DNA from: a virus
IMG/VR virus record: IMGVR_UViG_3300021371_000063
Coordinates: 1-33,078 of that record
DNA: 33,078 nt
Strand: one strand, 5' to 3'
How positions within the stretch are numbered: position 1 is the stretch's first letter; each line of letters opens with the position of its first letter. The position numbers and the translations under genes are program-made. Shown here one piece after another: positions 1-33,078 of this stretch. The notes beneath the pieces were generated by a model. It made no database searches. It saw only the letters and a program-made list of their open reading frames with translations, and was not told where the DNA came from.

Positions 1-1780
1 GGCCATGTAACTCACTCGATACAACCGGAACTGGCTGGCCTTGTTGCAACTGCTGGTTTTCAAGATAAGCAATCTTGGTATCTACCGTCTGCCTGTCGTC
101 TTCTTGCGCCGGAACATAGCGATCCGCGAGGTCGTGACCGACACGAGTGCTAACGATGTCACGAGTAAGGTTGCGGCGACCAACGTCGTCGAATTGCCCA
201 CTAATTCCTTGAAGCTCGCGAAGCGAGACGAGTCTGTTTGCGTGCGATCCATTACCAATGGAACGAACTGCTTTGGTCTGTGCGACATCTAATTTATTAA
301 TGAATTCTCTATCTACGCCCCGCTTCTCACAACGGTCGAAGAAATCTTTAATCGCCGCATCAGGCCGCTTGACCTGAACAATACGGCGGACCATCTCGCG
401 CATCAGGCGAGTCCAACTTGAGTAGAATAAGTTTAGCGTTGAACCACTAATCCGTGTAGCCACATCCATGTCCGCTACAACCTGCATCTGGTTCTTGTAT
501 GGCGAAGTCTGGTTCGGCCCATACGGTGACATTGTGTCAGTGTTGAGATTCAACTGCTGCGTGAGATCCTGCAAGGCTGGCTGAACTGCTGTGCCTAAGT
601 TCGGAATCGCCTTCTCAACAATCCGCACATTAGGTGACATCACAGCGTATGCGCCGTAAAAAGTAAAGCTGAGTTCATCTAGAGAGCGTTGATTCTCTGG
701 CTGAATCATCACTGACGACGCTAACATCGCACCATCGATCTGCTGGCAACGAAGTCTGTTACTCGTCTGGACGTGAGAAAAGACCCGCTGGCCAAGTCCT
801 CTAATCGAATGATAAGTGCCATTACTACCAACCCCATATGTGAAGAAGATATACGCCTGTTCAGGTGTATCGTAGCGACTGACCTTCTTGTAGAGAAAAT
901 CTTTAGGACTAGACTCAGCGGAGATGTAATGACTCACACTACCATCAATCTCGCGCACCCAATAATGCAACACGTCAACAGTAGGATTCTGGATACCTGC
1001 ATATAGATCGTTGTTCTTAATCTCTGCCTGCAACGATTCATAGTCAGAATATGAGGTTCCAGATGAGTAGGATCGGCCAGAAGTCCTGACATTATCCATC
1101 ATAACCCGCTTGACCTCTTCTACGTTCCAACCGACCGCCTTAGCGGCCTTCTCATTCTTAATAAAGTGATACAGCTCATGTAGCTGATACTGACGACGAC
1201 CAACGGCAATATCGATAGCATTCTCTGACGCTTGCGACTGGCGTGGAATAAGTATGTCAGCGAAACCGCCGACACGGAACTTCCAGTCTTCTGGTGAGTC
1301 GAAGTATGCAATACCTACTCCGTGCTTAATGAACTGTGTGCAGAGGCGGAGGTAGCTACTGTGGAACTCCGGCCAGCGGCGGAAGAGGTTTGTCAGCTCC
1401 GCTGCTACGATGTCCTCCTTCGGGCCTACTTCGCTTCTCTCGCCCGTTGTGGCTTTCACTTCCACGAGCTTCTCTAAAGAGCTGTAAAGGTCCACATAGG
1501 CCGAAAGAGAGATGTCTAGCAAACGCTGCGCTTCGCCGAAGTTCAAGTTGGTCTTTAACGCCTGACCACTCGCCGCGAGCTGAGTTGCACTATATGGGGC
1601 AACCCCATCAAACATACTATCGATGCGAGAACGATTAACGGCGGACTTCTCATCTGCGCGGAGCAAGGTTGCGAATATCCCGATAGCCGATTTAACATCC
1701 TTAAGACGTGTTTCAACAGGCTTACCCTTCTCATCAAGGCTCCCTAAGTCGAGGCCGTCTAAGTCAATTAAGTTTGACAT
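1..1780 (-). CDS. Probable portal (head-tail connector) protein, partial
   Basis: Translating the minus strand from the ATG at 1780 gives an uninterrupted frame of 593 codons to the window edge, so the C-terminus is missing. The protein is mixed alpha/beta and hydrophilic, has no signal peptide, and becomes glutamine-rich near residue 574 (ENQQLQQGQ). Segments near residues 320-330 (GTYHSIRGLGQ) and 437-462 (TRISGSTLNLFYSSWTRLM, followed by a basic helix) resemble the conserved core and long helix of podovirus head-to-tail connector portals. In that family the protein forms the dodecameric DNA gate at the capsid vertex that docks terminase. The start is supported by a near-consensus promoter placed just upstream. 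Two homing-endonuclease-like genes lie upstream on the same strand. The family call comes from overall pattern rather than a decisive motif; another large structural protein is possible. Confidence 0.6.
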   Translation of the reverse strand, partial: MSNLIDLDGLDLGSLDEKGKPVETRLKDVKSAIGIFATLLRADEKSAVNRSRIDSMFDGVAPYSATQLAASGQALKTNLNFGEAQRLLDISLSAYVDLYSSLEKLVEVKATTGERSEVGPKEDIVAAELTNLFRRWPEFHSSYLRLCTQFIKHGVGIAYFDSPEDWKFRVGGFADILIPRQSQASENAIDIAVGRRQYQLHELYHFIKNEKAAKAVGWNVEEVKRVMMDNVRTSGRSYSSGTSYSDYESLQAEIKNNDLYAGIQNPTVDVLHYWVREIDGSVSHYISAESSPKDFLYKKVSRYDTPEQAYIFFTYGVGSNGTYHSIRGLGQRVFSHVQTSNRLRCQQIDGAMLASSVMIQPENQRSLDELSFTFYGAYAVMSPNVRIVEKAIPNLGTAVQPALQDLTQQLNLNTDTMSPYGPNQTSPYKNQMQVVADMDVATRISGSTLNLFYSSWTRLMREMVRRIVQVKRPDAAIKDFFDRCEKRGVDREFINKLDVAQTKAVRSIGNGSHANRLVSLRELQGISGQFDDVGRRNLTRDIVSTRVGHDLADRYVPAQEDDRQTVDTKIAYLENQQLQQGQPVPVVSSELHG

Positions 1781-1788
1781 ACTAGGCG

Positions 1789-1817
1789 AGTATATTGAAT
1801 TGACAGTCAATGTCAAT
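1789..1817 (-). promoter_or_regulatory. Sigma70-like promoter for the portal gene, overlapping a palindrome
   Basis: On the minus strand a perfect -35 TTGACA (1816-1811), a 16-bp spacer and a -10 TATACT (1794-1789) stand 8 bases before the portal ATG at 1780. The -35 lies in a perfect inverted repeat, ATTGACA (1799-1805) and TGTCAAT (1811-1817), around a 5-base centre. A repressor or activator could therefore bind over the -35 box. Transcription would begin within a base or two of the ATG, giving a leaderless or nearly leaderless mRNA. Confidence 0.6.
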
Positions 1818-2247
1818 CATTGGGGTAAGCCTCCTCCATTATCTTATCAACTCGAACTAAGTGAACTCTCCCATCCTCTGTAACCAGACGGACGTAGTCG
1901 CTCCCATGTATATACCGCTTCGATACAATAAACGGAGTATTACGTTTTTTCTTTGGGAGGTTTTTACATTTCCAAATAGCACCCCAAGGAGTCACTTTAT
2001 AGTCAGGATAACCTTCTACAGTAACCATTTCCTGATCGGGAGGTTCTGAAGACGTAGCTACGTTACAGAAATTATGGTTAACCCACTTCTGTCTACCGTC
2101 ATCAGCTACGACGCGAGTCGCGTAATACTTCCCTTTCCAGAACTTAGTTAGTTTTTTGTTAGAAACTACATTAACTACGCAATCATCGGAACCCATTAAG
2201 TAGTTTGATGCCCCGTAAATAGGTCTATAGGTTGTTTTCTTTTCCAT
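1813..2247 (-). CDS. NUMOD4-like DNA-binding protein (homing-endonuclease relative, no nuclease domain seen)
   Basis: 144 residues. The C-terminal half has the NUMOD4-type layout of phage HNH homing endonucleases: an EGYPDYKVTPWGAIW segment (a 'gYe.YeVSn.GrV' equivalent), a basic linker, then SDYVRLVTEDGR and VRVDKIMEEAYPN in place of the usual 'vHrLVa.aF'. The N-terminal half (SNYLMGSDDCVVNVVSNKKL through VVADDGRQKWVNHNFC) looks like a second, weaker copy of the same unit. NUMOD modules bind DNA and normally sit beside an HNH or GIY-YIG nuclease; none is visible here. The gene lies between a basic YYxxN-repeat protein and the portal gene on the same strand. It may be a nuclease-less remnant or a domesticated DNA-binding protein. 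Confidence 0.6.
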   Translation of the reverse strand: MEKKTTYRPIYGASNYLMGSDDCVVNVVSNKKLTKFWKGKYYATRVVADDGRQKWVNHNFCNVATSSEPPDQEMVTVEGYPDYKVTPWGAIWKCKNLPKKKRNTPFIVSKRYIHGSDYVRLVTEDGRVHLVRVDKIMEEAYPND

Positions 2248-2281
2248 GTATTTACAATGTGTTTTAGGTTATAGCCGGTTC

Positions 2282-2352
2282 AAAAACTTTTTCTCAGCTC
2301 TTTACTCTTTATATACTTACTATAAAGAGTAAATATCTATAGAAAAGTTTTT
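2282..2352. repeat. Nested palindromic element, copy 1
   Basis: The inner core is TTTACTCTTTATA (2301-2313), a 7-base centre TACTTAC (2314-2320) and the exact complement TATAAAGAGTAAA (2321-2333): 13-bp perfect arms. Outer A/T-rich arms AAAAACTTTTTCT (2282-2294) and AGAAAAGTTTTTT (2340-2352) are also nearly complementary, giving a palindrome within a palindrome. The 33-bp core recurs as its exact reverse complement at 21212-21244. This copy overlaps the 3' end of the gene at 2337-2609 and lies upstream of the NUMOD4-like gene. Its function is unknown; operator, terminator or recombination site are all possible. Confidence 0.85.
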
Positions 2353-2609
2353 TTTCTGGTTTTTCGAGCAGCAGTCTTTCGCCTCTGTGTGAGTATACGG
2401 CCCCTATTTTCGACGTAATACGCTCTATTGTAAGCACTTAACTTCTTTTTGCGGGATTCTTCCTGTTCCGGTTCCAAGACCTCGTTTATTTCTTTTCTTC
2501 TTCTAAAACGCTCTTTTGATTCCCTGTAGTATTTGTTTTGATACGCGAGCCTCTTGTCTCTGTTTGCTAAATAATACTCACGTTTCTTCTTAGGGTCGTA
2601 TTTTTGCAT
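2337..2609 (-). CDS. Small basic protein with YYxxNR-type repeats
   Basis: About 90 residues from the ATG at 2609. An upstream in-frame start at 2687 is less likely because a promoter-like sequence lies between them. The protein is very basic, lysine/arginine/tyrosine rich and helical, with repeated units such as KREYYLANRDKRLAYQNKYY and later NRAYYVENRGRIL. Such YYxxN(R/K) helical repeats are common in small phage proteins and in DNA-binding extensions of phage HNH endonucleases, which agrees with the NUMOD4-like neighbour. The C-terminus (KTARKTRKKTFL) is encoded across an arm of the palindromic element. Nucleic-acid binding is inferred from composition; no catalytic domain is seen. Confidence 0.6.
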   Translation of the reverse strand: MQKYDPKKKREYYLANRDKRLAYQNKYYRESKERFRRRKEINEVLEPEQEESRKKKLSAYNRAYYVENRGRILTQRRKTAARKTRKKTFL

Positions 2610-2614
2610 ACACA

Positions 2615-2642
2615 AACTTATCAGAAGCAGCATGCTCGTCAA
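2615..2642 (-). promoter_or_regulatory. Putative promoter for the basic YYxxN-repeat gene
   Basis: On the minus strand, -35 TTGACG (2642-2637), a 16-bp spacer and -10 TAAGTT (2620-2615) end 5 bases before the ATG at 2609. The -10 region read as TAAGTTTG also fits the TAnnTTTG form used by Bacteroidota, with TTG 19 bases upstream. The placement next to the start codon matches the promoters at 1789-1816 and 21136-21164. Confidence 0.4.
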
Positions 2643-2728
2643 TTTTTTTCTAAATACAGATATATACATGTGCCAGCTCGCGCACAAAAGCGCGCCCCCA
2701 CCCGTGGCGTGTCCTGTATCACGAACCC

Positions 2729-2755
2729 TGAACCATGAACAAAGTTCATGGATCA
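2729..2755. repeat. Perfect hairpin CCATGAAC/GTTCATGG
   Basis: CCATGAAC (2733-2740) and GTTCATGG (2744-2751) are exact complements around a 3-base AAA loop. After one A-A mismatch the pairing continues with TGA/TCA, giving an 11-of-12-bp stem over 2729-2755. No T-run follows on the plus strand, so a simple terminator is unlikely. Confidence 0.75.
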
Positions 2756-2767
2756 GGAAAAATGTTT

Positions 2768-2846
2768 CGGGATTCGGGGTTCACCCTTCGGGTGAAGGCT
2801 CTTAAGGAGAGATTCCGTTGGAATGTCGAATGAACCCCGAATCCCG
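2768..2846. other. Cloverleaf-like structured element (candidate ncRNA or DNA structure)
   Basis: CGGGATTCGGGGTTCA (2768-2783) is the exact reverse complement of TGAACCCCGAATCCCG (2831-2846), a 16-bp closing stem. The 47 bases it encloses hold three further hairpins: TTCACCC/GGGTGAA (2780-2786 with 2790-2796), CTCT/AGAG (2799-2802 with 2808-2811) and ATTCC/GGAAT (2812-2816 with 2820-2824). The first shares TTCA with the closing stem, so the fold could switch between a 16-bp stem and a 12-bp stem plus a 7-bp arm. It is not a tRNA: no anticodon arm, T-loop or CCA is present. Whether it acts as RNA or DNA is unknown. Confidence 0.6.
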
Positions 2847-2864
2847 TATCCCTATGCACGAATC

Positions 2865-2892
2865 CGTGTGCATGTATACGTGTGCATGTATA
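2865..2892. repeat. Tandem 14-bp direct repeat (iteron-like)
   Basis: CGTGTGCATGTATA occurs twice head to tail (2865-2878 and 2879-2892). A partial inverted copy, TATACATGTG, is found at about 2673-2682, and CCTATGCACG (2851-2860) is a partial inverted version. Such iterons commonly bind initiators or repressors. Confidence 0.65.
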
Positions 2893-2907
2893 GGCGCAGC
2901 GCGCACA

Positions 2908-2922
2908 GTCATCGAAGATGAC
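2908..2922. repeat. Short perfect hairpin GTCATC/GATGAC
   Basis: Exact 6-bp arms with a GAA loop lie about 30 bases upstream of the first plus-strand start codon. A leader hairpin in the mRNA is possible. Confidence 0.5.
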
Positions 2923-2952
2923 GAGAGGATGAGTCGATGGCCTTAGAGGGTG

Positions 2953-3150
2953 ATGACCAAAAACGAATTGACCGAACTACTTAAACCTCATTTGCAAACC
3001 CAAGAATCTATCTCGACGATCAAAGATCTTGATGAGATGGAGATAGACTCCTTCGTGAAGGAGATGAGTTGGATGCTACCACAATGGTGGGAAACGCCGG
3101 ATGAGGTCGCTGACCTCTTTAGCGATTACTTCGCATGTGAGATCGCCTAA
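2953..3150 (+). CDS. Small acidic hypothetical protein
   Basis: 65 residues from the ATG at 2953. A GTG three bases earlier could also serve. AGAGGG at 2945-2950 is an unusually good Shine-Dalgarno-like sequence for this window but sits very close to the ATG. The protein is acidic and helical (TELLKPHLQTQ, DEMEIDSFVKEMSWMLPQWW) with a tryptophan-rich centre; no known domain was recognised. It is the first gene of the plus-strand accessory block and is followed by a hairpin-containing spacer. The role is unknown; small, highly charged, promoter-proximal proteins of phages are often host-takeover or anti-defence factors, which is only a possibility here. Confidence 0.6.
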   Translation: MTKNELTELLKPHLQTQESISTIKDLDEMEIDSFVKEMSWMLPQWWETPDEVADLFSDYFACEIA

Positions 3151-3169
3151 GCCCGCAGCCTGCCCGCTG

Positions 3170-3226
3170 CTCCCTTTAAAAGGGAGTGGCTGGACGGCTC
3201 GATAGCCTTAACAATTGAAACTATGA
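3170..3226 (+). promoter_or_regulatory. Hairpin-plus-leader cassette, copy A
   Basis: CTCCCTTT (3170-3177) pairs with AAAGGGAG (3179-3186); in practice this is a 6-bp stem with a 5-base loop. It is followed by a leader starting AGCCTTAACAATTGAAAC (3204-3221) that runs into the next start codon. The same hairpin and an identical 23-base leader through the ATG recur at 3485-3540. There is no T-run, so it is more likely an mRNA processing, stability or translation-control element than a terminator. Confidence 0.7.
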
Positions 3227-3465
3227 CAACCAAAGCTGAATTAGCCCAAGAAAACACCGATCTTAAGATCGAAATCCACAAAGCTCATCAAGCTCTTACA
3301 GAGCTAAGAGCTTACCTCCTAAGCCCCAAGTTTCACCGTGATACCACGGTGCAAACTGCCGATGTTCTTCGTCGTCTTGACGAAGTCAAACTGCCCTATG
3401 ACGAACAAGTCGCAAGATGGGTAGGTATAACTGAAGCCTACGATAATAAAATGGTCAGATCCTAA
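3223..3465 (+). CDS. Small helical (coiled-coil) hypothetical protein
   Basis: 80 residues. The N-terminal half is a likely coiled coil (AELAQENTDLKIEIHKAHQA and a following leucine-rich stretch); the rest is charged and helical. No catalytic motif or known domain was recognised. The ATG follows the repeated AACAATTGAAAC leader with no Shine-Dalgarno sequence, exactly as for the next gene, so the two are probably translated under the same control. Function unknown. Confidence 0.6.
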   Translation: MTTKAELAQENTDLKIEIHKAHQALTELRAYLLSPKFHRDTTVQTADVLRRLDEVKLPYDEQVARWVGITEAYDNKMVRS

Positions 3466-3480
3466 TCCCGCACAGCATAC

Positions 3481-3540
3481 GCCTCTCCCTTTCAAAGGGA
3501 GGGGCTAACCACTCAACAGCCTTAACAATTGAAACTATGA
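3481..3540 (+). promoter_or_regulatory. Hairpin-plus-leader cassette, copy B
   Basis: GCCTCTCCCTTT (3481-3492) pairs with AAAGGGAGGGGC (3494-3505) with one G-U wobble. The same leader as copy A then runs over 3518-3540 into the ATG at 3537. The two copies are identical over 23 bases through the start codon and differ in the outer stem, which argues for selection on the leader and on base-pairing. Confidence 0.7.
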
Positions 3541-4421
3541 TTACTACCGTAAAACATAAAACCCTGATAGCCTTCTCTCAAGCTGCCTTGGCAGCAACCA
3601 AAGAAGGAAAGACTGTGGCTATGCCACAAGAAATAAAGACTGCCAGTAAGCATTGGCAGAATTGCTTTGCAAACTTCATCCTGTGGCAGCATTCCCTTGT
3701 CACTAGTGACGAAGCCGGAATCGCCATTGGTGTGAAAGGCAAAGCCTTCGCTGCGAATGGTAACAAGAAACTACCGTTTCTAAGCTGGTCATCCATGCCA
3801 CTCATGGACTGCGGCGGAGCCGGAGAATGTAAGAACTTCTGCTATAGCCTGAAAGGCTGGAGGAATGTTCACCCTTTCTTCCGCCAACTTCGTAACAGTC
3901 TCTTACAGAGATTCCGTTTTGACCTTGTCCAAGCAGAGCTTGACCGTGTCTTACAGACAAAGCAGTTCAAGTCACAATCGAAGATTGACTTCCGACTCTT
4001 TGTTGACGGTGACTTCGACTCTGTCGAAACGGTAGACAAGTGGATGACCTTACTTCGTAACAAGCCGATCTTGAAAGCTTACGGCTACAGCAAAAGCTGG
4101 GAAGAGCTTGCCAGTTTCACTGGAGAGTGGCCTACAAACTACCGTTTGAATCTCTCAAATGGCAGTCGGTTCAATGAGAACAGCGGGATTGCAAGACGTG
4201 TTCTAGCCTTGCCGATCACGAGAGGTTGGTTCAAAGCAATCGGCTCCAAAGGAGGGGTCGAATACAATACGACAGAATACAGACAGAAGGCGCGAGAATA
4301 CGCCAAAGAGGCGGGACTAAAGCGTGTCTTCATATGTTCTGGTCTCTGCGGTGAATGCACTCCACAAGGCCACTTCTGTGGCTCCGATAACAAAGCTGAC
4401 GTAGTTATCCTGACTCACTAA
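3537..4421 (+). CDS. GP88-like cysteine-motif phage protein
   Basis: 294 residues. It resembles the phage Gene product 88 (GP88) family, whose members carry a Cys-rich segment followed by a conserved 'R..N', a 'GDF' and a 'ygYsKs' motif. Here C92, C98 and C102 (CGGAGECKNFCYS) are followed by RNSLL, then LFVDGDFDS, KAYGYSKSW and NYRLNLSNGSRFN. A second Cys cluster near the C-terminus (C267, C271, C274, C281 in ICSGLCGECTPQGHFC) could bind zinc or an Fe-S cluster. The family is of unknown function; the Cys arrangement recalls radical-SAM-like proteins, but the classical CxxxCxxC is absent. Preceded by leader cassette copy B and followed by a heptamer repeat. Confidence 0.6.
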   Translation: MITTVKHKTLIAFSQAALAATKEGKTVAMPQEIKTASKHWQNCFANFILWQHSLVTSDEAGIAIGVKGKAFAANGNKKLPFLSWSSMPLMDCGGAGECKNFCYSLKGWRNVHPFFRQLRNSLLQRFRFDLVQAELDRVLQTKQFKSQSKIDFRLFVDGDFDSVETVDKWMTLLRNKPILKAYGYSKSWEELASFTGEWPTNYRLNLSNGSRFNENSGIARRVLALPITRGWFKAIGSKGGVEYNTTEYRQKAREYAKEAGLKRVFICSGLCGECTPQGHFCGSDNKADVVILTH

Positions 4422-4449
4422 CCCCGAACCCCGAACCCCGAACCCCGAA
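4422..4449. repeat. Tandem heptamer (CCCCGAA)x4
   Basis: Four exact copies of CCCCGAA start directly after the GP88-like stop codon and end 11 bases before the next ATG. Related phrases (ACCCCGAACCA, GAATCCCGAACCC, CGAACCCTGAACC) occur at about 2722, 2833, 4659, 6834 and 7352, all in the 2.7-7.4 kb block. The arms of the cloverleaf element use the same unit. Confidence 0.85.
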
Positions 4450-4460
4450 CCACTAATCAG

Positions 4461-4655
4461 ATGCCCATACAGAACGAGACGCTGAAGCGTGACATGACAG
4501 AGATAAACGAAGTCCGCGAAAAGCTTGCGGATTACCTCAAGAGCGAAGCTTTCGACGTAAACTCTAAAGCTAAAATTAAGCGTGACTTGCGTCGATACCT
4601 CGCCGAAATCAGGAACACCACAGACCTTACTCTGTGGGACGATGATCTTCGATAA
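4461..4655 (+). CDS. Small charged helical hypothetical protein
   Basis: 64 residues, almost entirely charged helix (EINEVREKLADYLKSEAF, KAKIKRDLRRYLAEI). It has no known domain and no membrane segment. The ATG lies 11 bases after the heptamer repeat, and no Shine-Dalgarno sequence is seen. It is followed by a gene whose start is preceded by another CCCCGAACCA phrase. Function unknown. Confidence 0.5.
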   Translation: MPIQNETLKRDMTEINEVREKLADYLKSEAFDVNSKAKIKRDLRRYLAEIRNTTDLTLWDDDLR

Positions 4656-4671
4656 CCAACCCCGAACCATT

Positions 4672-4854
4672 ATGATTATAGAAGTAACCCAACGAGAAGT
4701 GTATGGAAACACGCTGACATATGTGGCAGATGCCGCAGTGCAGCGATCCATACAGAAGTTAACGGGACGAAAGTCCTTGACCGATGGTGACATCCAAGCT
4801 CTAAAGGAGTTAGGTTTCACCTTAAGATTAAAAATAACGACCGTATCAATATGA
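4672..4854 (+). CDS. Small hypothetical protein
   Basis: 60 residues from the ATG at 4672. An upstream in-frame start at 4582 would overlap most of the preceding gene and is less likely. The protein has a beta-like N-terminus (MIIEVTQREVYGNTLTYVAD) and a helical end (DGDIQALKELGF). No known family was recognised. It overlaps the next gene by four bases (ATGA, 4851-4854), so the two are probably translationally coupled. Confidence 0.5.
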   Translation: MIIEVTQREVYGNTLTYVADAAVQRSIQKLTGRKSLTDGDIQALKELGFTLRLKITTVSI

Positions 4855-5081
4855 GTAAGAATGTATATGAATGGGGCCTGACTTTAAAGTCGGGCGTTGA
4901 AATTGTCTCTCCTGAGTTGGCGAAGCTCGCCCCGTGGAGGGAGGAAGCTACCAGCCTGTATCTAGCCTGCGATACCTTTATCAAAGGCTATCTGGTCTCC
5001 CGTAGTTTGGCATACTCACACGGCGATTACCTCGCCCAAGTGCCTGAGAAATTCCAATTGGAATGGGAAGCAAACCGATAA
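4851..5081 (+). CDS. Small hypothetical protein
   Basis: 76 residues, soluble, rich in aromatic residues (W8, W29, Y37), no recognised domain. Its start overlaps the stop of the previous gene in an ATGA, suggesting translational coupling. It is followed 13 bases later by a very small membrane-type gene. Function unknown. Confidence 0.5.
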   Translation: MSKNVYEWGLTLKSGVEIVSPELAKLAPWREEATSLYLACDTFIKGYLVSRSLAYSHGDYLAQVPEKFQLEWEANR

Positions 5082-5094
5082 CCTATAAAAAGTT

Positions 5095-5220
5095 ATGACC
5101 TATAGACAACTGACATGGGCAATCGCCGGATTCATTCCGGCAGTTGCCGCCCTCCACGCCATTGGCATTGACACAATCGTCCGCGCCGTGATCCAACTGC
5201 TATTTAATGCTTTTGGGTAA
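5095..5220 (+). CDS. Tiny predicted membrane protein
   Basis: 41 residues from the ATG at 5095, ending in TAA at 5220. The sequence is mostly hydrophobic with two short apolar stretches (WAIAGFIPAVAALHAIGI and IVRAVIQLLFNAFG) separated by an aspartate, compatible with one membrane span or an amphipathic hairpin. It fits tightly between two plus-strand genes. Small hydrophobic phage proteins can be holins, superinfection-exclusion or host-inhibition peptides; nothing here chooses among these. Confidence 0.4.
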   Translation: MTYRQLTWAIAGFIPAVAALHAIGIDTIVRAVIQLLFNAFG

Positions 5221-5228
5221 TAAACAAT

Positions 5229-5241
5229 AACCAAATAAAAT
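5229..5241 (+). promoter_or_regulatory. A-rich translation leader AACCAAATAAAAT
   Basis: The same 13 bases precede the gene at 28132 (28113-28125), and a close version precedes the DUF932 gene (about 6067-6082). All three lack a Shine-Dalgarno sequence. The leader probably assists ribosome binding through A-rich single-stranded RNA. Confidence 0.5.
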
Positions 5242-5958
5242 ATGACTATGAGTATGAAACTCCACCAAATACACGGGAAGAACCGCTACTGCGGACCCGC
5301 CGCCATCTCCGCAATCACCGGAGCATCCACGGATGACGCAGCCTACGCCATCCGTTGCCGATCAGGACAGAGATTCGTCAAAGGATCTGAAGACCGCCAT
5401 GTCTTAGAAGCCCTCCTCGAATCAGGAGTATTCGCCGAAAGGGCCTACTCCGCCCCGACAGGCAAAGGTTTGACCTTCGCCCAATGGCGTAGACACAGCA
5501 AAGGAGATCGTAAGGCTGGTGTGGTCTTTCTCGTCATCGCTGGCAACCATTATCAGGTAGTGTCAGGACGTAGAGCGACCTGCGGGAGGCTTCGTGAGAT
5601 TGTGAGCATCGCTGACAAACGTCTCAAGCAGCGTGCTAGAGTATGTGCAGTGTGGAAGCTGATTGCGCCCTCCAAAATCACACCTCCAGTCCAGCCTAAA
5701 CGGACGAAGGACCGCCATGCCAGTGCAAGAGCGAAAGCTCGACGGCTTGCGAAGAAGCATGGGTGCCTGATCGATGTCGAATACATGGGGTCAGCTTATG
5801 AAACTGACTATTGGGTGTATGGCCCTGACCATGTGGAAGCGGACAAGGACTACCCATACGAAGGTGATCACATCTGCTACCACTGGGAAGATGTTGTTGA
5901 GAGGATCGAGGACATCGCCAAGTTTGAAGCTAGCATGGCTAAACCACTAAAAGTTTAA
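5242..5958 (+). CDS. C39/papain-like cysteine-protease-fold protein fused to a second phage domain
   Basis: 238 residues. The N-terminal half has the C39/papain-like pattern: NRYCGPAAISAITG with C17 as candidate nucleophile, and VIAGNHYQVVSGR with H103 as candidate histidine. The usual aspartate or asparagine shortly after that His strand is not evident (SGRRATCGR), so activity is uncertain. A basic linker (about 155-170) leads to a C-terminal module with ETDYWVYGPD and DHICYHWEDV, a pattern I associate with small phage proteins of unknown function. The leader AACCAAATAAAAT precedes the ATG. This could be a peptidase acting on host or phage proteins, or an inactive derivative; it is not obviously a lysin. 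Confidence 0.55.
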   Translation: MTMSMKLHQIHGKNRYCGPAAISAITGASTDDAAYAIRCRSGQRFVKGSEDRHVLEALLESGVFAERAYSAPTGKGLTFAQWRRHSKGDRKAGVVFLVIAGNHYQVVSGRRATCGRLREIVSIADKRLKQRARVCAVWKLIAPSKITPPVQPKRTKDRHASARAKARRLAKKHGCLIDVEYMGSAYETDYWVYGPDHVEADKDYPYEGDHICYHWEDVVERIEDIAKFEASMAKPLKV

Positions 5959-6055
5959 AAAGTGGTGAAAAGAAGTTGACTGCCTGCCAGATAGTTGGCA
6001 GCTTGCCCCCGTCGGTCCTACCACATCGGTAGGGCCGTAGGGGACCAGAAGGTCC
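5943..6055 (+). promoter_or_regulatory. Multi-hairpin leader upstream of the DUF932 gene
   Basis: Four inverted repeats occur in a row: ACCACT/AGTGGT (5943-5948 with 5961-5966, over the preceding stop codon), CTGCCA/TGGCAG (5984-5989 with 5996-6001), GGTCCTACC/GGTAGGGCC (6014-6022 with 6028-6036, one wobble) and GGACC/GGTCC (6042-6046 with 6051-6055). An A-rich leader follows up to the ATG at 6088. The GGTCC arms of the third and fourth hairpins could also pair with each other, so alternative folds are possible. This looks like a structured 5' leader; no terminator T-run is present. Confidence 0.55.
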
Positions 6056-6087
6056 GAATAAACCAAAACCAAATAGAAAATAACATT

Positions 6088-7116
6088 ATGTCTGGAATTA
6101 AAGAAATCGATAGCGTCCTCATCCCACAAGGCTCTGAATACCGTATGTATCACGGTTTGGAGAAGGAGTCTGAAGGTGAGTTGATCACGCCCCGTGATGC
6201 GAAGGAGAACGGAGTGTTCTTCCCGATCAGGATGGCAGATGTGTATGCCACCGTCAATGGGGAGTCGATCCCGCTCGACAACCACAAGCACCTCATGGCC
6301 GATACGGCTGACGGGCTTGTGCCACTGCACATGGCGACGAAGAAGTATCAGAAGATCGAGAATGAAACCTTCGCGAGGCCTGTTGTGAATGCCCTCAGAC
6401 AGTCTGCGCCGGACTCGAAACTGTCCGCAATGGGGACTCTGAACGGTCTCAAGACCTTCTTCATGAGCTTCAAGATGGACGATCACACCATCAATGGTGA
6501 GGAGCACAGTGGATACCTCAACGTAGTAGGGGGACACAACGGAACTGCGAACCGTGTGTTCCTGTCGGACTTACGGTTATGCTGCTCTAACAGCATCCAC
6601 GCTGCCCTCGCTGGCAGTAAAGGATACATCGACCTAAAGGTCACCCACAGTGGCAACGTGGACATCAAGTGTGCCGATCTTACGAAGGACATCACTGGCC
6701 TGATCGAGCAGCGGAAACATTTCGCCGAAGCGATGGGGATCCTAGCCGCTCAGAAGGTGGTAGAGCAGGACATCGCAGCCATCGCAGCCGGATACTTCCT
6801 CAAGGATACCTTCGGCAAGGTGGACAAGTTCTCAACCCGAACCCTGAATGCCGTATCCGGTATCACGGATCTCGCAATCAGAGGCAGGGGTAATAAGGGC
6901 GAGACCATGTATGACGTTCTCAACGGAGCGACCGAATACTGGACCAGCGGTGACGGTGTAGGGCGTGATACGTCTAGCTCTGCTAAGGCATACTCCAGCG
7001 AGTATGGCACTGCTGCGAAGCATAAGGTGAACTTCGCTGACTACCTGCTCACCTCACATGATGAGTCCTCTATTGAGGAAGGCCATCGTGTTCTCACTGC
7101 TACCCTCAATAGCTAG
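6088..7116 (+). CDS. DUF932 family phage/plasmid-like protein
   Basis: 342 residues from the ATG at 6088. An upstream in-frame start at 5995 would run through the structured leader and is rejected. The length and layout match DUF932 proteins (TIGR03299-type 'phage/plasmid-like protein'): an early PRDAKENGVFFPIRMADVYA region, then GLVPLHMATKKYQKIENE, the FKTFFMSFKMDD-type strand (actual LKTFFMSFKMDD), and the conserved NRVFLSDLRLCCSNSIHAAL segment. The C-terminus has the usual YDVLNGATEYWT helix with a following TAAKHKVNFADYLL. DUF932 is widespread in phages and plasmids, often near replication or anti-defence genes, but its biochemical role is not established. It is the largest well-assigned gene of the accessory block and has the most elaborate leader. 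Confidence 0.8.
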   Translation: MSGIKEIDSVLIPQGSEYRMYHGLEKESEGELITPRDAKENGVFFPIRMADVYATVNGESIPLDNHKHLMADTADGLVPLHMATKKYQKIENETFARPVVNALRQSAPDSKLSAMGTLNGLKTFFMSFKMDDHTINGEEHSGYLNVVGGHNGTANRVFLSDLRLCCSNSIHAALAGSKGYIDLKVTHSGNVDIKCADLTKDITGLIEQRKHFAEAMGILAAQKVVEQDIAAIAAGYFLKDTFGKVDKFSTRTLNAVSGITDLAIRGRGNKGETMYDVLNGATEYWTSGDGVGRDTSSSAKAYSSEYGTAAKHKVNFADYLLTSHDESSIEEGHRVLTATLNS

Positions 7117-7126
7117 TGATTCTTGA

Positions 7127-7158
7127 TACTCTGCCCCTTCCGATTGGAGGGGGTAGTA
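7127..7158 (+). repeat. Intergenic hairpin after the DUF932 gene
   Basis: CCCCTTCC (7134-7141) pairs with GGAGGGG plus one G (7146-7153) including one G-U wobble, around a GATT loop. Outer arms TACT/AGTA (7127-7130 with 7155-7158) extend the stem. It resembles the CTCCCTTT hairpins at 3170 and 3485 in composition. No T-run follows, so it is more likely a processing or stability element than a terminator. Confidence 0.5.
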
Positions 7159-7192
7159 ATCAGGAATTAACCTGAGACTGAATAAAGAAAAT

Positions 7193-7384
7193 ATGACTGA
7201 TATAAAAGACCTGATTCTCGCTTTGCGAGTCCTATCAATTACCCACGCAAAGTTGCTGGAGAAGAAAATGAAGAAGGAACAAGAGTTGGAGCGGCTCGAA
7301 GACGAGACCACCGACTGCCGCCGCGCTCTCACTGTGATGCAACAGACCCTCGAATCCCGAACCCTTAACCAACCAAGTAACTGA
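7193..7384 (+). CDS. Small coiled-coil protein
   Basis: 63 residues. After a hydrophobic N-terminal helix (DLILALRVLSITHAKLL) comes a strongly charged coiled coil (KKMKKEQELERLEDE). No known domain. The ATG follows the A-rich leader AATAAAGAAAAT. Its stop overlaps the next start (TGATG, 7382-7386), so it is probably coupled to the membrane-type gene that follows. Two other small coiled-coil proteins of similar size occur in this window (26838-27014 and 28785-28976). Function unknown. Confidence 0.55.
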   Translation: MTDIKDLILALRVLSITHAKLLEKKMKKEQELERLEDETTDCRRALTVMQQTLESRTLNQPSN

Positions 7385-7521
7385 TGGACTATTTACAAAT
7401 CATCGGCCTACTACTGGTAGCCCCGCTTACTATGATAGTAGTGGTAATGAACATGGCTAAAACAGAAACCCGCCGCCTCCGCAAGATGAAGGAGCGGGCG
7501 GATAGAAAGCGTCGTGTTTGA
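7384..7521 (+). CDS. Tiny single-span membrane protein with basic tail
   Basis: 45 residues. One clear membrane span near residues 4-24 (LQIIGLLLVAPLTMIVVVM) is followed by a strongly basic cytoplasmic-type tail (RRLRKMKERADRKRRV). The basic tail predicts an N-out, C-in orientation. Its start overlaps the stop of the coiled-coil gene (TGATG) and its end overlaps the next tiny reading frame. Topology and size resemble small phage holin- or spanin-like proteins, but no family was recognised and no endolysin gene is adjacent. Confidence 0.5.
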   Translation: MDYLQIIGLLLVAPLTMIVVVMNMAKTETRRLRKMKERADRKRRV

Positions 7522-7594
7522 TTACATTCAGGCTATAATGCCATTCGTAATATTCTTAGCAATTATGTTGTTGCTGGACTTCTTAATCAACTAA
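7514..7594 (+). CDS. Possible 26-residue hydrophobic peptide (GTG start)
   Basis: A reading frame from GTG at 7514, overlapping the end of the preceding gene by 8 bases, encodes an almost wholly hydrophobic peptide (YIQAIMPFVIFLAIMLLLDF). It stops just before a good terminator hairpin. A membrane-inserted microprotein is plausible because the frame fills the gap and the composition is extreme. The short length means it could be chance. Confidence 0.3.
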   Translation: MFDYIQAIMPFVIFLAIMLLLDFLIN

Positions 7595-7602
7595 AACTAT
7601 TG

Positions 7603-7631
7603 GCCCTACTCCACTAAAGAGTAGGGCTTTT
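7603..7631 (+). terminator. Rho-independent-type terminator
   Basis: GCCCTACTC (7603-7611) and GAGTAGGGC (7619-7627) form a perfect 9-bp stem with a 7-base loop, followed by TTTT. It would end transcripts from the accessory block before the DUF6717-like gene, which therefore may have its own promoter or depend on read-through. Confidence 0.8.
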
Positions 7632-7645
7632 AACTTATACCAACC

Positions 7646-8017
7646 ATGAAAAATAAAACACAAATCTGTTCCATCGCCCCTTATCTTCTCCACCACCAGT
7701 GGGTCTTTGACTCTGACAAACACGGCCTTTACGAAGAGGCTTTCGTTTGCGGTATGACTGAGATCATTGACGCCGTCCTCGAAGATAATGATATTGTGCC
7801 AATCTCCGTTGCATCTGGATTCAGGCTCACATTCTCCTCGAAAGCGTGGCCAAACTCCACTCATTCCCTCAAGTGGATAGGTGAAGAAGATGGTGGAAAT
7901 GTATACGAGATCAGACTAAAAGAAGGCTACACAATGCAAGGCTGGTTATGCCCTGCATTGCTTTGCTACTTTGACAAAGCCCCAAAAGAGATCCACGTCG
8001 GGGTCGAGAGCTTCTAG
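7646..8017 (+). CDS. DUF6717-like protein
   Basis: 123 residues matching a small family I know as DUF6717, with the pattern SIAPYLLHHQWVFDS, GLYEEAFVCG, ASGFRLTFSSKAWP and MQGWLCPALLCYFDKAPKEI; the conserved GWLCPAL..YF..AP end is especially clear. The family occurs in phages and bacteria and has no known function. The gene lies after a strong terminator and ends in the same CTAG palindrome as the giant gene on the opposite strand (8014-8017), with no terminator between them. It is the last gene of the plus-strand block. Confidence 0.65.
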   Translation: MKNKTQICSIAPYLLHHQWVFDSDKHGLYEEAFVCGMTEIIDAVLEDNDIVPISVASGFRLTFSSKAWPNSTHSLKWIGEEDGGNVYEIRLKEGYTMQGWLCPALLCYFDKAPKEIHVGVESF

Positions 8018-11000
8018 TCTTCCAGCATGAGGTAGCGTGGCTGCTTGTCTCTCTCCCCATAAAGGAGAGAGGCACGGTCAGCATGACCTCGTTGCACCAG
8101 ACCGTCCACGAATCTCTTATTGAGATCTGGTCGGTCCATAGCTCCGAAGAAGATCAATCGAGCTTTGTCTTTTCCAATACCGTATTGCTTCATCACACTA
8201 GCTTGAGTCCCGATATTGACGCCTAGTTTTTGGAATCCTTTAGTGACCCGATATAACTCATTGTTAAGAGCCATGCGACCCTTGAGATCATTCTCATAGA
8301 CTTCGCGGACATCATCATCGGTGATGGGCTTGTCACTGTAGAGTTTAAACTTCTGATCAGTAACATCCTTGAGACGTGATTGATGGTCCCGTAAGAAGCG
8401 TCTGAACTGTTGCTCTGCATCGACTGAGTGTAGCTTAACCGGAAGCATACCATCCAGTAATTCTCCATATGGAGAGTCCGAGAACTTATCGTAGTCTGCT
8501 AGGTATGCGTTGAAGGCTTCCTTTCCGTCTTTTAGCAGTCGAGGTTCATAAGCACCTTCAAGTAGATACCTCATCATCTTTGTGGATATAGTGAGGAAAC
8601 CATCGGCTTCTGGTATGAAAATCCGGCGACCGGTTGTAGCGTCTCGATTATCTCTAAGATCAAGCAGTGATCCCGCCAAGATCTGATCGTCGAGATACTG
8701 GTCAAGGAATATACCCTTCAAAAAACTGAAAGCAGCGTCCCCGACGTTCCCCTTTACAAGATCTTCAAAACCACGCATGACTGGATCGGCTAACAAGCTG
8801 AACGGGTTAAGGTAAGTCAGGTCGATGGAAGTTAAATCATCAGAATCTCCAAAGTAGAAGAAGGTATGCCCTTTAAGGTATGCAGGCATTGACTTACGAA
8901 GAGCTTCGTCCTCATCGTCCCCAATCCCCAGCAACCACGCAAGAGCGTAGGCGGATGTCGAGGATACCCCGAACAACATGGCATTCATAGATTTGAATCT
9001 TTTCTTTCCTCTAGCCTGTATGGCTGGGTTGTTGCTGGCTTTCTCTTCCTTAGCTAAAGTATACGTATTGTAAACGATCCTTGGGACTTCAGCTTTGAAT
9101 CGAAGGAAAGGGGCTAACAGTAAGCCAAAGTTACCTTTCGTCAGTTCTTTGACGATTGGAGGAGCCTGACTCAAAGACTGTGCAGTCATCTTAATTTTCT
9201 TTGCAGCCATCCGCTTTAAAGCGTAGTCATCCATCTTCCCGATATCAGAGTTAGGATATTGCTTCTTAGCTTTTCTGAGAACGTCCAGTTCATGTTCAAA
9301 GTAGGCGATCTTGAAAGAACCGTCGATAGATGCGGATAAACCAGCCAACTTTTCCTCTGTGCCTTTGACGAATTTCTTGATGTCTGCACTAGCAGGGACA
9401 CGTTCAAAAAATTTATTGAGTTTCGACAACTTCGCTTCTGGAGAGATCTCACCAGATAACAACTCACGGACCATACCAGCTCTCAGTTCATCCCCAAACA
9501 CACCTAAACCAACAAGCTCAGTGAGGTAAGCATCCATTTTATTGGGGTCTTTCCACTGCTCAAGTGAGAACGAAAATGAGTCTGTTATAACGTTCCAACT
9601 CCCGCTCATCCCTTGTGCAGGACCAAAGAAGAGGGCGTTACCTAAAATGTTTCTTAGGTAGAAACCTACGCTACCGAGAGTTTTTAATAGCATCGACTTA
9701 CCTGTCAGATTCTGTAACGTCGCCGCGATTGAACCTACGGTTCGTTGAGCCGTGCTACTCGACAACGAACCGCCGACAGGGCTAACCACATCCTTCAGAT
9801 CCTCGAACAATTCTTTCTTCACATATAAATTATGGAGCGGGTCATTTCGATTAGCACTAGGTTTAAGTTCTGTGTAAAGCTCTGGGTTCTTTCTAGCTTC
9901 GTTAGGCTCAACCAAGAAACCCTGCTTCTTACCTACCTTTGCTAGGTTGCTGCGGAAGACCTGCTCCGCCGCTAAGTTCGATACAGTAGAGAACGTCCTG
10001 ACAATCAAGTCAGTGCCAGACTCGGCACCATACTCTCCGAGAAGATCGCGGAGGGGTTTTTGTAAATCCTTTCTTTTTGTTAGGTTCTTAACTACTTTCG
10101 AGTAGCGGCTACTCACTGCGGAGTCACCAGAGATCACCCCTTCGTATCTAGAGATAAATGTTTCGAGAACATTCTGGGCATAGGTTCTCCCATTACCAGC
10201 CTGCTTGTTTGCGTCACGGAGGGCTTTGTCTGCGGCTTTATCAGCCTCAGAAGCAGACTCTCCTCTTTGTAAAGCAGCTTCGCGTGTTTGTTTCTTGAGA
10301 TTATCCTCAAAGAAATCCATTGCGGCTAGGCGGATCTTGTTATATTTTGCATCCTCCCTGACCTTCTTAGCGAAGGTAGGGTCACTAAAAATCCTATACG
10401 CTCTAGTGATGTAGAACCCACCCGTCTGATCAATACGGATCTTCAGTTCTTTGGATATACCTGCATCAGAAAGTTTATTCTGGATAGGTTGGATTAACTC
10501 CTTACGCATACTCACGATTAACCTAGCAAGCTTAGGTGATATTCTGGACAGAGTTTGGACCGCTTTGTTTTTAGTGTCTTCGATTGCAGAGATAGCATTC
10601 TGTTCTGCGTCAGATATGTTTTTGTTACGGAGTTGTTTCGACGTAGATATTTGAGTTTTCTTCTCAGCTTTTGTTAGTTTGTCATTTTTTTCGATTAACT
10701 CTTTCCTAGCTTTATGCGCTGCTTCTTCTTTAGCGTAGAAGGTATCACTGACAAGGTTACCGTCGTAGTAGCCTTGCGCTTCTGCGATGGTGTTAAGGAA
10801 ATCTTTAGTCAGCGTGATGTTCTCATCCTTTACAACAGCTTTAAACTTGGATTGAAAAGCTTTGACGGCGGAGATAGATGCCCGTTTGAACTCATCTCGC
10901 TGTTCGATCAGATCGCGAACCGGAGATCCGACATCACCTTGCAATATTCTAGCTAACCACGTATCTGGCTTCTTATATGTCTGGAATTCAGCCATCGGCA

Positions 11001-14000
11001 TTTCCAGAAGTTTGACCACATTTGAGAAGTCGAGGTTGGATATTGGAGTTGTAGGCACCCCTCTGGAAGCGAACAATTTGAAATCAATACCCATGTCTGA
11101 TGCACGATCATTGAAGTCGTCACGAAGTGCCTCGATATTTACATCAGGTTGTTCTTTAGCTTGTTTATACTCAGCAACTAAAGCCCTGACTTCTTTTTGC
11201 CTCAGAAGTACGGGGTGGATGGTTTGTTTTGCGTAGGCTTGAAGTGAGTCACTACCATCGGTGAGATCGAAAGTAACATTGATCGACTCACCAATATCTC
11301 TCCAAGCATTCGCCGCCTTATTATTCTGTGTCGGTCTTCCTGCTTTTAGAGTCTTAACAAGGTCAATGTCTCCATTACTATCTTTGATTGCGATGCTCTC
11401 TAAAAAGTCCGCGCTCTGAGATAACTGATTTGCGATATTGGATGCTTCCTCACGAAGCTTTTTAAGGATTACTTGTTTTTTGTTTTCTGGTAAATCCGCG
11501 AAAAACTTCCTTTTATTGAAAATAATTTCATCAACTAGGTCATCCGCAAGCTCCGTAGTATATTCAGGATCACGATATTTAGAAATTATTTTCTGAATTA
11601 GTTCTGGGTTATCTGGTCTGAAACCTAGTTTAGGCCAAGTAGAATACCCATTCATCGCGAACGATTGATTGAGTTTTGATTGTTTGAGGAACTCTTTCTT
11701 ATCTGTAACAGATTCTTCCTCACTCAGAGTTCGCGTTATATTATTGAAACTACTTACAATCTTTCTTTTTAAAACGCTGCCTTTATTTGATCCCGCAGCT
11801 TCAGTGATAACCTTCTCGATACCAGCCTGATCACTAACCATGATTAAGGCAGTCATCAAATCAGACGAGAATCCATTAGAAGCCTCTGTTTTGTTCACCA
11901 TATACCCAACTCTAATTTCTTTTGATGGGCGGATCTCAGTATCTTGTAACTCAGCTATGGTCTCTCCAGAAGGATCGACAAGCTGGATGTTGATATTAAA
12001 TACACCAGAATAATCGTCTTCATAAACATCAACCTCAGCCTCATAGTTATCGTTGCTCAGAGATTTAATTGCGCTTACAAGCGAGCCTAAGTCAATATCT
12101 GGGCTGACAACATCGAGATCGACTGGCGTAAACTGCGAGACGCCGCTAAGTTCTTCAGCTAACTCTTCTTGGAAGAGAGACTCTATCTCGCCATCGTCTA
12201 GGACAAACTCAGAGGCATCATTCATCCTCAAGCGTGCTCTCCTCATGAGAGTATTTGGGTAGTCAACAGGAATAGAAGACGCATACAACCTCACTGCGCT
12301 CTCCGCTTGCTCTTGTAGGACAGTAGCTTCTTCGATTGGGTCGTAATTCGTAAGTCGAGCGAACTCCAATACAGAAGCATCAGGGTCGTCTACGTCTAAA
12401 CTCTGGAGATCTGTTGATCTGTTGAAACCTATGTTCAAGAGAGTTGCTTCTCGATCTACCTTCATAAGAAGACTATCTAAAGCACTAGAACCCCTATTCA
12501 TCTGCTTTACAGCAGCAAGCTTGGAGAAGTATGCGCGGATGTATCGCGTGATAATAGCTAACAAGCTAGGTTTGCTAGACCAGAAGTCGTAATCCTCTTC
12601 GGTTGTTGTTCCAGTCCGAACCTTTTCAAGGTGCATACGGAGCTTCTCTTCAGCTAAACGGCTCGCTTCTATGGTTATTCGTCTAACTACTTCGGGGTCT
12701 GTATCCTCCGTTATTTGGGTTTGAATTAGATCAATAGACGCATCCCGATCCGCTTCATTACGGTAATAAGCATTTGCTACCTCTACGAAGTCTGTCTCAT
12801 CAAACGTAGAGATATACTCTTGGATCTCTTTTTTGGTAAGCGCGTTGTAAGACGCAACGTGCGCCAGCTCGTGATTGAGAAGAGTCTCTACGTATACTTT
12901 TGAACCGAGCAAGTCAAAGTTTTCTAGATCTTGCATCAAGATTCTAGGATTAATCTGAACTGTGTTTCTAATTGCAGAAGCAGGTGAGTCCATTTCCATG
13001 TCAATAGAAACCTCAACACCCAACGGAAGGCGGTTCTTGAGATGTAGCATCACAGCCTCCATCTTCCTTTGATCTGTTGTAGTTAGATCGCCAGAATCTT
13101 GGATAGTATCAATGACGTTATCAATATTCTCGTCAATCTGAACTTGTTCAGGATCGGGCTGAGACTCAATCTGCTTTGGAGTCAATGTTTCACGAGTTTG
13201 ATCCTCTTGAACTCCAACAACCTCTGTGACATCTTCAATATCTTGAGCGGCAGCTTCCGCCGACTCCATAGCCGCTTGTGAAGGCGGCACAGCAGTTGCC
13301 CTGAAGGGGGTCTTACTCAGAGAAATAACATCCGAAAGTGCTTCCGTGTAAATGTTCTTCTCGCGACCAGTGATCTTACGGAACATCGAGATAAGGGACT
13401 CCATGATCCTCTTGAAGAATCCTCGCTGTCCAGCAGGTGGTTCTAGGCTCTTGATATGGGCCTGAAGTTTAGGTGACAACAAAAACTTCGCCAAGAACTC
13501 ATCGAAATTCTCGAACGCATCCTCCAAGACAGGAGTAGATATCTTGCTCTTGCGGTATTCCTTCTCTGCGAGAGTGAACAAGCTTTGAAGTCTCTGGCGG
13601 GCAGCTCTTTGATTCTCGTTGATAGATTCTTCAGGCTTGCTCGCTACATCAGAAAGAAAAGCGTGGACATACTCTTCCAGAAGAACATTTTCCAGACCCA
13701 AACCATTACCCGTTCTCAAGTTCACGTATACAACGTGCCTACCGTCTTTGAGAAGAGAATGTTGTCCAGCTACTGAATATAGACTTTCACCCATCGAGAA
13801 CTCTACGCTGCGGATAAATGCCTCGTCTTCCAGAAGCAGGTCAGCGACTAATTTATGAGATTTACGGTCACTCGTCTTGGCGATCTTTTTGAGAGCGGAG
13901 ACAATCGATTCAGGGTCTCCGTCTACTAGTCCAAGCCTTTCAACATCAACTTTGTTTTGTTGCTCAAGAGCAGCTCTGACTTCTTCAGAGACGTGTGCGC

Positions 14001-17000
14001 GAGAGAACCTCCGTCTTACAGCTTGGTCCATTGACTTGATGAAGTTAGTTGCATCTCTACGACTAAAATCACGGCCAAGCGAGGTACCCATGAGTCTTTG
14101 AATTTCAGTGATTGCTTCTGAGTTATTCAAGGGATTACCTTCATATCGATAAGTGAGGAAGCTAAGGTAAAGGGCGTCTTTGATATTTACACCAGCGTCA
14201 AGTGTCTCGCTCTCAAGTCTACTTACAAATTGCAGAACTTCTGGACGGGAAGTGTGGCTCCCCGTTCCGAGATAGGTTCCGAGATGAGCCATAAGATCAG
14301 TAGTATCCATCTCCGAAACAATCCCACGTTGGCGTGGAGTAGCGTTCGGCTGGATAGCCTCTATGTAAAGATCGACAATAGACGACCTCAAGCTAGGTGA
14401 AGCATCAATCTGTTCCACCATTCCTCTGATAGAACTCTTGAGAGTTTTGTAGAATGTGTTCTTGTCGATTGTGTCAGAAGCATCAACAGAACCTAAACTT
14501 CCAGAATAAGCGACATCTTGCTCGCCCTCACCATAGATATCTTGTTGAGGGTCTGGGATTTGTTCCAGATCAAAGTCAGCATTGTTAACTTGGATGTCCT
14601 TCCCTTTCTGAACTCCTCTAAGCTTCTCTTTCGCAATGTAGTTCTTTACCTTAGCTTTGAAGATAGAGTCGAAAGTAGGCATTGAACCCGCCTTGAAGGC
14701 GTCGTTGCCAAAGACTTGAGAATCAATAAACGCAATAATAGAATCAGTGTGTGTATTACCCTTACCAGCAATAAACGGTTGGACCGCTTGAGCGAGTTCA
14801 GCTTCAGAATTAATATTCACTCTGGAAAGAAGAGCTTTCTTAAATACTCCTTTACTTTTCTTAGTGTTCTTAACTCTTACTTCTCCAGCAACCTTTTCAA
14901 CAAAATTAGCCAGTGATCCTTCAGCTTGACCTTTCAATTCATAGAGATGAAGAAGTCTTACATATTCCAGATAAGCTTCGTTGAAAGCAATGTCTGCATT
15001 GGTGTCATCGAGAAGATCGTATCCTTGCTGCAAAGAAGCACCTCGCGATCCTTGTAGGAGAGCTTTACGGAGTCCTTGATCTTCTTTAGACTTATCATAG
15101 AAGTCATCTAATTGTTGTTTTACATCCCCGAAGGTAACACTCCGGTCAGAGACATCTTGAGTGAAGCCCCTCTCGTTAATTTCACGAGTCCCGTAGGGCA
15201 TAACAACGTCATCCTTAGTAGCTTCAATAAACGGAATCCGAGTCAGTTTCTCAATAGCGGCTGCATCGAACTCCAAACTTTTAATTGGGGTAACAGGTTC
15301 AACTGCTGTCTCAACTCCAATTCCAGTGTCTGAAGGCTTCAGGACATCAATAACATAACCACCACGAACTTTGATCGAAGGGTTGATATCAAACACATTC
15401 ACCGAATCGGGAACAGGGATACGGATTTCGTGAGCAAGCATCTCCGCCATAGTGACGGGATCGTTATTGAAAATACCGTTGCCACGATTATCAAGGAAAC
15501 CTTTGACTTTACCTTTTGAAACTTTGCTTGTTGAAGGGTCGAAGCGGGTAATCGCTCGCATTCCGGTAAATTTACTAGCGTAGTATTCTGACTTGATATG
15601 TGGATACTTACTGAAGATCTGCTTCGCAAGAAACTCTGACTTGTCTGCAAGCTTCTTTGTCGTGAAAGGAACACCGTAAGTTTTATTAGAGTTGAAACGA
15701 ACAGGGAAACCTGTCTCAGCTAGATCAAGGACTGCCTCTACGGCGTCTATCTCTTCGACAGTGAACTCATCACCAGACTTAAAGATGTTTCTATCTGGCT
15801 GGTCAATAAACTGGACTTTTAGAGAACTAATCTCTTCAACTTCATCTGGTTCTACAACATCTTCAGAATCGATAAAAATGTCCCCTGTTGTTTTCTCCGC
15901 GTTCTGTATAGCTTTCTTATCTTTAGCGTTCGGGAAGTTTTCTAGTTTTTCTGGTGAGTTAAGAAAAAGGACTTCATTAACTTTACGGCGAAGAACTTTA
16001 TCTGGAGTTTGTTGAATCGTAGAGATAATTTCTTCTGTGTCCTCCTGCTCTTTTTGATCAGCTTTAACCGCATCCTCCTCCGCTTTCTGCTGAGAGGCTT
16101 CGTCTAGACGGTCAAGCGATGCTACAACAGAATCGCGGATTTCAATAGCTACCTTTTGTTCTGGAGTTACTTCGGCTTCGGGGTCCACTGCATCTGCAAT
16201 AGAAATAATTTCTGATATAGACTTGCTTTGCAGATCTTCCGGCAAGGTGGCCTCAAAATCTTCAGATACCTTAGTAGTAATCTGTTCAATCTCTTCTGGA
16301 GCTATCGCATCAAGACGTTGTCCGACACTCAAAGTAACTGCTTCCGGCTGCACTTCTTCACCTAAAAGTGGGGCGGATTCATCCCTCACTCTAGCCGCAA
16401 GTTTATATTGAGTTTCAAGAACAGCAGCAGAAATAGGACTACCACTATCGCGTAAGTTTTTAGAAGCTGATTCAAATATGTTCCTTCTGAAATCTACTTC
16501 TTGTTGTTGGCGCATCGAAGCATCCAACTTAAATCTTGAACCGATTTTTTGCACGGCGGGTGCGCCTGCTCCTAATACACCTCCGATAACCATCGCATCG
16601 AAAGTCTGTTCTAGACGATCCATCATTGGGGTATCTTGGTCTAAAGCGGCGTCCTCAACGTAAGAATTAATGAACTGGTCGAGACCTTCTTCCATTGCTT
16701 CATCACCGAAGTTTCGGCCAATAGATGATAGTAGGCCGAACTTACCCCCTTTGGCTTGAGACTTTTTAATGGTTGATTTAAGGACGGACTTGACTTTATC
16801 TGTCGTGAAAGTTTCAGCAAAATCGTCTATGCTATTTAAGACAGTTTTAAACTCTTTAAAAGACATACCACGTAAGAAGGCATCGTCGATACCTCCTCGA
16901 CCAAGAAGGCTGAATCCTGATGTGATAACGCCAGTAATTGTCCCGCTAAGAAGACCTGCTCCTAATGCTCTATCGTGAATCTGTTCCTTAGAAAGATCAG

Positions 17001-18948
17001 AAGACTGCCTCAAGGCGTTTGTGACTGTGCCATATGTTGACGCTCCTGATCGTGTCGCAGCCGGAATAAAGATAGCCGTCTGGACTCCTAGTTTGCGAGC
17101 AAGTGAATTATTATAAGCCTTCAGAGCGTCGTTTGCTAGCTTACCGTCAATTTGTTTAAGAGAAGCCTCAATGACTTCCGATAAGGGTTTAGAAGAACCA
17201 CCTCTACCAATAATTCTAGGAGCCGATTTAATCACATTTGAAGTGATATTTTTAGTAAGAGCTTTAATTCCAGCAACAGATCCTGCCCTTGCCGTCACAT
17301 AAGCTGCACCACCAACGCCCCCTATAGGAGCGGTTCCAACAGCCAGTAATCCTGTCGCTAAAAGATCTGTAGTCATAGGAGCGATTGCTTCTAAGATCTC
17401 CGCCGTATAACCATATTCCTGATTAAAGAGTTTAGCGACTTCTCTCCGGTCGGAAGCATCCTGAGAAGCTTGTGCTAAAACATTAGCTGCGCTTTCATTA
17501 CCAAACGCAGCAGGGACTGCCGCCAAAAGCGTCGCAGAACCTTCAACAACCGAAGATAATATACCTTTTGTCCTCTCCCAATAAGTGCTGTAATTATCTT
17601 TATCTTTTAAGAAATCATTTAAGATCTCGTGGTTCTGTTTTCCATTGGCGCGTCCTTCCATTAGAGCTTCACGCCATTCATCGTCCACACCACTCCGACT
17701 AAGAACTCGGTCATATTGAGCGAAGTTACTATTTAACAAAGAAGTTCTCTGAAGTCTTAGCTGCTCGAAAATCTCTGGGTCAAGATCTGTACGTGCTTTC
17801 GCCATCGCTTCAAAAGCGTTCTCATTTACAAGAGCCGCAGAGTGAACAACTGGAATACCGCTGGAGGTCATTCTAATATTTTTACCAGCTTCTTCATCTT
17901 CATATAAATCAAAGAGGCTAGTGCTAGAAGCCTCCTCCAGAACGAGATAGTCATAAGCATTCTTAATATCCTCATAAGAAAACTCTTCACCCTCGGGGAC
18001 AAAAGAATAAGAATCTAGCTTATCTTTCAACTCATGAACAACACGTTGGTTGCTAACCGCCTGCAATTCTTCCATCTGCTCATCACGCCTCTCCTTATCT
18101 TCAGAGAAGAGCCCAAAAAAAGCATCGCTGATGTCGTCCAATTTACGGGCAGTCCAGTCCATAACACCTTCATCTTCTCCTTCAGATAAGTTCTGAGCGT
18201 GTGCTTTAATCTGATCAGAGAAAACAGAATCTTCTTTAGCAAGACTAGATAAAACATTACGGGCTTCATTGAAGCGATTATATTTAAATCTCTGCATCTT
18301 CGTGCCTGCGACAACTTCGAGTTGCCCTTGAGCGAGATAAGCATCTGCTAGGGAAACACCTCCCGCTTTAGACGCTTCAAGAGCCTCACTAAGACTCATC
18401 TTAGTTGCGGCGTCGCCCGCAAGAATCACGCGGTTTCCTTCTGCGTCGGTAGTTGCAATGAATGGTAGCTCACCGGAGTGTAGCATTTTTCTCTTCGCAG
18501 TCTCATATTGACGATCTAAAGCGTTATTAGCCGCAGCCTCCATTTGCTGTAGTTGCTCATCCCCTTCAGGTAAGGTGTCACGGGCCGCTTTATACTCGGT
18601 CAGTATTTCCCAATCTCTACTGTTAGTATCGATATGGCTTTGAGCTAAATTAAGTCTGGTATCGAATGAGGCTGTTGGGGCTGAAGAAAGATTTTTAAAA
18701 CCCTCATAGTCTCCTTGTTCTAGATGGCCATCTTTGACCAGAGAACCAAACAGTCCTTGCTGGATATCAACCTCCATTTTTTGTGATACAAGGCCAGCGT
18801 CAATATACGATTTACGTAGATAATTAGCGTAATCTAGTTTCCCCTTAATAGGATCTACGATCTGCTTGTCAGCCGACCATTGTGAAAATTTAAGATACTC
18901 TGGCTTTGCAGAGCTTAGGGCTTGCAGCGTTTTTTCGTAGTCAGTCAT
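8014..18948 (-). CDS. Giant multidomain polyvalent / internal virion protein (3644 residues)
   Basis: One intact frame from the ATG at 18948. Regions, approximate: 1-460 helical and charged; 470-800 several Gly/Ala-rich apolar stretches (for example LLATGLLAVGTAPIGGVGG near 525-545) that could insert in membrane; 820-1060 acidic; 1420-1570 with a faint sigma-factor-like layout; 1690-1860 a metallopeptidase-like domain with EEYVH at 1758-1762 in place of HExxH and a downstream NFDEFLAKFLLSP; 1960-2130 a second with intact HELAH (H2026, E2027, H2030); 2300-2440 GNAT-like, ending NGYSTWPKLGF; from 2840 (GGFYITRAYRIFSDP) to the end an LPD38-type C-terminal region with apolar segments near 3090-3110 and 3325-3345. 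Such polyvalent proteins are packaged and injected with phage DNA. Position beside structural genes supports a virion role. Confidence 0.75.
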   Translation of the reverse strand: MTDYEKTLQALSSAKPEYLKFSQWSADKQIVDPIKGKLDYANYLRKSYIDAGLVSQKMEVDIQQGLFGSLVKDGHLEQGDYEGFKNLSSAPTASFDTRLNLAQSHIDTNSRDWEILTEYKAARDTLPEGDEQLQQMEAAANNALDRQYETAKRKMLHSGELPFIATTDAEGNRVILAGDAATKMSLSEALEASKAGGVSLADAYLAQGQLEVVAGTKMQRFKYNRFNEARNVLSSLAKEDSVFSDQIKAHAQNLSEGEDEGVMDWTARKLDDISDAFFGLFSEDKERRDEQMEELQAVSNQRVVHELKDKLDSYSFVPEGEEFSYEDIKNAYDYLVLEEASSTSLFDLYEDEEAGKNIRMTSSGIPVVHSAALVNENAFEAMAKARTDLDPEIFEQLRLQRTSLLNSNFAQYDRVLSRSGVDDEWREALMEGRANGKQNHEILNDFLKDKDNYSTYWERTKGILSSVVEGSATLLAAVPAAFGNESAANVLAQASQDASDRREVAKLFNQEYGYTAEILEAIAPMTTDLLATGLLAVGTAPIGGVGGAAYVTARAGSVAGIKALTKNITSNVIKSAPRIIGRGGSSKPLSEVIEASLKQIDGKLANDALKAYNNSLARKLGVQTAIFIPAATRSGASTYGTVTNALRQSSDLSKEQIHDRALGAGLLSGTITGVITSGFSLLGRGGIDDAFLRGMSFKEFKTVLNSIDDFAETFTTDKVKSVLKSTIKKSQAKGGKFGLLSSIGRNFGDEAMEEGLDQFINSYVEDAALDQDTPMMDRLEQTFDAMVIGGVLGAGAPAVQKIGSRFKLDASMRQQQEVDFRRNIFESASKNLRDSGSPISAAVLETQYKLAARVRDESAPLLGEEVQPEAVTLSVGQRLDAIAPEEIEQITTKVSEDFEATLPEDLQSKSISEIISIADAVDPEAEVTPEQKVAIEIRDSVVASLDRLDEASQQKAEEDAVKADQKEQEDTEEIISTIQQTPDKVLRRKVNEVLFLNSPEKLENFPNAKDKKAIQNAEKTTGDIFIDSEDVVEPDEVEEISSLKVQFIDQPDRNIFKSGDEFTVEEIDAVEAVLDLAETGFPVRFNSNKTYGVPFTTKKLADKSEFLAKQIFSKYPHIKSEYYASKFTGMRAITRFDPSTSKVSKGKVKGFLDNRGNGIFNNDPVTMAEMLAHEIRIPVPDSVNVFDINPSIKVRGGYVIDVLKPSDTGIGVETAVEPVTPIKSLEFDAAAIEKLTRIPFIEATKDDVVMPYGTREINERGFTQDVSDRSVTFGDVKQQLDDFYDKSKEDQGLRKALLQGSRGASLQQGYDLLDDTNADIAFNEAYLEYVRLLHLYELKGQAEGSLANFVEKVAGEVRVKNTKKSKGVFKKALLSRVNINSEAELAQAVQPFIAGKGNTHTDSIIAFIDSQVFGNDAFKAGSMPTFDSIFKAKVKNYIAKEKLRGVQKGKDIQVNNADFDLEQIPDPQQDIYGEGEQDVAYSGSLGSVDASDTIDKNTFYKTLKSSIRGMVEQIDASPSLRSSIVDLYIEAIQPNATPRQRGIVSEMDTTDLMAHLGTYLGTGSHTSRPEVLQFVSRLESETLDAGVNIKDALYLSFLTYRYEGNPLNNSEAITEIQRLMGTSLGRDFSRRDATNFIKSMDQAVRRRFSRAHVSEEVRAALEQQNKVDVERLGLVDGDPESIVSALKKIAKTSDRKSHKLVADLLLEDEAFIRSVEFSMGESLYSVAGQHSLLKDGRHVVYVNLRTGNGLGLENVLLEEYVHAFLSDVASKPEESINENQRAARQRLQSLFTLAEKEYRKSKISTPVLEDAFENFDEFLAKFLLSPKLQAHIKSLEPPAGQRGFFKRIMESLISMFRKITGREKNIYTEALSDVISLSKTPFRATAVPPSQAAMESAEAAAQDIEDVTEVVGVQEDQTRETLTPKQIESQPDPEQVQIDENIDNVIDTIQDSGDLTTTDQRKMEAVMLHLKNRLPLGVEVSIDMEMDSPASAIRNTVQINPRILMQDLENFDLLGSKVYVETLLNHELAHVASYNALTKKEIQEYISTFDETDFVEVANAYYRNEADRDASIDLIQTQITEDTDPEVVRRITIEASRLAEEKLRMHLEKVRTGTTTEEDYDFWSSKPSLLAIITRYIRAYFSKLAAVKQMNRGSSALDSLLMKVDREATLLNIGFNRSTDLQSLDVDDPDASVLEFARLTNYDPIEEATVLQEQAESAVRLYASSIPVDYPNTLMRRARLRMNDASEFVLDDGEIESLFQEELAEELSGVSQFTPVDLDVVSPDIDLGSLVSAIKSLSNDNYEAEVDVYEDDYSGVFNINIQLVDPSGETIAELQDTEIRPSKEIRVGYMVNKTEASNGFSSDLMTALIMVSDQAGIEKVITEAAGSNKGSVLKRKIVSSFNNITRTLSEEESVTDKKEFLKQSKLNQSFAMNGYSTWPKLGFRPDNPELIQKIISKYRDPEYTTELADDLVDEIIFNKRKFFADLPENKKQVILKKLREEASNIANQLSQSADFLESIAIKDSNGDIDLVKTLKAGRPTQNNKAANAWRDIGESINVTFDLTDGSDSLQAYAKQTIHPVLLRQKEVRALVAEYKQAKEQPDVNIEALRDDFNDRASDMGIDFKLFASRGVPTTPISNLDFSNVVKLLEMPMAEFQTYKKPDTWLARILQGDVGSPVRDLIEQRDEFKRASISAVKAFQSKFKAVVKDENITLTKDFLNTIAEAQGYYDGNLVSDTFYAKEEAAHKARKELIEKNDKLTKAEKKTQISTSKQLRNKNISDAEQNAISAIEDTKNKAVQTLSRISPKLARLIVSMRKELIQPIQNKLSDAGISKELKIRIDQTGGFYITRAYRIFSDPTFAKKVREDAKYNKIRLAAMDFFEDNLKKQTREAALQRGESASEADKAADKALRDANKQAGNGRTYAQNVLETFISRYEGVISGDSAVSSRYSKVVKNLTKRKDLQKPLRDLLGEYGAESGTDLIVRTFSTVSNLAAEQVFRSNLAKVGKKQGFLVEPNEARKNPELYTELKPSANRNDPLHNLYVKKELFEDLKDVVSPVGGSLSSSTAQRTVGSIAATLQNLTGKSMLLKTLGSVGFYLRNILGNALFFGPAQGMSGSWNVITDSFSFSLEQWKDPNKMDAYLTELVGLGVFGDELRAGMVRELLSGEISPEAKLSKLNKFFERVPASADIKKFVKGTEEKLAGLSASIDGSFKIAYFEHELDVLRKAKKQYPNSDIGKMDDYALKRMAAKKIKMTAQSLSQAPPIVKELTKGNFGLLLAPFLRFKAEVPRIVYNTYTLAKEEKASNNPAIQARGKKRFKSMNAMLFGVSSTSAYALAWLLGIGDDEDEALRKSMPAYLKGHTFFYFGDSDDLTSIDLTYLNPFSLLADPVMRGFEDLVKGNVGDAAFSFLKGIFLDQYLDDQILAGSLLDLRDNRDATTGRRIFIPEADGFLTISTKMMRYLLEGAYEPRLLKDGKEAFNAYLADYDKFSDSPYGELLDGMLPVKLHSVDAEQQFRRFLRDHQSRLKDVTDQKFKLYSDKPITDDDVREVYENDLKGRMALNNELYRVTKGFQKLGVNIGTQASVMKQYGIGKDKARLIFFGAMDRPDLNKRFVDGLVQRGHADRASLLYGERDKQPRYLMLED

Positions 18949-18977
18949 AGCTGAATAATATGTGTTAGGGAGAATTT

Positions 18978-19940
18978 CTATTCGTCAAAAGCGGACTGTA
19001 GCCCGATTACTGGCTCAGGGGTATATTGAGCTAGTTTTCTAGCGATCAAATCATTTGCTAATTTAAGAAGATCTTCGTCTGAACGCCCTTCAATAAACTT
19101 ATCTGGAGAAGGGAAGTTAGATAACAAAAACCTAAGAGAGCTTTTAAGTCGAGATTTAGAAGCAGCGTCTAATTTAGGCTCTTGTCCAGCTACCGCAGCT
19201 TGTGTTGATTGATCGAACTTTAACTGACCTAGACTTGTCTGGAAGGATTTAAGATTACTAATGTAGGATTTAGTAGCTTCCTCAGAAGCTTTTTGTCTGG
19301 CTAGCCCAAGAGTTTGTTCTTGCGCCTGCTTTCCTGCCTTCATCATTATCTCTTCAGCAGTTGAAACTTCCCCACTTCGTTCAGCTATCTCTTTTGCCAT
19401 ATCGAATTCACCTATCTTGGAGGCTGCTTCGACAAGAGATAATTCACGGGCTTCGAGTTCTTTTTGCCTTTTCTCTTCAAAGAGTTGCTCTTCTTTTCGC
19501 TGTTTCTCAGAAAATGATTGAGCCTTCAAGACATCCCCCGCAGAGCTAAACAACTGATTCAAAGAAGAACCAGCAGCCATATAAGGAGCTACTGACATTG
19601 AGATCTTTCCTAGCTCCACAAACTTTTCGTTTGTATTGATTGTGTCGTCTTCAAAGATAGAATTAATTTTATCCGCTACCACAGGACGCATAGCCAAAGC
19701 CTCATTCTGAGCCTCTGCTCTTTTCTTCGCCTGATCAAATTCAAATTGCTGACGCCTAAACGAAAGATCTTGAATATCCATGCTTTGTTGCTGTTGCATC
19801 AGCTTCATCGTCTGCTGCTGCATCGGCAAAATAACCTCCTGCCGATAACGCATCGTTTGATCAAAAGCACGCTCACCAGCGAGCATTGGAAAATACTGCT
19901 GCCGGAGGGGTGCTATATCCTGATTATAATCTATGGCCAT
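18978..19940 (-). CDS. Coiled-coil protein, probable minor virion protein
   Basis: 320 residues, strongly helical. It begins MAIDYNQDIAPLRQQYFPML, followed by a Gln-rich stretch (QEVILPMQQQTMKLMQQQQS), long coiled coils (about 55-80 and 135-230, for example SEKQRKEEQLFEEKRQKELE) and a soluble C-terminus. No catalytic motif. AGAGGA lies just before the ATG. The gene starts 5 bases after the Ala-rich repeat protein stop and ends 29 bases before the giant gene, forming one minus-strand operon. By position and composition it may be an internal core, scaffold or ejection protein acting with the giant protein; the role is inferred. Confidence 0.6.
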   Translation of the reverse strand: MAIDYNQDIAPLRQQYFPMLAGERAFDQTMRYRQEVILPMQQQTMKLMQQQQSMDIQDLSFRRQQFEFDQAKKRAEAQNEALAMRPVVADKINSIFEDDTINTNEKFVELGKISMSVAPYMAAGSSLNQLFSSAGDVLKAQSFSEKQRKEEQLFEEKRQKELEARELSLVEAASKIGEFDMAKEIAERSGEVSTAEEIMMKAGKQAQEQTLGLARQKASEEATKSYISNLKSFQTSLGQLKFDQSTQAAVAGQEPKLDAASKSRLKSSLRFLLSNFPSPDKFIEGRSDEDLLKLANDLIARKLAQYTPEPVIGLQSAFDE

Positions 19941-19945
19941 TTCCT

Positions 19946-20833
19946 CTAAGATACTTGCTCTTTTCTTATACGTATAGGTTGTTGGAGAGCCATTCTACGC
20001 GCATCAGCTTCCTTTGCGCGTCTCTCAGTTTCAGTCAGGATCTTATCCTGCTTCTGCGCTTCTCGCGCAGCTATAATTTTTTGGGTCATTCTCTGCCCAC
20101 GGGCAGCGGGGGTGTCGATTGAAGGCTCCTCCATGCGGGCCATCTCCCCCCTCATAGCCATCTGTTGAGCAGCAGCACCGTAACCTTGACGACGGAGCCT
20201 CCGAGCAGCTCTACGGAACTTACCCGAGGCAGGCCCGATAGGGCGAGCTTTTCGACGGAGAGGAGACCCACTACCGATTTCATAGTTTGGGTCTTGCATG
20301 GCTTTTAATGTGGCAAGCCCAGTCCCAAACTCCCTCTGAAACAAGACTTTCTGAGCAGCTTCTTCTTTAGAGGTAGCTCCTGTTTCAGCTACTGCTTCTT
20401 TTTCTTTAGCAGCTTTTTCTTGATCGAACGCCTTCATTCCTAAATCGACATAAGATTCTCCCAAAGAAGTGGCGAGGGCTTTCATCGGATCTGAACTATC
20501 TTCTTTAGTTTCTTCAGGAAACATAGACAACCCAGCAAGAGATTCACCTGCTTGTTCCACAGACATCTTAGTATCTCCTCTAGGGATGACGGACAAATCA
20601 GAAAAATAATCACCTGCTTGTGCCGTAGACATCTCATTATTTTCTTCTTTAGGGATGACTGATAAACTATCTAAATAGTCACCCGCTTGTTGCATAGACA
20701 TTCCAGTATCGTTATCGAGAGCCTCATTTACCTTAGCTTCGGCTTGAGCTTTTGCTGCGGCTGCGGCCTCAGCTTTTGCTTTTGCTCTTTTCTCTTTGTC
20801 GTTATCAACAGGGTTGTTATCTTTTTCAGACAT
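19946..20833 (-). CDS. Ala/Lys-rich protein with three MSxxQAG repeats
   Basis: 295 residues from the ATG at 20833, two bases after the previous stop; a TTG at 20842 would add three residues and overlap. An Ala/Lys/Glu-rich helix (AKAKAEAAAAAKAQAEAKV) is followed by three imperfect 22-23-residue repeats, MSMQQAGDYLDSLSVIP, MSTAQAGDYFSDLSVIP and MSVEQAGESLAGLSMFP. A basic stretch (KFRRAARRLRRQGYG) and a charged helical tail follow. No enzyme motif. In the late operon this suggests a scaffold, capsid-interior or injected protein; the short repeats could be docking peptides for a partner. Inference from context only. Confidence 0.6.
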   Translation of the reverse strand: MSEKDNNPVDNDKEKRAKAKAEAAAAAKAQAEAKVNEALDNDTGMSMQQAGDYLDSLSVIPKEENNEMSTAQAGDYFSDLSVIPRGDTKMSVEQAGESLAGLSMFPEETKEDSSDPMKALATSLGESYVDLGMKAFDQEKAAKEKEAVAETGATSKEEAAQKVLFQREFGTGLATLKAMQDPNYEIGSGSPLRRKARPIGPASGKFRRAARRLRRQGYGAAAQQMAMRGEMARMEEPSIDTPAARGQRMTQKIIAAREAQKQDKILTETERRAKEADARRMALQQPIRIRKEQVS

Positions 20834-20835
20834 AA

Positions 20836-21129
20836 TTACCAAAGTTTTTTACACGCCCAATAGCGTGCGGTTGTTTTATCTTTTGCAGTTTTGCAGTTGT
20901 GCCTAGCTCGGAAATTAGCTCGACGTTTAGGGTTCTTGTGTTTTGTAAAATCGCTGTAATCTCGGTGGCCGTAGCCGACTTTCTTGATTTTGTCGCCCTC
21001 CTTACCTAGAACGACAAATTTCTTTTTCGATCCTTTTGGCGCACGCTTCGGCTTATTGAAGCCCGCAAAAGTCTCGCCGTGGTATTGGATACGGCCAGAC
21101 GGGAGCCTCTTGAAACGCTTATTCGCCAC
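20836..21129 (-). CDS. Small basic conserved phage protein
   Basis: 97 residues, start codon GTG at 21129. Very basic, with a C-terminal motif RRANFRARHNCKTAKD followed by ARYWACKKLW. This 'F.ARH.C...D..ARYW.C..W' ending is one I associate with small proteins found beside terminase or capsid genes in marine and cyanobacterial phages (DUF6321-like; family number tentative). The two Cys and the His could bind metal, and the charge suggests nucleic-acid contact. A perfect -35 TTGACA with a 17-base spacer and a -10 ends 6 bases before the GTG, supporting this start and predicting leaderless initiation. Confidence 0.65.
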   Translation of the reverse strand: MANKRFKRLPSGRIQYHGETFAGFNKPKRAPKGSKKKFVVLGKEGDKIKKVGYGHRDYSDFTKHKNPKRRANFRARHNCKTAKDKTTARYWACKKLW

Positions 21130-21135
21130 AGGCAG

Positions 21136-21164
21136 AAGATACAGGTTTTAGGGAAAAGTGTCAA
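21136..21164 (-). promoter_or_regulatory. Strong promoter of the minus-strand late operon
   Basis: On the minus strand a perfect -35 TTGACA (21164-21159), a 17-bp spacer and -10 TATCTT (21141-21136) lie 6 bases before the GTG at 21129. Transcription would start at or next to the GTG. It could drive the 97-residue gene, the repeat protein, the coiled-coil protein and the giant gene as one 13-kb transcript. The -10 extended as TATCTTCTG partly resembles the Bacteroidota TAnnTTTG element. Confidence 0.6.
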
Positions 21165-21191
21165 TCTTCGGGATCTTAATGAAAACCGCCT

Positions 21192-21263
21192 CAAAAACTT
21201 TTCTGTAAATGTTTACTCTTTATAGTAAGTATATAAAGAGTAAACGATTTTGAAAAAGTTTTG
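21192..21263. repeat. Nested palindromic element, copy 2 (inverted relative to copy 1)
   Basis: TTTACTCTTTATA (21212-21224), centre GTAAGTA (21225-21231) and TATAAAGAGTAAA (21232-21244) form the exact reverse complement of the 33-bp core at 2301-2333. Outer arms CAAAAACTTTTCTG (21192-21205) and GAAAAAGTTTTG (21252-21263) are nearly complementary, as in copy 1. It lies in the 178-base gap between the terminase stop and the late promoter, 48 bases upstream of that promoter's -35. Function unknown. Confidence 0.85.
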
Positions 21264-21307
21264 CCAGAACCCATCTGGCTTTTACTAAACGATATACTTT
21301 ATTTTAG

Positions 21308-23095
21308 TTACGAGAGGAGTTGAGTGTCAGGATTTTGTAACGAATCCCGAAGCGTTTTTATTGTAACCTGTTTCCTGAACCCTTTACCATCTTCGTCTTT
21401 TGGTGGATCAACAGCCACGAGTCCTAAACGCTGGCGAGCGCAATCGAGTGCGAGAAACGCTGCGTCCGCTAAGTCGGGTGACCTACCGAAGCGTGATTTG
21501 AACTCTAATTTTGATTCGATCTTCACTTTAAGGGAGCCAGTTTTAACCATATCATAGTTTCTAGCGCACATTTCTTGGGCAAGGTCTGACGAGATTCCGT
21601 AGATTTGCTGCGTCCGCATTAGCTCTTTACCAACGAACCAGAGTTCAGAGACCCGATTTGTGTATAGTTCTTCACCTGTAAGTTGACTGTTCATACTGAC
21701 ACGCTTGTCCGATGCCTTACCGCCAAAGGTGACACGCATAAATGAACTCTCCCACTCACCAGCCAATACATCGCAGAACGGCGCACCCGCTCCAGTCGAG
21801 TCAAGAGCCACGTTGTCAGCAGAGATGTTCCTACGTTTACAGTGATCGATAATTTGGTGGACAATCTGGTAGGTTCGAGGGATCGCTTTATTTGTGGCAT
21901 CATCGTTGAGGTGAATAGCTTCCCCCATTTTACATACATATTGACCATTGCGAGCGTATCCGACTTCTGCTGTATACATGATGGTTCTGTCGCCGCCGTT
22001 GGTGAAGGCAGGGTCGATTCCAGCAACGACGGTCGGTTTATCAGCCCAATCCACACCACCTAAAGAACCACTCTTTGCCATCTCAGCTTCCGAATAGATT
22101 CCGGTTGTCTCATCGCTGTCAAAGAAGACGGCCCGAACCATTCGCATATAGCCTCTTGACTCTGGCCCTAACAGCAATCGATCCTCCTCCAGCTTTTCGG
22201 CGGTTGGTAGCCAAGGATACTTAACCTCACCTAACACAATGTTCGGACTCCGCTCCCCGTCGAGCCTGATATACTTACCACCCCACTTCGTTTTCCATTC
22301 GTCAGCGGTCTGTGTGTCGATGGCCTCCCACCCTTTGTTCGGCTCTGACCACACGCCGAAAGCGTCGAATCGGCTGTTCGGGTTGGACATGCCGATCATT
22401 TGGAAAAACGGGTTTTTAGATAGGTTGGTCAGACCAGCTTGTAATATACTTTCAGAAAGTTCTGAAAGTTCATCACCAATCATAATTACCCGTTTCTGCT
22501 TAATACCAATAAACTTGCCTATTGCCTCGCGTGTTTTGGATTTCTCCGCTGCGATAAGCGATAATCCAGCCCGTTCGATAAGCGTGCCATTCTCATCAAC
22601 ATAAGCGGCGTTACCGATTGAATCCCGTATCTTGATCGGCGCACCATCGATCACGGACAATAAAGACATTACTGAACCCCAAATCCTTTTTCGTGCTTCC
22701 CGTAAGGTGGTGGAGGTCATCAGGACTAGTGTATCGCGTGGTTGGCAAAGCCACTGGACGATACCCCATGCGGCCATCGTGTGGGACTTACCACTACTAG
22801 CCGATCCACCAATCGCCAGATACTTGTCCTTCAAAGCAGCCCGAACCATTTTTTCGGCCCAAGGATGGCGGACCATCATAGGCTCCGGCAGTTCTTCACG
22901 ATTCCAGAGTTCGTCGCAGATTCTCCAGAAGTAGAACTCCTTAGCTTTATTATTAGGGTGGTGGGCAAAACCGTATAATAAAGCAGTCAGAGTGCTAGTG
23001 GGCTGGATCATCAGTCCACCTACATCCATTTTCTTACTAGCCGGATCAATTCTCGGCTCTAGAACACGCTTGCGCTTTTCTGCTTCGGTAGGCAT
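21308..23095 (-). CDS. terL: Terminase large subunit
   Basis: 595 residues from the ATG at 23095; an in-frame start at 23158 would run deep into the divergent gene and is rejected. ATPase: Walker A GGSASSGKS with K103, Walker B VIMIGDE with D208/E209, then GMSNPNSRFD as coupling-type motif. Nuclease (RNase H fold): D361 in GIDPAFTNGGDR, D432 in ALDSTGAG, and D541/D544 in SPDLADAAFLAL. All key residues are present, so it should be an active packaging motor that cuts and translocates phage DNA into the prohead with the portal and small subunit. It begins 10 bases from the divergent small-subunit start and is followed by palindrome copy 2. It is transcribed towards the structural genes. Confidence 0.93.
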   Translation of the reverse strand: MPTEAEKRKRVLEPRIDPASKKMDVGGLMIQPTSTLTALLYGFAHHPNNKAKEFYFWRICDELWNREELPEPMMVRHPWAEKMVRAALKDKYLAIGGSASSGKSHTMAAWGIVQWLCQPRDTLVLMTSTTLREARKRIWGSVMSLLSVIDGAPIKIRDSIGNAAYVDENGTLIERAGLSLIAAEKSKTREAIGKFIGIKQKRVIMIGDELSELSESILQAGLTNLSKNPFFQMIGMSNPNSRFDAFGVWSEPNKGWEAIDTQTADEWKTKWGGKYIRLDGERSPNIVLGEVKYPWLPTAEKLEEDRLLLGPESRGYMRMVRAVFFDSDETTGIYSEAEMAKSGSLGGVDWADKPTVVAGIDPAFTNGGDRTIMYTAEVGYARNGQYVCKMGEAIHLNDDATNKAIPRTYQIVHQIIDHCKRRNISADNVALDSTGAGAPFCDVLAGEWESSFMRVTFGGKASDKRVSMNSQLTGEELYTNRVSELWFVGKELMRTQQIYGISSDLAQEMCARNYDMVKTGSLKVKIESKLEFKSRFGRSPDLADAAFLALDCARQRLGLVAVDPPKDEDGKGFRKQVTIKTLRDSLQNPDTQLLS

Positions 23096-23098
23096 AAT
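23070..23098 (+). promoter_or_regulatory. Possible promoter for the small terminase / replication operon
   Basis: TTGCGC (23070-23075), a 17-base spacer and CATAAT (23093-23098) end 7 bases before the ATG at 23106. The -10 is one base from consensus but the -35 matches only TTG. It lies inside the large terminase coding region and overlaps that gene's start codon. The geometry matches the other start-adjacent promoters here, but alone this is weak. Confidence 0.3.
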
Positions 23099-23105
23099 TA
23101 AGTGG

Positions 23106-23747
23106 ATGTCTGAAAAACCTATAAGAGAGTGCGAGGCTGAAGCCCTTCGTCTTAACAAAGAAGGTTACAGTAATGCGGCTATAGGTCAACACATTGGCGT
23201 GCATCGTAATACGATTCGTAAATGGTTAAAAAAGCATGGTGTGGATCCGAAGATGAATGGGAGCGTCGTTGATGGTAAGGTTTTAGACAATCTGATCCAC
23301 AACAAAGATATCAAGGATGAGCATACAAAACCGGATGCCGACAAAGACCAGCTCAAAGAAGATATCGAAGAACATTTTAACGACACTGTTTCTTCTGCAA
23401 TCGTTGACGAGAGGTTCCGAGCCTCTAAAGAAGAAGACATTACCCTCAACGAAATTGCAGAAGCACAGAACTCGCCCGCTGATAAATACCAGCACTACAT
23501 TGCCGCAGCCGGAATCAAACTGCTCCGCGATTCGATGAAGGCGTTACGCGGGCCACGATCAATCCGTGAGATGTCAGAACTAGACCAGCTTATCAGACGC
23601 AACTTAGGGCTAAACGCAAAGACTGGTGGTGGTAGTAGTAAAATGCAGATTGATATATCTGTCCTGAATAACTCTAAAGCAGACAAAGGAGGAGGCGCAA
23701 TCCGGCAGAAAAAAACGATTGACGCCGATACCGGAAACGAGATTTAA
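23106..23747 (+). CDS. terS: Probable terminase small subunit (HTH)
   Basis: 213 residues from the ATG at 23106. N-terminal helix-turn-helix near residues 10-40 (LRLNKEGYSNAAIGQHIGVH then RNTIRKWLKKHG), of the resolvase/homeodomain-like type used by small terminases to bind pac/cos DNA. A charged linker follows, then a helical core (PADKYQHYIAAAGIKLLRDS, MSELDQLIRRNLGL) typical of oligomerising phage small subunits, and a Gly/Lys-rich tail. It is the divergent neighbour of the large subunit, which supports the assignment, although the two subunits are normally co-directional. A phage transcription regulator is the alternative. It heads the plus-strand operon. Confidence 0.65.
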   Translation: MSEKPIRECEAEALRLNKEGYSNAAIGQHIGVHRNTIRKWLKKHGVDPKMNGSVVDGKVLDNLIHNKDIKDEHTKPDADKDQLKEDIEEHFNDTVSSAIVDERFRASKEEDITLNEIAEAQNSPADKYQHYIAAAGIKLLRDSMKALRGPRSIREMSELDQLIRRNLGLNAKTGGGSSKMQIDISVLNNSKADKGGGAIRQKKTIDADTGNEI

Positions 23748-23757
23748 TATCCTTACA

Positions 23758-23988
23758 ATGTTCCAAGATCGTGAACCAGAAGTCGGGCCTAAGTTCATCA
23801 CTAGAATTGATGACGGAGGAGACTTTAAATTCCCAGTAGATACTGCTGATGGGTTATGGTATCGCGTGAAGCCGTCAACGGCTCGCGAAGTATTCTACTT
23901 GCAATCGCTTCCAAAAGGAATCAGAGTTTTAGTTCCAGCAGAAGGCGACGGCCTACTAGTTAGAGGAGATTCAATACCAGCAAAATGA
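23758..23988 (+). CDS. Small hypothetical protein
   Basis: 76 residues from the ATG at 23758, 10 bases after the previous stop; a TTG start at 23719 would overlap the previous gene. Predicted beta-rich (KFITRIDDGGDFKFPVD, IRVLVPAEGDGLLVRGD) with no recognised domain. It overlaps the next gene by four bases (ATGA, 23985-23988), so translation is probably coupled. Function unknown; context is the packaging/replication operon. Confidence 0.55.
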   Translation: MFQDREPEVGPKFITRIDDGGDFKFPVDTADGLWYRVKPSTAREVFYLQSLPKGIRVLVPAEGDGLLVRGDSIPAK

Positions 23989-24371
23989 AACCCGAAACCT
24001 TATTCCGTTTACACGAATCGACGTGCAAGAAGACGCTCGAAATTATGCGGGCAAAGAACAGCGACTACTGCGGTGGTGAGAACACTGTTGACGCACTCGC
24101 GAATTTCAAGACCGCTAAGTCACTTGGCCTCCACCCAGTTACTGGACTCTTGCTAAGGATGCAGGATAAGCTAATGAGGATTAAATCATTCGTGAATGAC
24201 GGTGAGTTAAAGGTAGCAGGTGAGTCAGTTGATGACGCGTGTGAGGATCTGGTAAACTACTCTATTCTTGCTAAGGCATTACTCAGCGAAGAGCGTGAGT
24301 GTGGCACCTGTAGTAATCCTGTTTCTGGCGGAGAGTGCGACAATCTTTATTGTCCTGAGAAATCTAAATGA
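23985..24371 (+). CDS. DUF1599/MazG-like nucleotide-associated protein
   Basis: 128 residues. The core matches the DUF1599 (Nmad1) pattern: NSDYCGGENTVDALANFK, then LLLRMQDKLMRIKSFV, then ESVDDACEDLVNYSILAK, equivalent to 'kn.DY....nf', 'R..DK..Ri' and 'eSv.Dt..DLanY'. This all-alpha fold is related to MazG-type NTP pyrophosphatases and occurs in phage operons for nucleotide or base modification. The acidic residues of the last helix would bind Mg2+. A C-terminal Cys cluster (CGTCSNPVSGGECDNLYC) looks like a small zinc knuckle and is an extra on the family core. It is coupled at both ends by ATGA overlaps. A role in the nucleotide pool during replication is inferred. Confidence 0.6.
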   Translation: MKPETLFRLHESTCKKTLEIMRAKNSDYCGGENTVDALANFKTAKSLGLHPVTGLLLRMQDKLMRIKSFVNDGELKVAGESVDDACEDLVNYSILAKALLSEERECGTCSNPVSGGECDNLYCPEKSK

Positions 24372-24856
24372 TCGTCGGAGTAGATAATGGCTTAGATGGC
24401 GGACTTTGCGCTATATCTAAATTTGATGGTAGCCTCATTGAGAAGATTAGGATGCCGACTCTTCAACGCTCAAAGAAGAAAGAGATTGATATCCGCAAAG
24501 TCCACCAATGGATAATGGACTTAAACACACCTTTTATTTTTGCGGTAGAAGAACCGCTCGCACACGCGAAGAGTAGCCAAGCTGTTCGGTCAATGGCCAT
24601 TTCGTTTGGTAAGCTAGTTGGGATGGCTGAGTCTCACGACTACGAAAACATAATGCGTGTGTCCGTCCATAAGTGGCAGAAAGTTATGTTAGGTAGGGTA
24701 CCTAAAGGTAGGACTAAAGAAGTTGCCTTGAGATTAGCAAATCAGTTAGAGCCATCAGAGAACTGGCTAGCTAATAAACGCTGCCGGACGCCGCATGATG
24801 GTATGATAGATGCCTACCTCATTGCCCGATACATTTGGGGTAGTAGAAAAAGTTAA
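24368..24856 (+). CDS. RuvC-like Holliday junction resolvase
   Basis: 162 residues, RNase H fold resolvase of the phage RuvC-like type. Motifs: D6 in MIVGVDNGLDGG on the first strand, E61/E62 in FAVEEPLAHAKSS, and D144/D148 in HDGMIDAYLIARY on the last helix, together forming the two-metal active site. The length is normal for the family. It should cut branched recombination or replication intermediates before packaging. Its start overlaps the DUF1599-like stop (ATGA), and its stop lies inside an A/T palindrome (24845-24865). Confidence 0.85.
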   Translation: MIVGVDNGLDGGLCAISKFDGSLIEKIRMPTLQRSKKKEIDIRKVHQWIMDLNTPFIFAVEEPLAHAKSSQAVRSMAISFGKLVGMAESHDYENIMRVSVHKWQKVMLGRVPKGRTKEVALRLANQLEPSENWLANKRCRTPHDGMIDAYLIARYIWGSRKS

Positions 24857-24908
24857 ACTTTTTCTGGACATAGTAAGCCGTCTCAATTATTTGTCTTTTT
24901 ATAGACAA
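24845..24908 (+). promoter_or_regulatory. Two palindromes between resolvase and helicase genes
   Basis: AGAAAAAGTT (24845-24854) and its exact complement AACTTTTTCT (24856-24865) flank a single A at the resolvase stop codon. TTGTCT/AGACAA (24891-24896 with 24903-24908) forms a second hairpin ending 3 bases before the helicase ATG. The first repeats the AAAAAGTT/AACTTTTT theme of the outer arms of the nested elements at 2282 and 21192. An operator or a weak terminator plus leader is possible. Confidence 0.5.
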
Positions 24909-24911
24909 TAA

Positions 24912-26204
24912 ATGAAGAAATTATATCCCAAGCAACAAGAAGCGTTCGAGTTCTTTTTAGCTAAACATAGATTAGATTTAAACTCTCTCGACACTAGTCA
25001 TGTCGGGACTGGCAAGACGGTAGTAGCCGCGCACCTCGCTAAGGTATTAAAGAGACCCGTTGCGGTCTTATGCCCTAAATCAGTCATCCCATCATGGGAG
25101 CGTGAGCTTAAAGAAACTGGTATCGAGCCACTGTTCGTTCTCAATTATGAGAAGATCCGAACCGGCAAGACAGAGTGGATGTCGAAGAGAGGCAAGAAGA
25201 TCATGACTTGGCACTTGCCCGAAGACACGTTAGTGCTAGTCGATGAGGTCCACAAATGTAAGGGGCCATATACTCAGAACTCTCAGTTGCTAGTCTCACT
25301 TGTTACGCAAGGCTATTCAATTCATGCCATGTCCGCAACTGCTGCTGAAGATCCTACTGAGATGAGACCAATTGGATACGTGTTAGGGTTACACAATTTA
25401 AACAAAGCGTCAGACGGTTTAAAAAGTTGGTTCAGTTGGATGATGCAATACGGCTGCACCCAGAACCAATGGAACGCATGGGAGTTAAGACGAAAAACTA
25501 AACTCAGTGATCTCAACAAGATCATGTATAACAAGAATGTTAAGCGTTTAACAGTGGATGACTTTCCCGATTCATTTAAAGAGAACCGAGTATTCATCGA
25601 GCCAATAGCCTTTGGTTCCGCCGCTAAGATCGCGAAGGCTTACAGCGACTTTGGAGTAACTCCTGAGATAATCACCAACCTATTAGAGAATGGAACTGTT
25701 GAGGACAGTGATTGGGGTCTAGTAAATTTACTTCGGGCGAGACAACTCGCTGAGTCCTTGAAAGCGAAGGACATGGCTGACATGGCGAAGGACTACGTCG
25801 AGCAAGGTCATAGTGTTGTGCTGTTTGTGAATTTTACAGACACTGTCGATGTCCTTTGCGAACTGCTAGGATGTATGTGCATTCAAGGAGGTCAGAAAGT
25901 TGAGGAAAGACAAGAGATCATTGACGCCTTTCAAAGGGACGAAGAACACATTCTCGTTATTAACACTGCTGCTGGCGGAACCGGAATCTCTCTTCACGAT
26001 ACCAACGGTAACCGCCAACGGATCTCGTTGATCTCACCTACCTTTAATGTGAAAGATCACCTACAAGCGTTAGGGCGCATCCACCGCAATGGTGCAAAAA
26101 GTGATGCTATTCAGAAAGTTCTGGTTGCTAGCGACTCCATAGAGGAACATGTTATGCGTGTTGTCGAGCAGAAATCAGATAACCTCAATACTCTACACCA
26201 ATGA
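24912..26204 (+). CDS. SF2 (SNF2-like) DNA helicase / translocase
   Basis: 430 residues. Q-type start YPKQQEAFEFFL, Walker A HVGTGKT (K35), motif Ia AVLCPKSVIPSWERE, DEVH box (D111-H114) in LVLVDEVHKCKG, motif III AMSATAAED, and C-terminal domain VVLFVNFTDTVDVL, INTAAGGTGISLHD and QALGRIHRNGAKS. Both RecA-like domains are complete. The PKSVIPSW segment and the 'GRIHR.G' motif VI are SNF2/phage-helicase-like. In comparable phages such helicases sit beside nucleases and PolA and act in replication restart or recombination. It has its own hairpin-containing leader and ends in an ATGA overlap with the DnaA-like gene. Confidence 0.85.
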   Translation: MKKLYPKQQEAFEFFLAKHRLDLNSLDTSHVGTGKTVVAAHLAKVLKRPVAVLCPKSVIPSWERELKETGIEPLFVLNYEKIRTGKTEWMSKRGKKIMTWHLPEDTLVLVDEVHKCKGPYTQNSQLLVSLVTQGYSIHAMSATAAEDPTEMRPIGYVLGLHNLNKASDGLKSWFSWMMQYGCTQNQWNAWELRRKTKLSDLNKIMYNKNVKRLTVDDFPDSFKENRVFIEPIAFGSAAKIAKAYSDFGVTPEIITNLLENGTVEDSDWGLVNLLRARQLAESLKAKDMADMAKDYVEQGHSVVLFVNFTDTVDVLCELLGCMCIQGGQKVEERQEIIDAFQRDEEHILVINTAAGGTGISLHDTNGNRQRISLISPTFNVKDHLQALGRIHRNGAKSDAIQKVLVASDSIEEHVMRVVEQKSDNLNTLHQ

Positions 26205-26527
26205 AAACACAAGTAATAAAAGGGATGACCCCTTACAAAAAACAAATAATAGATAAAGTAACGGAACTTGTATGTTCAGAATTCGCAATAGATCGTGACG
26301 AGATATTTACTAAGAGTCGAGCTTACTCTTATTGCATACCTCGTATGGTCGCTGTCGGTATCTTGAGAAACAAGTTTAAGTTTACTTACAGCTCGTTGTC
26401 TGATTACTATGGTTACACCCACAGTAGTTCAATATCCTATGCATCTAAGTCTCTCGATCAGAGAATTAAAGAAGACCCTGAAATAGCTTCAGTCGTTAAG
26501 TCAGTCCTTAAACAACTAAACTCATAA
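26201..26527 (+). CDS. DnaA domain IV-like DNA-binding protein (first of pair)
   Basis: 108 residues. The whole protein corresponds to DnaA domain IV: VTELVCSEFAIDRDEIFTKS is the 'V...f.v...dl.skkR' helix, CIPRMVAVGILRNKFKFTYS the 'ar.iamyl.relt' helix, and SDYYGYTHSSSISYASKSL the 'G..fggRdHttV.hA..ki' signature helix that reads the DnaA box. No ATPase domain is present. The signature 'DHTTV' becomes THSSSI. Such stand-alone domains in phages may bind the phage origin or compete with host DnaA. It overlaps the helicase gene by four bases and is followed 6 bases later by a second similar protein. Confidence 0.75.
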   Translation: MKTQVIKGMTPYKKQIIDKVTELVCSEFAIDRDEIFTKSRAYSYCIPRMVAVGILRNKFKFTYSSLSDYYGYTHSSSISYASKSLDQRIKEDPEIASVVKSVLKQLNS

Positions 26528-26533
26528 ATAGAT

Positions 26534-26854
26534 ATGAACTCTGAGATGAAAGAGAACTCTAAGATGATGCAAGAAGCCATTGTTATTGATGCGACAAGGC
26601 TGATTAAAAAATACGCAGAACAATATGGGTTACCACCTAAATGGGTAATGAGTCGTTTTGATGTGGGGGGTCCAAAAGGTAGGACTGTCCAAACCAGAAT
26701 TGAATCCTCTCACGCTAGGCATCGCGTTATTACCGAGTTAGCTGATTTGGGTTACCCGAGAGATTTAATAGCACGTTCGTTTGATCTCGGACGTGATGCA
26801 GTTAACAGTATAATTAAAAAGTTTAGACAACAACAAAATGAGCAACAACATTAA
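26534..26854 (+). CDS. Divergent DnaA domain IV-like HTH protein (second of pair)
   Basis: 106 residues. After an acidic N-terminus, IDATRLIKKYAEQYGLPPKW and a basic GGPKGRTVQTR segment lead to SHARHRVITELADLGYPRDL and IARSFDLGRDAVNSIIKKF, which align in layout with DnaA domain IV (helix, 'ar...M.l.relg', HTH with G-R-D-x-V). It is more diverged than its neighbour, and the two are probably paralogues or an ancient duplication. A basic-hydrophobic HTH of another family is the alternative. Tail Gln-rich. The next tiny gene starts within its last 17 bases. Confidence 0.5.
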   Translation: MNSEMKENSKMMQEAIVIDATRLIKKYAEQYGLPPKWVMSRFDVGGPKGRTVQTRIESSHARHRVITELADLGYPRDLIARSFDLGRDAVNSIIKKFRQQQNEQQH

Positions 26855-27014
26855 ATACCTGACTGACGCAGAGAAGATCCGCCTCAAATTACTTGAAGAC
26901 GAGATTTACATGCTAAACCACAAAGTTGAGCGCACACTCAAGAAACGAGACCACCTCCAACGTGAGGTGAAGCGAATAAACGAATCGACTCATGAGCGAA
27001 CAACCCAACCATAG
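26838..27014 (+). CDS. Small coiled-coil protein overlapping both neighbours
   Basis: 58 residues from the ATG at 26838, overlapping the end of the HTH gene by 17 bases and the start of the nuclease gene by 23. It is a continuous charged coiled coil (AEKIRLKLLEDEIYMLNHKV followed by a KRDHLQREVKRI segment). The heptad pattern and tight packing argue for a real gene. It may dimerise or act as an adaptor for the nuclease that follows; this is inference. Confidence 0.55.
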   Translation: MSNNIKYLTDAEKIRLKLLEDEIYMLNHKVERTLKKRDHLQREVKRINESTHERTTQP

Positions 27015-28113
27015 CGACAGGGGCCACGCGGAGTTCTCGCCATCCAGCCTAAAATATGTGGCTGCTTGTGCTGCGTATCAGGGCCGCGACGGCACTTCGG
27101 CTGCTGCCGAGATGGGGACCAGAATTCACGAGGCTCTCGAAGTCTTTGACCCTTCTGCCCTTCACACCGAACAAGAGCTGGAGATTTACGAACAGATTGT
27201 TCAAATGGAACAGGAGTTTATGACTAACTTCGGCGAGGTCGCTGAAGAGTTAAACGAGATCCAAGTTGAGGTCGCCCTAGACGGAACCGAGACATGGGGA
27301 ACCTGTGACCGATTCCTGATCCTCAAAGGCGGTGATCGAGCCGTCATGGCAGACTACAAAACCGGAATCAGTATCATTGATCCGCCAGATAAGAACTGGC
27401 AGGCAAAAGCATATACATGTGGAGCCTTCCAGAAGTATCCTGAGATTCAGGAGATCGTCTTCGCGTTTTACGTGCCGCAACATAGCGCGACTCTTCACCA
27501 CACGTTTACGCGAGACGATCTCCCTACTCTGGTCGAAGACCTTAGTCGAGTGATCAAGGCTGGCGAACAGATTCGACCAAAGTGGGAGTCAGGCACGCCA
27601 GAGTTAGAGGAATGCACTCCGACTCAGTATTGTCGTTTCTGTAAACATGAAGATGTATGTCCTGCGTTGGGTGGTCTCGTTATAAGTGTCGCCAAGAAGC
27701 TAGATACCACGTTGCCGGACATCGATCCTACTGACGTCGACAATCCAGCTAGACTCTCTGAGTTATTTAACATCGCGAAGATTGTAGAGAATTGGGCAGC
27801 GTCTATTAAGGCAAAGACTCTCGCCAAGTTAAAAGACGGCGATAAACTCGACGGCCTAAAACTACGGTCAATGGGTCGAACACGTAAGTGTGCTGACAAC
27901 GAAATGCTCGTAAAGATTGCAAAAGAACATGGTCTAGAATTAAGTGAGATAATTAGTGAGCTAAATTTCCCACTTACTAAGATCTCGAAATTAGTATCTG
28001 CAAACGCAGAAAAATCAGAAAAACGAGAAAAACAACAGAATTTCCTTGCCGCCTGCGATGACGCAGGCATAGTCCAAACCTCTGAGGAGCGATTCAGTGT
28101 CGCGAATCAGTAA
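26992..28113 (+). CDS. PD-(D/E)XK nuclease with Cas4/AddB-type cysteine cluster
   Basis: 373 residues. RecB/Cas4-type nuclease motifs: GTRIHEALE, GTCDRFLI, MADYKTG (D121, K123) and the Q-x-x-x-Y helix QAKAYTCG. Four cysteines fit the Fe-S cluster of this class: C26 near the N-terminus (SSLKYVAACAAYQ) and C214, C217, C223 in QYCRFCKHEDVCP. The C-terminal third is a charged helical domain (about 235-373), as in phage DUF2800-type exonucleases. It probably resects DNA ends to make 3' single strands for recombination or degrades host DNA, working with the next gene's product and the SF2 helicase. Confidence 0.8.
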   Translation: MSEQPNHSDRGHAEFSPSSLKYVAACAAYQGRDGTSAAAEMGTRIHEALEVFDPSALHTEQELEIYEQIVQMEQEFMTNFGEVAEELNEIQVEVALDGTETWGTCDRFLILKGGDRAVMADYKTGISIIDPPDKNWQAKAYTCGAFQKYPEIQEIVFAFYVPQHSATLHHTFTRDDLPTLVEDLSRVIKAGEQIRPKWESGTPELEECTPTQYCRFCKHEDVCPALGGLVISVAKKLDTTLPDIDPTDVDNPARLSELFNIAKIVENWAASIKAKTLAKLKDGDKLDGLKLRSMGRTRKCADNEMLVKIAKEHGLELSEIISELNFPLTKISKLVSANAEKSEKREKQQNFLAACDDAGIVQTSEERFSVANQ

Positions 28114-28131
28114 ACCAAATAAAATAAGAAT

Positions 28132-28782
28132 ATGGCTACTAAAGAAGCTAAACAAGTGAAGGAAGTCGAGAATGAACTCTCGACTAATGTAAACATCGGA
28201 ATCGAAATCGACCGCAGTGATATCGAGATACCTCGAATCAATGTATCACAGAAGATGAGTCAAGGCGATGCTCCAGTTGGATCAATTGTCTTTGACCGTA
28301 AACATGTGGTCGCTGGCCCTAATGAAAAAATATCTGCGATTGCAGTTGTTGCTCAAAAAGGCTGGAGGGAGAATATCCCATTTGATGAAGATGAAGTCCC
28401 ACGAATTGCGTGGTCCAAAGAAGAGTCAGAGGCTATTTCTGATGATTCAGAATATCAAATGACTGAGTTTGCTGAGATTACATTATTACTCCGCCAGCCG
28501 GAAGGTAACGATGATGATACAGCATTCTCACTCGTTATTGGTGATAGCCGATATGCTTTGGGTAAGATAAATGTCGGTAAAAACGCTTATCGGACTACTT
28601 ATAAGATTCTAGCTACAAGCGCGGCTTTTAATCCTAACACCCCAATCTGTGCTAGGGTATGGAACTTTGTCTCTGAAGAGTTCTCAAAGGGTAAATATAC
28701 ATGGTTCAATCCAAGCTTAACTGCCACTACAGAAGAGACAGGTGAAGCCGTCCTTGAATTCATTAAAAACTTTGGGGGTTAG
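28132..28782 (+). CDS. Hypothetical protein, candidate ssDNA-binding protein
   Basis: 216 residues. Acidic N-terminus, then EIDRSDIEIPRINVSQKMSQ, the 'D.eiPrl.l.Q..S' motif that begins a phage protein family of unknown structure usually found between exonuclease and polymerase genes. The middle is beta-rich (AVVAQKGWRENIPFD, TEFAEITLLLRQPE, AFSLVIGDSRYALGK) and compatible with an OB-type fold; the C-terminus is aromatic and acidic (KYTWFNPSLTATTEE). Position between a recombination nuclease and PolA suggests an SSB or recombination mediator, but no classical SSB signature is seen. The start follows the AACCAAATAAAAT leader. Confidence 0.5.
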   Translation: MATKEAKQVKEVENELSTNVNIGIEIDRSDIEIPRINVSQKMSQGDAPVGSIVFDRKHVVAGPNEKISAIAVVAQKGWRENIPFDEDEVPRIAWSKEESEAISDDSEYQMTEFAEITLLLRQPEGNDDDTAFSLVIGDSRYALGKINVGKNAYRTTYKILATSAAFNPNTPICARVWNFVSEEFSKGKYTWFNPSLTATTEETGEAVLEFIKNFGG

Positions 28783-28784
28783 TT

Positions 28785-28976
28785 ATGACCGACGAAGAGA
28801 AAGAAGAAAAAACCCGTGATCTCCTTCTCGAAGAGATCAAGATGCTCGACGGCATGATCGCTGAAGTCGAGGATCAGCTCTCCCAAGTCGGAGCCAACTT
28901 GAGAAAGTTGAGGGTAGTTCGGGAGGCACTCCAGCATGTTACTGGTGAGCAGACCGAATTAGATTTGGATTCGTAA
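28785..28976 (+). CDS. Small acidic coiled-coil protein
   Basis: 63 residues, a continuous heptad-bearing helix (MTDEEKEEKTRDLLLEEI, MIAEVEDQLSQVGANLRKL) with an acidic tail (GEQTELDLDS). It starts 2 bases after the previous stop, so it is probably co-translated, and it is the last gene before a strong terminator. Acidic C-terminal tails occur on partners of SSB and polymerase, but this is speculative. Function unknown. Confidence 0.55.
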   Translation: MTDEEKEEKTRDLLLEEIKMLDGMIAEVEDQLSQVGANLRKLRVVREALQHVTGEQTELDLDS

Positions 28977-28995
28977 TAATAGATGCTAGAACGCA

Positions 28996-29041
28996 AGCTC
29001 GTCGCAGAGTTTTTAGTCTTCTCTTTGCGACGGGCTTTTTT
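28996..29041 (+). terminator. Rho-independent terminator before polA
   Basis: AGCTCGTCGCA (28996-29006) pairs with TGCGACGGGCT (29026-29036) over 11 bp with one wobble, and six Ts end the element. It separates the recombination sub-operon from polA/primase, which must have a separate promoter or depend on read-through. Confidence 0.85.
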
Positions 29042-29061
29042 CTGCTCACAAATAAACTTAT

Positions 29062-30858
29062 ATGATTACATACGCATTAGATTTTGAAACCTACTACGAC
29101 AAGCACTGCTCTATACGCAAGCTTGGCCCGTTAGGTTACTTTTCCCATTACGACTTCGACGCCTATATGGTGAGCGTCGTTGGTGATGATGGATATGAAT
29201 GGGTGGGCCACCCTGAAGATTTTGACTGGAACCTGCTTAACGGCAATATTGTCCTTTCCCATAATGCATCGTTTGATGAAACCCTTTACCTGTATGGTGT
29301 TACTTGCAACTGGTGGCCGGAGGTAAAGCCTGCGGCATGGTATTGCACCGCAGATATGGCTGCGGCATGCGGTTTACCTAGATCACTAAAGGGAGCTACT
29401 GCTCAAGCTTTTGGTATAGAGGTTGAGAAAACGACTCGCGACAACATGTCAGGTAAGACATGGACGGGTATGTCTGAAGAGTTCCGTAAAGAAGTTCTTG
29501 AATACGCATTAAAAGACTCAGAGCTATGTCTTAAACTTTGGGAGGAATACTCACCTAGATGGTCTGACTTCGAGCGTAGTATAAGTAACATGAACCGACG
29601 GGTAGTCCAGCGAGGCATCCCTATTGATATAGACGCACTTAAAGAAGCGAGAGAAACAATTAATGAACGTTTATTTCAAGCGGAAAAGGCTATCCCTTGG
29701 GCAGGTGAAAAACCACTACTGAGTCGAAAAGCGTTCGACGAGGAATGCCACAAGATTGGGATTGAGCCACCAGCATCACTTGCTAAAACTGATAAAGATG
29801 CACAAGAGTGGATTAAAAAACATGGTAGATCTTATGCATGGGTAGAAGCAGTTTCTAATTGGCGGCGTATTAACTCCATTAAGAAAAAGTTAGATAGCTT
29901 TGATTACGCCACAATGCCAGACGACCGCTACTACGGTGGTCTCATGTATTTCGGCGGACACACCGGACGATTCAGCGGTAGTGGAGGGAACCTTAATCTA
30001 CAGAATTTACCGCGAGATGAGATGTTTGGTGTGAACATGAGAAAACTCATTACCGCACCTAAAGGGAAGAAATTAGTCGTTGTAGATCTTTCGCAGATTG
30101 AAGTCCGCACATTATGTTGGCTAGCCAAAGACAAGGAGACTATGGACGCTATAGCAGCATCTGAAGATATATACGAGGCATTCGCGATTCAATTTGGATT
30201 GTGGTCCTCTGACAAAGGCGTTCTTAAAAAAGAAGACGCTAAGTTACGTCACAAAGTCAAAGCTCTTGTATTGGGTTGTGGATATGGTGCAGGTTACAAA
30301 AAGTTTGCTCAGATGTATAACATGTCCAAGAAAGAGGCTAAGGAGGCTGTTACGTTGTATCGTGACAAGATCTCTAAAGTACCTGAACTTTGGGGTGATT
30401 ACGATTCAAAGTTGATTGGTCTTGGGTTGATGTCAGATAGCGTAGCCTTAAGGAGTAATGAAGACATTAAGTTGAAGCTTGAGTTACCATCAGGTAGAGT
30501 CCTAAATTATGGGTTTGTTTTACAGCAATACGATGAGGATACCGGACGCTCTAGGTATCAAGTAACAGTAAACCGCAACGGCAGAAAGCGGCATATTACC
30601 CTTTGGGGAGGTATTCTAGCAGAAAATGCTTCACAAGCTTTAGCCCGTGATATATTTAGTCATATGATGCTCCAGATTGAGAGGGCTGGCATCAACATAA
30701 TTTTTCACGTCCACGATGAAGTTGTCTGCGAGTGTGGCGAAGAGATAGCAGACGAAACCCTAAACAAAATTATTAAAATCATGTCTACCCCACCAGAATG
30801 GATACCCGACATTCCGCTAGATGCAGAAGGAGAAATCTTAAATAAATATACAAAATAA
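29062..30858 (+). CDS. polA: DNA polymerase I (family A) with 3'-5' exonuclease
   Basis: 598 residues. DEDD exonuclease: D7/E9 in YALDFETYYD, D72 in LSHNASFDE, D152 in ALKDSELCLKLW. Polymerase: motif A VVVDLSQIEVRTL (D342), motif B RHKVKALVLGCGYG (R396, K400, L404, Y408), motif C HVHDEVVCE (D552, E553). No 5'-3' exonuclease domain, as usual in phage PolA. L404 stands where E. coli Pol I has Phe762 and T7 polymerase has Tyr; Leu at this site is known from many environmental phages. The active site is otherwise complete, so this should be the replicative polymerase. It overlaps the primase-helicase by one base (TAATG). Confidence 0.93.
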   Translation: MITYALDFETYYDKHCSIRKLGPLGYFSHYDFDAYMVSVVGDDGYEWVGHPEDFDWNLLNGNIVLSHNASFDETLYLYGVTCNWWPEVKPAAWYCTADMAAACGLPRSLKGATAQAFGIEVEKTTRDNMSGKTWTGMSEEFRKEVLEYALKDSELCLKLWEEYSPRWSDFERSISNMNRRVVQRGIPIDIDALKEARETINERLFQAEKAIPWAGEKPLLSRKAFDEECHKIGIEPPASLAKTDKDAQEWIKKHGRSYAWVEAVSNWRRINSIKKKLDSFDYATMPDDRYYGGLMYFGGHTGRFSGSGGNLNLQNLPRDEMFGVNMRKLITAPKGKKLVVVDLSQIEVRTLCWLAKDKETMDAIAASEDIYEAFAIQFGLWSSDKGVLKKEDAKLRHKVKALVLGCGYGAGYKKFAQMYNMSKKEAKEAVTLYRDKISKVPELWGDYDSKLIGLGLMSDSVALRSNEDIKLKLELPSGRVLNYGFVLQQYDEDTGRSRYQVTVNRNGRKRHITLWGGILAENASQALARDIFSHMMLQIERAGINIIFHVHDEVVCECGEEIADETLNKIIKIMSTPPEWIPDIPLDAEGEILNKYTK

Positions 30859-33053
30859 TGACCTATCGAACATTAAAGAACCTAAGAGACTCAAAGACTT
30901 CAAAAGTAGAAGACTTGAGCCAAGTAAAATCAAAGAAGCCAGCGTTTAAGAACAAAGCCCTATACCGAGATTGGTGTAGTAACATAAACACAAAACATGT
31001 GTTCTACTCGTGTGTAGAAGGACGAACTCCTTCTAAAAGAGTAACGTCTGACAACCCTGTGCACATAGTTCATGGGGTAGTTGCGGACTACGATGCCCCT
31101 GTTAAATGGGATACTTTCCAAGCTAATCTAGGAACAGCGTGTAACAGCAGCCCGTTACCGACATGGTCGTCGAGAACTCAGAGCGATTACCTTAGACTAG
31201 TATGGGAGTTCGAGAATCCAATTCCTGTGGACCCATCAATGTATGAGGCTTTTGTCATGGCAATCGATAAGCTTATTAAAGCTTCTAGCTTGTTTGCTGG
31301 ATTTGATAAGTCATCGTTCCGACCAAACCAGTACTTTGAATTAGGAGTAGATTGGCAACCACACGGTAACAAACTCCCAGACTCAATCGTTTTTGCGGCT
31401 ATAGCGAAGGCAGCGGAATCCAAACCGCCAGAGTCTGCCGAGACGTGTATCCCAATCGATGTAGTTGCCAAAGAGGTTGAATCCCGATTCCCGAATCGCT
31501 GGTTCGGTGAATTTGAAGTCGGAGCGCGTGGACCCTTATTCTGGATTGATGACGGTATTGACCGTGAAGGATGTCAAGTTGTGGAAGATGGGATGGTCTG
31601 TTATAGCGACAGAGCTGGTAAAGGATTCATGAGTTGGTCCGACATATTCGGTGGGGCATTTGTTAAGGATTACGAGACCCAGAAACTTGCTACCCTATTA
31701 GACGAGTATTGGTTCAACGGTAAGACATTCTTTAAGCTGCTATACGGAAACGCAGTCTCTATACCTAAAGATCAGCTTCTATTAGAGCTACGTCAGGCAG
31801 GTTTTTCTGTGAGAGTTAGGCGCGGTCAGAGCATCAGCGAGGTAGAAAACGCTGTGCTGGTAATCAGTAACAACAACCGGATTGATGAGATTGCACCAGT
31901 AGTGTTCTCAAGCGACCGTGTTGTATCGTATAACGGTAGTCGGATTCTAAACTGCTCTACGTTATGTCCGGTGGACGCCGCAGCGGATGGAGACCCATCC
32001 AACTGGCCTTTCCTCCATAATTGGTTCAATCAACTATTCGTAAACAACAGCAAGCACGATTCTATAGAATACTTCTACGCATGGATGAAAAGGTTTTACT
32101 ACGCTGTTGTAGAAAGAAAGCCCTTACAGGGGCAAGCTTTGCTGCTGGTCGGACCAACAGGTCGCGGCAAGTCATTGTTGAGTAACAAAGTTATTAGCGG
32201 ACTCGTGGGGGGTTTTGCTGATGCGAGTGACTACTTGGGGGGTCACACAAAATTCAACAAAGATTTAGGTCGTGTCGCATCGTGGGTGATTGACGATACG
32301 ACCTCAGCAGCCAGCTTTCAAGACCAAAGACGTGCAACCGAGCTGTTGAAGCGTGCGGTGGCCAATCCACGAGTCGAGTATCAAGCCAAGTATGCTGACG
32401 CTTTATCAGTGCCTTGGACAGGTCGTGTTGTGCTATCTTTGAACATGGACGCTAACTCGCTGTCGGTAATACCGTCACTTGATTCTAGTAACCGAGATAA
32501 GCTTATGGCTCTGCTGATATCAGAGTCATCAACGACATCTTTCCCACCTAACTACCAGCTTGAAGCAACTATTGAAGACGAGTTACCTCACTTTGCTAAG
32601 TTCTTGATGGATTATAAAGTCCACCCTGAAGTTGAAGACGTTGGTCGGTTTGGCGTCCAGAGCTACATCGAGCCATTGATTGCTGATGCAGCATATGACA
32701 ACAGTTATCGAAGCACCGTAGCCGAACTTGTTGAGTTCTTCTGCAAGAGGTGTCGTAATAGCGCACCGGAACTTAAGACGTGGTCGGGAACTCTAACCGA
32801 GTTTCAAGTTGCAATCCACGCATTTAACGATGGTCGGAATGTCGGTATGTCTAATAACCTAGAGTTTATCAGGCGTGGGATGTCAGTTCTTGAGGAAGCT
32901 GGAGCAGTCAACAGTAACATCAGACCTATTAATTCTAAAGGACAAGGCGGCGGTAAATTGTGGAGCATTGACCTGAGTGAGATTTACGATATAGGTTATA
33001 CAGCGGATGACAAACGAAGATCTTCAGATCAGGAGGCAGGAACTTTGCGGTGA
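30858..33053 (+). CDS. Primase-helicase (AEP-like primase plus SF3/D5-type ATPase)
   Basis: 731 residues. N-terminal region (about 40-210) has archaeo-eukaryotic-primase features: VVADYDAPVKW with D77/D79 as candidate metal ligands, PTWSSRTQSDYLRLVW and FRPNQYFELG. The C-terminal ATPase (about 385-570) has Walker A GPTGRGKS (K438), Walker B SWVIDDTTSA (D479/D480) and sensor-1 GRVVLSLNMD, of the phage DUF5906/D5-like primase-helicase type. A C-terminal winged-helix-like domain follows (about 600-710). It should unwind DNA and prime synthesis for the polymerase encoded directly upstream, with which it is coupled. The primase catalytic histidine is not pinned down, so primase activity is less certain than the helicase. 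Confidence 0.75.
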   Translation: MTYRTLKNLRDSKTSKVEDLSQVKSKKPAFKNKALYRDWCSNINTKHVFYSCVEGRTPSKRVTSDNPVHIVHGVVADYDAPVKWDTFQANLGTACNSSPLPTWSSRTQSDYLRLVWEFENPIPVDPSMYEAFVMAIDKLIKASSLFAGFDKSSFRPNQYFELGVDWQPHGNKLPDSIVFAAIAKAAESKPPESAETCIPIDVVAKEVESRFPNRWFGEFEVGARGPLFWIDDGIDREGCQVVEDGMVCYSDRAGKGFMSWSDIFGGAFVKDYETQKLATLLDEYWFNGKTFFKLLYGNAVSIPKDQLLLELRQAGFSVRVRRGQSISEVENAVLVISNNNRIDEIAPVVFSSDRVVSYNGSRILNCSTLCPVDAAADGDPSNWPFLHNWFNQLFVNNSKHDSIEYFYAWMKRFYYAVVERKPLQGQALLLVGPTGRGKSLLSNKVISGLVGGFADASDYLGGHTKFNKDLGRVASWVIDDTTSAASFQDQRRATELLKRAVANPRVEYQAKYADALSVPWTGRVVLSLNMDANSLSVIPSLDSSNRDKLMALLISESSTTSFPPNYQLEATIEDELPHFAKFLMDYKVHPEVEDVGRFGVQSYIEPLIADAAYDNSYRSTVAELVEFFCKRCRNSAPELKTWSGTLTEFQVAIHAFNDGRNVGMSNNLEFIRRGMSVLEEAGAVNSNIRPINSKGQGGGKLWSIDLSEIYDIGYTADDKRRSSDQEAGTLR

Positions 33054-33078
33054 GTTTTGGATGGAACTTCGGCAAATT
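33007..33078 (+). CDS. Possible start of next gene, partial
   Basis: An ATG at 33007, inside the end of the primase-helicase gene, opens a frame (MTNEDLQIRRQELCGEFWME onwards) that continues past the primase stop to the window edge. An in-frame ATG at 33061 is the alternative start. Only 24 codons are visible, so the product is not known. Confidence 0.35.
   Translation, partial: MTNEDLQIRRQELCGEFWMELRQI

Follow-up and report, generated by a model that had tools for sequence, protein, structure and literature searches.

A cloverleaf-like inverted repeat in the divergent spacer of an uncultivated phage and its probable origin in degenerate heptamer repeats

The divergent spacer and its 73-bp element

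The window (the whole stretch of DNA analysed here, 33,078 bases) is a virus contig that encodes a family-A DNA polymerase, a DUF5906 primase-like protein, a DUF2800/PD-(D/E)XK nuclease, a helicase and a terminase. Among isolated phages no relative was found by DNA or with the 604-aa gene (positions 2-1816), the HTH protein or the terminase, and the polymerase showed only distant family-A similarity (best about 28%). Relatives were recovered from IMG/VR at 75 loci through the 604-aa gene and at 72 through the polymerase, many of them on contigs of 55-65 kb. Of three related contigs assigned to bacterial genome bins, two belong to Verrucomicrobia (Opitutae, Verrucomicrobiales) and one to Acidimicrobiaceae; such bins may hold stray phage contigs, so these are no more than suggested hosts. 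A single ORF of 3644 aa occupies 8014-18948 on the minus strand; neither Pfam nor PHROG gave a match for it, and the PDB gave no credible relative. An N4-type virion RNA polymerase working with hairpin promoters was considered and rejected on these grounds, PDB offering no RNA polymerase match to this protein.

The features of the divergent region, together with a repeat of the same type between two genes farther right, are listed below.

2337-2608, minus strand: small leftward ORF, start codon at 2606-2608, its ATG about 30 nt from the 73-bp element
2638-2710, strand not given: 73-bp element, GTCAAWTTTTTTC - TATATA - AAAAA - (C)CCGTGGCGT, from the conservation profile of 62 copies
2711-2738, plus strand: first forward heptamer run (..CACGAAC CCTGAAC CATGAAC), the 5' arm of stem-loop 1, from sequence, lag-7/14 periodicity and pairing with the next reverse run
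2768-2783, plus strand: heptamer run in reverse orientation (CGGG ATTCGGG GTTCA) that supplies the 5' arm of the closing stem
2784-2830, plus strand: interior of the stem, 47 nt, three small hairpins when folded as single-stranded DNA or as minus-strand RNA
2831-2846, plus strand: heptamer run in forward orientation (TGAACCC CGAATCC CG) that supplies the 3' arm of the closing stem
2855-2892, plus strand: 14-nt (2 x 7) tandem repeats belonging to the heptamer spacer, from tandem-repeat finding
2907-2923, plus strand: leader hairpin, 7-bp, with the stem GTCATC-GAA-GATGAC at 2908-2922, about 30 nt before the ATG at 2953
2953-3150, plus strand: first rightward ORF, 65 aa from its ATG
4420-4451, plus strand: perfect (AACCCCG)x4.6 tandem separating two rightward genes, of the heptamer type seen in the stem arms

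The original prediction had placed a cloverleaf-like element in a non-coding region between divergent genes, where a control element would be expected, and a candidate for such an element is indeed present at 2638-2710. It is made up of four boxes separated by variable DNA and was found in 62 non-redundant copies, 72-75 bp in length, from uncultivated, mostly marine phages. It occurs once in the window and never in shuffles. In a 75-column alignment the box centres fall at about 9.5, 28.5, 51.5 and 72, that is, at a spacing of 19-23 bp or roughly two helical turns. A folded RNA within the element was ruled out (mean z -0.2 and -0.5). Most relatives have a leftward ORF of about 75-105 aa that begins 20-30 nt from the element. 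The obvious guess would be that the element is a candidate promoter/operator that serves the leftward gene and perhaps both directions; a scan of the region for the sigma-70 consensus found no site.

To the left of the small leftward gene, positions 2282-2352 hold an imperfect, A/T-rich inverted repeat of 32 nt (81%), perhaps a terminator; similar DNA is found in contigs L021, L025, L107 and L166. Six contigs (L178, L124, L120, L100, L127 and L205) end 2, 33, 117, 221, 281 and 299 nt to the right of the 73-bp element, respectively. A cos site or genome end was considered here and rejected: ends within 300 nt are frequent, but their scatter suits assembly breaks in a variable repeat better than a single cut at a fixed place. 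The contig ends are thus probably assembly breaks rather than genome ends.

Sequence and fold of the inverted repeat

The perfect 16-bp inverted repeat was confirmed, with all 16 positions of its arms (2768-2783 and 2831-2846) paired around a loop of 47 nt. The 250 nt that follow the 73-bp element contain no longer inverted repeat. In 300 dinucleotide shuffles of those 250 nt the longest inverted repeat averaged 7.0 bp and reached 12 at most, none being 16 or longer. The minimum free energy (MFE) of the region folded as RNA corresponds to z = -3.9 on the plus strand and -4.4 on the minus strand. When 2711-2900 is folded as single-stranded DNA, z falls to -8.0 and the structure comprises the closing stem, the three inner hairpins and more hairpins on both sides; the stem of stem-loop 1 (CCTGAACCATGAAC-AAA-GTTCATGGATCAGG, 2727-2757) appears in this fold. 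In the MFE structure of the plus-strand RNA, the closing stem is present and the interior is rearranged into two arms. The three-hairpin interior, shown by single-stranded DNA and by minus-strand RNA, therefore depends on strand and molecule, and the predicted three hairpins in 47 bases hold for single-stranded DNA of the plus strand and for minus-strand RNA but not for the plus-strand RNA MFE. The overlap that had been noticed is there as well: the closing stem shares its last four bases with the first hairpin (TTCACCC TTC GGGTGAA, from 2780). The two-state switch read into this overlap is not supported, pairs in the relative G003 being broken and uncompensated.

Negative scans bore out the view that the element is neither a tRNA nor a terminator: ARAGORN detected no tRNA or tmRNA, and no terminator-like site (a GC stem followed by a T-run) was found. 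A search of Rfam at gathering and relaxed thresholds gave no credible family match for the region. Used as an exact pattern against IMG/VR, the 16-mer arm returned five matches in other contexts, one of which (L006) is itself a GGGTTC-type heptamer run.

The arms and their flanks read TTTCGGG ATTCGGG GTTCA and TGAACCC CGAATCC CGTATCC; each repeats a 7-nt unit, whose orientation in one is opposite to that in the other. Pooled over the 300 nt to the right of the 73-bp element in 51 non-redundant phages, sequence identity at lags 7, 14, 21 and 28 was 0.355, 0.341, 0.320 and 0.305, respectively, against about 0.25 at other lags; to the left of the element, no peak of the lag-7 type was seen in the 51 phages. 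The spacer of the window alone gave 0.33 at lag 7 and 0.40 at lag 14, against 0.24. Within the spacers of related phages the unit occurs in both orientations, and the spacer sequences are mostly unalignable between phages. The other inverted and direct repeats originally described around the stem are present as well, but they are largely one phenomenon, a bidirectional heptamer array, and not separate signals.

The heptamer arrays of the window, in the spacers 2711-2892 and 4420-4451, are intergenic. On the minus strand the latter carries four runs of GGGG separated by 3-nt loops and might form a G-quadruplex. The idea that the heptamers are a host trait found no support: the pattern GAAYCMBGAAYCMBGAAYC occurred in none of the three MAGs with related phage contigs, whose bacteria are only suggested as hosts. 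To the right of the 73-bp element, contigs L100 and L099 have long pentamer arrays, (TCTGG)n and (ACTGG)n/(GCTGG)n, instead of heptamers, so the spacer can fill with other short tandem units too. In L112, the first 220 nt to the right of the element form consecutive long near-perfect hairpins (z -11.5), their sequence unrelated to that of the window.

Conservation of the stem and of the leader hairpins

The region is common to three relatives, G001, G002 and G003, and both arms can be aligned in one only, G003, the closest relative, whose neighbouring protein is 97% identical. Compensatory base changes in relatives, which the original prediction had named as its own test, were not found: the arms of G003 carry four substitutions that break four of the 16 pairs, none of them compensatory, and G001 retains most of the 5' arm and lacks the 3' arm. 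G002 differs, and the loops and arms of the fold differ in all relatives. The RNAalifold consensus of the window, G001 and G003 does not include the closing stem. Judged by these alignments, the cloverleaf is not a conserved element.

The longest inverted repeat averaged 9.3 bp inside one spacer and 8.8 bp between spacers of different phages (51 spacers). Inverted matches of at least 16 nt occurred in 5 of the 1275 between-phage spacer pairs (0.4%), showing that the heptamer vocabulary by itself gives such stems occasionally. In length, the 16-bp stem of the window nevertheless exceeds every other within-spacer inverted repeat of the 51 phages and falls in the top 0.4% of this between-phage heptamer null; its length lies at the extreme of the distribution and counts against taking it for a by-product of the repeats.

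The leader hairpin that precedes the first rightward gene changes its stem and keeps its pairing: ATCCCTC-GAA-GAGGGAT in G002 and CTCCCTT-TAA-AAGGGAG in G001 and G003. In an alignment of six such hairpins, made up of first-gene leaders and similar leaders of other rightward genes, two-sided changes affected 5 of the 7 pairs, pairing held in 97.6% of the cells and the covariation score was reached by none of 500 shuffles; as the rows are few and were picked by eye as hairpins, this covariation is support, not proof. The leader hairpin would thus illustrate what kept structure looks like in these phages, and on present alignments the cloverleaf does not resemble it.

Gene leaders also show a repeated cassette, in which a CTCCCTTTnAAAGGGAG hairpin is followed by TGGC.., often by CCTTTAACAACTGA, and then by an ATG 26-42 nt past the hairpin. 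Several copies are found per genome, ahead of different genes: in the window at 3170-3186 and 3485-3501, in L003 at 4679, 5257, 6954 and 7730, and in L002 at 2799, 3402, 4378 and 5974.

Explanations for the fold and comparison with known repeats

In these phages the stretch that separates the 73-bp element from the first rightward gene has a 7-nt period, with units in both orientations. We think it probable that the cloverleaf is a by-product of this hypervariable spacer, or 5' leader, of degenerate 7-nt repeats. This reading rests on the composition of the arms as heptamer runs, on the lag-7 peaks and on the loss of the stem in the nearest relatives, and further on the consensus fold that leaves the stem out, on the similar lengths of inverted repeats within and between phages and on the leader hairpin, which serves as a positive control. 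The heptamer runs would arise by replication slippage, giving tandem copies, and by template switching, giving inverted ones, and they would turn over quickly. Should rightward transcription begin within or close to the 73-bp element, the untranslated leader of the first rightward gene would include the stem, as a hairpin that is strong but not specific. What selection appears to keep, to judge from the comparisons above, is the 73-bp element together with the leader hairpin at 2907-2923.

The main rival supposes selection for structure of a generic kind: the leader of the rightward operon would need strong hairpins of any sequence, and the cloverleaf would be this phage's version. Suggested roles are that the hairpins may stabilise the mRNA 5' end, be processed by RNase or insulate the operon from the divergent promoter. 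The spacers do fold better than controls taken to the left of the 73-bp element, with a mean z of -1.63 on the plus strand and -1.94 on the minus strand against -0.33, and strong folding (z < -2 relative to shuffles) was seen in 37-41% of spacers against 10% of controls. Long perfect hairpins of unrelated sequence recur in L112, L152, L119 and L105, in strings in the first two, and several rightward genes have a strong hairpin with compensated changes 26-42 nt before their ATG. However, about 60% of the spacers are without a strong excess, and the excess is equally large on the minus strand, which fits DNA repeats rather than one RNA. Inverted repeats within a phage are, moreover, on average barely longer than those between phages. 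On balance we regard this explanation as unlikely.

A more elaborate proposal joins the repeats to the fixed element. The spacer could be a sequence-independent structure generator, new inverted heptamer arrays being made (for example, by template switching) beside a fixed recognition element (about 73 bp); strong hairpins would then persist with no conserved sequence and would serve replication initiation or the processing of the rightward-operon leader. We hold this to be quite improbable.

Somewhat more doubtful still is a replication origin or a protein-bound cruciform, with the 73-bp element and its A/T tracts as the recognition site and the heptamers and dyads as iterons or an extruded cruciform. 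The element is single-copy, nearly fixed in length and placed in the divergent region, its boxes are 19-23 bp apart, and the heptamer arrays adjoin it, all of which would suit an origin. Yet the heptamers, unlike iterons, vary in sequence, number and spacing between phages, the same unit is also found between rightward genes, and the cloverleaf is not conserved. No initiator-like gene was recognised beside the element, and cumulative GC skew turns near 23 kb and not at the spacer, though the skew follows gene orientation. The sequence-specific RNA regulator or two-state switch that was first proposed has the strong local fold and the overlap of the first hairpin with the end of the closing stem in its favour and is nonetheless extremely improbable, given the broken, uncompensated pairs of the closest relative, the absence of an Rfam match, the divergence of loops and arms in all relatives and a plus-strand RNA MFE structure that lacks the three-hairpin interior.

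Returning to the by-product reading, the nearest described phenomenon is that of the heptameric, G-rich simple sequence repeats found in intergenic DNA of Xanthomonas, (GGGAATC)n and (GGGANTN)n, and Nostoc, (GGGGA(C/T)T)n (PMC4692102). Their units are heterogeneous, their length and sequence vary much between close relatives, and some copies are convergent or inverted and able to form stem-loops or cruciforms (PMC4692102). The phage repeats share with them a 7-nt unit with G-runs and A/T-C spacers (GGGATTC and GGGGTTC here), an intergenic location, inverted pairs and fast variation. They differ in residing in uncultured phages rather than in host chromosomes; here they occupy the divergent control spacer and the gaps between some of the rightward genes. 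The phage unit is also more degenerate (about CNNG-NNN by eye), with both orientations mixed, and the cloverleaf has at most three neighbouring G-runs, the quadruplex-type four or more being present only at 4420-4451.

Heterocystous cyanobacteria, too, have tandem 7-nt repeats in intergenic DNA, the STRR heptanucleotide repeats; likened by description and not by sequence, these agree with the phage repeats in period and intergenic place and differ in the organisms that carry them. Phage 5' leaders can have hairpins before early genes, RNase III-processed or stabilising, as in T7. By analogy, the hairpins found here just upstream of operon start codons might be leaders of this type, the cloverleaf being set apart by its lack of conservation. 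The literature searched contained no description of heptamer repeats in phages or Verrucomicrobia.

The case suggests that an eye-catching, RNA-like fold need not reflect selection on an RNA: a short degenerate repeat present in opposite orientations is enough to give perfect stems. Heptamer-repeat spacers, known from the chromosomes of bacteria such as Xanthomonas and Nostoc, are here found in the divergent control spacer of phages, where they would turn over quickly. What merits attention in this uncultivated phage group is the control element of near-fixed length, with its 62 copies, and the repeated leader hairpins with compensatory change.
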